From Lentilactobacillus raoultii (GTDB lineage: Bacteria; Bacillota; Bacilli; Lactobacillales; Lactobacillaceae): a stretch of DNA of 64,000 nucleotides. Below are positions 1-64,000 of the stretch, piece after piece (position 1 is the first letter of the stretch; each line of letters opens with the position of its first letter). The translations under genes were made by a program, and so were the position numbers. The stretch lies in NCBI RefSeq assembly GCF_900411375.1, contig NZ_LS423000.1, positions 62,001-126,000 of the forward strand, written 5' to 3'. The notes below the pieces were generated by a model. It was not told where the DNA came from. It saw only the letters and a list, made by a program, of their open reading frames with translations, and did no database searches.

Positions 1-421
1 TTGCTTCATTCGGATCGCTAAAAGACTTTATATTCTTTAGAAATTTTATTATATGAACATAATCCTCATACGAAGATAAAAGCGGTTGACCAATTACCAT
101 TTGCTCAAAATTGCCTTCAAATTGTCTCGCTTGTTGAAGCAAACGATGAAATTCAATCCCAGGAATAATATGAAGAGGTTGGATATAAACTTTTCTGAAT
201 TGATGTTTCTTTATTTTCCTTAAGGCTTCAATTGGCGTATCAATTTGAAGGCTTTCTTTTTGGGCAATTTTTGAAATAACAACGGTTGATGTAAAAGCAC
301 GAAATATTTCTGCCTGAGGGAATCTTTCTTTGAATTTATTTTCAATCGCACCAATCGTTTTTCGCCGAGTTTTTGGGTAAGTTGTGCCAAAACTAACTAC
401 TAAAATGGCAATTAATTTCAT
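1..421 (-). CDS. cbiK: Sirohydrochlorin cobaltochelatase CbiK, 5' part only
   Basis: Reading back from the ATG at 421 gives 140 codons without a stop, beginning MKLIAILVVSFGTTYPKTR, and the frame runs off the window, so only the N-terminal half is present. The opening beta strand with SFGTTYP and the later segment IQPLHIIPGIEFHRL, which holds the chelatase histidine region, are typical of CbiK, the class II chelatase that puts cobalt into sirohydrochlorin at the start of the anaerobic B12 route. The start lies 29 bases inside the end of cobA/hemD, which fits translational coupling at the 3' side of the operon. The usual length is about 260 residues. Confidence 0.88.
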   Translation of the reverse strand, partial: MKLIAILVVSFGTTYPKTRRKTIGAIENKFKERFPQAEIFRAFTSTVVISKIAQKESLQIDTPIEALRKIKKHQFRKVYIQPLHIIPGIEFHRLLQQARQFEGNFEQMVIGQPLLSSYEDYVHIIKFLKNIKSFSDPNEA

Positions 422-1817
422 TTTTAACCCTCCTTACACTGCTTAAAACTGCTCTTACTGATGGCTGAACTTCACTGACATTTTCAAGCCCCAATTGTTG
501 GCAAGCATTTTTAACCAATTTTCCCATTGCAACTATTTTGGCCTGTTTCAAGAGAACAAACTGATCTTTATCGCAGCCGATTACCAAGTCTTGTAATGCC
601 GACGTACTTGGGATAATAATTGCATGGAATGTTTTAAAATCGACGGATTGATGTAAACTTTGTTTCTTCCCAACAGCTAAAAAACTAAACTGATTATTCG
701 TTAATTTTATAAAATCTTGAGTGTCTTGAACTCCCAACGCAATAGCCGGCTGAGGATAAATATTATTTTTATCATAAACGCCGTCAGCAATAATCCCACT
801 ACTCTTCATTTTTCTTTCAATGGCGTGATTCATTGCGATTAGGTGCCATTCACGCAAATTTCGATAATCGTAACCTCTACTGAGTAATTTAGTCATAAAT
901 AGATTAAATACTACCATGCTAGTTATCAGAAGAGTCCCTGGCAACTCCAAATTTGGCAGGTCAAATTTCATAGAATGGACTTTCCGACGCTTGAAAAAGT
1001 TTACTGAAGCACCGTCATCCTGAAGTTTCTCAAACAATTTAGAAGAGCGCTTAAATGGAATTAATAAGTGCATCCCTTGAAGTGGCAAATTTGAAACCAA
1101 TTCAGGCATTAAATCAACTACCTTGCCCACCACAATTAATGCGGGGGAACCAATCCCATATTTTCTAACCACATCATTTATGTGAGCCAAATCAGCCTTA
1201 ACAGATCTTTGATTCCAATGCGTTGCCCACTGAATAATTGCAACTGGCGTCTTTGGGGTTTTACCATGCGTAATTAATTCTGCCGTAATTTGGGCTAATT
1301 CCTCCATTCCCATCAAAAAAACAAGGGTCCCTTCTTGATGAGCAATATTGTCCCAGTTGAGAGATTTTCCTTCCACTTTTCGATGGCCCGTAATTACATG
1401 AAAACTTGAAGCCAAATTTCGATCTGTGATCGGAATTCCAGCGGCACTTAGTCCGGCAATTGCACTGGTGATACCAGGAACCACTTCGAAAGCCACATGA
1501 TGTTTTTTTAAGTAACTGCCCTCTTCTCCACCACGACCAAAAACGTAAGGGTCACCTGCCTTCAGTCGAACCACCCGCTTTCCTTCACGTGCAAGGTTAG
1601 TTAGTAGTTGATTAATTTGAAATTGACTAACTTTATGATGATGAGGTAATTTACCAACATCAATCTTTTCAGCCTGAATAGCAGATAAAATAGCGGGATT
1701 CACTAATCGATCGTAAACAACCACGTCGGCCTCTTCCAATCTTCTTTTACCTAAAACCGTTAATAGTTCCGGGTTCCCCGGACCGGCACCAACTAAAGAA
1801 ACAAATCCGTTCAACAT
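393..1817 (-). CDS. cobA/hemD: Fused uroporphyrinogen-III C-methyltransferase / uroporphyrinogen-III synthase
   Basis: Residues 1 to about 240 are a tetrapyrrole methylase: GAGPGNPELLT near the start, VVVYDRLV, the loop GDPYVFGRGGEE that binds S-adenosylmethionine, and PGITSAIAG. It converts uroporphyrinogen III to precorrin-2. The remaining ~230 residues sit where HemD (uroporphyrinogen-III synthase) is fused in many Firmicutes, but are divergent and I see no sharp motif. The ATG at 1817 was preferred over the longer frame to 1838, because it overlaps the cbiJ stop and leaves the domain a normal short N terminus. The methylase call is firm; the HemD half rests on length and position. Confidence 0.85.
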   Translation of the reverse strand: MLNGFVSLVGAGPGNPELLTVLGKRRLEEADVVVYDRLVNPAILSAIQAEKIDVGKLPHHHKVSQFQINQLLTNLAREGKRVVRLKAGDPYVFGRGGEEGSYLKKHHVAFEVVPGITSAIAGLSAAGIPITDRNLASSFHVITGHRKVEGKSLNWDNIAHQEGTLVFLMGMEELAQITAELITHGKTPKTPVAIIQWATHWNQRSVKADLAHINDVVRKYGIGSPALIVVGKVVDLMPELVSNLPLQGMHLLIPFKRSSKLFEKLQDDGASVNFFKRRKVHSMKFDLPNLELPGTLLITSMVVFNLFMTKLLSRGYDYRNLREWHLIAMNHAIERKMKSSGIIADGVYDKNNIYPQPAIALGVQDTQDFIKLTNNQFSFLAVGKKQSLHQSVDFKTFHAIIIPSTSALQDLVIGCDKDQFVLLKQAKIVAMGKLVKNACQQLGLENVSEVQPSVRAVLSSVRRVKNEINCHFSS

Positions 1818-2563
1818 AACACCTTCATTTCTTGCCATAATTCGTCAAAAGTTCCAACCTGATTTGGATATTGAATCGTTGGTCGTTTAATAATAATGCA
1901 AGGAATCTTTAATTGCTCACAAGCAGTTATCTTTTCCTGTACACCACCACGACGACCACTTTCTTTGGTTACAACTGCAACTGCATCGGCTTTTTTAAAA
2001 AGTTCAAAATTTAAGTTAGTACCAAAAGGGCCTTCGATTGCATCAATTTGGTCAGCTTCAAATCCGATAGTTGTTAGCTGAGTTAAAACTCGCTCAGTAG
2101 GTAAAACTCGAATATGCAACCTTTGAATACCTAGACTCTTAGCATATTCTTCAGCAGTTTTACTTCCAGTGGATAAATAAACAGTGCCACTTAATGACTT
2201 TAAGTAGTCGCACGCTGCTTTAAGGTTCGCCACCAGCTTTAAATAAGGGCTCGTTTTAAACAAATTCGAACGCTCAAATCGAATATACTTGACATTACTC
2301 TTTTTTGCCATTTCCATGGCGGTTATTGAAATCACCCGAGCAAACGGATGGGTTGCATCAATAATTAACTGGATATGATGGTTATTAAGAAACTTGTTGA
2401 ATGTATCCGATGTTAACGTCTGCTTAGAAACTTGTTGAGTATGTTTTTTAGCAAGCGCTTCACCATAATCAGTTGTAACTGACAGGATAAATGACAAGCG
2501 ACGCTTTGTTAGCTCATCAGCAATTTGAAGGCTTTCACTCGTTCCACCCAAAAGTAATATCAT
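1811..2563 (-). CDS. cbiJ: Cobalt-precorrin-6A reductase CbiJ
   Basis: The protein has 250 residues and opens MILLLGGTSESLQIADEL, the nucleotide-binding signature of the CbiJ/CobK family. Later landmarks are the DATHPFA motif near residue 70, characteristic of the family, and TKESGRRGGVQEKI near residue 200. It reduces cobalt-precorrin-6A at the expense of a reduced pyridine nucleotide. The start ATG overlaps the cbiH stop codon (ATGA), and the 3' end overlaps cobA/hemD, so it is embedded in the cbi operon. Confidence 0.93.
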   Translation of the reverse strand: MILLLGGTSESLQIADELTKRRLSFILSVTTDYGEALAKKHTQQVSKQTLTSDTFNKFLNNHHIQLIIDATHPFARVISITAMEMAKKSNVKYIRFERSNLFKTSPYLKLVANLKAACDYLKSLSGTVYLSTGSKTAEEYAKSLGIQRLHIRVLPTERVLTQLTTIGFEADQIDAIEGPFGTNLNFELFKKADAVAVVTKESGRRGGVQEKITACEQLKIPCIIIKRPTIQYPNQVGTFDELWQEMKVLC

Positions 2564-3285
2564 AATGTATAACCTCTTGGCGTGATCATTCTGCCGTTAG
2601 AAACATAAGTGTTTTTATTGCCAATAATAACAATGGTCGTCATATTAACTTCTGTCACATCCAGATCTCTAATTGTGGTAATTTTCTCTATTTCGTGTTT
2701 TCTAGCAACATCTTTTCCAATACCAACAATCGTATTTTCAGACTTTGACTGAAGGATAATGTCCAATGCTTCCCGTAAATTATTCGGTCGGCCTTTACTT
2801 CTGGGATTATATAAACAGATTACAAAATCAGCCTTTGCAGCAGCATCCACTCGTTTTTTAATCACTTCCCAAGGAGTCATCAAATCACTTAAACTAATAT
2901 GACAAAAATCATTCATAAGTGGTGCTCCTAAAGAAGCAGCCGCACCAATACTCGCAGTGATACCTGGAACGACGCGAATATCAATCTGTTGATCCATCTT
3001 TGAAGCCACTTCCAAAACCAACCCAGCCATCCCATATATTCCGGCATCTCCACTTGAAATAATCGCAACATCTTTTCCTGTAGCTGCAATTTCAAGCGCT
3101 TTTTGCGAACGCTTAATCTCACCACGCATTCCGGTTGTAATGACTTCTTTACCATTCAGCATGCTTTCCACCAAATGAATGTAAGTAATATAGCCAACAA
3201 TGGTATGGACTTTTTTGATGACATCAAGTGCTTCCTGCGTCATCAAGTTTTTTGATCCGGGCCCCAGCCCCACAATATATAACAC
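2560..3285 (-). CDS. cbiH: Cobalt-precorrin-3B C17-methyltransferase CbiH
   Basis: A tetrapyrrole methylase of about 241 residues: YIVGLGPGSKNLMT at the start, VGYITYI, the SAM loop SSGDAGIYGMAG and the VPGITASIGAAASLGAPL segment that marks CbiH/CobJ. It methylates C17 with ring contraction. An ATG at 3291 touches the GGGGTGG ribosome site, so the GTG at 3285, six bases beyond the site and overlapping the cbiG stop as TAGTG, is the better start. The ATG would add only two residues. Confidence 0.9.
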   Translation of the reverse strand: MLYIVGLGPGSKNLMTQEALDVIKKVHTIVGYITYIHLVESMLNGKEVITTGMRGEIKRSQKALEIAATGKDVAIISSGDAGIYGMAGLVLEVASKMDQQIDIRVVPGITASIGAAASLGAPLMNDFCHISLSDLMTPWEVIKKRVDAAAKADFVICLYNPRSKGRPNNLREALDIILQSKSENTIVGIGKDVARKHEIEKITTIRDLDVTEVNMTTIVIIGNKNTYVSNGRMITPRGYTL

Positions 3286-4355
3286 TAGCATCCACCCCTT
3301 TTTAGGTTTTTTCGACTTGCTGCTAAGGTAATTTCATTGGAACTAAATTTTTTTGTAAAAGTAGGTCTCCCTGCTGCAAAATCAGCTGCAGCCTGTGAAA
3401 CATTACCAATGCCGACCGTCCTTTCAACAAATGCCGATTGGGGATAGTCGGTCGCAATCTTTTTTAGCTGAGCCGTCATATAAAATTTTGCCGGAATATT
3501 CAATGTATCTGCCAAATAATGGATGGCATTTTCATGTTGTTTTTTTTCAATTGATGCCACCTCACAAAAGGAATGCCATAGCAGGTGATACTGGTCACAA
3601 AATTTAATAAATGCGTCTTGAATCATGCTGTAACTAACAGCTTTGCGAGCGCCGATTCCTAATATATTGATCCGAGGAACCAGCTGGACGCAATTGAACT
3701 CCTTCTTGTAAAAATCTTTATCTGAAATAATAACCAGTGGAACCTCCCTATTTCTTTCCGTAACAGATGAAATCTCTGTAAAACCACTTAAATTTATTGA
3801 GTCATCTTTAAACTCTGACTCAACGTAAATTTCCACTGGCTTCTTTTCAGCTAATCGTGCATTGATTAATTTTGTATAGTACTTGAAATCCGGATACCAT
3901 CCATCGAATAATCCAGCAAGTGTATCAAGTGCTTGAACTTGTTCGGTATCTGTCGCCGTTGTAATCACCGGATCCGACTCCAAAATTTTTGCAATTTTTT
4001 TAGTCCATTCATTGGCGTGACCAACGTGACCCGAAAGAAGACTAATCACATGATTGCCTAATTCATCAATAACAATCACAGCCGGGTCAACTAATTTATC
4101 TTTAATCAAGGGAGAAATCGTTCTGACCACAATGCCAGTAGCCATAATACAAACAATCCCGTCATACCGACCGAATAATTCTTGGCAAGTCGATTTGAAC
4201 TCTCCCTTGCCAAATTTATAATCATTATTATTAGCGTACTTTTCTGGTAAATATAGCTCACTATTGGCAATCCGTGTATGAAGATGATTTGCTAACTTGG
4301 CACCAATTTGAGTTAAAGCAATGATTGCAATCTGACCAGAATTATTCTTCGACAT
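3285..4355 (-). CDS. cbiG: Cobalt-precorrin-5A hydrolase CbiG
   Basis: About 356 residues. The N-terminal region has [13 protein letters not shown] and [13 protein letters not shown], the middle part [14 protein letters not shown], and the C-terminal CbiG domain carries LGIGARKAV and [10 protein letters not shown]. CbiG opens the lactone of cobalt-precorrin-5A and releases the two-carbon fragment as acetaldehyde. An upstream in-frame ATG at 4439 lies deep in cbiF and adds an unrelated hydrophobic stretch, so the ATG at 4355, which overlaps the last 14 bases of cbiF, was chosen. It belongs to the co-translated cbi series. Confidence 0.92.
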
Positions 4356-5115
4356 TCTTAATTCCTTTCCGGTAAGTATGAGTGAAAGCAGCATCATATA
4401 ATTTTGAATACGTATAATCTTTGCCAAGGAACGCACCAACCATGATTAAGGCCGTTCGAGAAATGTTAGCTTCACTAGTCTTATCGGCAATATCCATTAA
4501 AGTTCCTCGAACTACCTTTTCATCCGGCCAAGTTGCTTTGTAAATTACCGCTGCAGGCGTTTCCTGCGAATACCCCCCCATCAGCAACTGACGAACAACT
4601 TTTCTAATACTTTGAGTAGATAGAAAAATGACCATCGACGTATGATGAGAAGCTAAAGATTTTAATGATTCCGCTTCAGGGACCCGCGTTCTCCCAGACA
4701 TTCTTGTAATAATAACGCTTTGGGCTACCTCGGGAACTGTATATTCGACGCCCATTTGAGAAGCGGCTCCTAAGAACGAACTCACACCTGGAATACACTC
4801 AAAATCAACCCCACGCTTCCTTAACTCTTCAATTTGCTCACGGATTGATCCATAAATCGAAAAATCTCCAGTTTGTAACCTAACAACCTTTTGTCTTTTT
4901 TTAACTGCATTCGTCATCACATCGATAATTTCTTTTAAGGTCATTGAGGCACTATCGAATTTCCTGGCATCTTGTCGACAATATCCTAATAATTCCGGGT
5001 TAACTAAAGATCCCGCATAAACAACCACATCCGCATCTTTCAATCGGCGATAACCCTTCAATGTAATTAAATCCTTATCGCCAGGACCCGCACCTACAAA
5101 ACTAACAACTGTCAT
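4342..5115 (-). CDS. cbiF: Cobalt-precorrin-4 C11-methyltransferase CbiF
   Basis: A methylase of about 257 residues with [31 protein letters not shown], the SAM loop [12 protein letters not shown] and [11 protein letters not shown]. These are standard CbiF/CobM features; the enzyme adds the C11 methyl group. The ATG at 5115 sits six bases after AAAGGATGA, a better fit than the frame-opening codon at 5121. It is followed by cbiG with a short overlap. Confidence 0.93.
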
Positions 5116-5121
5116 TAACAA

Positions 5122-5682
5122 TCATCCTTTCTTCTCTGCACTAATAACAAAGGTTGGATTTCTGGGTTTAAAGAAGTGTCCCTTACCCAAGGCATGCCAC
5201 TTTGCAACTGATACCTGAACAACCTCAAAGTTTGCCAAATCAGCTTTTTCTAAGTATGAGATTGCGCTCATGGCATTTTCATATAAAATAAAATTTAAAA
5301 CTAAAGAACCTTGCAATTTTAAATGATTTAGTGAAAAATCGATAATTGAATTTAATTTAGCACCACTTCCTCCGATGAAAATTGCATCATACTCTTTGTC
5401 CGGAATACCCTCAGGCGCACTTCCCTGAATCAAATGAATGTTATTAACCTCAAACTTCTGAATGTTCTGATTCATAATTTCAACAGCTTCACTTTTTTGC
5501 TCAATCGAAGTCACTTCAATTTGAGGAAAGGTTAATGCCGCTTCTAAACTAATACTCCCTGTGCCAGCACCAATATCAAGAAGTTTATCTTTCTTTGTTA
5601 AATCCAATTTATTTAAGCTGATTGCTCGAATTTCCGACTTCGTCATCGGAACTTTATTTCTAAGAAAAAGTTCATCACGCAT
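5122..5682 (-). CDS. cbiT: Cobalt-precorrin-6B C15-methyltransferase (decarboxylating) CbiT
   Basis: 186 residues with a Rossmann-type SAM methyltransferase fold: LLDIGAGTGSISLEAA near residue 37 is motif I, and AIFIGGSGAKLNSII near residue 95 is the glycine-rich CbiT loop. The N-terminal PMTKSEIRA segment is also typical. It methylates C15 and decarboxylates the C12 acetate together with CbiE. Here CbiE and CbiT are separate genes overlapping by 8 bases, whereas several lactobacilli and clostridia have them fused. Confidence 0.93.
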   Translation of the reverse strand: MRDELFLRNKVPMTKSEIRAISLNKLDLTKKDKLLDIGAGTGSISLEAALTFPQIEVTSIEQKSEAVEIMNQNIQKFEVNNIHLIQGSAPEGIPDKEYDAIFIGGSGAKLNSIIDFSLNHLKLQGSLVLNFILYENAMSAISYLEKADLANFEVVQVSVAKWHALGKGHFFKPRNPTFVISAEKKG

Positions 5683-6274
5683 TTGTAATAATCACCACGT
5701 TCATTTGATAGTTTCTTTTTTTAACAGTTAATTCAGTTGCAACTGAAATTTTTTCATCAGGGTAACTCAACATTTCTCCAATAAAGACTTGCCGGTGCTG
5801 TCCCCGTTTTTTTATTTCTTGAGCAATTTCGTACGGCCCCGTTACCTGATCTGTCACCATTCCAATCGTTGTATGTTGTAACAAAAAATCAAAATCAGGA
5901 ACTTGACCATGGCTACTGGTTAAATACACATCATTCATTGGAAACTTTAATCGATGAAAAAAATATTGAATAGCACTTATTCCTGGGACAATTTGAATTT
6001 TTTCTCCAGGAAATTTTTTTATAACCCAATTGCCAATTCCATAAAGTAACGGATCACCAGAAGCTAAAATGACAATTTTTTTATCAATATGGGCTTTCAA
6101 AAATATTTCCAGATCTTTCAATTTTGGTAAAACAACAGCTTTTGACTTAAAAGTTGGAAAAAGTGCAAGTTGGCGACTGGATCCAATCAAAGTTTCTGCT
6201 TCTTCCAAATACTGACTACTACCATTTATCATTAAGTCATCGCTGCCAGGTCCAATGCCTAAAACTATTATCAT
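5675..6274 (-). CDS. cbiE: Cobalt-precorrin-7 C5-methyltransferase CbiE
   Basis: About 199 residues. It starts MIIVLGIGPGSDDLM, has the SAM loop LASGDPLLYGIGNW and PGISAIQYFFHRL, and ends YQMNVVIITNA. This is a compact CbiE, which methylates C5. The ATG at 6274 overlaps the cbiD stop at 6271; the alternative at 6280 adds only Met-Ala. Its downstream overlap with cbiT supports coordinate production of the two half-reactions. Confidence 0.92.
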   Translation of the reverse strand: MIIVLGIGPGSDDLMINGSSQYLEEAETLIGSSRQLALFPTFKSKAVVLPKLKDLEIFLKAHIDKKIVILASGDPLLYGIGNWVIKKFPGEKIQIVPGISAIQYFFHRLKFPMNDVYLTSSHGQVPDFDFLLQHTTIGMVTDQVTGPYEIAQEIKKRGQHRQVFIGEMLSYPDEKISVATELTVKKRNYQMNVVIITNA

Positions 6275-7398
6275 TGCCAATGATCCTCGATTTCTTTAAT
6301 CGGTTTAGTGGCAGCTAATAGTCCAGTCTGACTTGAAAAAATAACTGCATCAATCGTCACTTTAGGCTTTTTATGTGCCAACAACCTTTCAGATCGATAT
6401 TTGATTTTATCAACAATTTTCTGGTAAACGCTTTCATATCCCGCTTCATTGACGATACGAACCATGTCAATTGTTGTTAAACACTTATAAACTTTTTGAA
6501 CTAATTCCGTAGGAGCTCCAAGTAATGCTAAATTTGCAACCATAATCTCAGCTCTCGCGTCAGCATCTTTACTATGAGTTGAAAAGATCCCTGCCGAAAC
6601 TTTAATTAATTTGCCTAAGTCACCAACTATCAATACATGTTGAAATCCTAAACGTTGTGTTTCCTTTAATACATAACCAACAAAATTGCTCATTTGAACC
6701 TGCTTAGTAACCGGAATCGCCATCTCGTTCTTTAAAAAGTCTTCACCATATTGACCAGGTGTTAAAATAATTTCATTATCCCCACGTTGACGATGGATAT
6801 TCATCTCAATAGAAATTGATTGTTTCCAACTTTCCTCAGACATCGGTGTCACGATTCCACTAGTCCCCAAAATTGAAATGCCGCCAACAATTCCCAATTT
6901 AGGATTGTATGTTAGTTTGGCAACCCGTTCGCCTTCCGGTGCTGAAATAATAATCTTGGCTCCTCTATTTGGTCCAATTAGTTTTCGTACGCTTTGTTTA
7001 ATCATCTTCCGAGGAGTCGGATTAATCGCCGGCATTCCTGGATCATTAGCCAATCCTTTTTTTGTTACCCGCCCAATACCTTTACCACCATTCAAACTAA
7101 TATGAGGATCACTTTGCAAGATAACTTCAGCGTAGATCAGCATACCATCCGTTGCATCTTGATCATCACCACCATCTTTAACCACCGCGGCACTGGCCTT
7201 ATTCTGATCAAATTGACAGTGATGAACTTCAAATTGAACTTCTTGTCCATTAGCAGCCCGGACCGTTACCTTATTCTGAGACTTTTGAGTTAATATCGCG
7301 TTTACAGCTGCAATTGAGGCAGCTGTTGCCGTGGTTCCAGTCGTAAAGCCCTTACGCAACTTTCGACCATTATAATAAACATAATCCTCTTCAGACAT
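6271..7398 (-). CDS. cbiD: Cobalt-precorrin-5B C1-methyltransferase CbiD
   Basis: 375 residues, with the hallmark LRKGFTTGTTATAASIAAV near residue 15, VKDGGDDQDATDGM near residue 75, GIGRVTKKGLANDPG and the central GGISILGTSGIVTPMSEE. CbiD methylates C1 in the cobalt-containing pathway and has no counterpart in the aerobic route, so it marks the operon as the anaerobic type. It begins ten bases after the end of cbiC and shares its stop region with cbiE. Confidence 0.95.
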   Translation of the reverse strand: MSEEDYVYYNGRKLRKGFTTGTTATAASIAAVNAILTQKSQNKVTVRAANGQEVQFEVHHCQFDQNKASAAVVKDGGDDQDATDGMLIYAEVILQSDPHISLNGGKGIGRVTKKGLANDPGMPAINPTPRKMIKQSVRKLIGPNRGAKIIISAPEGERVAKLTYNPKLGIVGGISILGTSGIVTPMSEESWKQSISIEMNIHRQRGDNEIILTPGQYGEDFLKNEMAIPVTKQVQMSNFVGYVLKETQRLGFQHVLIVGDLGKLIKVSAGIFSTHSKDADARAEIMVANLALLGAPTELVQKVYKCLTTIDMVRIVNEAGYESVYQKIVDKIKYRSERLLAHKKPKVTIDAVIFSSQTGLLAATKPIKEIEDHWQ

Positions 7399-7407
7399 TT
7401 ACTTCAC

Positions 7408-8058
7408 CTACTTTAAATCCAAGTTATATAAAATTGCATTCACTAAAGCAGCGGCTAAATTACTACCACCTTTTCTTCCCAACGCAACAACTGCGGGGAT
7501 GTCACTTTGAAACAGCTCATCTTTGCTCTCCTTTGCCTCAACAAACCCAACTGGAACGCCAATTACTGCTTCAGGGTTTAATTGACCCATTCTGGTCATT
7601 TCAAGAATTTTATAGATGGCTGTAGGCGCGTTTCCAACAACAAATAATTTTTCAGTTGGGATCTTAGCTGCAACTTCGATGGCAGCCATTGATCGGGTGA
7701 TTTGTTGTGCTTTTGCTACTTGATATGTTTCAGGATCAGCTATATAGCAATGATAATGACAACCAAGACGATCAAGCTTACGTTTATTAATTCCTGCTAA
7801 GGCCATTGTGGTATCTGTCAAAATTGTGCCATGATGAGTTAATACGTGTTGTGCTTTTTTAATCACATTATGAGTAAACCGAAGGGTATTCAAATAGTCA
7901 AAATCAGCCGTTGTGTGAATAGCTCGCTTAATAATGGCTTCTTCAATTGGTGAGTTAAATTGATAGGTTGGATCAATTTTATCGATCTCTTCTTGAATCA
8001 TTTCAAAACTTTTATCCGTTATTTGATTTGGAATCGTAATATAACGTCTACTTACCAT
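7408..8058 (-). CDS. cbiC: Cobalt-precorrin-8 methylmutase CbiC
   Basis: About 216 residues. Key stretches are IKRAIHTTADFDY, with the active-site histidine, ILTDTTMALAGINKR, RSMAAIEVAA and the C-terminal VVALGRKGGSNLAAALVNA. CbiC moves the C11 methyl group to C12, giving cobyrinate. The ATG at 8058 follows GGAGG by nine bases and overlaps the end of cbiB; the longer frame to 8085 adds nine residues outside the family pattern. Confidence 0.94.
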   Translation of the reverse strand: MVSRRYITIPNQITDKSFEMIQEEIDKIDPTYQFNSPIEEAIIKRAIHTTADFDYLNTLRFTHNVIKKAQHVLTHHGTILTDTTMALAGINKRKLDRLGCHYHCYIADPETYQVAKAQQITRSMAAIEVAAKIPTEKLFVVGNAPTAIYKILEMTRMGQLNPEAVIGVPVGFVEAKESKDELFQSDIPAVVALGRKGGSNLAAALVNAILYNLDLK

Positions 8059-9026
8059 TGCATTTGGCCTCCATAATTTAACCATAAAATACGAATCGTC
8101 AGAAACATAACCAGACCTAATAATGAAGCGAGGTACAACATTCGAATTGTTTTAGTGATTTCATTAGTTGTCGCAATCGTTTTAGCGTCCCCAATGTAAG
8201 GTTTCATAACTAATTGGCCAAAATAATAATGAGGACCGCCTAATTGTAAATCAAGCGCACCCGCAACAACTGACTCTGAAAAGCCGCTGTTAGGACTTCG
8301 ATGATGTTCACGATCCCGTTTACCAACTTTGAACGCTTGGCGAATGTCATACTTTAGAAAAATACTTGCTAACATCAGAAATATCCAAGTTAATCTTGCC
8401 GGTATATAATTAAACAAATCATCAAGTTTAGCAGGAAAATAGCCAATGTCGCCAAACTGTTCATTTTTATAACCAACCATTGAATCTAATGTATTTACAG
8501 CCTTATAAGCAATCCCCAACGCTGGTCCACCAATTGCTAAATACATCAAAGGCGCGATGACACCATCACTGGTGTTTTCTGCAATCGTTTCTATTGTTGC
8601 CTTACAAATAGATTCAGTTGAAAGCTTTTCAGTGTCTCGACCAACAATCATCCCAACTTGATTTCTAGCAAGCTCTAATTTTCCATCATTTAAACTTTTA
8701 ATAATTTTTTTACCTTCAAAGGACAACCCCTTAATTGAAAGACACGTGTAACTAAAATATAAGCCAATAATAAATTGCAGCCACATATACGTTGCAGTTA
8801 CCCTAAGAATCAAAAAAACTGTGCTCCAACTTCCGACTACCACAATTAGCCACATTACCATCCCACATACTTTTCTCGTAAATGGTCTAAAAGTGGGATA
8901 ATTAAAATGAACTGTTAAAAAAGCAATCAGCTTTCCAATCAACTTAACAGGATGCGGCCAACTTGGTGGATCCCCTAAGACAAGATCTAGAAGAAAGCTA
9001 CCAGTAATTATGCTAATCAGTTGCAT
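8052..9026 (-). CDS. cbiB: Adenosylcobinamide-phosphate synthase CbiB
   Basis: 324 residues with several hydrophobic spans, so an integral membrane protein. The N-terminal LDLVLGDPPSWPHPVKLIG, the central ETIAENTSDGVIAPL and GPALGIAYKAVNTLDSMVGY, and the SPNSGFSESVVAGALDLQLGG region near the C terminus are strongly conserved CbiB/CobD-type signatures. It attaches (R)-1-amino-2-propanol phosphate, the product of CobD encoded two genes upstream, to adenosylcobyric acid. The start overlaps cbiA by 14 bases. Confidence 0.95.
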   Translation of the reverse strand: MQLISIITGSFLLDLVLGDPPSWPHPVKLIGKLIAFLTVHFNYPTFRPFTRKVCGMVMWLIVVVGSWSTVFLILRVTATYMWLQFIIGLYFSYTCLSIKGLSFEGKKIIKSLNDGKLELARNQVGMIVGRDTEKLSTESICKATIETIAENTSDGVIAPLMYLAIGGPALGIAYKAVNTLDSMVGYKNEQFGDIGYFPAKLDDLFNYIPARLTWIFLMLASIFLKYDIRQAFKVGKRDREHHRSPNSGFSESVVAGALDLQLGGPHYYFGQLVMKPYIGDAKTIATTNEITKTIRMLYLASLLGLVMFLTIRILWLNYGGQMQW

Positions 9027-10386
9027 TGTCTTGTGCTCCTAATTTTTCTAGAAATCTTTTAAAGAAATTCTGGTCCTGATAAAAATTAACGTGTAGATAA
9101 CTGGCAAACGTTTGCCTGATTTGGTATCCACCCTGCCACCTATCAACAACCTTGCCATCTCTAACTTTTGTTAAGGACAAAACTGGCTGCAATTTATCAT
9201 CGTTTGGTAAAAAAATCGAATGATGAAATTCATGACCAACAATTCTAGTGTTGTGACTTCCTAATATCGTATCCCGAGTTGAGACTGCCGAACAATAACC
9301 GAACTTTTTTAATCTTGGCGTCATTTTACTGTCACCATCAAAGCAATTAACCATTGAATAGCGATGATGATCGGTTATCAATGCCTTTCCCAAGTACATA
9401 AGACCCCCGCATTCCGCATAAATTGATTTCTGAGATTTAGAAAATTTTTTAACCTCAGACTTCATTGCCAAATTTTTAGAAAGGGATTTGGCAAACTCTT
9501 CTGGATACCCGCCACCAATGTATAAAGCATCAACGTTTGGTAAGTGATCGTCGTGAATTGGACTAAAATAGCTGAGGGCGACTCCTGCTTCCTCAAGAAG
9601 TTTAAGGTTATCTTGGTAATAAAAATTAAAAGCATTATCTAAAGCGATTCCCAACTTTAGTCGAATATGTGGTACTTTAAAGTACACTTTTTTTGCAGGT
9701 TGATCTGTCACAGCTAACTTCATAATTGTTCCTAAATCTATATGTTCTTTAACTAATTCACCGATTTCAGAAATCTGCTGATCAACTTTTGGCAATTCAT
9801 CATCCGGCACGAGACCTAACTGTCTGGAAGGCAGTGAAATTTCCTTCTTGTAAGGTAGATATCCTAAAACCGGAAGATGTACATATCGGTCAATGGCACC
9901 CTTTATTAATTGGTAATGGCCAAGACTCATCACATTATTGATAATGACTCCTACAATTTCAACTTGTGAATCAAATTCAACCATCCCTTTAACAATTGCA
10001 GCAATAGACGTTGATGCAGATTTGCCATTTACCACCAAAATGACTGGCGTCTGAAGTTTCTTTGCGATACTTGATGTCGAATAAGCATCCTTATCTGTCC
10101 CTAATCCGTCATAAAGCCCCATTGCACCTTCAATAATCCCTAAGTCGATACGCTCAGTTTCTTTTGAAAAAAGATAGCGAAGCACCGAATCACTTGGAAC
10201 CAGAAAGCTGTCAATATTTCGGGACTTTCTGCCGGTAATTCTAGAGTGAAACTTTGTATCAACATAATCAGGCCCAACCTTGTAAGGCTGAATGTTAACC
10301 TGTTTACTAAGTGCCGACAGAATTCCCAATGTCACGGTGGTTTTACCGGAACCACTAGTTACACCAGCAATCAAAATTTTCTTCAT
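9013..10386 (-). CDS. cbiA: Cobyrinic acid a,c-diamide synthase CbiA
   Basis: 457 residues in two parts. The N-terminal half is a dethiobiotin-synthetase-like ATPase with the P-loop GVTSGSGKTTVTLG, followed by KVGPDYVDTKFH and EGAMGLYDG. The C-terminal half is a class I glutamine amidotransferase with ALYIGGGYPEEFA and the nucleophile region SIYAECGGLMYLG, where the cysteine sits. It amidates the a and c side chains of cobyrinate using glutamine and ATP. It lies one base after the cobD stop. Confidence 0.95.
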   Translation of the reverse strand: MKKILIAGVTSGSGKTTVTLGILSALSKQVNIQPYKVGPDYVDTKFHSRITGRKSRNIDSFLVPSDSVLRYLFSKETERIDLGIIEGAMGLYDGLGTDKDAYSTSSIAKKLQTPVILVVNGKSASTSIAAIVKGMVEFDSQVEIVGVIINNVMSLGHYQLIKGAIDRYVHLPVLGYLPYKKEISLPSRQLGLVPDDELPKVDQQISEIGELVKEHIDLGTIMKLAVTDQPAKKVYFKVPHIRLKLGIALDNAFNFYYQDNLKLLEEAGVALSYFSPIHDDHLPNVDALYIGGGYPEEFAKSLSKNLAMKSEVKKFSKSQKSIYAECGGLMYLGKALITDHHRYSMVNCFDGDSKMTPRLKKFGYCSAVSTRDTILGSHNTRIVGHEFHHSIFLPNDDKLQPVLSLTKVRDGKVVDRWQGGYQIRQTFASYLHVNFYQDQNFFKRFLEKLGAQDNATD

Positions 10387-10387
10387 T

Positions 10388-11485
10388 TCAACTGCCTTCT
10401 TTCAATAAAAAAGATGTTTCAAGTTGACGAAGGGCATCAATAAGCCGAACATTTTCACTATGCGTTCTAACCGCCACCCGATAGTAATTCTCATCTAAGC
10501 CATAATAGTCAGAACAATCGCGAATCATAATTCCAAAGGACCACAATTTTTCTCGAAGCTTGGGTAATCGGCTCTTAAACAAATAATAGTTAACTTCGGA
10601 GGGATAAACAGTCAATAATGAAAGCGTTTTTAACTCTTGATATAGATAAGTCTTTTCCTGGTCTAGCCATTCATACGTGTTCTTAATATAATGGTTTGCT
10701 TCATACATATGCTCTCCAAAAGCTTGAGCCAAAGTATTAACCGACCACGGTTCAGATTGCTCTGACAACTTTTCCTTAAGTTGTAAATTTTTAGTAATTG
10801 CAAACCCCAATCTTAACCCGGGGATTGCAAAAAATTTTGTAGCCGAGCGAATAATGATGACCGGATCTTTATCTGAAAGATGCCCAACATAACTCAAGTT
10901 ATCCTGTTGAACAAAATCCATAAATGCTTCATCTAAAATCAACCAAATGTCATTCTGTCTGCAATACCTCACTAACTTCTTAACCGGCTCAGGCGGCAAT
11001 ACTTGACCAGTCGGATTATTAGGATTACAAAGACAAATTAAATCAATTTTTGGATGCTTTTTTAAATAAAGTAATAAATGGTCTATCTTGATCTGAAAGT
11101 TATCTTGATTAGTTAATAAATATCTGGCAACTTGTGCACCAGCACGCTTGAGGGAGCGTTCATATTCTCCAAAAGTTGGTGCTAAAACTAACGCAACTTG
11201 GGATTTTAATGCGGATGCAGTATCAAAAATCATTTGAACTGCACCATTTCCTACAAAAATGTCGGTATCATTTACACTAAAGTGAGTGCTAATGGAATGT
11301 TTTAATTTAGGGTACTGAGGATTAGGATAATAAATAATATCTTTAAGCGCCTCTACTAAATAATTTCGTAATTTATCATCCAACCCTAAAGGATTAATAT
11401 TGGCACTAAAATCAATTAGTTTTCTTGAATCAACACCTGTTAGTTGAGAAACGGCTTCCCGATTTCCGCCATGAATAATTTTCAT
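10388..11485 (-). CDS. cobD: L-threonine-O-3-phosphate decarboxylase CobD
   Basis: 365 residues, a PLP-dependent aminotransferase class I/II fold. It starts MKIIHGGNREAV and has DFSANINPLGL, the CNPNNPTGQ motif, LILDEAFMDF and the lysine site IRSATKFFAIPGLRLGFA. These separate CobD from HisC-type paralogues by the N-terminal HGG and by context, directly upstream of cbiA and cbiB. It makes (R)-1-amino-2-propanol phosphate for the nucleotide loop. No PduX (threonine kinase) is seen here, so threonine phosphate must come from elsewhere. Confidence 0.92.
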   Translation of the reverse strand: MKIIHGGNREAVSQLTGVDSRKLIDFSANINPLGLDDKLRNYLVEALKDIIYYPNPQYPKLKHSISTHFSVNDTDIFVGNGAVQMIFDTASALKSQVALVLAPTFGEYERSLKRAGAQVARYLLTNQDNFQIKIDHLLLYLKKHPKIDLICLCNPNNPTGQVLPPEPVKKLVRYCRQNDIWLILDEAFMDFVQQDNLSYVGHLSDKDPVIIIRSATKFFAIPGLRLGFAITKNLQLKEKLSEQSEPWSVNTLAQAFGEHMYEANHYIKNTYEWLDQEKTYLYQELKTLSLLTVYPSEVNYYLFKSRLPKLREKLWSFGIMIRDCSDYYGLDENYYRVAVRTHSENVRLIDALRQLETSFLLKEGS

Positions 11486-11487
11486 CT

Positions 11488-11997
11488 TTAGTGACCTCTC
11501 AAATATGACTCTGATTTGATTGCCCTCGGCAAAAAAGCATAGACTCCTTCACACACAATAATATTTAAGATTGTTGCAATCGTTAAAGGAACAAAAAAAG
11601 CTAAAATTGCTGCCTTCATCAAGGGATATAAAAATAGCATTTCCAGAGGGACGTTAATGGCATAGCCAACAATATCGGAAATAATCACAGTTCCCCAACG
11701 ACTCGTGCCGAACTTTAGTCTAATCCATCCAAAAACTGCCATACAGATTCCCATAAAGAAGCCGATAATTAAATGAATGGGTAGAGTCAGTGGGAATCCT
11801 GCCAAAGCTGCAGAAACCATATGTCCAAAGAAACCTAAAAAAGCACCATATAATGGTCCAAGCATGACCGCTCCTAAAAATGCCGGTGCTGAATCAAACG
11901 CAACAGATCCCATAATTTTAATATTTGCTCCTACAACACAAAGAGCTAAGAAGATTGACGCTAATGTCAGTCTTTTTAATTTAATTGAATTAATCAA
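11488..11997 (-). CDS. ECF transporter S component, CblT-like (possible alpha-ribazole uptake)
   Basis: About 169 residues, nearly all in five or six hydrophobic helices, with GSVAFDSAPAFLGAVMLGP, FGHMVSAALAGFPLTLP and HLIIGFFMGICM. This is the pattern of small ECF substrate-binding subunits that share an energizing module encoded elsewhere. The GSVAxDSAP motif and the position ahead of cobD resemble CblT, the alpha-ribazole transporter subunit described in Listeria and Geobacillus; that substrate is inference. The TTG at 11997 was chosen because GGAGGG lies seven bases upstream. The GTG at 12021 precedes that ribosome site and is unlikely. Confidence 0.7.
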   Translation of the reverse strand: MINSIKLKRLTLASIFLALCVVGANIKIMGSVAFDSAPAFLGAVMLGPLYGAFLGFFGHMVSAALAGFPLTLPIHLIIGFFMGICMAVFGWIRLKFGTSRWGTVIISDIVGYAINVPLEMLFLYPLMKAAILAFFVPLTIATILNIIVCEGVYAFLPRAIKSESYLRGH

Positions 11998-12421
11998 AAA
12001 TTTTCCCTCCGTTCTCTTCACAACTGCTTATTCTCATCATGAGCAAGCTTATCGCAAAATCCAGAGTGGTTACAATAGTTTGTGAATCATTAGACAATTT
12101 TATTGATAAAAAATCCTAAAAACACAATATAGTAACGATTTAGTTTATATTTTCATTTTTAAGCCTTGTTAAATCAATTCGAAGCCATTCTTTATTCGGT
12201 TTATAAATTATTTATACAGTAAATTGCAATTCCTATTAAAAATATTTATTTGAATTTATCATATTTTGTGCTTAATTTAGATGAAATAGCAAAATTTTGT
12301 GATCTTGAATTAAAAATACCACACCATCGATTTCTTCTCAATTTCGTAAAGAAATGTTTAGTAAAAACGGGTACAATAAAACCTATCGAGAACTTTTAAT
12401 TTAAACTGAGGAGGCAGCTAA
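11998..12421. promoter_or_regulatory. Divergent intergenic region between cob operon and adenosyltransferase gene
   Basis: About 420 AT-rich bases with no gene. It must hold the cob operon promoter and the promoter of the plus-strand adenosyltransferase gene. A TACAAT at 12372-12377 could be the -10 of the latter; no good -35 precedes it. Two copies of ATTTTGTG start at 12263 and 12294, 31 bases apart. I looked for the conserved B12-box core of a cobalamin riboswitch on both strands and did not find it. Confidence 0.45.
12080..12097. promoter_or_regulatory. Rex-like operator candidate upstream of the cob operon
   Basis: The 18 bases TTGTGAATCATTAGACAA match the TTGTGAA-N4-TTCACAA pattern of the NADH-sensing repressor Rex at all 7 left-arm positions and 5 of 7 right-arm positions. 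It lies about 85 bases upstream of the first cob-operon gene. Redox control would make sense for a pathway serving NADH-consuming diol reduction. One imperfect copy in AT-rich DNA is weak evidence. Confidence 0.3.
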
Positions 12422-12985
12422 GTGAATATCTATACCAAAACTGGCGATAAAGGGAAAACTCGAATTATTGGGAAAAAGGTTCTAGCTAAGGACGATGATC
12501 GAATTGAAGCGTATGGATCAGTTGACGAACTAAATTCTGATGTTGGATTGGCAATCTCATTATTGGGAGAGAAAACCAATTCTCTACATGATGAATTAGA
12601 AGAGATTCAGCAATTGCTTTTCGATGCCGGGCATGACTTAGCAATGCTTGCAGATGATCAAAATCATCCATTTATTTTTGATCCTGCTTCGATTACATGG
12701 CTCGAGAAAAAAATCGACCAGTACATGAAAGTTGTCCCGCCAATTAAAAAATTTATTCTCCCTGGAGGTACCCGTCTAGCCTCAACACTTCACATTGCAA
12801 GAACAGTTACTAGACGAGTCGAACGTCGGATTGTAGCATTACAGTCTCACTCAAAAATAAATCCAGATGTTTTAGTTTTTATTAATCGATTATCCGATTA
12901 CTTCTTCGCCTGCGCTCGATACGCTAATTTTTTGGATCATCAAAGTGACGTGGTATATCGAAACAGTCACACAATTTTTAGATGA
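12422..12985 (+). CDS. PduO-type cob(I)alamin adenosyltransferase (second copy)
   Basis: 187 residues. The N terminus YTKTGDKGKTRIIG binds ATP, RIEAYGSVDELNSDVG is the family core, HIARTVTRRVERRI carries the conserved arginine and glutamate, and FINRLSDYFFACARY is the C-terminal signature. It transfers the adenosyl group of ATP to cob(I)alamin. It starts with GTG, seven bases after GAGGAGG. It is a paralogue of the adenosyltransferase inside the pdu operon and has its own promoter region, facing away from the cob operon, so it may serve de novo synthesis or salvage rather than the microcompartment. Confidence 0.93.
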   Translation: MNIYTKTGDKGKTRIIGKKVLAKDDDRIEAYGSVDELNSDVGLAISLLGEKTNSLHDELEEIQQLLFDAGHDLAMLADDQNHPFIFDPASITWLEKKIDQYMKVVPPIKKFILPGGTRLASTLHIARTVTRRVERRIVALQSHSKINPDVLVFINRLSDYFFACARYANFLDHQSDVVYRNSHTIFR

Positions 12986-13010
12986 TCCAGGACCTTGACA
13001 ATTCAAATGA

Positions 13011-13064
13011 AAAAGCGCCAATTTGTAAATTATGAAGCTAGATTTACTAATTGACGTTTTTTAT
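13011..13064. terminator. Bidirectional terminator between adenosyltransferase and Ni/Co permease
   Basis: An inverted repeat pairs 13015-13030 with 13042-13057 around an 11-base loop, flanked by an A run on the left and a T run on the right. It can stop the two converging transcripts. Confidence 0.7.
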
Positions 13065-13105
13065 TTGAAAAGTAATGAATTAAAGAGGCCAAATCACCCT
13101 TTTAA

Positions 13106-14239
13106 CTACTGCCTGTCTTTTAACCTTTTATCCTTATCGTTTAAGTTGAATGCATACCAGCAAATAAGGGCAATTGTCCAAGTCAAGATAAATAAACCAA
13201 CTAGTAGCATTCCCAAAACATTAAAATTAAGTGCTTGAGCCCATCTCACAACTGTTGCATGCCAATGCAATTCAGTACCCAGTGCTTGGAGAACATCTAC
13301 AATTCCAACAAAAAAAGCAGCCGTAACAGATAAACCGGTTAAAGCCAAATTATAATAAACCTTTCGGAACGGGGACGAGAAGACCCAGCTATATGCTGTG
13401 CTCATAAATAAACCATCACTTGTATCCATTAAACACATTCCTGCTGTAAATAAAATCGGAAATGAAAGAACAGCAAACCACGGCACGCCCTTACTTGTTG
13501 CAACTGCTGAAGTTGCTAAAACAGCAATTTGAGTCGCCGTGTCAAATCCCAAGCCAAATAAAAAGCCAACACAAACGACTTGCCAATTGTGATTTATCAA
13601 ATTCAGGCTTCTTTTAAAAAATCTAAAGATTTTAGAATCAGTTGATTGATCGGTTTCTGAAAAATCACCCTTATTTATTGCCCTAAAAGATTGCCAAATA
13701 CTGATTAAAATTAGCAAATTAATTAATCCGAGCAGCAACAGCATTAATCCGGCAAACAAAGTTCCAAAAATGCCACCCAAGTCTTGAAGCTTTGGTAATT
13801 GATTCTTTGACCATTCAACAAAGGAGACGGTGATAATTGCCATTATGAAAACCACTAGTGAATGCCCAAAAGAAAAATAAAAACCGATACCATGTGTATT
13901 TTTACCATCGTTTACCAACTTTCGAGTCATATTATCAATTGCAGTAATATGATCTACATCAAAAGCATGTTGTAACCCAAATGTAAAAGATAAAAATGCC
14001 ATTGCCAATAATGATGGGTAACGTGTCAAATAAGACAAAACCAACGTCCAACCAATAATTAATAAGATAATAATGTAACTGCCAAATTTAAAAATGTCAG
14101 GTTGAAGCGCATAATGATGCTGCAGATCAGTTTCCAAAAGAATTGCCTCCATTTTTTCAACCATAAATTTGTAAGAATCGTGCACCGATCCAACGTCGAT
14201 ATGATTACCTGATAAATTCACCGTAAAAAGCATTTTCAT
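13106..14239 (-). CDS. Nickel/cobalt permease of the NiCoT (HoxN/NixA) family
   Basis: 377 residues as an open frame, with about eight membrane spans from residue 52 on. GLQHAFDVDHITAIDN near residue 90 is the HX4DH metal signature of NiCoT permeases, and FGLGFDTATQIAVLA and GMCLMDTSDGLFM are the other two conserved family motifs. It should import Co2+ (or Ni2+); the location between the cob and pdu operons argues for cobalt. The start is uncertain: the ATG at 14239 has a poor ribosome site, whereas GGAGG at codons 30-32 stands eight bases before a TTG (14137) that would give 343 residues, closer to the family length. Confidence 0.9.
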   Translation of the reverse strand: MKMLFTVNLSGNHIDVGSVHDSYKFMVEKMEAILLETDLQHHYALQPDIFKFGSYIIILLIIGWTLVLSYLTRYPSLLAMAFLSFTFGLQHAFDVDHITAIDNMTRKLVNDGKNTHGIGFYFSFGHSLVVFIMAIITVSFVEWSKNQLPKLQDLGGIFGTLFAGLMLLLLGLINLLILISIWQSFRAINKGDFSETDQSTDSKIFRFFKRSLNLINHNWQVVCVGFLFGLGFDTATQIAVLATSAVATSKGVPWFAVLSFPILFTAGMCLMDTSDGLFMSTAYSWVFSSPFRKVYYNLALTGLSVTAAFFVGIVDVLQALGTELHWHATVVRWAQALNFNVLGMLLVGLFILTWTIALICWYAFNLNDKDKRLKDRQ

Positions 14240-14536
14240 TAATCTTTTCTAGCCACCATTTGTTCGAACGATGAAATAGTACCACGATACATTGTGATTA
14301 TATTATCATGATGATAGCAGCTTAACTGAACAGTATCATTAGGTTCTTTGCCATTCATTTAGCAAATAGAATTATCTTGTCAATTTAAAAACAGTGTTTC
14401 AAAAATCTTTGACCTATATAGTATGGATTAAAAATTGACACATCCAAATTGGTTTAGAACTTAGATGTGCCATTCATTTATTATTTTTCATTTATCTATC
14501 TCGACTCAGGTTAATCAAAAGTAACCTTTTGGGGCC
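14240..14536. promoter_or_regulatory. Ni/Co permease promoter region and end of pdu operon
   Basis: Roughly 300 bases without a gene. A minus-strand TATAAT at 14297-14302 with TTAAGC 17 bases upstream is a likely permease promoter. GATAC at 14286 and GTATC at 14332 form an inverted pair around it, possibly a metal-regulator site, but this is speculative. The far end holds the pdu operon terminator. Confidence 0.4.
14430..14471 (-). terminator. Terminator of the pdu operon
   Basis: On the minus strand a 14-base stem (14458-14471 with 14437-14450, including G-T pairs) around a 7-base loop is followed by AATTTTTAA. It lies about 65 bases after the eutJ stop and closes the 16-kb pdu transcription unit. 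Confidence 0.75.
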
Positions 14537-15385
14537 TTAATCATGATCGTACATTGCAATTCCTAAAGGAGTTACAAACTGAGGGAAATCCGGCTTTTCG
14601 GCTGAAATCCCTAATACTTTACTAAAAGTTTCAATAAATTCTTCAAAATTAATTGCGCCACCGACGACTACAACTGGTTTTTGAATTTTTGAAGCAGTCA
14701 TTTTTTGGGTAATTATGGCCATTTTTTCAACGACTGGTCTGATCGTTGAAAAGACTTCTTTTTCTTTCGATTTATCCCGCTTCCATTTTTCGGCAGTCTT
14801 TGAATCAATATGATTATGACCAGCAAGAACCAATGTCATATGAAAACCGCCGGTTGCTTCATCCAAAGAATCGATTAATTGGCCATTTTTAAAAATACTA
14901 ATCCCAGTCGTACCACCACCAATATCTACAACCGTGCCTGTTTTAATACCTAAAAATCTTGCGGCTGCAGTCGGTTCATCAACCACTCTACGACAAACAA
15001 ATCCTGCCGACTCAATCACATTTGCAACGATTTTCGCACTTCCTTCACCTGTTCCTGGTGGAATAGCACCGCAAGCAGTCTCTAGAGTCACTCCCAATAC
15101 CGACTCAGCATCTTCTTTTAAGCGTGTCAGAATATTGACTGATTCCATAAAATTGACAACAATGCCGTCACGAACAGCGGTATCATATTCAAATGAGCCA
15201 TATAAAATTTGGCTATTTTCGTCTAAAACCGTCATAACAATTGACGATGTTCCCAAATCAATTCCAACTTGAACTTTTTCAGAAGGAGATACCGCTCGTG
15301 TTGCAACATTCTTATTGACTATTTTTGCAAACTGAGTCAATTGCTTATTGACTTTTTTTAAACTTACCAAATCTTTTTGCTTCAT
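14537..15385 (-). CDS. eutJ: EutJ-type Hsp70-like chaperone of the microcompartment operon
   Basis: About 282 residues with an actin/Hsp70 ATPase fold: VGIDLGTSSIVMTVLD near residue 43 (phosphate 1), VDEPTAAARFLG, GTVVDIGGGTTGIS (phosphate 2) and VVVVGGAINFEEF (adenosine loop). EutJ family members have only the nucleotide-binding domain and no substrate lid, as here. Its role is unproven; assembly or quality control of microcompartment enzymes is the usual guess. The ATG at 15385 is eight bases after AAGGCGGTGA. It is the last gene of the pdu operon. Confidence 0.87.
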   Translation of the reverse strand: MKQKDLVSLKKVNKQLTQFAKIVNKNVATRAVSPSEKVQVGIDLGTSSIVMTVLDENSQILYGSFEYDTAVRDGIVVNFMESVNILTRLKEDAESVLGVTLETACGAIPPGTGEGSAKIVANVIESAGFVCRRVVDEPTAAARFLGIKTGTVVDIGGGTTGISIFKNGQLIDSLDEATGGFHMTLVLAGHNHIDSKTAEKWKRDKSKEKEVFSTIRPVVEKMAIITQKMTASKIQKPVVVVGGAINFEEFIETFSKVLGISAEKPDFPQFVTPLGIAMYDHD

Positions 15386-15436
15386 AATGATTATCACCGC
15401 CTTAATCGTCTCACTTTATTCAAAATGTTGATACCC

Positions 15437-16279
15437 TTAATTCTTGGCTAAATACTTACTAAAAAATGATTTAGCATATGGACACTTTGGGACAACTCTT
15501 AAGCCAAATAGTTGTCCCATCAAAATAAACTTTAAAACGAGTTGAGCTGCAATCCCCTGTCCACGATAATCTGAATTAACGGCAATATCAATAATTACCA
15601 GTTGCCGATTTTCAATGGAAAAGCTACCACTTCCAACTATTTTTTGTTGCCCATCAACAGCTTTTAATTCCTGTTGCCAAATCATAAATAATGGACTTGT
15701 CATTTTGGACACATCAAAACCAGCTGTTGAAGATTCTGAGTTCAATAAAACAAACTTCATTAAATTTTTTACAGCCTTAACGAGACTATTGGCAACTACC
15801 CTATTAGTCAGAAGTTGCTGATCATCAAGCATGGTTGATATGTGCCCTAAATATATTTCAGATGGTTGGATGACCTGTAAGCCGACAGACATGGCAACTT
15901 GCTTCAAATGTTGACTTGCGCCAAAACCACCTAAACTTCCAATAGAATCTGAGATAATGAGGGCGGGTTTACCTAACCATAAACTTCCTTTATTTGAACG
16001 AGAACCAACATCTAAAGCGTTTTTTAAACAACCAGGAATAGATCTGTTATATTCAGGGGTGACAAATAGAAAACCATCTACCAATTTTAATTGTTCCTTA
16101 AACTTCTCGCAGGCTTCGATTTGAATGCCTTCCAAGTCTTGATTAAATAGGGGCAATTTATCAATTTCAATAAACTCAGGAATAAATTCATTTTGAAACA
16201 TTAAAGCCATGTTTTTTGCTAATTGTTTCGAAAAGGATGCCTTGCGAAGACTTCCAACAATGATTCCAATCTTTTTCAA
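15437..16279 (-). CDS. NADPH-dependent FMN reductase fused to a GNAT-like acetyltransferase
   Basis: 280 residues in two domains. Residues 1-180 are a flavodoxin-like FMN reductase: KIGIIVGSLRKASFSKQLA, PLFNQDLE and TPEYNRSIPGCLKNALD (flavin loop). Residues 185-280 match the small CG-type acetyltransferase family: GSGSFSIENRQLVIIDIAV, the acetyl-CoA loop DYRGQGIAAQLV and VPKCPYAKSFFSKY. It starts with TTG after AGAGGTG. Inside a pdu operon it might supply reduced flavin for cob(II)alamin reduction, since no PduS is present; that is inference. The acetylation target is unknown. Confidence 0.82.
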   Translation of the reverse strand: MKKIGIIVGSLRKASFSKQLAKNMALMFQNEFIPEFIEIDKLPLFNQDLEGIQIEACEKFKEQLKLVDGFLFVTPEYNRSIPGCLKNALDVGSRSNKGSLWLGKPALIISDSIGSLGGFGASQHLKQVAMSVGLQVIQPSEIYLGHISTMLDDQQLLTNRVVANSLVKAVKNLMKFVLLNSESSTAGFDVSKMTSPLFMIWQQELKAVDGQQKIVGSGSFSIENRQLVIIDIAVNSDYRGQGIAAQLVLKFILMGQLFGLRVVPKCPYAKSFFSKYLAKN

Positions 16280-16300
16280 AAGAACACCTCTTTTTCACCA

Positions 16301-16344
16301 AAAGATTTCAAACTACGAAGATTCCTTGGTAGTTTGAAATCTTT
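16301..16344. terminator. Perfect 16-bp hairpin inside the pdu operon
   Basis: Bases 16301-16316 and 16329-16344 are an exact inverted repeat around a 12-base loop, between the phosphatase-like gene and the flavin reductase fusion. On the minus strand the stem ends in TCTTTTGG, so it can act as a partial terminator or as an RNA-stabilising or processing hairpin, lowering expression of the last two genes relative to the rest. Confidence 0.65.
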
Positions 16345-16357
16345 AATAACAAATCAT

Positions 16358-17149
16358 TTATTCCAAATAAATCTTTTTGAGTTGATAGATATCTCCTTCT
16401 GATAATCCCACAAAGTCTAACAAATAGGGTTTAATGCCCCCAAAGCCTAAATTGATAATTGTGATGGCTTGGTCGTAATAATCAGTGGAAACTGTCGAAA
16501 GAGAGATCACTGAATTGATGAAGTTCTTATTCATATGATGCTGTTTAGCAAGAGCTACCCGTTGCTTTACTCTGGGAATGCAGTATTGATTCGTCAATAA
16601 ATAATCAGATTTTATTTGGGTATCTAGAACCCCCAAAAGTCCAAGAAACAATACCGCACACATACCTGTCCTATCTTTCCCAGAAGAACAATGGAATAAA
16701 ATTGTTTTCTTTTCACCATTTTTGATCAATGCTTGAAAGAACTTTTTATAGGCTATTCGGGGTTGTTGATTTACAACCAGTCTTCTATACACGTAAAGCA
16801 TTCTCAAATAGCCACTTCGAGAGTTATCCGAATAAAACTTATTTAATTGTTGAATAGTTTCATGGCTTTCGGTTTCATCATCGTTAAATACTGGTAATTT
16901 AACATAATCCATCCCATTTGATATATTATCTGGTTCAGAATCAATTTCTGCCTCAGATCTCAAATCAATAACACAGTTGACACCGTAATCCTGAAGTTTG
17001 TACTGATCATCATCGGTTAACCTGGAAAGTTCCCCAGATCTAATCAATTTATGCCACTTTGTTCGGCTGCCATCAACGGCTTGATAACCACCTAGTTCTC
17101 GTACGTTAAGAGCACCGGATAAACTTATTTGTCGCACATTAATGACCAA
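16358..17149 (-). CDS. Tyrosine phosphatase-like protein
   Basis: 263 residues of the Y_phosphatase3 family. SGALNVRELGGYQ near the N terminus is the family opening, LIRSGELSRLTDDD follows, and LFHCSSGKDRTGMCAVLFL near residue 153 is the P-loop CX5R with catalytic cysteine and arginine. Such enzymes remove phosphate from tyrosine, serine or phosphoinositides; the substrate is unknown. The start is unclear: TTG 17149 is only two bases after GGGAGG, and the next usable codon is GTG 17137. It lies between pduU and the flavin reductase fusion, so it is probably co-expressed with the microcompartment. Confidence 0.85.
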   Translation of the reverse strand: MVINVRQISLSGALNVRELGGYQAVDGSRTKWHKLIRSGELSRLTDDDQYKLQDYGVNCVIDLRSEAEIDSEPDNISNGMDYVKLPVFNDDETESHETIQQLNKFYSDNSRSGYLRMLYVYRRLVVNQQPRIAYKKFFQALIKNGEKKTILFHCSSGKDRTGMCAVLFLGLLGVLDTQIKSDYLLTNQYCIPRVKQRVALAKQHHMNKNFINSVISLSTVSTDYYDQAITIINLGFGGIKPYLLDFVGLSEGDIYQLKKIYLE

Positions 17150-17177
17150 GACCTCCCTTCAGTTGCATCATTATACG

Positions 17178-17522
17178 TTATGTTTTAGTAATCTTGGTAA
17201 CATCAAATCCCAATAAATCTCTAAGCGTCTTAACAACCTCCCTCATAGCCGCCTCAACCTCAGAAACTTCACCAACCAAAACAACTGAGCCGCTAAATCG
17301 ATCAATAAATCCGAGTTCGACATTACCCGCCTTCGTAGCTATATCACCTGCAATGATTGAAGTTTCGCTTGGGGTAATAGTCAAAATTCCCAGTGCATTT
17401 TTGTGAGATTGAATTCCCAGCTTTGTATAAACATCTTCGGTTGGATTTGCGATAATATGGGCCAAAGTAACCTGTTTACCAGGAACATATTCTTGAATTG
17501 ATCGTTCTATATTTCTAGTCAC
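17178..17522 (-). CDS. pduU: Microcompartment shell protein PduU
   Basis: 114 residues, a single BMC domain of the permuted type. [20 protein letters not shown] at the N terminus forms the strand that makes the small beta-barrel on one face of the PduU/EutS hexamer, and [22 protein letters not shown] is the conserved core. It is a minor shell component. It starts with GTG seven or eight bases after AGAGGG. It follows pduW by 20 bases in the operon. Confidence 0.93.
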
Positions 17523-17542
17523 TCAGTCCACCCTCTTTAAAA

Positions 17543-18721
17543 CTATCCAATAATTTTGGCTGTCTCACGCGCAATGATCAATTCTTCATCCGTTGGAATA
17601 ACGAGTACTTTAACTCGACTATCTGCCTCAGAAATATCAATATCGTTATCCTTATTAGCCGACTCATCAATCTTAACGCCGAGATATGTCAATCCTGCGC
17701 AAACCCTGTGGCGGATAGGAGCAGAGTGTTCGCCAACACCAGCTGTAAACACTAATGTGTCTATCCCGTTAAGGTCTGCAGTATAGGCAGCTATATAATG
17801 TTGAATTTGATGAACGTAAACTGCCAATGCTAACTTAGCTCGTTGGTTACCAGCGCTTTCAGCTTTAAGAATGTCTCGAACATCATTGGAAATTCCGGAA
17901 ATCCCTAACAAACCAGATTTATGATTTAACATTTGTCGAATATCATTAGCACTTAAATGTTCTTTTTCAGCTAAGAATGGCAAGATATTCGGATCAACGT
18001 CACCAGAACGAGTGCCCATTACCAATCCTGCTAAAGGCGTGAATCCCATTGACGTATTAACCGATTTTCCATTCTTAATTGCACAAATACTTGCACCATT
18101 CCCAAGATGACAAGAAATAACTTTATCAGAGTAGTCCTTACCATAACGTCGGTTAACTTCACTGTAAATATACTGATGTGATTGGCCATGAAATCCATAC
18201 CGTCGGATACCATATTTTTCATAATATTCGTATGGCAAAGCGTACATATATGCTTTAGGAGGGATCGTACTATGAAACGACGTATCAAAAACCGCAACTT
18301 CTTTAGCGCTTGGCAGTAATTTTTCAAAAGCTTCAATTCCAAGTAAATTCACTGGGTTGTGAAGTGGTGATACAGAAGCCAAATCAGCAATCTTCTGTTG
18401 AACATCATGATTAATTTCAACTGATTTGGTATAGTAACGACCACCATGCGATACTCGATGACCAACACCGATGATCTCTGATTTATCTTCAATGACCCCG
18501 CTGTCAAGTAACGCATCAATAACTAGTTTGACACCTTCAGTATGATTTTTAATAGGTTGTGTTGATTTATACTCCTTAGAGCCAACATGATAACTAAAAA
18601 TACAGTCATCGTGTCCAATTCGATCAACCAATCCACTAACCAAAACCACTTCTGCTGGCATTGAGTACAATTTAAACTTAAGCGAAGAACTGCCTGCATT
18701 AATTGAAAGAATCTTTGACAT
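17543..18721 (-). CDS. pduW: Propionate kinase PduW (acetate kinase family)
   Basis: 392 residues of the ASKHA acyl kinase family: LSINAGSSSLKFKLY at residue 4, GHRVSHGGRYY, FDTSFHSTIPPKAY, YGFHGQSHQYI, GNGASICAIKNG and FTAGVGEHSAP. It turns propionyl phosphate (or acetyl phosphate) and ADP into the acid and ATP, the energy-yielding last step of the oxidative pdu branch. The operon position after pduQ distinguishes it from housekeeping ackA. A good AAAGAGG stands seven bases before the ATG. Confidence 0.92.
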   Translation of the reverse strand: MSKILSINAGSSSLKFKLYSMPAEVVLVSGLVDRIGHDDCIFSYHVGSKEYKSTQPIKNHTEGVKLVIDALLDSGVIEDKSEIIGVGHRVSHGGRYYTKSVEINHDVQQKIADLASVSPLHNPVNLLGIEAFEKLLPSAKEVAVFDTSFHSTIPPKAYMYALPYEYYEKYGIRRYGFHGQSHQYIYSEVNRRYGKDYSDKVISCHLGNGASICAIKNGKSVNTSMGFTPLAGLVMGTRSGDVDPNILPFLAEKEHLSANDIRQMLNHKSGLLGISGISNDVRDILKAESAGNQRAKLALAVYVHQIQHYIAAYTADLNGIDTLVFTAGVGEHSAPIRHRVCAGLTYLGVKIDESANKDNDIDISEADSRVKVLVIPTDEELIIARETAKIIG

Positions 18722-18750
18722 TCATGTACCTCTTTCTATATTAAAAATTG

Positions 18751-19872
18751 TTACTTGATAACTTTTTTATAGATATCAGCCAAGTCATCATCCGTTGGTA
18801 CAATAGGGTTCCCGGGAAAGGTTCCATCTTTACGAGCATCAGCAACTACCACCTGCGTCTTTGATAACGCTTCGTTAACATCAATACCAAATGACCTCAA
18901 ACTTTGCGGGCAATCCATCTGAACCATCATTTGTTTAATTTTAGCTATTAAACGTTGAACAGCAATCCGATCACTCAGTCCTTGTGAGGCCAAACCCGCT
19001 TTTTTGATAGCGCATCCATATTTATGCATAGCAGTTTGGCAGTTTTTGGCATTATAATCAATCACATAGGGCAATGTCATTGCACAAGCTAAACCATGTG
19101 GAATATGAAAGTTTGCACCCAGTTGATGGGCAATTGAGTGACAGATCCCCAAGCCCGCATTATTAAAAGCAATTCCAGCAGCACAAGATGCTTCATGAAC
19201 AACCTTACGTTTATCGGCATCATCACCATGGCGATAACAATCCACTAAATTATGCGTAATAATGTCAATTCCTTTTTCAGCCAAAGCATCCGTTATTGTA
19301 TTGGCATCTCGGGCCACCAATGATTCTAAGGAATGAGTCAAAACATCTAAGCCCGAAAAAGCAGTAACACTCTTCGGTGCTGTCATAACTAGTTTTGGAT
19401 CAAGTAATGCAATATCCGGTGTTAAGTGATCTTTAATAATTGGCATCTTAGTGTGATTCTTGGTATCTGAGACGACACTTGTATTGGTTACCTCAGAACC
19501 AGTCCCACTAGTTGTCGGGATAGCAATAAATAGGTCAATGTCATAATGATTGATTTTCTCACCGAAGAAGCGAATTGCTTTACCGGTATCAATAGCAGAA
19601 CCACCACCAATACCAATCATCACATTGGGCTTCACATCGTTAAACTGCTTAACCCCCTCCATGATATTATCCAAAGGTGGATCAGGCTTGACGTCTGAAA
19701 AGATATTGACTTCATTTGAATTATCAATTCGATTCTTGATGCCGTCTAAAGTTGGCGTATTAGGTAAAAACGAATCGCACACCATCAAGATCTTTTTGGC
19801 TTTCAAACTTTTTAGCCAATCAAGACTATCAATTCCTGAAAAAATTTTTGTTGGAATTTGAATTTCTTCCAT
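18751..19872 (-). CDS. pduQ: Iron-type 1-propanol dehydrogenase PduQ
   Basis: About 373 residues of the iron-containing alcohol dehydrogenase family: GIGGGSAIDTGKAIRFF (nucleotide loop), IPTTSGTGSEVTNTSVV, FSGLDVLTHSLES, and HSIAHQLGANFHIPHGLACA with the metal histidines. It reduces propionaldehyde (or 3-hydroxypropionaldehyde) to the alcohol and regenerates NAD+ inside the compartment. Two adjacent ATGs (19875 and 19872) follow GGGAGG; the second has better spacing. The first overlaps the pduP stop as TAATG. Confidence 0.93.
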   Translation of the reverse strand: MEEIQIPTKIFSGIDSLDWLKSLKAKKILMVCDSFLPNTPTLDGIKNRIDNSNEVNIFSDVKPDPPLDNIMEGVKQFNDVKPNVMIGIGGGSAIDTGKAIRFFGEKINHYDIDLFIAIPTTSGTGSEVTNTSVVSDTKNHTKMPIIKDHLTPDIALLDPKLVMTAPKSVTAFSGLDVLTHSLESLVARDANTITDALAEKGIDIITHNLVDCYRHGDDADKRKVVHEASCAAGIAFNNAGLGICHSIAHQLGANFHIPHGLACAMTLPYVIDYNAKNCQTAMHKYGCAIKKAGLASQGLSDRIAVQRLIAKIKQMMVQMDCPQSLRSFGIDVNEALSKTQVVVADARKDGTFPGNPIVPTDDDLADIYKKVIK

Positions 19873-19874
19873 CA

Positions 19875-21317
19875 TTATTCCTCCCAACTTCTTAACGAAA
19901 ATCCTTCTGGACTTGTAAAGCGGCGACGACGTGTAAACGTCTTAGTCGTTGTTGTCCCTTCTCCAGTTGGCGTTGCAATCGTTAATGCTGCTGCTCCTGT
20001 ATAGTAACCATTATCACCAACACCAGTTGCAGCAAAAGTTGGACCATTAGCAACAAAAATTGAAGTATTCATTCTATGAGCTGCTTTATTAATATGGGGT
20101 AGATTCTCCGAATGAATCGAAGCAGTGTGATGATTACCGCCTTCTACCTCTACAGCAGTCTTTAACACACTGCTAAAATCAGGGCAGGTCACAATTGGTA
20201 ACAACGGCATAAGCATTTCAGTAGTTACCAAAGGATGATCTTTTGGTGCATCAAAAATAACAACGCTTGGATTTCCAGTATATGAAATGCCAGCTTCATC
20301 CAAGATAAAGGTTGCATCCTTACCAACAAACTTTCGATCTGGAGCACCATTTTTACCGATCGTCATGTCAGCCAATTTATCAACCAGCTTAGGATCAGTT
20401 ATGAGAAAAGCACCATCTTCCTGCATCTTTTTAACTAATTCATCTTTGACAGCCGACTCAACAACAACTTCTTTTTCAGCTGTGCAAAGAATATTATTAT
20501 CAAAGGCACAAGATGTCACAATATCATGCGCCGCTAAGTCAATATTAGCAGTCTTATCAACCATTGCTGGCGGATTCCCAGCACCGGCACCAATTGCTTT
20601 TTTGCCACTAATTAAGGCTTGGTGAACGACAGCAGGACCACCAGTAACCGCTAACATTGCGATGTCCGGATGATGCATCATTTCCTGAACAGATTCAATC
20701 GATGGCTTATCTAGTGAAACAACCAAATTCTTTAAGCCCGTTGCATCATAGACAAACTTATTTAAATGTTCGATCATCCAACGAGTAATTTTTTTAGCAC
20801 CAGGATGTGCACCAAAGAACAATGCATTCCCTGCCGAAAGCATCATAATTGAATTGTTGATGACCGTTTCACCAGGATTAGTACTTGGACCCACTCCGCC
20901 AATAACACCGAATGGCGTATACTCGTACATCGTCATGCCGCCGTCGCCGGTTTCTACTTCAGGTTCTAACATTTCAACCCCTGGCGTGTTGTACAATGCA
21001 TTTTTTAGCTTAGCCACTTTAGCTTCAACCGTTCCCATACCGGTTTCTTCTTTAGTTGCTTTAGCAATTTCTTCAATATGAGGGCCGAAGCCATCTTTTA
21101 TGGCCTTCACAACTTTTTTTCGAAAAGCAAGCGGCTTATCTTCATAAATCTCTTGAGCTTGTTTTGCAGCCGCAACCGCATCATCAACCGTTGTAAAAAT
21201 TCCATTGCCAAGTCCCTCTGGTTGGGAAACACTTTCAGAAGCATTGTTATGTGACACGGTTGACAACTCTTCTTTTAGAATCTGTCTAATTGTTTTTTCT
21301 AAATCATTAACCTGCAT
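19875..21317 (-). CDS. pduP: CoA-acylating propionaldehyde dehydrogenase PduP
   Basis: 480 residues of the aldehyde dehydrogenase superfamily, acylating type. Residues 1-18 (MQVNDLEKTIRQILKEEL) form an amphipathic helix like the encapsulation peptide of Salmonella PduP. FGVIGGVGPSTNP, VTGGPAVVHQALISG and the catalytic cysteine region SCAFDNNILCTAEKE follow. It oxidises propionaldehyde to propionyl-CoA with NAD+. The C terminus TFTRRRRFTSPEGFSL is typical of the family. Confidence 0.95.
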   Translation of the reverse strand: MQVNDLEKTIRQILKEELSTVSHNNASESVSQPEGLGNGIFTTVDDAVAAAKQAQEIYEDKPLAFRKKVVKAIKDGFGPHIEEIAKATKEETGMGTVEAKVAKLKNALYNTPGVEMLEPEVETGDGGMTMYEYTPFGVIGGVGPSTNPGETVINNSIMMLSAGNALFFGAHPGAKKITRWMIEHLNKFVYDATGLKNLVVSLDKPSIESVQEMMHHPDIAMLAVTGGPAVVHQALISGKKAIGAGAGNPPAMVDKTANIDLAAHDIVTSCAFDNNILCTAEKEVVVESAVKDELVKKMQEDGAFLITDPKLVDKLADMTIGKNGAPDRKFVGKDATFILDEAGISYTGNPSVVIFDAPKDHPLVTTEMLMPLLPIVTCPDFSSVLKTAVEVEGGNHHTASIHSENLPHINKAAHRMNTSIFVANGPTFAATGVGDNGYYTGAAALTIATPTGEGTTTTKTFTRRRRFTSPEGFSLRSWEE

Positions 21318-21320
21318 ATT

Positions 21321-21794
21321 TTAGTTACTCTCCTTTAAAAATTCCCGAATAGCGGTTTCACAAATTGCCTGATCCTCTTCAATTAGACCACCGCTAACTC
21401 CAATCGCACCAACGATTTTACCTCCTAGTTCAATTGGAATGCCTCCAGGAAAAGAAACCAGTTTGCCATCAAGCATCGTTTCCATTTGATATAATGGCGC
21501 TCCTGGTTGAATATCTTTACTAATATCCTTAGTTGGCTCTTTCATTGCGATTGCTGACCAAGCCTTTTTAGGTGCAAGTGTTGAACTAACAAGGTTGGCA
21601 TTTGGCATATGATAAAGCATTTGAACCGTATTAGTGAGATCCATAAAGCAAATCGTCACACCAACGCCAATCTCATCAGCCTTTGCAACTGCGACATCAA
21701 TTACTTTTTCCATTTTCTTTCGTCTAAAAAGCGCTGTGCTTGACTGCTTTGACAATACTTCTTTGACTATTTGATTGATTTGTTCAACATCCAT
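21321..21794 (-). CDS. DUF336/GlcG-like protein (detached C-terminal half of PduO)
   Basis: 157 residues. The domain from about residue 28 contains AVAKADEIGVGVTICFMDL, SSTLAPKKAWSAIAM and the glycine-rich FPGGIPIELGGKIVGAIGVSGG typical of GlcG/HbpS/DUF336 proteins, which bind haem or corrinoid-like ligands in some cases. In Salmonella PduO this domain is fused after the adenosyltransferase; here it is a separate gene overlapping pduO by 11 bases. It opens with its own amphipathic helix, MDVEQINQIVKEVLSKQ, resembling an encapsulation peptide, which suggests it enters the compartment independently. Confidence 0.88.
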   Translation of the reverse strand: MDVEQINQIVKEVLSKQSSTALFRRKKMEKVIDVAVAKADEIGVGVTICFMDLTNTVQMLYHMPNANLVSSTLAPKKAWSAIAMKEPTKDISKDIQPGAPLYQMETMLDGKLVSFPGGIPIELGGKIVGAIGVSGGLIEEDQAICETAIREFLKESN

Positions 21795-22374
21795 TGCTTT
21801 TCTCCTCCACTACTTTTTTATACCGTTTAATCACTTCGTCTTCGACTTGTTTAATTCGATAAGCATAATCCTCCGAACGAGCAACAATATAAAAGAAATC
21901 GGATAGGCGATTAACGTATTTTTCAAGTTCTGGCCTAACGTAGTTTGAATGCATAAAAGCCACCAGCAAACGTTCGGCCCTCCGACAAACAGTTCGACAA
22001 ACGTGAAGCTGAGCACCTGCTACACTTGAACCCGGAAGAATGAAACTAGTCACTTTCGGTAGAGATGCTGAATAGTCATCAATTACTTTTTCAAGGAAAT
22101 GGACATCATCTTCGGTTATAACTTTGCTATTTTTTTTAAACTTTGAAAAACTTTGGGTAGCAATCTCCCCTTGAACAAAGAACATTCGATACTCAACGTG
22201 TTGCAATAATTTTACGTTACGTTGATCAACACAGAATTTATCAGCCAGACTAACATTGGCATTTAACTCATCAAAAGTTCCATAGGTATTAACTCTTAGT
22301 GAGTTTTTTTTAACCCGTTGACCATCGTAAAGGCTCGTTGAACCTTTGTCGCCACCCTTTGTGTAAATTGACAT
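21784..22374 (-). CDS. pduO: Cob(I)alamin adenosyltransferase PduO (catalytic domain)
   Basis: 196 residues with YTKGGDKGSTSLYDG at the N terminus, RVNTYGTFDELNANVS, HVCRTVCRRAERLLV and YVNRLSDFFYIVARSEDY. These are the PduO-type active-site segments that bind ATP and the corrin. It makes adenosylcobalamin, the cofactor of PduCDE, in situ. It lacks the C-terminal DUF336 domain of enterobacterial PduO, which is the next gene. It differs clearly in sequence from the copy at 12.4 kb. Confidence 0.94.
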   Translation of the reverse strand: MSIYTKGGDKGSTSLYDGQRVKKNSLRVNTYGTFDELNANVSLADKFCVDQRNVKLLQHVEYRMFFVQGEIATQSFSKFKKNSKVITEDDVHFLEKVIDDYSASLPKVTSFILPGSSVAGAQLHVCRTVCRRAERLLVAFMHSNYVRPELEKYVNRLSDFFYIVARSEDYAYRIKQVEDEVIKRYKKVVEEKSNGC

Positions 22375-22392
22375 GATCCAAGCCGCCTTTCT

Positions 22393-22656
22393 TTATAAAT
22401 CTACTCGGTCAACAATGCCAACAATTGCACAATCGTTAACATCGTTATGGAACTCACCTACCGTTGCTTTTCGTGCCCCGGCACCTCTGACAAGCAATAC
22501 TAACTCACCGATTCCAGCTCCAACTGTGTCTACAGCGACTTCCTCGGCTCTCGTATTTTTCCCATAAGCATCAACTGGCTGCACAATCATTAATTTGCGG
22601 CCGACTAATGAACGATCTTTTTGCGTTGCAACAACGCTACCCATTACTTTTGCCAT
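22393..22656 (-). CDS. pduN: Microcompartment vertex protein PduN
   Basis: About 87 residues of the EutN/CcmL family: MAKVMGSVVATQKDRSLVG, LMIVQPVD, VAVDTVGAGIGELVLLVRG and AIVGIVDRVDL. These form the pentamers that cap shell vertices and close the polyhedron. The ATG at 22656 lies within the last bases of pduM, so the two are translationally coupled. Only one EutN-type gene is present, as in other pdu operons. Confidence 0.94.
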   Translation of the reverse strand: MAKVMGSVVATQKDRSLVGRKLMIVQPVDAYGKNTRAEEVAVDTVGAGIGELVLLVRGAGARKATVGEFHNDVNDCAIVGIVDRVDL

Positions 22657-23147
22657 ATACAATCTTCATCAGTCCTCACTTTTTTAATAATGTGCTTCTG
22701 TTCTATCACTTCTAAAGCCTCTGATGTTAACTTTTGCGTTGTAGTCATTATCAAAATTGAATAATCAGCAAATCTGGCTATATCACTTCGGCCGATGTTT
22801 CTCTGATACAAGGTGAAAACAGGCGAATGGTCTCCAACAATGAACGTTACAGGCCAATCATGCAGCATTGTAAGTGGAACAAAATTCAACATATTCTCAT
22901 TAATCTGGAAAAAGAATTTAACGTTATAGCTAATCCCTTTTAATATCCAACTGACCCATTGATTATGTTTATTAACCTGATATAAATCAATTAATAAACT
23001 AATTGTCATACCGTTCAACTGGATTTCCCCAAAATCTATGAACAACTTTTCATTGGGTACCTGTTCCTGTTCTGAATATGAAACTACTTGAGAGTTATGC
23101 TTTCGCTCTTCAATTTTTTTTAGAACTTCTTCAACAATCCAGTCCAC
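22644..23147 (-). CDS. pduM: Microcompartment assembly protein PduM
   Basis: 167 residues. It starts GTG-Asp-Trp-Ile-Val-Glu and has an N-terminal amphipathic helix, VEEVLKKIEERK. The conserved region is FIDFGEIQLNGMTISLLI, and VPLTMLHDWPVTFIVGDHSP occurs near residue 92. PduM is required for proper microcompartment structure in Salmonella but has no known enzymatic activity. Assignment rests on these stretches and on the pduL-M-N order. The exact start codon is uncertain. Confidence 0.85.
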   Translation of the reverse strand: MDWIVEEVLKKIEERKHNSQVVSYSEQEQVPNEKLFIDFGEIQLNGMTISLLIDLYQVNKHNQWVSWILKGISYNVKFFFQINENMLNFVPLTMLHDWPVTFIVGDHSPVFTLYQRNIGRSDIARFADYSILIMTTTQKLTSEALEVIEQKHIIKKVRTDEDCIWQK

Positions 23148-23169
23148 CCTGTTTCACCAACTTTCAACA

Positions 23170-23829
23170 TCAAAACGTCGATTTAGGTTTTGGAATGATA
23201 TGAGCTACCGTATTTCCACGAACATTTGCTGCACTCGCTTCATCCCCATCCAAATGCATTTCAAGGACAAAATCCTTGCGAGGACGAGCAATAACATCAT
23301 CGTAAATTGTCCGTCGATCTTTAGAGTTAATTTCAACAGCCACAGAATCACCCATTTTAACACCAAATCGTTTGGCATCTTCCAAACTCATATGGATGTG
23401 TCGCTTGGCAACGATGACTCCTTGAACTTCAATTTCAGCGTCCTTTGTTCTTAATCTAACTGAAGGGGTACCCTCCAAATGGCCTGATAGTCGAATTGGT
23501 GCATCTACACCTAGCAAAAAGGTTTCGGAACGTGCAATTTCAACTTGTGAATGCGTTCGAACAGGTCCCAATACTCTAACGTTTTTTAGAGTACCTGTAG
23601 GGCCAATAACATCGCATGTCTGCTTAGAAGCAAATTCACCAGGTTGCTTTAATTGCTTAAATTTCTCCATTTGCTGTCCCGGAAAAAGTTTGTCGAAATC
23701 CTCTTGAGTTAAGTGAATATGATGATTTGAAACCCCAATTGGGATAGCATTCGGATCGTTGTTGGAACCTAATTGCTCCTGAATTACTTGATGAATAATT
23801 TTTCGTAAATTTTCTTCAGTTAATTCCAT
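23170..23829 (-). CDS. pduL: Phosphate propanoyltransferase PduL
   Basis: 219 residues with two PduL (PF06130) beta-barrel repeats. IPIGVSNHHIHLTQEDFDKLF and VIVAKRHIHMSLEDAKRFG supply the histidines that bind the two zinc ions. Residues 1-20 (MELTEENLRKIIHQVIQEQL) look like an encapsulation peptide. It converts propionyl-CoA and phosphate to propionyl phosphate and recycles CoA inside the compartment. A classical Pta is encoded separately at 33.5 kb, so the two transacylases have distinct places. Confidence 0.95.
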   Translation of the reverse strand: MELTEENLRKIIHQVIQEQLGSNNDPNAIPIGVSNHHIHLTQEDFDKLFPGQQMEKFKQLKQPGEFASKQTCDVIGPTGTLKNVRVLGPVRTHSQVEIARSETFLLGVDAPIRLSGHLEGTPSVRLRTKDAEIEVQGVIVAKRHIHMSLEDAKRFGVKMGDSVAVEINSKDRRTIYDDVIARPRKDFVLEMHLDGDEASAANVRGNTVAHIIPKPKSTF

Positions 23830-23855
23830 GAATTACATCCAACTTTCTATCAAAA

Positions 23856-24131
23856 TTATTTAGCGTTTGGTAAAATTGCTTCAACTTCTGAATGTGGACG
23901 AGGAATAACGTATGATGTAACAACTTCGCCAACATTTTCACCAGCCTGAACACCTGCGTCAACGGCTGCTTTTACAGCACCAACATCACCACGGACCATA
24001 ACTGTTACAAGTCCGCTACCAATCTTTTCCTGGCCAATCATTGTGACATTTGCTGCCTTTACCATTGCATCGGCTGCTTCGATCGAGGCAACCAAACCTT
24101 TTGTTTCAATCATTCCTAATGCGTTGTTCAT
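23856..24131 (-). CDS. pduJ: Microcompartment hexameric shell protein PduJ
   Basis: 91 residues, one BMC domain: [53 protein letters not shown] and [14 protein letters not shown]. It is a major facet protein, almost identical to PduA at 30.7 kb apart from the C terminus, so the two arose by duplication. The pore loop reads KIGSG here and KIGHG in PduA. It has a good AGGAGG ribosome site, in line with high expression. Confidence 0.95.
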
Positions 24132-24147
24132 AATAAAATCCTCCTAA

Positions 24148-24681
24148 TTATTTTTTATTATTTGAGTTGCTACTGTCAGAAGAACCCTTATCCGTATTTG
24201 ATTTACTCGTTCGATTTGTATTTGAAGAATTCGAACGAGGAGTCTTTGAATTATTAGTTCTTCTTGGTGTTTTCCTGGTGACTGTTTTTGGCTTAGTTGT
24301 CGACTCTTTTTTGACAACTTTTTCCTTCCCCGTATTCGCTGCTGTCTCCGCAATGTCACTATGCGTTGAATCAACAATAGGTGAATCATCAGTAAATGGT
24401 GCTCGATCTTTAAACGCATCCGTTTTTCCCAAATCAGGAATTCCTTCTGCAGGATTGGCAATCACAACAGCGCTTACAACTTGAACATCAGAAATACTTT
24501 GACCCGTGTCAATTGCTGCTTGCACTGCTGAAACATCACCTGTAATTGACACAGTGATATAACCGCCACCTTTTGTATTTTCAACATTCCTAATTGATAC
24601 TGCTGCTGTTTTTAGCATTTTATCACTAACAACAATAGCGCTTGATAAACCTACCACCTCAATATATCCAATCGATTGCAT
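24148..24681 (-). CDS. pduK: Microcompartment shell protein PduK with low-complexity tail
   Basis: 177 residues. Residues 1-90 form a BMC domain (IGYIEVVGLSSAIVVSDKML, GDVSAVQAAIDTGQS, VVSAVVIANPAEG). From about residue 110 the chain becomes a disordered, Lys/Arg- then Ser/Asn-rich tail (for example KTVTRKTPRRTNN and SSDSSNSNNKK). Salmonella PduK has a C-terminal extension with cysteines thought to hold an Fe-S cluster; this tail has no cysteine. The repetitive tail also produces spurious open frames in other phases. Operon position between pduJ and pduH matches other lactobacilli. Confidence 0.88.
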   Translation of the reverse strand: MQSIGYIEVVGLSSAIVVSDKMLKTAAVSIRNVENTKGGGYITVSITGDVSAVQAAIDTGQSISDVQVVSAVVIANPAEGIPDLGKTDAFKDRAPFTDDSPIVDSTHSDIAETAANTGKEKVVKKESTTKPKTVTRKTPRRTNNSKTPRSNSSNTNRTSKSNTDKGSSDSSNSNNKK

Positions 24682-24696
24682 TCATTTCACCTACCT

Positions 24697-25044
24697 TTAT
24701 AATTTGAATGGCACGCCCTTCACCAGTCTCGCAGCATTAGCACCCATTTTTCTAATTTCTGAGGGATTACCAATTTCTTTTGAGAATAGAGGTTGTTCCG
24801 GATGCAAATTTTTATAGTGAATGATAATTTTATTATCATCAAACGAAATTCCAACGGATAATCGAGAGATAACTGCCGCACGGTAAGCCCGTTCAACAGC
24901 TGTATCAAGATTGATCGTTTCAAATTGAAAGGGTATTTGCTCCTCTTCAATTCCAAAAAGCATTGGTATGAGACGTTCAGGGATTTTGGCGATATTTTCA
25001 GGCAATCCAATAATAATCGCAGGCTTATTTTGATCAATTGCCAT
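24697..25044 (-). CDS. pduH: Diol dehydratase reactivase small subunit PduH
   Basis: About 115 residues. KPAIIIGLPENIAKIPERLIPMLFG at the N terminus, AYRAAVISRLSVGISFDD and ARLVKGVPFKL at the end are typical of PduH/DdrB. It pairs with PduG to release damaged cobalamin from PduCDE. The ATG at 25044 lies in the end of pduG with GCGGTGG upstream; an upstream start at 25068 would overlap more and adds eight residues. The Asp-Glu-type pairing surface could not be judged by eye. Confidence 0.92.
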   Translation of the reverse strand: MAIDQNKPAIIIGLPENIAKIPERLIPMLFGIEEEQIPFQFETINLDTAVERAYRAAVISRLSVGISFDDNKIIIHYKNLHPEQPLFSKEIGNPSEIRKMGANAARLVKGVPFKL

Positions 25045-26875
25045 TAGTACCACCGCTTTCACTGGCAAATGAGAGGATCAGTCCTGTTGCAACCGCGTTT
25101 CGAGGGCCTTCAATTGAGCGAATATTGCCTCGCCCTGCAACAAGGTTGTAATGTGATAATGCATCTGTTACCAACTGAGGAATTTCAAAATCTAATGCAG
25201 AGCCTCCAACAATGACAACAAAAGGAATATCTCGAATATTTCCAGTTGGACTTACATGTTGAAGCGCACGAATTGCATTTGTGACAAAAACCCGTTTTTT
25301 TGCAGTTTGTCGAACAATTTTAATTTTCTCAATGCTTAAATTTCCAGGAACTGGTTCATAACCATCTGGTTTAATAACAACCACTCGTGCAAAGAGATTA
25401 GCAGGTAATGGATTCTCAAAAAATTGAACCGAGCCATCTTCATGCCTAAGTTGAAATAGATTTTCAACTTTTGCCAATGGATAACGTTTAATATCTTCAG
25501 CAAGGTAAATGTCACCTAAACCAAGCTCAGAATTAATGATCATCGTCACCATATCACCGGCACCTGCTAAATGAATTGCAACCTTCTCATCTTTTTTATT
25601 GATAATGGAGGCATCTGTTGAACCAGCTCCAAGATCCAATATCGCCATCGGCTTATTTGTTCCGGGTGTCGTTAAGGCACCTAAAATGGCTGCTTCAGCT
25701 TCAGCCCCACCAATTTCAACTGGAACGTTAAGCTCCTTTTGGATAAGATCGGCAATTGCTTGCATTTGCAAGTGATCGGACTTAACCATTGCAGCAATCC
25801 CGACAGCTTGCTCCATTGAAAATTCTCCTGCAAGGCCTCCCTTGACTTTTACAGGCACAGAAGTATTAACTGCCAGCAAATCTTGAATGGCAATATCCTG
25901 ATTTTGTTTACCAGTAAGTTTGGCCATTGTTTGACGAACCTTTTCGAGCATCCCGCCAACGTTAGTTCCCGGTTCTCCCGTAATATCCTGAATCGTTGGA
26001 AACTCATTAATCTTGTTCATAATAGCTTCAGCACCTGCAGCAACATCTACTGAACCTTTTTTATCATTGCCAACGATCTGAATTGAGCCAGCCGGAATCA
26101 CTCGTGCTTTAACATCTCCAGCCGGTGTTTTGATGACAACAGCTGAACGATTACCAATTAGTGCACGGGCCACAGGAACAATGTTCTTGGTTTCGTCAGA
26201 ATTTAATCCAAACAAAGTGGCGATGCCATACGGATTTGAGAGTTGTGAGATTACTCTCCCACTTCCTGCTACTTCTACTGCTGCCAGCATGTTAATGGGA
26301 ACCTTATTAATTCCAGCAACTTCATCAACAATTGGAATTTTGTGCTTTAGTCGATTATCAACCAGCACTGCATCATCACTTTGAAGAATTGCTGCTGTTA
26401 TCTTATATCCGGCCTCAAAATAAGCATCAATAAGTTTGGCTACATCGGCAAAATCAATACTTTTAGGGACAACTAGAACGTAAGGACGCGATCGGTCCGT
26501 CTGTTTTAATAAATCCAATATTTTAACAGTGTAACCAACTCCCGTACCAATACCACCAGGTGTACCAGGATTATGACCAATCATTGTGGATTCAGTAATA
26601 ATGGTCTCAGTAATGGTTTCCATTGCAACGTCCCCAATAACAGGCGTTGCTTCGTTAATTCGGATAATATCAACATCACTAATTTCAGTGTGAGTACCGC
26701 TTAAAACACGATTAATTGACTTCTTGACACCAATTAAATTTTGCTTAGTTCCTTTAATCCCTGTCGTTTCCGAAATTCCAGAACCCAAAAAATTTACCTG
26801 CCCATTATCTGAAACGTCTGCTAATGCTACTTCGGTAGAGGAATTACCAATATCAACACCAATTACACGTTTCAT
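25034..26875 (-). CDS. pduG: Diol dehydratase reactivase large subunit PduG
   Basis: 613 residues. It starts MKRVIGVDIGNSSTEVALAD, an actin-like ATP-binding loop, and has GVGYTVKILDLL, DEVAGINKVPINMLAAVEVAG and a second phosphate loop AILDLGAGSTDASIIN near residue 415. VVIVGGSALDFEIPQLV near the C terminus is the adenosine segment. It is the chaperone-like ATPase that swaps inactive cyanocobalamin-type cofactor for adenosylcobalamin. It lies 18 bases after pduE and overlaps pduH. Confidence 0.96.
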   Translation of the reverse strand: MKRVIGVDIGNSSTEVALADVSDNGQVNFLGSGISETTGIKGTKQNLIGVKKSINRVLSGTHTEISDVDIIRINEATPVIGDVAMETITETIITESTMIGHNPGTPGGIGTGVGYTVKILDLLKQTDRSRPYVLVVPKSIDFADVAKLIDAYFEAGYKITAAILQSDDAVLVDNRLKHKIPIVDEVAGINKVPINMLAAVEVAGSGRVISQLSNPYGIATLFGLNSDETKNIVPVARALIGNRSAVVIKTPAGDVKARVIPAGSIQIVGNDKKGSVDVAAGAEAIMNKINEFPTIQDITGEPGTNVGGMLEKVRQTMAKLTGKQNQDIAIQDLLAVNTSVPVKVKGGLAGEFSMEQAVGIAAMVKSDHLQMQAIADLIQKELNVPVEIGGAEAEAAILGALTTPGTNKPMAILDLGAGSTDASIINKKDEKVAIHLAGAGDMVTMIINSELGLGDIYLAEDIKRYPLAKVENLFQLRHEDGSVQFFENPLPANLFARVVVIKPDGYEPVPGNLSIEKIKIVRQTAKKRVFVTNAIRALQHVSPTGNIRDIPFVVIVGGSALDFEIPQLVTDALSHYNLVAGRGNIRSIEGPRNAVATGLILSFASESGGTNGN

Positions 26876-26893
26876 AATAGGACTCCTATCGTT

Positions 26894-27421
26894 TTAATTG
26901 TCGCCTTTAAGCTTCTTGTTTTTTTCATAGTAAGCTGCTGCTTCTTCAAACCATCCGGCGCAAACTGGCGCATTATACTTGTTTCTTAATTCATCAGCCG
27001 TGTCTAATAAATCTTGTTTACTAGACCGATACGGTCGCAACGAATTGTACATTTCAAGTAATCGATCATCAGGAATTTTAGTTAATTCAGCAGCTCGTTG
27101 AAAATTCTTTTGAATTGCAGGTCGACCTGCATTTTTAGCAATCTCGCCTTGCATTCTTAACGTATCAGGAGTGATACGTAAATCTTTGGACGAAATATTT
27201 CCATTTTCGATATTTTCTAGTGTAATGTCGTTAATCGCCTTTCCTGTTGGCGATTTAATTTTATCGGGATGTTTAGCGTAGAGCGGGTAATCTTTGCGTC
27301 CAAGCTCTTCCGTAGAATTCGTCGATGAATCTGAATCTGGGTTTTGAGTTGACTGATTACTTGACTTACCATTTTGTAATTGTGATAAAATTTTAGAAAC
27401 CAAATCATCTACTTCAGCCAT
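26894..27421 (-). CDS. pduE: Propanediol/glycerol dehydratase small subunit PduE
   Basis: 175 residues. The core contains DYPLYAKHPDKIKSPTGKAI, ITPDTLRMQGEIAKNAGRP, RAAELTKIPDDRLLEMYNSL and YNAPVCAGWFEEAA, as in PduE/DhaE. Residues 1-17 (MAEVDDLVSKILSQLQN) form an amphipathic helix, and residues 18-40 are a Ser/Asn/Asp-rich linker. Small subunits of diol dehydratases carry such leaders, while cytosolic glycerol dehydratases lack them, so this favours a compartment-bound enzyme. Confidence 0.95.
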   Translation of the reverse strand: MAEVDDLVSKILSQLQNGKSSNQSTQNPDSDSSTNSTEELGRKDYPLYAKHPDKIKSPTGKAINDITLENIENGNISSKDLRITPDTLRMQGEIAKNAGRPAIQKNFQRAAELTKIPDDRLLEMYNSLRPYRSSKQDLLDTADELRNKYNAPVCAGWFEEAAAYYEKNKKLKGDN

Positions 27422-27445
27422 TATTGATGCCTCCTTTTTAACCTC

Positions 27446-28141
27446 TTAATCAAAATTTACCTCAATTTCTTCAGCTGGTTTTCCAACTACGACCTGTTTT
27501 GTTTCTTGAATGTGCATCAAGGCAGATAATGCTTGGTACTGTACACGAGCCATTTGATCATTAACCGTTGGGACTGGGTTAGGTGACATCCCCTTCGCAT
27601 ATTGAGCCGCATTTTTACCAATAGCTCGATAGGTTTCAAGGGTGAGAACAGGAGCTTGCGGAAATAACTCCAAGTTGCTTAACGGTTCTTGATCTTTTTG
27701 ATGAATGATAGTTGTTCCCTTTGACTGGATTGCTACCGAAATCCCAGAACCTGAAAGCTTATCCCCTTCAACTGAACAAAATGAGACATCGGAAGTTCGG
27801 TAAATTTTAACAACTCTGGCTTTTAGCCCTTCTTCTTCAATTCCTGCAATGACTTGTCGTAAAACGTCCTTGTGTGGAATTTTAGTCATTGTCCGAGTGA
27901 TAACTTCAGCAAACGCTGGTGCGACGGCAATCACAACTTCATCCTTTGAAAATCCAGGCTTTGCAATTCCAACATGTTTAAACCAATCGACTGGTTTGAT
28001 GTCTGATGAAGAACTAGCAGGTGCGGTAGCGGTCGCAGAATCGTTTTTACCAAATGAAATTGGTTGATCAACACCACCCACTTCACTTAATACATCTTTA
28101 ATAATATTTCTTAATAGTGTTTCATCAATTTCCTGACTCAA
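27446..28141 (-). CDS. pduD: Propanediol/glycerol dehydratase medium subunit PduD
   Basis: About 231 residues. Residues 1-20 ([20 protein letters not shown]) are the N-terminal encapsulation helix, followed by a Ser/Ala-rich linker and the body with [39 protein letters not shown] and [16 protein letters not shown], which contact the cobalamin nucleotide loop. The TTG at 28141 was chosen because AAAGGAGG stands seven bases upstream; a frame-opening TTG at 28159 would put that site inside the gene. Confidence 0.94.
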
Positions 28142-28162
28142 GGCAAACCCTCCTTTCAACGT

Positions 28163-29839
28163 TTAAAAATCTGTTTTTTTCGGATCCATTGCCCAAGGCA
28201 CATCAGTAATCTTCTTCCAAGTATCTTTATCTTCCCAAACTCGGTAACCGGTGCCTGGCCCTTCATAATCGTTTGCATCATTAATGGCAGAAATACAATT
28301 CCAGTCTTTATCAAAAATTGCAGAGGTTTGAAGATAGTCACCGCAAACTTTTTGTTGAGCAAGATGAACAACTGCATTTGCGACATCGTCGAAGCCGTGA
28401 TCTTTTAATGCTTTAATGATGTCAATAACCGTTACCCCTCTTGACATTAAATCTTGAGCAGCCTTCATATCCTGGACCATATCGCGTTTTGGCATATCAT
28501 CAGAATTGCTAGCATAAGTAGCAGCCTCAACTTCTTCATCCGTAATTTCTGGTAGACCTAAACCATCAAAAACTGCTTGGATTACCTTAGCAGCCTTTTT
28601 TCGAATCTTAATCGCATCTTCTTCGTGGATTGGTAAAATACTGCCATTAACTGCCAGGTCTCGCTCCATGGAGCAGTAATCATCATAATCAAGAACATCC
28701 ATATTTGATCCTGCAAAAGTATTATCCTTATTTTCCTCTGCAGCGTATCCGGATGAAATATAGTCAGTCCCAGCAATGAATTGACCAATCATTCGTTCCG
28801 TTCGTCGAATATCAGAATGCGAAAATGCTTGGTCATTCCCTGAAGCGCATTCAACATCAAGCATCATACATAACAGATTTTCACCTAAGACTTCACGGAT
28901 ACCTCCAGGAACCGCACCCGGAATTCCAATACAACTAACACCACCATTTTGCAAGCCTTGAACACCTGAGCCTTTGGTAATGAAAATGCAACGGGCTTCC
29001 AAATAAAGCATCGACTTTCCTTCTGTATACCCCATCATAACTTCGGAGCCGGCACCAGAAGTAAATCTCATTTTCAGCCCACGTGAGGCATAACAGGAAG
29101 CTAAAAATCCTTTAGACCAAGGTGTATCATCACCATCTGTAAAGACTCGATCTGTTCCATAAACAGAAATTGTTTCAGCATAAGCAGTGAAACCACGCAT
29201 TCCTAAACTAAGCTCTTCCGATTCCTCAACAGAGCACTGCGTAATGACACCCGGTCGCCCAGTTTGTGAGCCAACCATAATTGCAATTGCATTCATTGGT
29301 GCATATCGGGCAACGGCTGTCGTCGTCTCTTGCTCAGGGAAGCCTCTTAAGGCTGCTTCAGCAGCATCAGCCGCAATTTCAACCGGGTTATCCAACGTGT
29401 TTGTAACATGACATTGCGTTGCAGGTGTTCGGCGAGGACGCATTTTTTGAGTTGCCATGATCATTTCTGCAAAATTCAGCTTACTGATAACCTCTTCTGC
29501 TTTTGCAGGTGTCATTGCAGTTGTTAAAGGAATAATTTTGCTTCGGGGAACATTGGGATCACAAAGCATATTTGCGATCTTAATGGAATCCATCCCCATT
29601 ACTTTTTCAGCATTTTCTAAATTAATGCCGTATTTTGCAATGTACTGATCAATTAGATCAAAATCTTCCTTCTTTTTACCATCCAGCTCAGTAACAACAC
29701 CATTTTCAATCTTAATGCTAGGCTTAGGATCATTTTTGCCCATCATCGCAACTAGGCCTTCATCATCCCATTGTTTAACAAATCCATCTAAATGAACCGG
29801 ACGCTTTTCAAGCTTTTCAAATCTTTTTTGTCGTTTCAA
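28163..29839 (-). CDS. pduC: Propanediol/glycerol dehydratase large subunit PduC
   Basis: 558 residues, the usual length. It has RFEKLEKRPVHLDGFVKQW, MRPRRTPATQCHVTN, ETISVYGTDRVFTDGDDTPW, GAGSEVMMGYTEGKSMLYLE and GVQGLQNGGVSCIGIPGAV, which line the TIM barrel holding substrate, potassium or calcium and the adenosyl group. It dehydrates 1,2-propanediol to propionaldehyde and glycerol to 3-hydroxypropionaldehyde; residues alone do not settle which is preferred. TTG start with GAGAGGAGG seven bases upstream. Confidence 0.97.
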   Translation of the reverse strand: MKRQKRFEKLEKRPVHLDGFVKQWDDEGLVAMMGKNDPKPSIKIENGVVTELDGKKKEDFDLIDQYIAKYGINLENAEKVMGMDSIKIANMLCDPNVPRSKIIPLTTAMTPAKAEEVISKLNFAEMIMATQKMRPRRTPATQCHVTNTLDNPVEIAADAAEAALRGFPEQETTTAVARYAPMNAIAIMVGSQTGRPGVITQCSVEESEELSLGMRGFTAYAETISVYGTDRVFTDGDDTPWSKGFLASCYASRGLKMRFTSGAGSEVMMGYTEGKSMLYLEARCIFITKGSGVQGLQNGGVSCIGIPGAVPGGIREVLGENLLCMMLDVECASGNDQAFSHSDIRRTERMIGQFIAGTDYISSGYAAEENKDNTFAGSNMDVLDYDDYCSMERDLAVNGSILPIHEEDAIKIRKKAAKVIQAVFDGLGLPEITDEEVEAATYASNSDDMPKRDMVQDMKAAQDLMSRGVTVIDIIKALKDHGFDDVANAVVHLAQQKVCGDYLQTSAIFDKDWNCISAINDANDYEGPGTGYRVWEDKDTWKKITDVPWAMDPKKTDF

Positions 29840-29857
29840 ATGAAATCCTCCTCTCGT

Positions 29858-30685
29858 TTATTTAATGTATGATGGAAAATCATTAACTGGTTTCTCACCC
29901 AATTCTGTCAATAATTTCAATCCAACTTCTCGTCCTGCCATAACAGCTTGGCGGACAGCACCTGATTCTCCACTGATATGGACCATTCCTTCATTGGAAA
30001 AACTTGTTCCGTGAGCAGGTGAAGCAATGGAAAGAACATTAACACCAGCTGTTTTAACAGCTGTATCCGCCATCACAATTCCAATTCCAGATGGTGCACC
30101 ACAAATCAATCCATATGCCTTTCCTTCAGGGGCATTAAACGCATAATGACACGCACCTGAAGCTCTAGCAGTAAACTGTAACTCTAAGTGACCGGCAGGT
30201 GAATTATAAACATCGCCGAACGTTCGACTTAAGTTATCGAGCGCAACGCGAATTGCCTGACGAGCATCTGAAGGATCATCACCACCGACAATAATCAGAG
30301 ATCCATGACCTGCACCACCTTTTGTATCTCGAGGCAGCTCAATATCAACAACTTCCATATTGGTTTGTTTTACAGCCTCATCCATCGCCATAATATGGGG
30401 GCCAGCACCAGAACGCGCACTCAGAATACCCAAAACAGGATACTTTTTAGTCACATGTAGCTTATCTAAGATTAATGGATCAACGCTTGGAATTACCATT
30501 CCAATTGTGTCTCCAATTTCTCGGGTACCAACAAATTCGGGAACCGTACTTGTTGAACTTAAAAAGTCGTTCATCTTTTGCCCTCCCAACGAATTTGGGG
30601 TTTGCTTTGAATCAATTTCTATTCCACGTTTTAACAATTCGGAAACAACTTTTTCAATAACGGCTTTTTCGTTAGTTTCTGTCAT
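29858..30685 (-). CDS. pduB: Tandem-BMC shell protein PduB, with internal start for PduB'
   Basis: 275 residues: an N-terminal extension (1-37, including a helix around VIEKVVSELLKRGIEI) and then two BMC domains (roughly 55-155 and 160-265) with GAGHGSLIIVGGDDPSDARQ and AHGTSFSNEGMVHISGESG. It forms trimers in the facets; the N-terminal extension links shell to enzyme core in Salmonella. The ATG at 30685 has a weak ribosome site, whereas an internal ATG at codon 38 has a very strong one, so both PduB and PduB' should be made. Confidence 0.96.
   Translation of the reverse strand: MTETNEKAVIEKVVSELLKRGIEIDSKQTPNSLGGQKMNDFLSSTSTVPEFVGTREIGDTIGMVIPSVDPLILDKLHVTKKYPVLGILSARSGAGPHIMAMDEAVKQTNMEVVDIELPRDTKGGAGHGSLIIVGGDDPSDARQAIRVALDNLSRTFGDVYNSPAGHLELQFTARASGACHYAFNAPEGKAYGLICGAPSGIGIVMADTAVKTAGVNVLSIASPAHGTSFSNEGMVHISGESGAVRQAVMAGREVGLKLLTELGEKPVNDFPSYIK
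30572..30587 (-). promoter_or_regulatory. Internal ribosome site and start codon for PduB'
   Basis: GGGAGGG at 30581-30587 (minus strand) lies six bases before the ATG at 30572-30574, codon 38 of pduB. Translation from here gives a 238-residue shell protein without the N-terminal extension, matching the known PduB/PduB' pair. Confidence 0.85.
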
Positions 30686-30702
30686 AGTCTTTAACCGTTA
30701 TT

Positions 30703-30996
30703 TTACTTTGAAGCTGGTGTTCCTGGTTTTGGTAATAATTTTTCAACATCAGTATGAGGACGTGGAATAACATAATTAGAAACAACCTCACCAATATTTT
30801 CTGCTGCTGTAACACCTGCATCGACTGAGGCTTTAACAGCACCAACATCACCACGAACCATGACTGTTACGAGCCCATGACCAATTTTTTCCTGACCAAC
30901 TAAAGAAACATTTGCTGCTTTTACCATTGCATCTGCCGCCTCAATTGACGCTACTAACCCTTGAGTTTCGATCATACCTAAAGCTTCTTGTTCCAT
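30703..30996 (-). CDS. pduA: Microcompartment hexameric shell protein PduA
   Basis: 97 residues with one BMC domain: [53 protein letters not shown] and [18 protein letters not shown]. It is a major facet protein whose central pore admits propanediol. It is the first gene of the operon, with TAGGAGG eight bases before the ATG. It is close to PduJ but ends with an extra Pro-Gly-Thr-Pro-Ala-Ser-Lys tail. Confidence 0.96.
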
Positions 30997-31026
30997 GAGT
31001 GAAACCTCCTATAAATATTGAAAGTA

Positions 31027-31049
31027 CAATTCAATCAAAAAATGAATTG
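31027..31049 (-). other. Small hairpin in the pdu leader RNA
   Basis: CAATTCA (31027-31033) and TGAATTG (31043-31049) are exact inverted arms around a 9-base loop, between the pduA -10 and its ribosome site. It could stabilise the 5' end of the long mRNA; without flanking T run it is not a terminator. Confidence 0.4.
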
Positions 31050-31070
31050 CTTGTTCTTGAAAACACTTAC

Positions 31071-31076
31071 ATTATA
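31071..31076 (-). promoter_or_regulatory. pduA promoter -10 element (no -35)
   Basis: A perfect TATAAT on the minus strand, with a predicted leader of about 65-70 bases. At 17-18 bases upstream there is nothing like TTGACA, the expected form of an activator-dependent promoter next to an AraC-family gene. Confidence 0.6.
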
Positions 31077-31114
31077 AGATGTTATGAATCAAATATCTTG
31101 AGAAAATTATTTTT

Positions 31115-31145
31115 TTTATCACAATATAAGCAACTTTCATCACAA
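31115..31145. promoter_or_regulatory. Direct repeats 21 bp apart, candidate PocR binding sites
   Basis: TTTATCACAA at 31115-31124 and TTCATCACAA at 31136-31145 are near-identical direct repeats with a 21-base period, two turns of the helix, so a protein would see both on the same face. They lie about 40 bases upstream of the pduA -10. TTGTGATGAAA, as seen on the minus strand here, recurs upstream of pduF at 33292-33302. AraC-family activators commonly bind such repeats. Confidence 0.5.
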
Positions 31146-31178
31146 AAAAATGCAAATAAGATTAAATTTTGCAATTTC

Positions 31179-31192
31179 TGTAAGCGCTATCT
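31179..31192. promoter_or_regulatory. Catabolite-responsive element (cre) in the pduA-pocR intergenic region
   Basis: TGTAAGCGCTATCT agrees with the cre consensus TGWAANCGNTNWCA at all but the last base and has the palindromic AAGCGCT core. Its position upstream of both promoters fits CcpA repression of propanediol use in the presence of preferred sugars. Confidence 0.65.
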
Positions 31193-31287
31193 TGTTTTTC
31201 CTAGGGTCATGCGTTAGTATTAGAGTTAATTACAATATCTTGTTATTTAGCTTGATTATTTTTTCACAAGAATGGAGGTAACTATCC

Positions 31288-32364
31288 TTGCTTACCCAAA
31301 TTGACAAGAAATATGATTACTCTAAACTCTCTAACGAAGTTGAACTTTTTTCGAAAATCACACAGATTGAAACATATGTCTATCTCTCCGAAGGGGTTTT
31401 ACTCAAAGGCGGGGGTGTTTTCACAAGTGCTGATGATATTCAAAAAAATCTATCTTTTAAAAGAACTGAAACGCTTTCTATTTTTCCGGTTATTGTTAAC
31501 GATGATATTTTTGGATGCATTATTTGCAACGCAACCAGTGTCTCTCAAGAGCGCATTAACTTGACTAGGACTTATCTTGAAAATATTTTTAATTCGGTCA
31601 TCTCAGAAGAAAACAATGCTCATATTCAGATCTTGAATCCTTTAAACGAGCAAAGTATTTCAAGGCTACGAACTTTATCTCTTCTTTTTCGTCCTACGCT
31701 TGTTGGTATCAAAAAAGAAAAAAGCCCCTCTCATGGCAAAAATCAAGTGTCTGAATTAGCTGATAATAAAACCAGTATAAAGTGTGCATTGGATTATATT
31801 AATCAAAACATCAAACAACCACTTTCTCTAGAATCCGTTTCCCAAAACGTTTTTCTGTCGCCATCTTATTTAAGTAAAATTTTCAAAAGACAGTTACATG
31901 TTAATTTCATTAACCACATCAATATGCTAAAAATCTCCCTAGCTTGTAAAAAATTAATTACTACTGAAGAAAAAGTTAGCACCATCGCTAAACAAGTTGG
32001 TTGTTCTCAAACAAGTTATTTTTCGAAAGTTTTCAAGAGCCTAACAGGCGTAACACCTTTAACTTACAGGCGAAACAATCGATCGGTTGAAAAGATTTAC
32101 ACAATTCCTCATGATATTACGTGGAGCGACGATGATACGGTTTATGATGTCTCACGTCGTTTCTTCGAACGGCATAATATTCCTTACTCAGTTCAGATTG
32201 TCAATGGTTACCCTTATATCAACCAAATTGGAGAATTTGCTGATTCAGTTAACGATCGTGGCTGGATTTACACTATCGATTGTCGACAACCTACCAAATC
32301 AGCCAGCACTATTCCCGCCTCAAACAATTCCGTTATTCAATGGATTTATACCGCTTATAATTAA
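31288..32364 (+). CDS. pocR: PocR-type AraC-family regulator with a C-terminal DUF4430-like domain
   Basis: 358 residues in three parts. Residues 10-110 resemble a reduced PocR sensory domain (YVYLSEGVLLKGGGVF, IFPVIVNDDIFGCIICNA). Residues 165-262 are an AraC double helix-turn-helix (PLSLESVSQNVFLSPSYLSK and ISLACKKLITTEEKVSTIAK). Residues 283-355 are an added domain: VYDVSRRFFERHNIPYSVQ, GYPYINQIGEFAD, RGWIYTIDCRQ and SVIQWIYT follow the DUF4430 pattern, the domain assigned to the C-terminal part of transcobalamin and intrinsic factor. It starts with TTG eight bases after GGAGGT and diverges from pduA. It most likely activates pdu, and perhaps cob, genes. Confidence 0.85.
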   Translation: MLTQIDKKYDYSKLSNEVELFSKITQIETYVYLSEGVLLKGGGVFTSADDIQKNLSFKRTETLSIFPVIVNDDIFGCIICNATSVSQERINLTRTYLENIFNSVISEENNAHIQILNPLNEQSISRLRTLSLLFRPTLVGIKKEKSPSHGKNQVSELADNKTSIKCALDYINQNIKQPLSLESVSQNVFLSPSYLSKIFKRQLHVNFINHINMLKISLACKKLITTEEKVSTIAKQVGCSQTSYFSKVFKSLTGVTPLTYRRNNRSVEKIYTIPHDITWSDDDTVYDVSRRFFERHNIPYSVQIVNGYPYINQIGEFADSVNDRGWIYTIDCRQPTKSASTIPASNNSVIQWIYTAYN

Positions 32365-32402
32365 TTTCATACATGTTTACTCAAATGATGTTTATAAAAA
32401 CT

Positions 32403-32475
32403 AAAAGAGCCACTTGGAATTATGGATTTTAACAAGGAAATGAAAACTCAAAATCCAATTCTCAGTGGCTCTTTT
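32403..32475. terminator. Bidirectional terminator between pocR and pduF
   Basis: AAAAGAGCCACT at the left end and AGTGGCTCTTTT at the right are exact inverted arms; inside, TGGATTTT and AAAATCCA extend the structure. Both strands end in T runs, so it serves both converging genes. Confidence 0.85.
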
Positions 32476-32483
32476 AATTTATT

Positions 32484-33188
32484 TTATAACAAAAATTTAA
32501 TCGCAGCAGCGATTACGCCACCAACCAGCGGCCCACACATTGGAACCCAAGCATACCACCATTCGCCACTGCCACCATTAGGTACAGGCAAAATAGTGTA
32601 AGCCAATCGAGGTCCCCAGTCACGCGCTGGATTGATCGCAAAACCAGTTGTCGTTCCAAGTGAAGTCCCAATAACCAAAATTAACGTACCAACAATAAAG
32701 GGTTTAAGTCCCTGTGTAAAATCTCCAAGATTAAGTAAAATAAATACAAACGCAAAAGTAGCAATAACTTCAGATAAAAAATTGAATATGGGAGATTTAA
32801 TCGCAGGCCGCGTTGCAAAAATGCCAACTTGATTCCCGTTTGCTTCACCCTTACTTGCTTTAAAATGTGGTGTAAATTGTATAATTACCAATGCTGCTCC
32901 ACAAAAAGCGCCTAAAAACTGTCCTGCCAAATAAGGAATCACTTCAGACCATGGAAAAAAGCCAAAGATAGCAAAAGGAATTGTTACTGCTGGATTTAAA
33001 TGCCCTTGAGATCCTAATGCTCCCGCAACATACACCCCCATCGTAACCGCCAATCCCCATGAGGTACAAACGAAGAGCCAACTTGATCCCTTTGCATAAC
33101 TCTTATTTAAATTCAATCCCGCACCGGTTCCCGCACCTAACAGAATTAAAATCATCGTTCCAAAAAACTCACCAATAAAACCGTTCAA
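32484..33188 (-). CDS. pduF: Propanediol/glycerol uptake facilitator PduF (aquaglyceroporin)
   Basis: About 234 residues, six membrane spans and the two NPA half-helices: GHLNPAVTIPFAIFG near residue 65 and TGFAINPARDWGPRLAY near residue 185. The aspartate after the second NPAR is the mark of glycerol facilitators rather than water channels. It lets 1,2-propanediol or glycerol diffuse in. The TTG at 33188, nine bases after AAGGGAGG, gives the expected N terminus MNGFIGEFFGTM. Convergent with pocR. Confidence 0.93.
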   Translation of the reverse strand: MNGFIGEFFGTMILILLGAGTGAGLNLNKSYAKGSSWLFVCTSWGLAVTMGVYVAGALGSQGHLNPAVTIPFAIFGFFPWSEVIPYLAGQFLGAFCGAALVIIQFTPHFKASKGEANGNQVGIFATRPAIKSPIFNFLSEVIATFAFVFILLNLGDFTQGLKPFIVGTLILVIGTSLGTTTGFAINPARDWGPRLAYTILPVPNGGSGEWWYAWVPMCGPLVGGVIAAAIKFLL

Positions 33189-33502
33189 TGCCAACACCCT
33201 CCCTTTAAGAAAATAAAATCACCAATGATCATCTGTATTTTATCAAGGAAAGCAAGCAAAATTTTATACTTCTCCTTTTTCATTTAAAAAATTGTGATGA
33301 AATTTTATCATTTAAAAGAATTTATTTTTAATAAAAATGAATTTTTAGTATTTTGGATTTAAAGAAAGTTCCTCAGTATTCAGTAAATTAAGTGGTAAAA
33401 ATATTCTTCTTAAAAGCCCCCATGAAACCAGCAAGAGCTGATCTTATGAGGGCTATTTTTAAAATTGAACAGTTGAAAATATCAATTTTCGTTTTGTAAT
33501 AT
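33189..33502. promoter_or_regulatory. pduF upstream region and pta terminator
   Basis: About 310 very AT-rich bases. A minus-strand TATAAA at 33263-33268 without a -35 could be the pduF promoter. ATTGTGATGAAA at 33291-33302 repeats the motif found upstream of pduA. The left side of pta is closed by a hairpin. I see no gene here. Confidence 0.4.
33412..33460. terminator. Terminator downstream of pta
   Basis: AGCCCCCATGA pairs with TTATGAGGGCT, with an inner CAGC/GCTG stem, and AAAA and TTTTT flanks on either side. It ends the ung-pta transcript on the minus strand. Confidence 0.65.
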
Positions 33503-34477
33503 TTAGAGTGCTTCTACAGCAGTAATTATTGCAACTTTATAGATATCATCTTCACTAGTACCTCGTGAGAGATCGTTAACCGGCTTATTTAAGCCTTGTA
33601 ACAAAGGCCCTAAAGCCTGAAAGCCACCTAATCGTTGAGTAATTTTATAGCTAATATTTCCAGCGTTAAGATCTGGGAAAATAAAGACATTCGCATGTCC
33701 GGCAACTTTTGATCCCGGTGCTTTCTTTTCGGCCACAGAAGGCACAATTGCCGCATCAAACTGAAGTTCACCGTCAATTGGAATATCTGGTGCTTTTTCC
33801 TGTGCTAATTTGGTAGCCGTTTGCATTTTTGTAACCATATCACCTTTTGCAGATCCCTTAGTTGAAAAACTCAGCAGTGCAACTTTAGGGTCTATGTCAA
33901 ATAGTTTGGCAAACTCTGCACTAGTAACCGCAACGTCTGCTACTCCTTCAGCATCTAAATCCATGTTAATTCCTGCATCCGCATAAAGATATCGCAAATC
34001 ATCACGAATCAGGAGGAACGACCCGCTAATTAATTTAATTCCAGGCTTGGTTTTAATAATTTGCAAAGCCGGCCGAACTGTATCACTCGTCGGGTGATTA
34101 GCCCCTGAAACCATTCCGTCTATTTTGTCCATGTAAACCAGTGTCGTACCAAAATAATTTGGATCCTTTAACCATTCACGCGCCTTAGCCTCATCCGTCT
34201 TACCTTTTCGCCGCTCAACGATTGCTGAGACCATCGCATCGATTTCGGATTGGGGCTGATTTAAATAGTCTAAAACTTGGACGCCATTTAAATCAATTCC
34301 AGCATCCTTGGCAACTTTTTCAACGCTATCCTTAGTTCCCAGCACAACTGGATTGATAAGCCCATCCTTTGCTAACCGACTAGCGGCACCAAGTACACGA
34401 ACATCATCACCCTCAGGAAAAACAATGCTGATATTCTTCCCACTGATTTTTTGCTTGAGACTTTCAAATAGTTCCAT
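33503..34477 (-). CDS. pta: Phosphate acetyltransferase Pta
   Basis: About 324 residues of the PTA_PTB family. It begins MELFESLKQKISGKNISIVFPEG and has YFGTTLVYMDKIDGMVSGA, FLLIRDDLRYLYADAGINMD, LLSFSTKGSAKGDMV, and FPDLNAGNISYKITQRLGG near the C terminus. It interconverts acetyl-CoA and acetyl phosphate. The ATG at 34477 follows GGAGG by eight bases; the frame to 34501 starts before that site. Downstream of ung, as in many lactobacilli. It is the housekeeping counterpart of PduL. Confidence 0.94.
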   Translation of the reverse strand: MELFESLKQKISGKNISIVFPEGDDVRVLGAASRLAKDGLINPVVLGTKDSVEKVAKDAGIDLNGVQVLDYLNQPQSEIDAMVSAIVERRKGKTDEAKAREWLKDPNYFGTTLVYMDKIDGMVSGANHPTSDTVRPALQIIKTKPGIKLISGSFLLIRDDLRYLYADAGINMDLDAEGVADVAVTSAEFAKLFDIDPKVALLSFSTKGSAKGDMVTKMQTATKLAQEKAPDIPIDGELQFDAAIVPSVAEKKAPGSKVAGHANVFIFPDLNAGNISYKITQRLGGFQALGPLLQGLNKPVNDLSRGTSEDDIYKVAIITAVEAL

Positions 34478-34512
34478 GACTAAATCCTCCAATTCATGCA
34501 AAATAATTTATC

Positions 34513-35205
34513 CTAAGGTGTTTGGGTAACCTTTTCCGGCAATTGCCAATTAATCGGTTCTTCCCCCATTGCAATTAAAGCCTCATTTGTTTTGGAGAAG
34601 GGTTTTGAGCCAAAGAAGCCGCGATTCGCAGATAACGGACTTGGGTGAGCAGACTGCAACACTACGTTTGTCGACGTATCAATTAACGAAATCTTGTCAC
34701 GAGCTGCTCGACCCCACAAAATAAAGACCACCGGCTTTTCTCGTGCCGATAACTTTTGGATAGCCGCATCCGTCAACCGTTCCCATCCCTTCCCTTTATG
34801 TGAGAAAGCTTGGCCATTTCGAACAGTCAAAACGGAGTTCAGTAATAAGACCCCCTGCTTGGCCCAGCTGGTTAAACACCCATGATGAACGGGCTTAATT
34901 CCCAGATCAGACTGAAGCTCTTTATAAATATTCTGGAGCGACGGCGGAATTTTCACACCCGGCATCACTGAAAAACTTAAGCCGTGAGCTTGATGTGGTT
35001 CATGATATGGATCTTGTCCAAGGATGACCACTTTGACCTTGCTGAACGGCGTCAACTGAAATGCTTCAAAAATATGATTCATATCAGGGTGAATATACTG
35101 AGTCTGATATTCAGAAATCAAAAATTGACGCAATTGTTGATAGTAGGCTTTTTCAAATTCCGGTTGAAGAACATCCCACCAATCATTTTTTATAAACGGT
35201 TTCAT
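34513..35205 (-). CDS. ung: Uracil-DNA glycosylase Ung
   Basis: About 230 residues. [21 protein letters not shown] holds the catalytic aspartate, [14 protein letters not shown] and [20 protein letters not shown] follow, and [16 protein letters not shown] is the DNA-intercalating motif with the catalytic histidine. It removes uracil from DNA in base excision repair. The ATG at 35205, after GAGGTG, gives [17 protein letters not shown]; the upstream frame to 35259 adds 18 residues outside the family pattern. Confidence 0.95.
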
Positions 35206-35314
35206 TCCCAACACCTCACGTTTTATTCTACCATATCCATTTTCAAATAACATTAGCAACTATTTTTCCGATCCGTGTTAAAATGTTCATAACAAACGAA
35301 AAGGAAATGTCTCT

Positions 35315-35875
35315 ATGAGTCGAAAAATTCAGATCAATTTGTCCGAACTGGATCATACAAGATCATGCAGAATCATTGATGAATATAAAGACACAAAATA
35401 TCTTATCGTGGGTAAGTGGGGATTGATTTCCGACACTTTTTCGGTCTACTCCATTGCGGGGGACGTTTTGGCAGAAGCCCGTCAGCAATCCCTTGGGGTC
35501 ACCCCCAGATTCGACCTCTTCTGCTTCAACCAATTTGTGGGAAGTTCTGTCTTGCATTTTTCGTTGCATTACACCACGCTATTTATTAATGGCATTAATT
35601 GGCTGGTTGTCGGTAATCAGGAAAAACAATCCTACACCATTACTCACGGACGGCAAAAAATTGCGACAATCAAATCATATGCTCAAGCCGATCAAATTAT
35701 CCGAATTATGACTGTTGAAAACATTAATCATGAACCAATCGTAGCACTAATTGCCGCAATTTTAAATCACCCATCATTAGTCCATGCTTCAAAACTTAAA
35801 CTACCCTCACTGGAAAAGTATCCTAAGGGCGTCAAGCCACAATGGGGTGAGTTTCATCTTTTTAAGAAGCAATAG
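35315..35875 (+). CDS. LURP-one-related (tubby C-like fold) protein of unknown function
   Basis: 186 residues. The succession of beta strands with ARQQSLGVTPRFDLF, LFINGINWLVVGNQEKQSY and KIATIKSYAQADQI, where a mid-chain turn is followed by a helix VALIAAILNHPS, resembles YxjI/LURP-one-like proteins, which share the tubby fold. No catalytic residues are apparent. It is alone on the plus strand between ung and smpB, with a terminator behind it. The family assignment is tentative and the function unknown. Confidence 0.65.
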   Translation: MSRKIQINLSELDHTRSCRIIDEYKDTKYLIVGKWGLISDTFSVYSIAGDVLAEARQQSLGVTPRFDLFCFNQFVGSSVLHFSLHYTTLFINGINWLVVGNQEKQSYTITHGRQKIATIKSYAQADQIIRIMTVENINHEPIVALIAAILNHPSLVHASKLKLPSLEKYPKGVKPQWGEFHLFKKQ

Positions 35876-35921
35876 TTTCGCACAATAATCGCGTTAAGAA
35901 TCAATCTCAGCGCATGTAAAT

Positions 35922-35952
35922 GGCCGCGACAAAATTTGTCCCGGTCTTTTTT
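35922..35952 (+). terminator. Terminator after the LURP-one-like gene
   Basis: GGCCGCGACAAA pairs with TTTGTCCCGGTC (one mismatch, one G-T) and is followed by TTTTTT on the plus strand. Confidence 0.75.
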
Positions 35953-35995
35953 GTTATGTTCATTTTTGATTGTCAAAAGGGTTGCTATCTATGGG

Positions 35996-36469
35996 CTAAT
36001 AACGCTTCATCACCCGTTCAATTGCCCGCTTCTCATCACGTCGCTTAATCGTTTCACGCTTATCATATTCACGCTTTCCTTTAGCAACGCCAATCAAAAC
36101 CTTGGCAAAACCACTTTTTAGGTAAACCTTTAGCGGTACAATCGTAATCCCTTTATCCTGAGTTGCCTGACCAAGTTTTCGAATTTCTTTTTTATGCAGC
36201 AGTAGTTTTCGATTACGCAACGGATCGTGATTAAATTGATTTCCTTGAGCATACTCACTAATGTGAACGTTCATCATATACGCCTCACCGTTTCGGATCT
36301 GGACAAATCCATCTTTTAAATTGATTCGTCGATCCCGAATCGACTTAATCTCAGTTCCGGTGAGGACAATGCCCGCTTCATAAGTTTCAAGAATCGAGTA
36401 ATCATGACGGGCTTTTTTATTTTGCGCCATCAAATTATCGTTTTTTTGCTTATGCTTTCTTTTGGCCAT
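35996..36469 (-). CDS. smpB: tmRNA-binding protein SmpB
   Basis: 157 residues. [40 protein letters not shown] and [20 protein letters not shown] are classic SmpB stretches, and the basic C-terminal tail ([20 protein letters not shown]) enters the mRNA channel. It brings tmRNA to stalled ribosomes. It follows rnr by 29 bases, the usual order, since RNase R degrades the faulty mRNA. The tmRNA gene itself is not visible in this window. Confidence 0.96.
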
Positions 36470-36498
36470 CTAAATCTCACCTACTTTTTTAACACTAA

Positions 36499-38835
36499 TT
36501 ACCGTCTTTTACGGCCATAGCGTTTCTTTGATTTTTGATTGTTATGGCGATGTTGGCCGTTCTTGTTATTGCCATTGCTGAAATGAATGTTGGCACCACC
36601 GTAACGGTTATTACTATTTCGACGCTCGTTATCCCGATGATGATATGATGACTCCTTCGGTAAATAATTACTAGTTGGGGTATCCTGAGGATCAACAATA
36701 TCAAAGTCAACCGCGCTTTGAGCCACATCAACGTTAACAACTTTAACTCGGATCGGTTGGCCCATCTTATAGGTCCGATGTGTTTTTCGACCAACTAAAG
36801 CCATAAATTGTTCCACATACTGGTAATAATCATCTTTCATCCGACTAATGTGAACTAATCCTTCAACCGTATTTGGCAATTCAATAAATAAACCAAATTT
36901 CATTACAGAACTAACCACCCCGTCAAATTCCTCACCGAGATGATCATTCATGTACTCAGCCTTCTTCATCGCATCCGTATCACGCTCTGCGTCAACTGCC
37001 CGGCGTTCATATTCGGAAGTGGTTGTGGCAATTTCATCCAACACATTAGCGTACTTCTTCTTGGTTTCATCATTAATGCCATTATCTTCATAATAGTGAA
37101 TCATCCGATGAACCATTGTATCCGGATAACGTCGAATTGGAGAAGTAAAGTGTGTGTAGAACGGTGCTGCCAAGCCAAAATGTCCAAGTGACTGATCCGC
37201 ATAGCGGGCCTGCTTTAAGCTTCTAAGCAGCATCACAGAAACCATCATTTCTTCTGGTTTACCAGCGACCTTCTTTAGAATATTTTGCAGCATCTTGGGC
37301 GTAATGTGCTTGGGATCACCTTTGACCGTGATGCCAAAAGCCGTCAACGTCTCAAAGAAAGATTTAATTCGATCGGCATCCGGTTGCTCGTGGACCCGGT
37401 AAATAAACGGCACATGAGCCTCATAGTAATTCTTGGCAACCGTTTCATTGGCAGCTAACATGAACGATTCAATCATCTTTTCGGCCAAGCCACGAACTCG
37501 TAACTGAATATCAATCGGATGACCCTTCTCATCAACAATGATTTCGGCTTCATTATCTTCAAAATCAATGGCCCCACGTGCGTGACGATGCTTGTACAGA
37601 ATTCGGTGAAGATCGCCCATTGTTTCAAACATTGGCACTAAATCATGATATTTAGCCATTGTCTTTTCATCATGAGATTCCAGAATTTTGTTAACCGCTG
37701 TATAAGTCATGCGGGCCTTAGAACGCATTAAACTGGGATGAATCCGATGCTTTATAACATTACCATTTTGATCAATTTCCATCTCACAACTCATACAAAG
37801 CCGCAATTCGCCCTCGTTTAATGAACAAATGCCGTTAGATAACCGCCGTGGCAGCATTGGAATGACCCGATCCGTTAAATACACGGAAGTTCCGCGACGA
37901 TAGGCTTCTTTATCAATCGAGCTGCCTGCTTTGACATAGTGGCTAACGTCCGCAATGTGCACGCCCAAATGGTAATGCCCGTTTGGCAGTTTCCAAGCTG
38001 TCACAGCATCATCTAAGTCTTTGGAAGATTCGCCATCGATTGTCACCAGGTCCTGATCGGTAATATCCTCACGACCTACTTTCTCTTCATCGGTTACGTG
38101 ATCTGGAATGGCATCAGCTGCCTGAAGCACGTCTTCTGGGAATTCCGCTGGGATATCATGGGCATACACGATTTGTAAAATATCGATTCCAGGATCATCA
38201 ACCGAGCCAATCACTTCGTCCGCAATTCCAACCATGTAATCGGGATGCGCTTCATTGGGGTATTCAGTAATTTGAGCAGTAATCACTTCACCAGGTGTTG
38301 GTTTTAATCCAACGTCATTGATATAAAATTTATATTTGGCAATTTTTTTGTCTGTCAATTTTACTTCACCGAAATAATGACGATTTTCGGTTTTAGAAAA
38401 CGGGCCAACTACCCGCTTATATTTTCGATCAACAATAGCAACTACTTTACCCTCAGGACCCTGACTTGAACCGGGTTCTGCCTGCTTAATGATTTCCATT
38501 TCAACAGTATCGCCGTTTAACGCATTCATCGTGTTATCAGGTGCAATGAAGGCATCCGATTCGGCATCATCATAAGCGACGAATCCGAATCCCTTATCAT
38601 TGGCATGGAAAGTCCCTGTCAGCTTTTGTTTATCAGGATTTAACTGAAATTTTCCATCTGAAGTGACAATCACAACTTTATCCCGTTCAAGACCGGCTAA
38701 TCCCTGGACAATCAGTTTAAAAGCGGATGATCCATGATATTTCAACACATCAGCAATTTTTTCCACTGAGAATTGATTATCCGGGTAAGTTCTAAGTACA
38801 TTTTCAATTTCTGTTTTTAAATCATTATCTTGCAA
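36499..38835 (-). CDS. rnr: Ribonuclease R
   Basis: 778 residues. An N-terminal winged helix (residues 10-65), cold-shock-type domains (70-220), the RNB catalytic domain with DLVTIDGESSKDLDDAV (metal-binding aspartates) and YRRGTSVYLTDRVIPMLP, then an S1 domain (about 635-715; FDGVVSSVMKFGLFIELP) and a basic His/Asn/Arg-rich tail. It is a processive 3'-5' exonuclease that degrades structured RNA and serves trans-translation. It lies between the esterase gene and smpB in one operon. Confidence 0.96.
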   Translation of the reverse strand: MQDNDLKTEIENVLRTYPDNQFSVEKIADVLKYHGSSAFKLIVQGLAGLERDKVVIVTSDGKFQLNPDKQKLTGTFHANDKGFGFVAYDDAESDAFIAPDNTMNALNGDTVEMEIIKQAEPGSSQGPEGKVVAIVDRKYKRVVGPFSKTENRHYFGEVKLTDKKIAKYKFYINDVGLKPTPGEVITAQITEYPNEAHPDYMVGIADEVIGSVDDPGIDILQIVYAHDIPAEFPEDVLQAADAIPDHVTDEEKVGREDITDQDLVTIDGESSKDLDDAVTAWKLPNGHYHLGVHIADVSHYVKAGSSIDKEAYRRGTSVYLTDRVIPMLPRRLSNGICSLNEGELRLCMSCEMEIDQNGNVIKHRIHPSLMRSKARMTYTAVNKILESHDEKTMAKYHDLVPMFETMGDLHRILYKHRHARGAIDFEDNEAEIIVDEKGHPIDIQLRVRGLAEKMIESFMLAANETVAKNYYEAHVPFIYRVHEQPDADRIKSFFETLTAFGITVKGDPKHITPKMLQNILKKVAGKPEEMMVSVMLLRSLKQARYADQSLGHFGLAAPFYTHFTSPIRRYPDTMVHRMIHYYEDNGINDETKKKYANVLDEIATTTSEYERRAVDAERDTDAMKKAEYMNDHLGEEFDGVVSSVMKFGLFIELPNTVEGLVHISRMKDDYYQYVEQFMALVGRKTHRTYKMGQPIRVKVVNVDVAQSAVDFDIVDPQDTPTSNYLPKESSYHHRDNERRNSNNRYGGANIHFSNGNNKNGQHRHNNQKSKKRYGRKRR

Positions 38836-38850
38836 TCTTAATTCCTCGTA

Positions 38851-39600
38851 TTATTCATAAATTTTAGTTAAAAAGCTATTCAAATCGGTTTCAAGCTGCT
38901 GGTGAGCTGAGTTGACCGTAATCATATGACTGGCACCGGGATACTCGTGATAACTAACCTCACTGTTAACCAATTGATCTCGGACCAAACGCCCACTTTC
39001 AGGATTGACAATTTCATCTTTCAACCCCTGACCAATGAAATAAGGTTGGTGAATTTTGGGTAAGTCAGCCGCAACTTGGGCACTGAAATCCGAAATTCTT
39101 TTGAGAAGCTGATCGATGTGCGTATCCAACCATTCAAGATTCGTTGCCATCACTTCAGGAGCAGTTCGGTAACGAAGATAATTAGCCTTTGCCATTTGCA
39201 TAAAAGTTTGATGAACACTAAATTGACGTTTTCGAACAATTGGCGAACCAAATGACCCGCCGCCAAGTAATTCGGGATGCAGTTCCAATGCCCTGGCCGC
39301 AAAGATCCCACCCAGTGAAATGCCAAAGATACTGATCTTCTCATAGCCCTTGCTTTCCATAAACGCCAAGGCCCGTTGTGTATCTGCCAACCAGACCTCT
39401 GGTGACCCTTGACGAATAATGTCCCTAAAGTCCGGCGTACCGTGTCCCGTTAATAACGGTGCATAGACAGAATAATTACTTCGCTCAAGCCGACGCGCTA
39501 ACAATCTGACGTCGACCGGACCACTGGCAAACGCATGCAATAAAATAATTGCTTTGGGACCATGTTCAAAATAAAACGACTGGTTTGGTGTCTGCATCAC
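38851..39600 (-). CDS. Carboxylesterase/monoacylglycerol lipase-like alpha/beta hydrolase
   Basis: 249 residues. AIILLHAFASGPVDVRLLAR is the oxyanion strand, IFGISLGGIFAARA holds the nucleophile serine, KDEIVNPESGRLV the acid and YPGASHMITVNS the histidine. Length and motifs match the Est/YvaK carboxylesterases found next to secG and rnr in many Firmicutes. The substrate is probably short acyl esters. Start at one of two adjacent ATG codons (39600 or 39597). Confidence 0.9.
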   Translation of the reverse strand: MMQTPNQSFYFEHGPKAIILLHAFASGPVDVRLLARRLERSNYSVYAPLLTGHGTPDFRDIIRQGSPEVWLADTQRALAFMESKGYEKISIFGISLGGIFAARALELHPELLGGGSFGSPIVRKRQFSVHQTFMQMAKANYLRYRTAPEVMATNLEWLDTHIDQLLKRISDFSAQVAADLPKIHQPYFIGQGLKDEIVNPESGRLVRDQLVNSEVSYHEYPGASHMITVNSAHQQLETDLNSFLTKIYE

Positions 39601-39721
39601 TTTTCATCCCTTTCTAAACTCAAGCAAAGCAACTGACCATCAAACTGCCCAACTAACTGATAACCGGTTCTGCTGATTAGATGAGTTAAAACCAATTACA
39701 TTACTTTTTACTTTCATTATA

Positions 39722-39752
39722 ATAAAAATCCTCCTGTATTTAAACAGGAGGA
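39722..39752 (-). terminator. Hairpin between secG and esterase genes
   Basis: TCCTCCTGT (39729-39737) and ACAGGAGGA (39744-39752) are exact arms around six bases. On the minus strand the stem is followed by TTTTTATT, so it probably attenuates or ends secG transcription before est-rnr-smpB. Confidence 0.7.
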
Positions 39753-39759
39753 ATAACGA

Positions 39760-39996
39760 CTAATGGGATGATAGCCAAACCAACCCAAGCGCTAAAGCAA
39801 AAAAGATAATTCCTAATACAAGGGTTGTCTTTTGCATAAACGCTTCAAAGCCACGTGGCTTTTGTTTGGCAAACAAGTCATCCGCACCACCGGTTAGGGC
39901 AGACATCGCGTCATTAGTCTTTGATGGTTGCATTAATACTGCGATTGTTATTAAGACACAGTCGATCAATAGTAATGTTATCAATAAATTGTACAC
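39760..39996 (-). CDS. secG: Preprotein translocase subunit SecG
   Basis: 78 residues with two hydrophobic helices (2-20 and 58-76) separated by SKTNDAMSALTGGADDLFAKQKPRGFE, the loop typical of SecG in lactobacilli. It is the small auxiliary subunit of the SecYEG channel. The secG-est-rnr-smpB order is conserved in Firmicutes. Confidence 0.93.
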   Translation of the reverse strand: MYNLLITLLLIDCVLITIAVLMQPSKTNDAMSALTGGADDLFAKQKPRGFEAFMQKTTLVLGIIFFALALGLVWLSSH

Positions 39997-40079
39997 GTTA
40001 CAGCCTCCTACCGTAAATTCGGCTCAATACTACTCATACTAAGTTAACACATAATGACGGTTTATTCCACAGTTAACCG

Positions 40080-41612
40080 CTAACTTTCTGAACTAAGTCG
40101 CGTTAATTTAGAAGTAATTTGATGCTGATTCTTGGTTGAGACATTAATATACAGTGTGTCACCCCATCGAAGCAGTGTCTGACCAGACGGCACAATCTCA
40201 ATGCCGTTTCTGACAATTTTGGTCAAAAGGGAGCCATTTGGCCAAGGAATCTGACTAACGGTTTTACCATCCATATAAGAACCAACAAAAATTGATGACA
40301 CAATTTGAACCGTTTTTCCCAAATTAAATTGTTGTTTGACCTTTAATAATTGCTGCAGCATTGAATAATAGACCGGTTTGCCGTTCAAGGCGTCTAAAAC
40401 GGCGTATGCGATTAAAGAAACGGTTGCCAGCCCTAAGAGATGGGTGAGTGTGCCAACCATCTCAGTTATCAGGAGAATCGCTGTAAAGGGCGCTTTGCTG
40501 ATCGCCGCAAAGTAACCCGCCATTCCCATAATAATAAAACTTGAAAAATACGTTTGCGAAACAAAGCCAAATTGAATAGCTAAACTACCGGTAATGGCCC
40601 CAAGCAGTCCTCCCAGGCAAAGAATTGGCAGAAAAATACCGCCGGGAACGCCACTGCCATATGAAATCATTGAAAAAATAAAGCGAATTAGGAAGAAAAT
40701 AATGAGTGCCAGGGTTGAATAACCAGCGCCAGTTAACCCAAGGATAATCCGGCTGCCACCACCCAGGAGTTGGGGAAAATAAGCGCCAAGTGGGATGATC
40801 AAAACCAAGGGCAAAATGCTCTGGAAATACCAAGGCAGTTTGATTGTTTTTTGATACCACCGACCAATTCTAAGAATAACCAATTGGTAACCTCTGCCCA
40901 GGACCCCCAAAACAATCCCAAGAATAATCACCCAAATAAAGTATCTTAACGGTAACGGATTACTTTTCATATAAAGGACTGGTTTTAATCCAAAGACGTA
41001 CGTGGCCACCATGTCGGAAGTCACGGCTGACGTTAATGAAATCACCCAGATGTTCGTTGAAAAATTGTGATAAATTTCTTCCAACACAAAGAGGGTGCTG
41101 GCAATCGGTGCGTTAAATGCCGCGCTCAGTCCGGCAGCTGCACCACTTGAAATTAATACCTGACGGTCAAATCCAACCTGATTGGTTAAATGGGCAATTC
41201 CCTGGCCAAGGGTCGATCCTAACTGAATCGACGGCCCTTCACGTCCCAAATACAAGCCACTGCCAATTGCTAAAATGCCGCCAAGAAATTTACGCCACAA
41301 AACGGACCACCAGGAATAGTCAATTTCTCCAAGTAACTGGCCTTCAACTTGTGGGATACCGGATCCCTTGATATCCGGTTGTTGTTTTAACAGAATCCCG
41401 ACAATTAATACTACCAATAAGTTAATGCCAAGCCCCAGCACCATTAAAAGCGGGTTCTTAAGCCCACCGGTATATAACAGCTGCATTAAAGTCATCATGT
41501 GTTGAATGGCCCATCTAAACAAGGAAACCACAGCACCAGCGAATACGCCGATTAAGATGCCGTTTAAAATGGTTTTAAATTGGGTCATCCTATAACTGCC
41601 ATGAACTTGCAC
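40080..41612 (-). CDS. CLC-family chloride channel or H+/Cl- antiporter with a TrkA-C domain
   Basis: About 510 residues. The membrane part shows the CLC selectivity motifs GSGIPQVEG, GREGPSIQLGS, GSGVPGGIFLP and an Ala-Ile-Ser-Lys-Ala-Pro segment near residue 365. The GREGP glutamate is the gating glutamate of both channels and exchangers. The last ~75 residues (IPWPNGSLLTKIVRNGIEIV) form an RCK_C/TrkA-C ligand-binding domain. Start unclear: GTG 41612 is seven bases after GGTGG, and ATG 41588 lies inside. Role probably in acid or ion homeostasis. Confidence 0.9.
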   Translation of the reverse strand: MQVHGSYRMTQFKTILNGILIGVFAGAVVSLFRWAIQHMMTLMQLLYTGGLKNPLLMVLGLGINLLVVLIVGILLKQQPDIKGSGIPQVEGQLLGEIDYSWWSVLWRKFLGGILAIGSGLYLGREGPSIQLGSTLGQGIAHLTNQVGFDRQVLISSGAAAGLSAAFNAPIASTLFVLEEIYHNFSTNIWVISLTSAVTSDMVATYVFGLKPVLYMKSNPLPLRYFIWVIILGIVLGVLGRGYQLVILRIGRWYQKTIKLPWYFQSILPLVLIIPLGAYFPQLLGGGSRIILGLTGAGYSTLALIIFFLIRFIFSMISYGSGVPGGIFLPILCLGGLLGAITGSLAIQFGFVSQTYFSSFIIMGMAGYFAAISKAPFTAILLITEMVGTLTHLLGLATVSLIAYAVLDALNGKPVYYSMLQQLLKVKQQFNLGKTVQIVSSIFVGSYMDGKTVSQIPWPNGSLLTKIVRNGIEIVPSGQTLLRWGDTLYINVSTKNQHQITSKLTRLSSES

Positions 41613-41662
41613 AATCACACCACCCGCTTAATTAGTTTCGCTTTTAATCATATCACAAATTT

Positions 41663-43471
41663 CTAGATTTTCTTTTTAACAATTGGGAATAACAATCCTA
41701 AAAGCAGGCCCAATCCAACAATCATCCCTTTTTTGGAATCACTTTCACCAGTTTGTGGCAATTGCCGACTCGTCTGCTGATTTGATGACTGCTTTTTACT
41801 TACTGAGGTGGCTGGCTTTGAGCTGGCTTTTGGCTTTGAGAGGCTGGTAGTGGCGGAATTAGCACCCTTCTTTGCCTGGTGGATGCCTTTTTTCTTCCCA
41901 GCGTGCCGTTTTGATTTCTTTGCATGTTTGGAGTGCTTGGACTTCTTTAACTGTGTCTTCGACTTTTTCACATGATGAGTGGTAGCTTGCTCTATTGGCT
42001 TACTTTCTGAGTTAGAAAGGGACGCAGGTACATTATTGGTTGTGGAAAGCGCTTGATCAACGGCGCGTGTCGATACTGGTTTTGGAGCTTCATTTTTAAA
42101 ATACAGCATTTCAACCGTTTGGGGCTCAGGTGTTGATAGGCTAATTTGTTTCGAGGCAATCACTGGTTGATATCCTTGAATCGGCACCGCCTGACACGTG
42201 ACTTCTCTGCCAAACTTACCGAAAACTTGATGGCTTTCAAGTCGTTTACCGGCCTGATCGACCCCGATTATAGTCACTGGAATGGTTTTTCGTTGGTATT
42301 GCAACAGATAACACGAACGAGCCCGGTCATAAGTCGTTCGCTGCCAATCATAGCCATAAACTTCACTGCCCTGACGATAAATCGTCGCAAGTTGGTCACG
42401 GTCCACCGTTTTTTCAAACAAGGGCTCACCATTTTCGTTGACGCCACACACTTTAGTCAACACCGGTTGTGAAGCTTCACGGTCAGCCAATCTTTTATGC
42501 GACCCAGGCAGCTCTGACTGGCCTTGCGATTCATCTTTTTTAAGAATTGGGATCGTTGGCACCAATTCATTGGTGACTGTTTGAATCGGCTTTAACGGCT
42601 GAGAAGAAATCCCCGATTCCAGAAGTGCTGATGGTTGAGATAAACCAGTTTCTTTAACATCACTTGGCCGTTTCATGGAGGTTGATGATTGAGTTAGAGT
42701 GACCTTGTCAACTAAGCCAGTCATCGGCTTAATTTCTGATTGTTGTCCACCAGCTGGATTTTTTCGTGATTTTTCAGAAGATGTCGAACTAGCGTGAGTC
42801 GTTATTTGGTCAGAAATTGATTGGCCCTTTGACTGATTAGTGAGATTGGTAACATCGCTTGACTGTTTAGACGGCAATGGTTGTTGAGAAGCCTTAGTTT
42901 CTTGAAGCACTGAATCTTTGGGTGAATTTGTTCTTTTATTGTCACTTGGTTGTTCCCTGGAAATCGGTGGTTGTAGTGACGCTGGCTTACTATCCGATGC
43001 CGGCATAATTTTTACTTCTGATTGTTGATCACCAGCTTGGCCTTTTCCCTCTCCCGCAGAAGTCGTCAAACTTGGCAATGTTAGTAATTGATCAGACGTT
43101 GATTGACTCGCCGACTGACCAGCTTGTTTAGCAATCTCAGATGATCCAGGATCAGGCTTACACGCCACATAAGTGACAGTAAACCCACTTTTGACAGTCC
43201 CCCTAATTGGTTTGTCGATCTTCGGATTAATCAGCTTATAACCATCAATTGGTTTAAGAACCGGTTCATAATCACCATCCTTATCCAGATAAGCTTTCCC
43301 TTGATAAGTCCCCATTGAACTAGTGCTAAAGCCCTTGCCATCCGGGTTCTTAACCCACTGTCGAAGCGAAATTTTTACATCAACCGACTTTTCTGACTGA
43401 TCAGCCGCGTGGATCACTGTCGGCATGGCTAAACTCATTAAACTTACTGAAAATAAAACGATTTTTTTCAA
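41663..43471 (-). CDS. LPXTG-anchored surface protein with MucBP-like modules and a lysine-rich stalk
   Basis: 602 residues. Residues 1-22 are a signal peptide ending in a VIHAAD cleavage region. Residues 30-105 and about 330-460 are beta-rich MucBP-like modules (VTIIGVDQAGKRLESHQVFG, PIQGYQPVIASKQ). Between them are two degenerate 94-residue repeats (from 123 and 217). Then comes a very basic stretch (KKSKHSKHAKKSKRHAGKKK) and the sorting signal LPQTGESDSKKG, a hydrophobic span and KKK. It starts with TTG after AGGAGG. Likely an adhesin for mucus or another ligand; the target is unknown. Confidence 0.87.
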   Translation of the reverse strand: MKKIVLFSVSLMSLAMPTVIHAADQSEKSVDVKISLRQWVKNPDGKGFSTSSMGTYQGKAYLDKDGDYEPVLKPIDGYKLINPKIDKPIRGTVKSGFTVTYVACKPDPGSSEIAKQAGQSASQSTSDQLLTLPSLTTSAGEGKGQAGDQQSEVKIMPASDSKPASLQPPISREQPSDNKRTNSPKDSVLQETKASQQPLPSKQSSDVTNLTNQSKGQSISDQITTHASSTSSEKSRKNPAGGQQSEIKPMTGLVDKVTLTQSSTSMKRPSDVKETGLSQPSALLESGISSQPLKPIQTVTNELVPTIPILKKDESQGQSELPGSHKRLADREASQPVLTKVCGVNENGEPLFEKTVDRDQLATIYRQGSEVYGYDWQRTTYDRARSCYLLQYQRKTIPVTIIGVDQAGKRLESHQVFGKFGREVTCQAVPIQGYQPVIASKQISLSTPEPQTVEMLYFKNEAPKPVSTRAVDQALSTTNNVPASLSNSESKPIEQATTHHVKKSKTQLKKSKHSKHAKKSKRHAGKKKGIHQAKKGANSATTSLSKPKASSKPATSVSKKQSSNQQTSRQLPQTGESDSKKGMIVGLGLLLGLLFPIVKKKI

Positions 43472-43474
43472 AAT

Positions 43475-43531
43475 AAAATTCCTCCTAATTTTGCCTTCTA
43501 AAACTTAAATACGCAAAATAGGAGGAATTTT
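43475..43531 (-). promoter_or_regulatory. Inverted repeat sequestering the ribosome site of the surface-protein gene
   Basis: Bases 43475-43494 and 43513-43531 are complementary over 19-20 bases with one bulge and an 18-base loop. The left arm contains the AGGAGG ribosome site of the surface-protein gene, and the right arm supplies the matching CCTCCT in the leader. If transcribed from upstream, the site would be buried in the stem. Confidence 0.7.
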
Positions 43532-43548
43532 CTCGATAAAAGAGAGAT

Positions 43549-43576
43549 AAAAAAATCGCATCTCTGCGATTTTTTT
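43549..43576 (-). terminator. Terminator after eno
   Basis: AAAAAATCGCA and TGCGATTTTTT form a short symmetric hairpin directly after the eno stop codon, with a T run on either strand. Confidence 0.75.
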
Positions 43577-43580
43577 AAAA

Positions 43581-44963
<1,383 letters not shown>

Positions 44964-45001
44964 TTAGCAACCAAGTTTCAATATAAAACTGTGAATCTTA
45001 G

Positions 45002-45760
45002 TTATTTTTGTAAAAAGTTTGCAAGCTTTAAAAACGAATCCGGCTTCAAACTCGCACCACCAGCCAAGACACCATCAATATCAGTCTGAGCTAAAATATC
45101 ATCAGCATTATCATCGTTAACACTGCCACCATATAAAACTCGAACTTGGTTGGCAATGTCGTCCGAATATAAATCGGCAATGGTTTGTCGAATGAGGTAG
45201 CAGCCCTCTTCAGCTTCATCCGTGCTGGCTGTCTTACCGCTGCCAATTGCCCAACTTGGTTCATAGGCCAGGATAATGTTTTTGGCTTGTTGCGCCGTCA
45301 CGGACTTCAGTGCATTAGTTACCTGACTGACAACCCAGGAAATCCGATCTGCTGATTGTCGACGACTCATCGTTTCGTCACAGCAAATAATCGGTGTTAA
45401 GTGATTTCGAAAGGCTGCATGGACCTTTTTATTAATAATATCATCGGTCTCGTTAAAATACTTACGACGCTCTGAATGGCCAATGATAACGTGAGTGACG
45501 CCCATTTCAGCCAATGCTTTTGGACTGGTTTCACCCGTATAAGCACCCTCATCTTCATAAAAACAGTTCTCCGCCGCAATGATCAGTGGGGAATTTGTAT
45601 TATGTTCAAGCATACTTTCCAAAAATAAGGGCGAGGCTGCAATGCAAGTCTCAGTGACTTTGGGGTCCGGAAGCTTTCCGTTGATCGTGTTTAAAAAGTT
45701 AATCGCCTCATCAACCGATAAATTCATTTTCCAATTACCGGCGATAAATGGAATCCTCAT
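45002..45760 (-). CDS. tpiA: Triosephosphate isomerase
   Basis: About 252 residues: [20 protein letters not shown] with the catalytic lysine, [18 protein letters not shown] with the catalytic histidine, [18 protein letters not shown] with the catalytic glutamate and flexible loop, and [13 protein letters not shown]. It interconverts DHAP and GAP. It is followed by eno 100 bases on and is separated from pgk by a terminator, so it may have its own promoter in 45764-45856. Confidence 0.97.
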
Positions 45761-45856
45761 CATTAAATCATTCCTTTACAATTAGTTACTCATAAATAAT
45801 TGTAACAAAAGAAACCCTAAAAGCCATTAAGAAGGTTATTCCATTTTAAAGCATGA

Positions 45857-45886
45857 TAAAAAAATCCCGACAAAGCGGGATTTTTT
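45857..45886 (-). terminator. Terminator between pgk and tpiA
   Basis: AAAAATCCCG and CGGGATTTTTT are exact arms around a six-base loop immediately after the pgk stop. Confidence 0.85.
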
Positions 45887-45888
45887 AA

Positions 45889-47103
45889 CTATTTATTGTC
45901 GATTGCGGCAATACCAGGTAATGTCTTGCCTTCAAGATATTGAAGGGAAGCGCCACCACCAGTTGAAATATGAGTCAACTTATCAGCAACACCTAATTGC
46001 TTAACAGCGGCAGTTGAATCGCCACCACCAACAATGGTCGTTGCATCAGTTAATGAACCCAGGAATTCACCAACTTTAAGGGTTCCTTGGGCAAAATTAC
46101 TCATTTCAAAGACACCCATTGGGCCGTTCCAAACGACGGTCTTGGCATCCTTGAGTACTTTTTCAAATTCATCAATTGACTTAGGACCGATATCAAGGGC
46201 CATCCAGCCATCATCAATGTCGCCTTCAACGACTTTGTGTTCTGCATCGTTGTTGAAGCTCTTAGCAACAACATTATCGGAAGGCAAAACAATCTTATTG
46301 CCACCCTTTTCAAGGATACTCTTGGCAACGTCAATCTTATCCTTTTCAACCAACGAATCACCGACTTTGATCCCCTTAGCGGCGTAAAAGGTATAAGTCA
46401 TTCCGCCACCAATGATGATCTTGTCAGCTTTGCTTAATAGGTTATCAATCACGCCGATCTTGTCAGAAACCTTGGCACCACCAAGAATGGCAACAAATGG
46501 TCGTTGTGGATTATTAACGGCTTCTCCCAGGAATTGGATTTCCTTTTCCATCAAGAATCCAGCAGCAACCGGTTTGCCACTCTTGTGCATCGCTTCAGCA
46601 ATCCCAACGTTTGATGCGTGTTGACGATGAGCCGTTCCGAAAGCATCGTTAATGTATTCATCGCCAAGTGAAGCCCAGTATTCACCAAGTTTGGGATCAT
46701 TACCAGATTCACGCTTGACATATTCGCCGTTAACAACGTCTTCATAACGGGTGTTTTCAACTAGTAAGACGCTGCCGTCTGTCAACTTGTTAATCGCGTC
46801 TTCAAGCTGTTGACCTTCCGTTACTGGAACAAAGGTTACCGGTTTATTCAATAAGTTTGAAAGCCGTTCGGCAACCGGCCGTAAGGAAAGGCCTTTTTTA
46901 TCTTCTTCCTTCTTAATTCGACCCAAGTGTGAAAACAGAATGGCTTTACCTTTATGATCCAGTACGAACTTAATCGTTGGTAAAGCTGCCTGAATTCGGT
47001 TATCGTCACCAATTACGCCATCTTTGATTGGCACATTGAAGTCGACACGCATCAAAACTTTTTTACCTTCAAGATCCAAATCAGAAACTGTTAATTTTGC
47101 CAA
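45889..47103 (-). CDS. pgk: Phosphoglycerate kinase
   Basis: 404 residues. [20 protein letters not shown] holds the substrate-binding residues, [19 protein letters not shown] and [13 protein letters not shown] follow, [16 protein letters not shown] and [18 protein letters not shown] bind nucleotide, and [17 protein letters not shown] is the C-terminal glycine loop. It makes ATP from 1,3-bisphosphoglycerate. A heterofermenter uses it downstream of phosphoketolase. It follows gap and a terminator-like hairpin. Confidence 0.97.
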
Positions 47104-47163
47104 TTTAGAAACCTCCTACGCACAAAAATTGTTTGTGATTCCTAGAACATACACTTAGATAAC

Positions 47164-47195
47164 AAAAGACGGAGAAGACGCCCTCTCCGTCGATT
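47164..47195 (-). terminator. Hairpin between gap and pgk
   Basis: GACGGAGA (47168-47175) pairs with TCTCCGTC (47184-47191); on the minus strand TTTTGTT follows. The T run is modest, so it may be a partial terminator that sets the gap to pgk ratio. Confidence 0.65.
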
Positions 47196-47209
47196 GGTTA
47201 ACTTAATTA

Positions 47210-48223
47210 TTAAAGTGAAGCAAACTTCAACAGGGTACGTACCATGTTGCAAGTGAAGCCCCATTCGTTGTCATACCAAGCAACAGTCTTAACCAATTGT
47301 GCGCCGTCGTCACCATTTGTAACTTCAGTTTGAGTTGGGTCAAATACTGAACCATGAGGATCATTGATGATATCTGATGAAACAATTTCATCATCATTGT
47401 ATCCAAAGGCTTCGTTATTCTCAGTATGTTTCTTCATTGTTTCGTTGACTTCGTCAGCAGTTACTTTCTTATCCAAAACAGCTACCAACTCAGTTAATGA
47501 CCCATCAACAACGGCAACCCGTTGTGCGTGACCCATTAATTTACCATTAACGGAAGGAACAACCAAACCAAGTGCCTTAGCAGCACCAGATGAATGAGGA
47601 ATTGTGTTTGCTGAAGCAGTTCGGTTGTTACGCTTCTTCTTAGTCTTAGGACCATCAAGAATTTGTTGTGAAGCAGTGAAAGCATGAACAGTGGTCATGG
47701 TACCAACTTTAATACCAAAGTCTTTATCCAAGAAGTATGCCATTGGCGCCAAGCAGTTGGTTGTGCAAGAACCAGCTGAAACAATCACATCGTTACCGTT
47801 CAAAGTGTCCAAGTTAACACCTGGAACAACGGTTTTAATTTGACCAGCAGGTGCTGAAATCAAAACACGCTTTGCGCCGGCCTTGATGTGAGCTTGTGAT
47901 TTTTCTTCGGATGTGTAAAAACCAGTACATTCAAGAACGAAATCAACGCCATCGTTTTTAACCCAAGGAAGGTTAGAAGCATCTTTTTCAGCGTAAACCG
48001 GAATTTCCTTGCCATCAACAACGATTCCCTTATCAGTTGATGAAACATCACCAGGGAAACGACCATGAGTTGAATCATACTTCAAAAGGTATGCCAACAT
48101 CGACGGTGTGGTTAAATCGTTAATTGCGGCCACTTCAATTTGATCAGAGTGTAATTCGTGAATCCGCTTGAATGCCAAACGACCAATTCGGCCAAAACCA
48201 TTAATACCAATCTTTACAGTCAT
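47210..48223 (-). CDS. gap: Glyceraldehyde-3-phosphate dehydrogenase
   Basis: 337 residues from the ATG at 48223, six bases after [36 protein letters not shown] is the NAD loop, [18 protein letters not shown] contains the catalytic cysteine, and [14 protein letters not shown] the histidine region; [18 protein letters not shown] closes the fold. Glycolytic, NAD-dependent type. The upstream frame to 48316 is excluded by the ribosome site. No cggR regulator gene precedes it, unlike in many lactobacilli. Confidence 0.97.
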
Positions 48224-48376
48224 ACTGTGTTTTCCTCCTTTAGGAAATAAGAAAATATTAAATATGATTAATAGTACAAAGTTAATCGTACCACTAATTG
48301 GAGATAAAGTCAGCACCCTTGTGAATAAACTCTCAATTAGAGTGCATCGAGTAAATTGAAATATTACCCAAGTACG

Positions 48377-48404
48377 AGTATAGCAGACGATTGAATAATT
48401 GCAA
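48377..48404 (-). promoter_or_regulatory. gap promoter
   Basis: TTGCAA (48399-48404) and TATACT (48377-48382) on the minus strand with a 16-base spacer; the leader would be about 145 bases. Confidence 0.6.
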
Positions 48405-48417
48405 TGCGTTCTATATT

Positions 48418-48431
48418 AGTAACCGCTTTCA
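48418..48431 (-). promoter_or_regulatory. cre-like site upstream of the gap promoter
   Basis: TGAAAGCGGTTACT on the minus strand matches cre (TGWAANCGNTNWCA) except for the last base. Its centre is roughly 54 bases before the expected start of transcription, upstream of the -35, where CcpA can activate rather than repress. Confidence 0.55.
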
Positions 48432-48642
48432 CTAACTTGATTTTTTTCACTATTTTTTAGGGATCGCAAACTTATGACGAATAATGCCATATTTAGTAAT
48501 AACTGCCAATTTTAAACGATCATCGAGCAAGCAAAAGTTAATCAGTATTATCAAAGCCGTCAACATTTTTGATCTAACCCTTGAAAAAAGCTTCGATTTC
48601 TAGTATATTTATATAGTACGTTACGATAAAAGCATTTTTTAT

Positions 48643-48714
48643 GCGCCCGTAGTGTAATGGATCGCACGTAAGATTCCGGTTCTTGAGATGAGGGTTCGAT
48701 TCCCCCCGGGCGCA
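48643..48714 (+). tRNA. tRNA-Arg (anticodon CCG)
   Basis: 72 bases that fold as a cloverleaf: acceptor GCGCCCG with CGGGCGC, D arm GTG/CAC, anticodon stem TAAGA/TCTTG around loop TTCCGGT with anticodon CCG at 48676-48678, and T loop TTCGATT. The T stem has one A-C mismatch (48691 with 48705). It reads the CGG codon. CCA is not encoded. A terminator follows, so it is a single-tRNA unit. Confidence 0.93.
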
Positions 48715-48732
48715 TTGCAAATGTTAAAAAGC

Positions 48733-48780
48733 AAAACGGTTACGGTAGCAATTCAGCTGTCGTAACCGTTTTTGTTTTTT
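48733..48780 (+). terminator. Terminator after tRNA-Arg
   Basis: AAAACGGTTACG pairs with CGTAACCGTTTT, with an inner AGC/GCT, followed by a T run on the plus strand. The A run on the left makes it usable by the converging VOC gene as well. Confidence 0.85.
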
Positions 48781-48829
48781 AGTTATTGAAGATAAGCCAC
48801 CAACTTGGCAATGTCCGCACTAATAATGC

Positions 48830-49741
48830 CTAATCATCCAAATCATGAAAATCGACTCCCTGTTTCGCATAAAAGTCAATGATCGTCTGCTTTTGATCCA
48901 TGAATTTTGGTGGCAACGACAATTGCGACCCCATCGTTAGAATGGATTCTTCCAAACTAAATCCTGGTGTGGTGGTTGCCAGCTCAATTCGATTATCGCC
49001 GGGATCGCGAACGTAGATACTCTTAAACCAACCACGATCTGCATATTCTTCACGATTCAACTGTAGTTCTTCAGCTCTATCCCAAAGTTCAAATAACCTT
49101 TTTTCACTTGAGACTTGTAAGGCAATGTGATCAATGCTTCCCCGGCCAAAACGGGTTCGCGTATCGGGATGCGGACTTTTAAACAGTTCAATCGAAGACT
49201 TGCCTGCCAATTGAACTGCGTGATCTTGAATTGGCAATCCTAACCAATCATGAAAAAACGCTGCGGTGGCAGATGGATCAGGCACATGGAGTTCAGTCCC
49301 TAAGAATCCCGAAATTTGCTTTTCCGGTGGAATCCCATTATTAGGAACCACCCGCCAATCGGTTAGCTGATCTGCTGTTTCCAACAATTTAATTTCAATT
49401 TTATCCGGGTCTTCAAATCTAAGTCCATTTTCAATCGCCGTCACAGGAATTGCCAGGTCTTCCAATCGACGATGCCAAAAATCAGCACTGCCATAGGGAA
49501 TTGCCAGCTTTATATTATTAAAGAAGTGCTTGCCGTCAGTTCTTCTTCCCAGTAGTGGCAAGACAAAGAAAGTGACTACCGTTCCCGGGCTTCCTAAGTA
49601 GTCGCCATAAAACAAATGCCGAATCCTAATATTTTCTTGATTAACTGAATTCTTAACAAGCCGCATCCCCAATATTTTCGTATAGAAATGAACGTTTTGA
49701 ACGGCGTCTCTTGTTAATAGTGAAATATGATGTGTCTGCAT
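48830..49741 (-). CDS. VOC-family ring-cleaving dioxygenase-like protein (MhqA/MhqO type)
   Basis: 303 residues with two glyoxalase/VOC repeats. THHISLLTRDAVQNVHFYTKI and KILGMRLVKNSVNQEN open the first; GTELHVPDPSATAAFFHDWL, GSIDHIALQVSSEKRLFELW and YVRDPGDNRIELATTTPGF form the second. His5, the SIDHIAL histidine and the NRIELA glutamate are likely metal ligands. Relatives in Bacillus (MhqA, MhqE, MhqO) act on hydroquinones, so quinone detoxification is a plausible role, unproven here. No regulator sits beside it. Confidence 0.85.
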   Translation of the reverse strand: MQTHHISLLTRDAVQNVHFYTKILGMRLVKNSVNQENIRIRHLFYGDYLGSPGTVVTFFVLPLLGRRTDGKHFFNNIKLAIPYGSADFWHRRLEDLAIPVTAIENGLRFEDPDKIEIKLLETADQLTDWRVVPNNGIPPEKQISGFLGTELHVPDPSATAAFFHDWLGLPIQDHAVQLAGKSSIELFKSPHPDTRTRFGRGSIDHIALQVSSEKRLFELWDRAEELQLNREEYADRGWFKSIYVRDPGDNRIELATTTPGFSLEESILTMGSQLSLPPKFMDQKQTIIDFYAKQGVDFHDLDD

Positions 49742-49880
49742 GTAATCAACTCCTCGTTACCCGTTGATAATTCCGATTTAATTGTATCATGAATGTATCC
49801 GCTTTCTAATAATTATGACGTTTTAAGACAGCTGATTTAAATTTGCTGCCATCACTCTTTTTAAATGATCGAGCAAACCA

Positions 49881-49910
49881 TTTGACCTTTTTTGACCAAT
49901 CAATTAAACT
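49881..49910 (+). promoter_or_regulatory. CtsR operator overlapping the clpP promoter
   Basis: TTTGACCTTTTTTGACC at 49881-49897 is the exact reverse complement of the CtsR heptad repeat GGTCAAA-NNN-GGTCAAA. It contains TTGACC as a -35, and TAAACT at 49905-49910, 17 bases on, can serve as -10. CtsR would block the promoter until heat or protein stress. Confidence 0.85.
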
Positions 49911-49967
49911 GTAATCATGAACTTGGCAAATGCCATCTTTCATAAAACTGCTAAGGAGGCATATTCA

Positions 49968-50561
49968 ATGAATTTAGTGCCAACTGTTATTGAACAATCC
50001 GCTAATGGCGAACGTGCTTATGACATTTACTCACGTTTGTTAAAGGACCGTATCATCATGTTGTCAGGTCCAATCGAAGACGACATGGCCAATGCCATCA
50101 TCGCACAATTGCTATTCTTGGATGCTCAAGACTCTGAAAAAGATATTTATCTCTACATCAACTCACCCGGTGGTGTCATCACATCTGGAATGGCAATTTT
50201 CGATACCATGAACTTTGTTAAAGCAGATGTTCAAACGATCGTTATGGGAATGGCTGCCTCAATGGCTTCTGTTCTGGCTTCTTCCGGTGCGAAGGGCAAA
50301 CGATTTGCTTTACCACATGCCCAAGTCTTGATTCATCAACCTTCTGGTGGTGCTCAAGGGCAACAAACCGAAATTGAAATTGCGGCTGAAGAAATCTTGA
50401 AAGCTCGTAAAATGATTAACGAACTTTTAGCTAAGAATTCGGGCCAATCAATTGAAAAAGTTAACCGGGACACTGAGCGTGATAACTACCTCACTGCTCA
50501 AGAAGCCGTTGACTATGGCTTGTTGGATGGTATCATGACTAACAGTTCTGAGAAAAAATAA
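49968..50561 (+). CDS. clpP: ATP-dependent Clp protease proteolytic subunit ClpP
   Basis: 197 residues from the ATG at 49968, seven bases after [27 protein letters not shown] is the usual N terminus, [20 protein letters not shown] the oxyanion region, [19 protein letters not shown] the serine nucleophile, [17 protein letters not shown] the histidine and [19 protein letters not shown] the aspartate. It forms the barrel that degrades proteins fed by Clp ATPases. The frame to 49917 adds 17 residues upstream of the ribosome site. Confidence 0.97.
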
Positions 50562-50603
50562 TTAAAATAATCATTTGTGGATGGCTTAATTTTAAAGTCA
50601 TTC

Positions 50604-50639
50604 AAAGTCGAGATCAGTTTATCTGGTTTCGGCTTTTTG
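50604..50639 (+). terminator. Terminator after clpP
   Basis: AAGTCGAGATCAG pairs with CTGGTTTCGGCTT (with G-T pairs) and is followed by TTTTT on the plus strand. Confidence 0.6.
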
Positions 50640-50809
50640 TTTACTTCTATGGCGAAACGACGATGATTGATTAATCAACCTGAACGACCTAAAATGAAGA
50701 TGGTAAAGTTAATGATGTCACATGGTAATCTAAATGTTTGTCGACTTTAGTCTTGATTCATTGAAACATTCGGGTTACTGAATTCAATTAATGGATAGAG
50801 GTCCTTAAA

Positions 50810-51886
50810 ATGAAATCAACGACAACTGTCAATCAAACCAAGTTAACCAAAGCACCAGAAATTCCAACCCAAATGAAAGCTTGGGAAGTTGTTCAACCAG
50901 GGCCAATTGATGCCACACCGTCGCCCTTAAAGTTCACAACCAAGCCAGTTCCGAAACCAAAACGTGGAGAAGTTCTGGTTCACGTCATTGCCTGTGGCGT
51001 TTGCCATACCGATCTTCATGTTACTGAAGGCGATTTACCAGTTCATCATGAACACGTCACACCGGGTCACGAAATCGTCGGTCGGGTCGTCAAAAACGGT
51101 CCAGATACCAGTCGGTTCCAATTAGGTGATCGGATTGGCATTCCTTGGTTACGTTGGACCTGCGGCGTTTGTGAATACTGCCGTGCCGGCAAAGAGAATT
51201 TGTGTCCAAACTCGTTATATACTGGTTGGGATCACGATGGTGGCTACGCGGAATATGTTACCGTGCCTGAAGGATTTGCCTATCGAATTCCAGAACGCTT
51301 TGATTCATTAACGGCGGCCCCACTACTTTGTGCCGGTATCATCGGTTACCGGGCTTTTGAACGTGCCAATGTGCCCGCTGGCGGTCGACTGGGCCTATAT
51401 GGATTTGGTGGTTCGGCTCACTTAACTGCTCAAATTGCCATGGCTCAGGGAATTGAGGTCCACGTTCTAACTCGTGGTAAAGATGCCCGTCGATTTGCGT
51501 TGTCGCTTGGCGCAGCCTCAGCAAACGGTGCCTATGACCTACCACCAGTCAAACTTGATTCGGCGATTATTTACGCACCAGTTGGTGATATCGTCCCTAA
51601 GGCACTTGAGGCACTCAAGCCGGGTGGCACACTGGCGATGGCCGGTATCCATTCAACCGATATTCCACAACTCAGTTATTCAGATCATATCTTCCATGAA
51701 AAGAATTTAACCAGTGTTGAAAGTAATACTCGCCGTGACGGTGAAGAATTTTTGACATTGGCTGATCGATTGGATATTCATCCTGAAATTCACGAGTATC
51801 CACTTGAAAAGGCTGACGAAGCACTGAAATACGTCGCAGCTGGTGACATTCAAGGTGCCTGTGTTTTAAGAATCAGTGAAGGTTAA
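50810..51886 (+). CDS. Zinc-dependent alcohol dehydrogenase
   Basis: 358 residues of the medium-chain family. ACGVCHTDLHVTEGDLP holds the first catalytic zinc ligand, VTPGHEIVGRVVKNG the second, CGVCEYCRAGKENLCPNS the structural zinc cysteines, and GLYGFGGSAHLTAQIAMAQG the NAD loop. The order and the HDGGYAEYV segment match propanol-preferring, AdhA-type enzymes. Heterofermenters use such enzymes to reoxidise NADH; here it is outside the pdu operon. It stands alone, with a terminator behind it. Confidence 0.92.
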   Translation: MKSTTTVNQTKLTKAPEIPTQMKAWEVVQPGPIDATPSPLKFTTKPVPKPKRGEVLVHVIACGVCHTDLHVTEGDLPVHHEHVTPGHEIVGRVVKNGPDTSRFQLGDRIGIPWLRWTCGVCEYCRAGKENLCPNSLYTGWDHDGGYAEYVTVPEGFAYRIPERFDSLTAAPLLCAGIIGYRAFERANVPAGGRLGLYGFGGSAHLTAQIAMAQGIEVHVLTRGKDARRFALSLGAASANGAYDLPPVKLDSAIIYAPVGDIVPKALEALKPGGTLAMAGIHSTDIPQLSYSDHIFHEKNLTSVESNTRRDGEEFLTLADRLDIHPEIHEYPLEKADEALKYVAAGDIQGACVLRISEG

Positions 51887-51907
51887 ATCACAATTTAACT
51901 GAAAAAT

Positions 51908-51951
51908 AAAAAACAACGAGGACGTTTTATCATCTTCGTTGTTTTTTATTT
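51908..51951. terminator. Terminator between the alcohol dehydrogenase and whiA
   Basis: AAAAAACAACGA pairs with TCGTTGTTTTTT; A and T runs on both sides let it act for both converging genes. Confidence 0.85.
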
Positions 51952-51956
51952 TTTGC

Positions 51957-52895
51957 TTATGCAATTTTACCTTCGGCCAATTTAGTCGCAAATTCATTGA
52001 TCTTTCTTAGTCGATGATTGACGCCCGACTTAGAAATCGGACCGCCCTCCACCAATTCACCCAGCTCCTTCAAGCTAACCTCAGGATGCTTTAATCGAGC
52101 TCTGGCAATCTGTGCCAATTTTGGATCCAATTTATTCAATCCAACTACTTCATCGATCATCCTGATATTTTCAATTTGTTTACTGGCCGCATTTGCAACC
52201 TTATTCAAATTTGCATTTTCACAATTCACCAATCGGTTAACCGAATTTCTCATATCGCGGACAATCCGGATATCCTCAAACTTCAACATTGAACTGGTGG
52301 CACCGATTAATTGAAGAAAGTCAGCAATCTTTTCTGCTTCTTTCAAATAAGTAATGTAACCACTGCGACGCTGAGTTGTCCTGGCTTTCAAATGATACTT
52401 ATTCATCATTTCCGCAATCATTTCATTATGATTTTCATATAATGAATAAATTTCCAAATGGTAACGGGAAGTTTCAGGATTATTAACTGAACCACTTGCT
52501 AAAAAAGCGCCTCGCAAATACGATCGAATTTGGCCATCATTTGATAACAATGGTTGTGGCACCCGTTCCACAATTTGAAGACCATCAAAAATCCCCAGAT
52601 CATCCAACACCTCGGTTGCCTTATTTTCAACTCGTAAAATGTAAAGATTATTTTTTTTCAATTTCATTTTTCGCCGAACACTTAATTCACCAGTGATGCC
52701 GTAAAACTTTAAAAGTAATTGATACATTCGTCTGGCAATCGCCGGATTCTCTGATGAGACATTCAAGACAAAATGGCGATTTGAAATTGACAACGAACCA
52801 TTGATCCGGATTAAAGCCATTAATTCGGCTTTTGCATTATCCCGGTGGACTGTTAAAGAAGTCAACTCTTTTTTGACTTCACTTGCATACGACAT
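51957..52895 (-). CDS. whiA: WhiA-family DNA-binding protein
   Basis: 312 residues. The N-terminal two thirds are a LAGLIDADG homing-endonuclease-like fold without catalytic acids ([21 protein letters not shown]), and the C terminus is a helix-turn-helix ([27 protein letters not shown] is the region). WhiA affects cell division and chromosome segregation in Firmicutes. The rapZ-yvcK-whiA order is conserved and supports the call. Confidence 0.95.
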
Positions 52896-52912
52896 GAGCA
52901 GCCCTCCTTGTG

Positions 52913-53914
52913 TTATTCTTCGTCAGGTGAACGACCAATCAAGTTTAATAATTCATCTGCGACTTCCTGACCGTTGTGAAAGGCACCTCGATCTTTCAAC
53001 TCCAAGAAATCAGCTGAAATCACTCGACAACCCATTGCCCGCAAACCGGCAAAATCATGTTTAACCGGTTGGGAAACTTCATTCCATTTTTTATGATCAA
53101 TATATGCTGGGGGAACTTCCTTCATGTTAACTAAAACCGTATTAATAAAGTTCATCCCGAGATGTTGATTTAAAACCCGAACATGATCAGCTTCAGTAAA
53201 GTTCTCGGTTTCACCCTTTTGCGTCATGATGTTACAAATATAAACAATGTCAGCCGTTGTTCGTTTTAACGCATCGCCAACATTTTCAATCATCAAATTA
53301 GGTAAGATACTGGTAAATAAGCTTCCTGGTCCCAACACGATTTGATCAGCGTTCATAATCGCGTCGACAACCTGTTGAACTGCTTCAGGCTTGTGGGAAT
53401 CGTCGTTAGTCTCAACCCAAACTCGTTTGATAAGTTTACCTGCAGCTGTAATCTCTGATTCACCGCTCATCTGAGTGCCGTCGCTAAATTCCGCATTTAA
53501 TTCCAGCGGCTCATTGGCAGCGGGATAGATGTGGCCATCAACTTTCATCATTTTACTTAAAATTTGCACGGCATCAAAAATACCACCGCGTTTTTCAGAC
53601 AGTGCCGCGATAATCAAATTACCAATCGCGTGGCCTGCAAAAAACTGATCACTGCTTTTAAAACGATATTGAAACAAGTCCAGTTCAAGTTGCGGTAAAT
53701 CAGACAAAGCAACCATCACGTTGCGAATATCACCAGGTGGCACTACGTTAATATAATTTCTTAAAATACCGGATGAACCGCCGTCATCGGCAACCGTCAC
53801 AATTGCTGCGATATCAACGTGTCGATTTTTTAAATTTTTTAAAATAACCGGTAACCCAGTGCCACCGCCAATCACAACGATTCTGGGCCGGTGTGTGTGT
53901 AATGCGTCAATCAT
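52913..53914 (-). CDS. yvcK: Gluconeogenesis factor YvcK/GlmR (CofD-like)
   Basis: 333 residues from ATG 53914. [53 protein letters not shown] and [17 protein letters not shown] are the diagnostic UDP-sugar-binding segments of YvcK/MgfK. It controls carbon flow to cell-wall precursors and binds UDP-GlcNAc. The ATG overlaps the rapZ stop (TGAGATG); the longer frame to 54061 runs through rapZ and is not used. Confidence 0.94.
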
Positions 53915-53915
53915 C

Positions 53916-54803
53916 TCAGTTTTCCCCCTTCCCTTTATGACGATCAATATCGCGATGAGAAATATTAATCGGATAATTTGGGAACTGTTGTTGTAAATCC
54001 TTACCAAGACGCTGGGCAATGGCAACCGAACGATGCTGACCACCGGTACAACCAATGGCAACCGTCAAGCTGGCCTTGCCTTCTTTTTCATATCCCGGCA
54101 AAGTAAATTTCAATATATCAAGTAGTTTATCATAGAAAAGCTGAGCACCTTTGGAATGCATGACATAATCAGCAACCAACTGGTCCAACCCGGTCTTAAA
54201 TCGCATTTTGGGATTATAGTACGGATTGGGTAAAAATCGAACGTCCATTACAATGTCGGCGTCCAATGGCAGTCCATATTTGAACCCAAACGACATGACC
54301 TCCACGTGAAAGGTGTGAGTCGTATCGGTCGATTCAAAATTATGGAAAACTTCTTCACGCAACTGACGGGGAGATAGATTAGTTGTATCAACTACCAGAT
54401 CCGCCGCTTTCTTGACATTTGCGAGTAACTCCCGTTCCTTTTTAATCCCATCGATTACCCGTCCATTGCGAGCGAGCGGATGGGCGCGGCGAGTTTCCTT
54501 GTATCGGGAAACCAGCTTCGTATCCGAGGAGTCAAGAAAAATAATATCGACATCATCATCTTTCTTTAAATCGGCAAACATGCCAATGATCTCATCATAA
54601 AATACCTGTGACCGCAAATCGATCACCAGCGCGATTTTATTGATATCGCGCTCCATTCTGATGAGCTCCTTAAAGCGCGGCAACAATGTTGGTGGCATGT
54701 TATCAACGCAAAAGTATCCTAAATCTTCAAAGCTTTGCATTGCCACCGTCTTACCAGCGCCACTCATCCCGGTAATAATAACGAATTGATTATTCATAGC
54801 CAT
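53916..54803 (-). CDS. rapZ: RNase adapter / nucleotide-binding protein RapZ (YvcJ)
   Basis: 295 residues. [20 protein letters not shown] is the Walker A loop, [14 protein letters not shown] follows, [13 protein letters not shown] is the Walker B region, and [20 protein letters not shown] with the preceding LDQLVADYV belongs to the C-terminal sensor domain. In enterobacteria it regulates GlmZ RNA; in Firmicutes YvcJ its exact target is unclear. It heads the rapZ-yvcK-whiA unit. Confidence 0.94.
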
Positions 54804-54970
54804 GTCGAATGATGTCCTTTCGTATCACAAACTCATTTGAGTATAACATACCGGGCGTATCATTTTAAGTGCCAAATTTGTCAAACCTGCCACAAGCTGA
54901 AGATTTAATCATAATTTAACTATTTAATGCAGTCAATACAGCTCGTAAGGCCAACATAGTGTCATCAATT

Positions 54971-55013
54971 CTAAAAAACGCCTTGCCGGCAATTTTGCTA
55001 AGGCAAAGCGTCT
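54971..55013 (-). terminator. Terminator after uvrA
   Basis: On the minus strand GACGCTTTGCC pairs with GGCAAGGCGT, followed by TTTTTAG. Loop region carries an inner TTGC/GCAA pair. Confidence 0.75.
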
Positions 55014-55038
55014 AAAGCATTAATTTGAATGAAGTTGA

Positions 55039-57924
55039 CTAATTGGCCCTGGCAATCGACGTTTGTTTCTTTTGCTTGGCCTGCTCTGTTAATTTTCTAT
55101 CACGTACTAAAACCGGCTTTAAATATTGACCCGTATAGCTGGTTTTAACTTCAGCAATTTGTTCCGGCGTGCCGGTTGCAACAATCCGACCACCGCCATC
55201 GCCGCCTTCTGGTCCCAAATCGATCAGATAGTCGGCATTTTTAACCACATCAAGGTTGTGTTCAATTATCAAGACCGTATTGCCTTGGTCAACCAATTGT
55301 TGAAGTACTGTGAGCAGTTTACGGATATCTTCGCTGTGCAGGCCAGTTGTTGGTTCATCCAAGATATAAAAGTTTTTTCCGCTGGACTTTTTATAAAGTT
55401 CCGAAGCTAATTTCATCCGCTGCGCCTCACCACCAGAAAGTGTCGTGGCTGGTTGGCCTAATGATACGTAGCCCAAACCAACATCTTTAATCGTTTGGAG
55501 TTTGCGGGTGATTTTGGGGATCGCGCTAAAGAAATCCAACGCTTCTTCCACCGTCATATCCAGCACATCCGCGATATTTTTTCCTTTATATTCAACTTCC
55601 AGAGTTTCTGAATTATATCGTTTGCCATGACAAACTTCACATGGCACATAAACATCTGGTAGAAAATTCATTTCAATTTTAATAATGCCATCGCCGTGAC
55701 AGGTTTCACATCGGCCACCTTTCACGTTAAAACTAAAGCGCCCCTTTTTGAAGCCTCTCAGTTTGGCATCATTTGTGTTAGCAAATAAATCTCGAATATC
55801 ATCAAACACACCGGTGTAAGTTGCCGGATTACTCCGAGGTGTCCGACCAATCGGTGTCTGGTCAATGTTCACAATTTTTTCGATATTTTTGTAGCCTGAA
55901 ATGGTTTTATACTGACCCGGTCGCTCAGAATTGTGATTCAACTTTTGGGCCAACGCCTTCTTTAAAATATCATTAACCAGTGTTGATTTTCCAGAACCGG
56001 AAACCCCAGTAACAACGATAAATTCGCCTAATGGAAAATCAACCGTTAAGTTTTTCAAATTGTTTTGAGAGGCTCCGGTGATGCGAATCTTTTTGCCGTT
56101 ACCGGTTCGCCGCTTTTCAGGAACTGGAATGAACCGTTTACCAGCCAAATATTGACCGGTAATTGACTGGGGAGCTGCCGCAATCTGTTCAGGTGTGCCG
56201 GTTGCCATGACTTTACCGCCATCACGACCAGCACCCGGCCCAATATCAACAATGTAGTCAGCTGCCCGCATGGTGTCCTCATCGTGTTCGACCACAATCA
56301 ATGTATTGCCAAGATCGCGCATCTTCTTTAAAGAAGCAATTAAGCGATCATTGTCCCTTTGATGAAGGCCGATCGAGGGCTCATCCAAAATATACAGTAC
56401 ACCCGACAAATTCGAGCCAATTTGGGTTGCTAACCGAATTCGCTGCGCTTCACCACCCGAAAGTGTTCGGGCAGACCTGGAAAGTGTCAAATAATCTAAA
56501 CCAACGTTTCTTAAAAACGTCAGTCGATCAATAATTTCTTTAATAATTGGTTTGGCAATCATTGAATCTTGTTCGCCAAACTTAAGGCCCTTGAAAAAGT
56601 CGAGCTCGGCAGAGACGTCCAGCGCAGAAATTTCAGCAATGTTTTTATGACCAACTTTAACGGCAAGTGCCTTTCGATTCAATCGATAACCATGACAGGT
56701 TTGACAGGTTAATTCAGTCATGTAGCTGCCCAAATTATTCCTGGTAAAGTCACTGCTGGTGTTATGATATCGCCGATTAACGTTATTAATGACGCCTTCA
56801 AAGGGACCGTCAACATCCCGGATTCCGCCGAAGTCACTTTCCAGTGTAAAGTGAAAGGATTTGGTTTTTGATCCGTAAAGGACAAACTCCCGCTGTTTTT
56901 TCGACAACTTATTAAATGGGGTATCCATATCAATCCCCTCGGCTCGACAAGCTTGAGCCAACATATTTGGATACCATTTAGATCCGCTGGGACTCCATGG
57001 CGCCAATGCCCCTTGATTCAACGTCTTAGTCTTGTCAGGCACAACGAGATCGGGATCAACCTCAAGTTTCATTCCCAAACCGTCACAGTCAGGGCAAGCG
57101 CCCAAGGGTGAATTAAACGAAAATAATCGTGGCTCTAACTCACCAACCGTAAAACCGCAATTTGGACAAGCATAATGTTCAGAAAAAATCATTTGATCAC
57201 GTTGACCAAGAAAATCAGCAATCGCATAACCACCACTGAGCCTAAGCGCTGCCTCCAAAGAATCTGATAGTCTGGTATTAATACCGTCCTTGACCACAAT
57301 TCGATCAATCACGATGTTAATATCATGCTTCTTATTTTTGTCCAGTTCAATCGGATCATCAATATCCAATGTTTCACCGTCTACCTGAACTCTAACGAAA
57401 CCTTCCCGCTTAATTTTTTCAAAAACCTTTTTATGTTGACCCTTTCTACCACGAACAATTGGCGAAAAGATTTGCATTTTAGTTCGTTCTGGTAGCTTCA
57501 TAATCTGAGTGATCATTTGATCAACCGACTGACTGGTGATGACTGTTCCATCATTTGGACAAATCGGTACCCCAACCCGAGCCCACAACAATCTAAAATA
57601 ATCATTAATTTCTGTAACTGTTCCGACAGTTGATCGGGGATTTTTAGAGGTCGTCTTTTGGTCAATTGAGATGGCCGGGCTTAAGCCATCAATTGAATCT
57701 ACATCGGGTTTATCCATCTGGCCTAAAAACTGACGAGCATAAGCAGACAAACTTTCTACATAACGACGTTGCCCCTCGGCATACAATGTGTCAAAAGCCA
57801 ACGAACTTTTCCCCGATCCGGACAAGCCGGTCATCACCACTAATTTATTTTTGGGGATGGTAACATTGACATTTTGTAAATTATGCGCGCGGGCCCCGCG
57901 AATGATAATTTTATCGTTTACCAA
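55039..57924 (-). CDS. uvrA: Excinuclease ABC subunit A
   Basis: 961 residues. [20 protein letters not shown] is the first Walker [20 protein letters not shown] the second. [20 protein letters not shown] and [20 protein letters not shown] with [10 protein letters not shown] are the zinc modules, and [19 protein letters not shown] and [19 protein letters not shown] are the ABC signatures. It finds bulky lesions and loads UvrB. It lies 11 bases after uvrB, forming the uvrBA operon. Confidence 0.97.
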
Positions 57925-57935
57925 TTTTTTCTCCT

Positions 57936-59939
57936 TTAACTAATCTGAGCTTTTAGTTCCATAATGGTATCACGTAACGTTGCGGCTTGCTCGAAATCAA
58001 GCTTCTTAGCCGCTTCACGCATTTCTGTCGTTAACCGAGCCAACATATTCTTCTGATCCTTGTCACTCATCTGCTCAAAATCACTTTCAACAAAGTCATC
58101 CTTCTTACCAGTATCATCACTGGTTTTAGTTGCCGAAATAACGTCACGAATCGGTTTAATAATAGTCTTGGGCGTAATTCCGTGTTCCTGATTATATTTA
58201 ATCTGAATCGCTCGGCGCCGTGCGGTTTCATCAATTGCGGCCTTCATTGAATCAGTCACCGTATCAGCGTACATAATCACAGCTCCATGCTCATTTCGCG
58301 ATGCTCGACCAATCGTTTGAATTAACGATCGTTCATTTCTAAGGAAACCTTCCTTATCGGCATCCAAAATGGCCACCAGCGATACTTCCGGCACATCAAT
58401 CCCTTCACGAAGCAAATTAATACCCACCAAGACATCGAATTTACCAAGTCTTAAATCACGGATAATCTGCGTTCGTTCAAGCGTTTTAATGTCTGAATGA
58501 AGATATTTAACTTTAATGCCCAGATCCTTTAAATAATCGGTTAAATCTTCGGCCATTTTTTTAGTTAAAGTTGTGACAAATACGCGTTCATGTTTATCAA
58601 CCCGCTTGTTGATTTCGCCAACCAAATCATCCATCTGCCCCATAATTGGGCGAACTTCAACCGTCGGGTCCAATAGCCCGGTTGGTCGAATGATTTGCTG
58701 AACAACGTCTTTGGTTTGAGCCAATTCGTAAGGCCCCGGAGTGGCGGACATATAAATGACTTGGTGAACCCGTTTTTCGAACTCCGGCAGCCTGAGTGGT
58801 CGGTTGTCCAACGCACTTGGTAGCCGGAAGCCATACTTGACCAGTTGCTCCTTTCGGGCCTTATCGCCATTATACATTCCTCTAATCTGAGGCATCGTCT
58901 GGTGTGATTCATCAACGACCAAAAGGTAGTCATCCGGGAAGAAGTCCAAAAGTGTAAATGGTGGTTGGCCGGGCTTTCGTCTGTCCATAAAGCGGGAATA
59001 GTTTTCAATGCCACTGGTATAACCCATCTCACGCATCATTTCAATATCATAAGTGGTCCGTTGCTTTAGCCGTTGCGCTTCCAACAACTTGCCTTCTTTT
59101 TCAAACTTAGCAACTTGGGTTTCCATTTCCTGCTTAATTTCCGGCAAAGCCAACTTCATGACATCATCGTTGGTTAAAAAGTGGGTAGCCGGAAAAATTG
59201 CGATATGTTCACGATCGCCAATGACCTCTCCAGTAAGCGTGTCAACTTCTCTGATTCGATCAATTTCATCCCCGAAAAATTCAACTCGAAAGGCATGTTC
59301 ATCCCAAGATGCTGGAAAAATTTCAACCACGTCACCATGAACTCTAAACCTGCCCCGTTGAAAATCAATATCATTTCGATCATATTGAATGTCAACCAGT
59401 TGTCGCAATAAATGATCCCGTTCAATATTTTGGCCCACTCTTAATGACACAACGTGGTTACGATATTCAGTTGGATCACCTAAGCCAAAGATCGATGAAA
59501 CTGAGGCAACAACAATGACGTCATTTCGTTCCAATAAAGAACTGGTTGCCGAGTGTCGTAATTGGTCAATTTCATCGTTAATCGAAGAATCTTTTTCAAT
59601 ATAGGTATCACTCGAGGGAACATAGGCTTCAGGCTGATAATAATCATAGTAACTAACAAAATACTCTACCGCATTGTTAGGGAAAAATTCTTTAAATTCA
59701 CCATACAATTGACCAGCTAACGTTTTATTATGTGACAGGACCAGTGTTGGTTTGTTGACCTGCGCAATTACGTTTGAAATGGTGAACGTCTTACCCGTTC
59801 CGGTTGCACCTAACAAAATCTGGGCTTTTTTGCCCGATTCAACGCCATTTACTAACTTCTTAATTGCGGCCGGCTGATCACCGGTTGGCTGATAATTGGA
59901 AACCAAATCAAATTTATGATCATTTTCTCTTTCAATCAA
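57936..59939 (-). CDS. uvrB: Excinuclease ABC subunit B
   Basis: About 667 residues. [20 protein letters not shown] is the Walker [21 protein letters not shown] the beta-hairpin that clamps [23 protein letters not shown] the helicase motif [22 protein letters not shown] the motif V, and [17 protein letters not shown] motif VI. A UVR domain ([17 protein letters not shown]) ends the protein. The TTG at 59939, seven bases after AGGGGGG, is better supported than the ATG at 59975 that precedes the site. Confidence 0.96.
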
Positions 59940-60104
59940 TCGAATTCCCCCCTGACTAAACTCCATCATCTTCAAGAAGATTAAAAAAGGTCCGAACGAT
60001 GTTAAACTGCCGTCCGCCCCTTTAAGTAACGTCCACCTAGCTAATTAAAGGCCATTGATTATCCTTAGTTGAGCCAATTATTTCAACGACTTCTCTCAAT
60101 ACAC

Positions 60105-60129
60105 ATTCTACCATACGAACATATCTTCG
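60105..60129 (-). promoter_or_regulatory. LexA/DinR box and -10 of the uvrBA promoter
   Basis: CGAACATATCTTCG at 60116-60129 matches the Gram-positive SOS box CGAACATATGTTCG at 13 of 14 positions. A minus-strand TAGAAT at 60105-60110 is a good -10, so the box lies between -10 and a weak -35 (TTTTCG), the classic repressing position. Confidence 0.8.
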
Positions 60130-60136
60130 AAAACTA

Positions 60137-60784
60137 TTATTCATCAGAATTTTCATTTTTTAAAACTCTTCTTGTCAATTGCCGCAGCTTTGCCTGGGTT
60201 GTAAAATTTTCGGCCAACATTTCCGGAATTACCTTTGAAATCACATATTGAACGCAGTGCATATCCCGATATTGAAGCATCGTTGAGAGACTTTCTTTAT
60301 ACATCTCAGGATAAACGTCTTCCGGATTGCCCTTTTGGATTTCACCAAATGACTCGTAAAGCAGGTCAACTTTGTCGGCAACAGCTAAAATACGGCCTTC
60401 CAAAGTATCGTCCTTACCTTCGGAAAGCCGCCGACGATAAGCTTTCTGAAATTCAGATGGAATTTCATTTTGGATAAAATTCTCGGTTAACTTATCATCA
60501 ACATCCGCCAACATTGACCTTAAAACCGGCGTTGCATATTTAACCGGCGTTTTAATGTCACCGATAAACCGCTCAGTATAATCATGATTTAATGCCTTTT
60601 CATAAAGCAATCGCCAGTCAATCTTTTCACCGGCATTCTCTTCAACGTCACCCAGAAATTGAGCGATTTCAGTCACTTTAAATGAGTGTGCAGCAACCGA
60701 ATGCTGTTCGAATTTAAAGTAACCGGGTGCCCGGTTAATCAACTCTAGTTCTGCCAAACTTTCCAAATATTGGTGCATCCCCAT
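60137..60784 (-). CDS. HD-domain hydrolase (YfbR-like)
   Basis: About 215 residues. NRAPGYFKFEQHSVAAHSFKV and ALNHDYTERFIGDIKTPVKY carry the His and His-Asp metal ligands of the HD superfamily, and ILAVADKVDLLYES the downstream aspartate. YfbR-type enzymes are 5'-deoxynucleotidases; the activity of this protein is not proved by sequence. The ATG at 60784 is nine bases after GGAGG. It lies alone between trxB and uvrB. Confidence 0.8.
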   Translation of the reverse strand: MGMHQYLESLAELELINRAPGYFKFEQHSVAAHSFKVTEIAQFLGDVEENAGEKIDWRLLYEKALNHDYTERFIGDIKTPVKYATPVLRSMLADVDDKLTENFIQNEIPSEFQKAYRRRLSEGKDDTLEGRILAVADKVDLLYESFGEIQKGNPEDVYPEMYKESLSTMLQYRDMHCVQYVISKVIPEMLAENFTTQAKLRQLTRRVLKNENSDE

Positions 60785-60824
60785 TATTTTCGGCCTCCAT
60801 CTCAACTAATCTTTTCTACACGAA

Positions 60825-60859
60825 AGAAGGTCGGAAAAGATTCTTCCGACCTCCCTTCT
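60825..60859 (-). terminator. Hairpin after trxB
   Basis: GGTCGGAA and TTCCGACC pair with GAAG/CTTC extensions, between trxB and the HD gene. The T run is weak (TTCTTTCG), so it is a probable but not perfect terminator. Confidence 0.5.
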
Positions 60860-60915
60860 GTTTATAAATGATATTGTGACATCGTTAATCGTCATTTTTA
60901 AGTTAAATCCTTTGA

Positions 60916-61866
60916 TTAACGGGCAGCTTCCGTTTGGCCTTTCGAACTCAGGGCTTCAACATACTTGAAAGCCTGTTGGCCAGCAATGCCGCCGTCACCA
61001 ACGGCAGTAGTAATTTGACGCAACTCTTTTTGACGAACGTCACCAATGGCATAAATTCCCGGAACAGCGGTTTCCATTTGGTCATTCGTCTTAATCCAAC
61101 CATCTTCATTTGTAATTTTGAGGTTGGCAAACGGTTCTGTCATCGGTAAAAGACCAACGTAAATGAAGACCCCTGAAGTTTCCAATTCCGAAGTTTCATT
61201 GGTTTGGTTATTAACTACCTTAACAGCCGTAACCTTCTTACCATCACCCAAAACTTCAGTAACGTTACTATTCCAGACAAAGTCAATTTTATCATTTTCA
61301 AATGCCCGGTCTTGAAGGACTTTTTGAGCCCGCAGCTGATCACGACGATGAATAACTGTTACATGATCAACAATTCCCGCGAGGTAGGAAGCTTCTTCAA
61401 TAGCGGAATCCCCGCCACCAACTACGACAACATTCTTGTGACGGAAGAACGCGCCATCACAAACCGCGCAGTATGAAACACCCTTGCCACCATATTCATG
61501 TTCGCCGGGAATCCCTAATTTCTTATATTCGGAACCGGTTGCGATGATGACCACTTTTGCTTCAAGCTCATCACTATCAGTCTTGACGAGCTTGACCTCG
61601 CCCTTGTCTTCAACGGATTCAACCGAGCCGTAAACGTACTCCGCACCAAAGTTAACGGAACTATCGTACATTTGTTGGGCGAGATCCGGACCCATGATTG
61701 ATTTAAATCCAGGGTAATTTTCAATGGCGGCCGTATTGTTCATTTGACCACCATAAATACCACGATCAACCATAGCGACAGATAGATTGGCACGGGATGC
61801 ATAAAGTGCAGCCGTCATGCCACCAGGGCCAGCGCCAATCACAACAACATCATAACTTTTAGCCAT
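60916..61866 (-). CDS. trxB: Thioredoxin reductase
   Basis: 316 residues. DVVVIGAGPGGMTAALYASR is the FAD loop, KGVSYCAVCDGAFFRHKNVV the redox CXXC, VVVGGGDSAIEEASYLAG the NADPH loop and GIYAIGDVRQKELRQITTA the FAD C-terminal motif. It reduces thioredoxin and protects against oxidative stress. Order galU-trxB with gpsA upstream is common in lactobacilli. A minus-strand TTGACA (61993-61998) with a poor -10 could give trxB its own promoter. Confidence 0.96.
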   Translation of the reverse strand: MAKSYDVVVIGAGPGGMTAALYASRANLSVAMVDRGIYGGQMNNTAAIENYPGFKSIMGPDLAQQMYDSSVNFGAEYVYGSVESVEDKGEVKLVKTDSDELEAKVVIIATGSEYKKLGIPGEHEYGGKGVSYCAVCDGAFFRHKNVVVVGGGDSAIEEASYLAGIVDHVTVIHRRDQLRAQKVLQDRAFENDKIDFVWNSNVTEVLGDGKKVTAVKVVNNQTNETSELETSGVFIYVGLLPMTEPFANLKITNEDGWIKTNDQMETAVPGIYAIGDVRQKELRQITTAVGDGGIAGQQAFKYVEALSSKGQTEAAR

Positions 61867-62009
61867 TCGGATCCTCCTTGTCTAACAATCAATTACTGTT
61901 ACTAATCTACTATGAAAAAGTAAGCTTGTCCAGTAGAATGATTTTTAGTTTTTAATCTTTCTAAACAACTAATAAATCTATTTTAACCTAGTTGTCAAGA
62001 TTGTGAAAC

Positions 62010-62912
62010 TCATTTTTTTGATTTTTGATCCTCATCACTCAGCTGCTTGCCAAGTGTCTTTAAATAAGACCGCAGACCAGTGGCAATTTCTGGATGTTGT
62101 AGGCCAAAAATAATGTTGGTTTTAAGCCAACTGAGTTTATTACCAGTATCGTACCGTTGACCTTTAAATTCGTGGGCAAAGACCCGTTGAGTTTTATTCA
62201 AAGTGTCAATCGCAGAAGTTAACTGAATTTCACCACTGGCATCCGGTTTAGCATTTTCCAGAATTCCAAAAATTTCCGGTGTTAATAAGTATCGACCAAT
62301 AATGGCCAAATCACTTGGGGCTTTTTCTGGTGCCGGCTTTTCAACAAATTTTTTAACGTTAAATAATCCCGGCTGAACTTCCTCAGAAGGATCGATTACC
62401 CCATACTTGGAAATATCCTGATGGGCAACCCGTTTAACAGCCAATGTTGAGGCACCGGTCTTTTGATAACTATCCATCAATTGTTTGGTTAAGGGGACTT
62501 TATCTTTCATCACATCATCACCCAACATAACCACAAAGGGTTCATTACTAATGAAGCTTCGCGCCGTGTAAATGGCATCGCCAAGTCCTCTTGGATGTGA
62601 CTGACGAATAAAGTAGATATTCATATCGTTGGTTTTACGAATTGTTTCCAACATATCTGTTTTATGGCGTTCTTCAAGATTTTGTTCCAGTTCCGGATTG
62701 GCATCAAAATGGTCTTCAATAGACCGCTTACCTTTGCCAATCACGATCACAATATCTCGAATGCCGGACTTCTTGGCCTCTTCAACAATAAATTGAATGG
62801 TCGGCGTATCGACAATCGGAAGCATCTCTTTAGGGAGTGCCTTGGTTTCCGGTAAAAAGCGGGTTCCTAATCCGGCGGCCGGAATAACAGCTTTGGTTAC
62901 TTTTTTCTGCAT
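62010..62912 (-). CDS. galU: UTP-glucose-1-phosphate uridylyltransferase
   Basis: 300 residues. [20 protein letters not shown] is the nucleotide-binding start, [20 protein letters not shown] follows, [20 protein letters not shown] and [19 protein letters not shown] are the uridylyl-transfer region, and [20 protein letters not shown] holds the catalytic lysine. It makes UDP-glucose for teichoic-acid and exopolysaccharide decoration. It begins 18 bases after gpsA. Confidence 0.96.
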
Positions 62913-62930
62913 TTGTGTACCTCGTACTTT

Positions 62931-63950
62931 CTATTCGATTTCAGAACGACCTTCACGGGTCATCAATTGATTAATTGTCTCTTTGATGTCAGCACCATCA
63001 TATAGGACATGATAAATTGCACTGGTAATCGGCATATCAACTCCCCGCTGCTTAGAAAGTTCATAAGCGGCTCTAGTGGTTGCAATTCCCTCAATTACCA
63101 TACCCATATTTTTGATAACTTGATCCAACGATTCCCCACGACCTAATTCATTTCCGGCCCGCCAATTTCGTGAATTAGAACTGGTAGCGGTTACGATAAT
63201 ATCACCAACACCTGAAAGACCAATAAACGTTAAGGGATTGGCACCAAAGGAAGTCCCAAGCCGCGAAATTTCTGCCAATCCCCGAGTCATTAGCGCCGCC
63301 TTGGCATTATCCTTGTATCCCAAACCGTAGAGTGCGCCGGCACCAAGTGCAATGATATTTTTTAAAGCTGCTCCAATCTCAACGCCAATCACATCGTCAC
63401 TGGTATAGACCCGAAAATAGTGATTCATAAACAGTCCTTGAATCGTCTTAGCAGCTTTTTGATCATTGCTGGCTAACGTCACCAACGTGATATCCTTAAC
63501 GGCCACGTCTTCTGCCTGACTTGGACCGGATAAAACGGAAATCGATTGTCGATTCTCGGGAGCAATTTCTTGAGCTAATACCTGAGATAATCGTAAATAG
63601 GTTTTTTCTTCAATTCCCTTTGAAGCATGAATAATATTTACTTTTTGATGGCGGGCCTTTAAAATTTCAGCAACCTGGTGGGCAACCGATCTGGTGACTT
63701 GTGTTGGAACGACAAATAAAATATAGTCAACACCGTCGATTGCTTCTCCTAAATCATGGTAAGCCTTAATTGATTCCGCAAAGGTAAAGTTTTTAATATA
63801 CTTGGTGTTTGTGTGCAGATCATTAAATTCCTTTACCTGTTTTTCGTTATACGACCACAACCTGACATGTGACCCATTTTCATCAAGCACACTTGCCAAA
63901 ATACTTCCCCATGATCCAGCGCCAAGAACCGCAATTTCTTTAGTAGTCAT
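62931..63950 (-). CDS. gpsA: Glycerol-3-phosphate dehydrogenase [NAD(P)+]
   Basis: About 339 residues. [20 protein letters not shown] is the nucleotide loop, [20 protein letters not shown] and [20 protein letters not shown] follow, and [20 protein letters not shown]-type sequence ([13 protein letters not shown]) carries the catalytic lysine. [20 protein letters not shown] closes the active site. It makes sn-glycerol-3-phosphate for phospholipids. Two ATGs follow GGAGG; the second (63950) is better spaced. An upstream gene, perhaps lgt, would lie beyond the window. Confidence 0.96.
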
Positions 63951-64000
63951 CATTTTCCTCCATTTTTGTTAAATCAACCTTAAAATTGAACATTCAGTGT

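Follow-up and report, generated by a model that had tools for sequence, protein, structure and literature searches.

What tells the activator of a B12-dependent diol pathway that its cofactor is at hand, in a locus that has no cobalamin riboswitch? The question is raised by a stretch of 64,000 nucleotides from Lentilactobacillus raoultii (the window), where a regulator of the PocR type ends in a domain of the DUF4430 family. The sequence-only reading of this stretch likened the domain to transcobalamin and suggested direct sensing of a corrinoid or another pathway ligand. We think it rather likely that the Lactobacillaceae PocR-type AraC activator of the pdu genes, and of the cob genes where these are present, directly senses cobalamin or a late corrinoid via this C-terminal domain, which is of the SLBB (beta-grasp) type.

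The regulator gene occupies 31288..32364 on the plus strand. The open reading frame is real, as had been read: it encodes 358 amino acids from a TTG start, and GGAGG, the likely ribosome-binding site, can be read on the same strand 9 nt 5' of the TTG (31274..31278). Its product joins three parts, all coded on the plus strand: an N-terminal domain (residues 14-117; 31327..31638), which is probably a PocR sensory domain shortened by the classical Cys-rich insert, an AraC-type DNA-binding domain (residues 164-265; 31777..32082) and the DUF4430 or transcobalamin-type SLBB domain (residues 267-357; 32086..32358). Pfam confirms the AraC double helix-turn-helix (HTH) in the window protein (PF12833 and PF00165; HTH_18 at residues 186-262, 62.2 bits). 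Between 30900 and 32500 a promoter scan gave 13 promoter-like sites where 6.5 are expected, and a terminator scan found none.

The profile search that the sequence-only reading had proposed for the C-terminus gives a match over Pfam's curated cut-off for DUF4430 (PF14478), with 27.8 bits against 23.8 over residues 282-355 (profile 1-71 of 72; E 3.6e-6); the C-terminal 76 residues alone reach 31.0 bits (E 3.6e-7). By sequence the match is weak in the window protein yet common to its homologues. Alignment A1 holds 39 proteins chosen from 47, excluding near-duplicates, L059 (late start) and L051 (without DUF4430), and all 39 match DUF4430 at E<=0.1. Alignment A2 holds the window protein and 49 of 57 named homologues, and all 50 match at E<=1, the best at 4.6e-14 (the Pfam scan of A2 lists 25 of 41 families). 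Excluded from A2 were the near-duplicates L083, L085 and L089, the partial or broken L087, L120, L127 and L129, and L130, which is the gene of L051; by our own domain profile L083, L085, L087, L089, L120 and L127 do carry the domain. L012 is a duplicate of L037. Scored singly, three of five homologues exceed the Pfam cut-off and two fall slightly below it (22.0 and 23.4 bits); a relative of 359 amino acids in L. reuteri carries the domain too.

Mean pairwise identity among the 50 rows of A2 is 32% in the N-terminal domain, 54% in the HTH and 47% in DUF4430. The loop D331-C332-R333-Q334-P335 (32278..32292, plus strand) holds Q334, found in 50 of 50, and P335, in 47 of 50. At residue 332 (32281-32283), in the loop beside the invariant Q334, the 50 rows divide into 26 with Cys and 24 with Gly, a split that may possibly mark a subtype or a cobalt ligand. 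A second gene of the PocR type in L. brevis ATCC 14869 (L130:8947-9882) has lost most of DUF4430; this truncated paralogue, left out of the alignments, shows no DUF4430 match, and the gene beside it encodes a DUF4430 protein with a signal-like N-terminus. The host genome holds one further DUF4430 gene at E<=10 (G000:C12:56851-57057; L052:6834-7604), for a protein of 257 amino acids that also has a signal-like N-terminus.

In the predicted structure the C-terminal domain is a beta-grasp fold whose helix is followed by an inserted hairpin, the arrangement by which the transcobalamin-type (SLBB) domain is defined in PMC1796856. The model has strands at 269-274, 300-305, 308-314, 324-330 (GWIY) and 349-356 (ending QWIYT) and a helix at 285-295. 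The order first read from the letters, with its helix, hairpin, GWIY strand and QWIYT strand, stands; the domain start at residue 283 does not, since the strand at 269-274 precedes it. The kinship with transcobalamin that had been suggested is borne out by the PF14478 matches together with the structure comparison, also proposed at that stage, which returned B12 carriers. The domain's best fold matches are nearly all corrinoid-binding proteins, and identity to the beta domains of transcobalamin, intrinsic factor and haptocorrin is 9-16% in the fold alignments. With the full-length model, Foldseek places transcobalamin at rank 49 (E 0.013); for the N-terminal domain, CodY chains from that search were set aside as a fold match, at an rmsd of about 16-18 A. 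Sequence searches of the PDB gave, with the domain profile A4, 3u7z as best match (E 0.1) and transcobalamin-2 in row 14 of 15 (E 1.9), neither significant, and with A1, HTH matches and no transcobalamin. Kinship with transcobalamin is settled by comparison of predicted folds only. A fold in common is no proof of function, and DUF4430 also occurs in proteins for which we know of no link to B12.

The insert after the helix contacts cobalamin in transcobalamin (PMC1796856), and the hairpin at residues 300-314 (NGYPYI; 32185..32229, plus strand) would correspond to it, the positional match in the model being approximate. The isolated transcobalamin beta domain is described as binding cyanocobalamin and cobinamide, as nearly identical in apo and bound forms, and as requiring cobalamin to join the alpha domain (PMC5599065). 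Transcobalamin, intrinsic factor and haptocorrin differ from the present protein as extracellular carriers with an alpha/alpha toroid (PMC1796856). Because the domain is shaped like the B12-holding half of these human carriers, the regulator probably senses B12.

The domain could instead work without a ligand, providing dimerisation, stability or contact with RNA polymerase only. We consider this unlikely, and of the alternatives it survives best. AraC proteins commonly have a dimerisation domain. The L. brevis paralogue does without most of the C-terminal domain, and the near identity of apo and bound transcobalamin implies that the fold stands without ligand (PMC5599065); against this, the invariant Q334 and near-invariant P335 belong to a loop and to no helix or strand of the model, and the regulator is kept together with the diol dehydratase in the genomes described below.

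The N-terminal half, whose likeness to the PocR sensor the sequence-only reading overlooked, is probably a shortened PocR sensor, and the sequence kinship is distant. With hhalign, residues 14-117 align to the classical PocR sensor with 77% probability (E 2e-5) when L139 is in the template, and residues 14-86 with 61% probability (E 8.1e-5) without it; the latter comparison scores 32.2, where 100 column-shuffled controls reach no more than 18.1. PF10114, the PocR sensory domain, is found neither in the window protein at E<=1 nor in the 39 homologues of A1 at E<=0.1, and the classical Cys-rich insert is absent. The name 'PocR-type' fits the gene context and the homology with PocR of L. reuteri; PF10114 and the NCBI PocR equivalog model do not bear it out, the latter giving 95 bits, over residues 138-265 only, against a cut-off of 500.

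Divergent from pocR, on the minus strand, lies a pduA-like shell gene (30703..30996; named by reading), the first of the pdu operon. The operon includes pduC, for the large subunit of the B12-dependent diol dehydratase (28163..29839, minus strand; G000:C21:90178-91836; PF02286, E 3.7e-291), along with PduM, aldehyde dehydrogenase and acetate/propionate kinase-type genes, and continues into a cob/cbi cluster. The same cluster holds cbiD, a marker of cobalamin synthesis (6271..7398, minus strand; PF01888, E 2.9e-94); uroporphyrinogen-III methyltransferase, cobyrinic acid a,c-diamide synthase and a CobD-type decarboxylase are found there over cut-off, and a relative of cobalt-precorrin 5A hydrolase below it. 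A pduA homologue stands divergent beside pocR for 34 of the 57 named homologues, and some others have as neighbour a EutJ-like gene or another part of the cluster. Further genes of the pdu-cob cluster encode a protein of the tyrosine-phosphatase family (16358-17149; PF13350), relatives of which recur in several PocR loci, and an FMN-reductase/GNAT fusion (15437-16279). An ECF transporter S component (11488-12021; PF12822, 57.6 bits) lies between the cob genes and a gene resembling a nickel/cobalt transporter.

Between pduA and pocR the window has its only match to TGWAARCGYTWNCW, which we take to be the cre (CcpA) consensus (31179..31192, plus strand). The word CGCTTAC, overlapping this candidate site, occurs in 21 of the 35 regions compared between pduA and pocR, against 15 for the best 7-letter word of a single shuffled set, hinting at catabolite control; GTTTTCAAA occurs in 16 of the 35, against 5 for the best shuffled word of 9 letters. 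The word count over these 35 regions yields recurring words and no operator that we would defend.

That the regulator acts on these genes is suggested by its homologue in Limosilactobacillus reuteri, Lreu_1750, which also lies beside pduA; L. reuteri PocR is reported to control pdu and cob genes and to be required for B12 and reuterin production, which is consistent with an activator (PMC3162504). Gene context suggests the same control for the window protein.

The DUF4430-type regulator, counted as a homologue at E<=1e-40 whose match extends at least to residue 355, is present in 35 of 397 Lactobacillaceae genomes. Carriers with names are found in Levilactobacillus, Lentilactobacillus, Secundilactobacillus, Limosilactobacillus (including L. 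reuteri), Bombilactobacillus and one unassigned Lactobacillus sp.; 12 of the 35 have two copies. PF14478 matches a regulator copy at E<=0.001 in 33 of them, the exceptions being G155, whose regulator, a member of A1, matches at E<=0.1, and G380, where the gene is broken. PduC is found in 46 of the 397 genomes, 34 of them with the regulator (Fisher p 7e-38, treating related genomes as independent). The sole carrier without PduC, G155, has CbiD, which is present in 21 of the 35 carriers (broken in one) and absent from 14. In Lentilactobacillus kosonis (L129; G380:C3) pocR, pduC and cbiD are stop-interrupted or split, so that its pdu-cob cluster appears to be decaying; this genome counts among the 35 and is outside the alignments. 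Six genomes with HTH-only matches (G033, G068, G097, G123, G142 and G170) are not classed as DUF4430-type. Seven pdu genomes (G043, G114, G143, G166, G361, G367 and G385) have no DUF4430-type PocR, nor a full classical PocR in the 18-20 kb around pduC, where G043 has another AraC protein and G114 an HTH ORF of 153 amino acids. The relatives were found by searching genome contigs with A1, a single-protein search having found none. When 398 genomes of the class were searched with A2, among the matches listed outside the host genome none passed model position 291 of 364; with at most five candidates scored per genome and an incomplete listing, this absence outside Lactobacillaceae is suggestive only.

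The claim that the window lacks a cobalamin riboswitch holds at Rfam's gathering score, and the whole host genome has none at E<=0.001. Under strict filters, 18 of the 397 genomes have 22 cobalamin riboswitches over cut-off, and for 14 of the 22 a DUF4430 match follows downstream, on the same strand and no more than 6 kb away. Among the ORFs listed at six of these 14 loci several start like signal peptides, and in L174 and L175 a CbiQ-like membrane ORF, identified by reading, overlaps the DUF4430 gene. As for the other eight riboswitches, two are antisense to classical pocR genes and two near cob genes (G123, G170; for G170 by CbiD distance only), one precedes a membrane-protein-like ORF (G355), two precede eut-like ORFs (G084 and G295; by reading) and one is in G261, a genome without DUF4430. 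The non-regulator DUF4430 domains of the riboswitch loci, aligned in A4, are only 14-26% identical to the window domain, and the link between riboswitch and DUF4430 concerns these other proteins, not the regulator.

These data also bear on whether the SLBB domain binds some other soluble ligand of the pathway, such as glycerol, 1,2-propanediol or an aldehyde, and so takes over from the shortened N-terminal sensor. With the Cys-rich insert gone from that sensor, diol sensing must reside somewhere, and the ligands of the SLBB superfamily are varied according to its authors (PMC1796856). Even so we rate this proposal improbable, a shade more so than a ligand-free domain: nearly all the best fold matches bind corrinoids, 14 of the 22 riboswitches in the family precede DUF4430 genes, and a corrinoid-sized site would be large for a three-carbon diol.

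Direct corrinoid sensing draws further support from the classical PocR proteins (Salmonella and Listeria; here Loigolactobacillus, Vagococcus and Enterococcus), which share the AraC HTH, the pdu neighbourhood and, likely, N-terminal kinship with the window protein, but have the full Cys-rich sensor and no DUF4430. We examined five genomes with such a PocR beside pdu genes (L134 = G170, G123, L135 = G033, L136 from Vagococcus and L140 from Enterococcus), all with PduC in the locus; PF10114 was found in L134 and G123, the two that were scanned, and the other three are assigned by alignment. In four of the five, a cobalamin riboswitch antisense to the 3' end of pocR lies on the other strand, some 0.1-0.2 kb past the stop codon; L135, from Loigolactobacillus rennini, has none over cut-off. 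The same antisense layout is described for Listeria, where Rli39 makes aspocR when B12 is lacking, and B12 permits PocR synthesis (PMC7677406). None of the 35 genomes with the DUF4430-type protein has a pocR-adjacent riboswitch; seven have riboswitches over cut-off, the nearest to pocR (G336) 7 kb away, before DUF4430 genes. In Vagococcus a CRISPR array and a tracrRNA (L136:11495-12256 and 18338-18427) lie 2-9 kb from pocR. Outside the five, the loci of Loigolactobacillus backii and L. iwatensis (L137 and L138), where PocR is of the classical kind by alignment (L137), have no pdu genes and no riboswitch over cut-off.

It is conceivable, and we offer it as a tentative proposal that may well be wrong, that lactobacilli swapped the pocR-antisense B12 riboswitch for a domain of the transcobalamin beta type, taken over from secreted proteins of B12 uptake, that clamps a corrinoid against a decayed PocR sensor; the regulator would then be an activator gated by its cofactor and would found a new class of transcription factors that sense B12. 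Furfurilactobacillus (L139 = G142, and G024) goes against a tidy rule of this kind: it has a shortened PocR, no DUF4430 in the genome and no pocR-antisense riboswitch (none over cut-off in L139 and none in G024; one below cut-off in G142 is about 20 kb away). Since Furfurilactobacillus has neither device and L135 no riboswitch, B12 control of pdu may not be universal.

The sensor reading is supported by the domain, its predicted fold, its conservation, the gene context, the co-occurrence with diol dehydratase and the lack of an antisense riboswitch. Comparative support comes from the pairing of riboswitches with DUF4430 genes and from the antisense riboswitch seen with classical PocR and not with this protein; from these we infer binding. 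The corrinoid would lie next to the hairpin at 300-314 and the loop at 331-335 and would, on the pattern of transcobalamin, help the SLBB domain to dock on the N-terminal domain or on a partner subunit. Docking would set DNA binding or activation, so that the activator state would be reached only with the cofactor available and, presumably, diol or glycerol present. Control by B12 would thus act on the protein, in place of a Listeria-style riboswitch (Rli39/aspocR). That B12 would activate is an assumption taken over from Listeria and from pathway logic. CarH and AerR/PpaA likewise place transcription under corrinoid control, with another B12-binding fold and a link to light. Cobalamin riboswitches generally repress synthesis and uptake genes. 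That cobalamin bound to the domain turns PocR off, as feedback repression of cob synthesis, is the least probable of the alternatives: in its favour, the cob genes lie close by and B12 synthesis in L. reuteri is under PocR control (PMC3162504), but the 14 carriers without CbiD still keep the regulator, there is little sense in shutting pdu down while its cofactor is at hand, and the Listeria precedent has the opposite sign (PMC7677406).

Both the fusion and its B12-sensing prediction had already been published in 2007, which the sequence-only reading did not know. According to Burroughs et al., those proteins of the transcobalamin-like clade that are intracellular carry HTH domains, either ArsR-like or AraC-like, and the AraC-like fusion is that of Lactobacillus in its old wide sense. 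They describe them as one-component factors that probably answer to B12, to its precursors or to some other soluble ligand, and one reviewer wanted the emphasis on B12 as sole ligand softened; the example given is gi 86604362 (PMC1796856). The window protein has that architecture, an HTH and a transcobalamin-like domain in one protein, intracellular to judge by the HTH. It comes from another genome, and in the accessible parts of the 2007 paper PocR is not named and no riboswitch comparison is made (PMC1796856). Santos et al. (2011) remarked that Lreu_1750 is longer by about 60 residues at its C-terminus, an extension to which they gave no identity; the words DUF4430, SLBB, transcobalamin and riboswitch are absent from their paper (PMC3162504). 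In the open-licence PMC literature we found no paper that brings PocR together with SLBB or transcobalamin, none on AraC and cobalamin binding in the context of Lactobacillus propanediol metabolism, none that links bacterial transcobalamin-like proteins with a domain of unknown function, none among those mentioning DUF4430 whose title points to this fusion, and no test of the 2007 fusion prediction. New here are the PocR identity of the fusion, its conservation, the riboswitch context, the proposed antisense-riboswitch swap and the fold match.

If the domain binds a corrinoid, these bacteria sense B12 with a protein that uses the fold of the animal B12 carriers. It would explain how lactobacilli with no riboswitch at pocR, pdu or cob match to the B12 supply a diol pathway that belongs to the context of reuterin, 1,3-propanediol and vitamin B12 production, and one regulatory input would have passed from RNA to protein on related operons.
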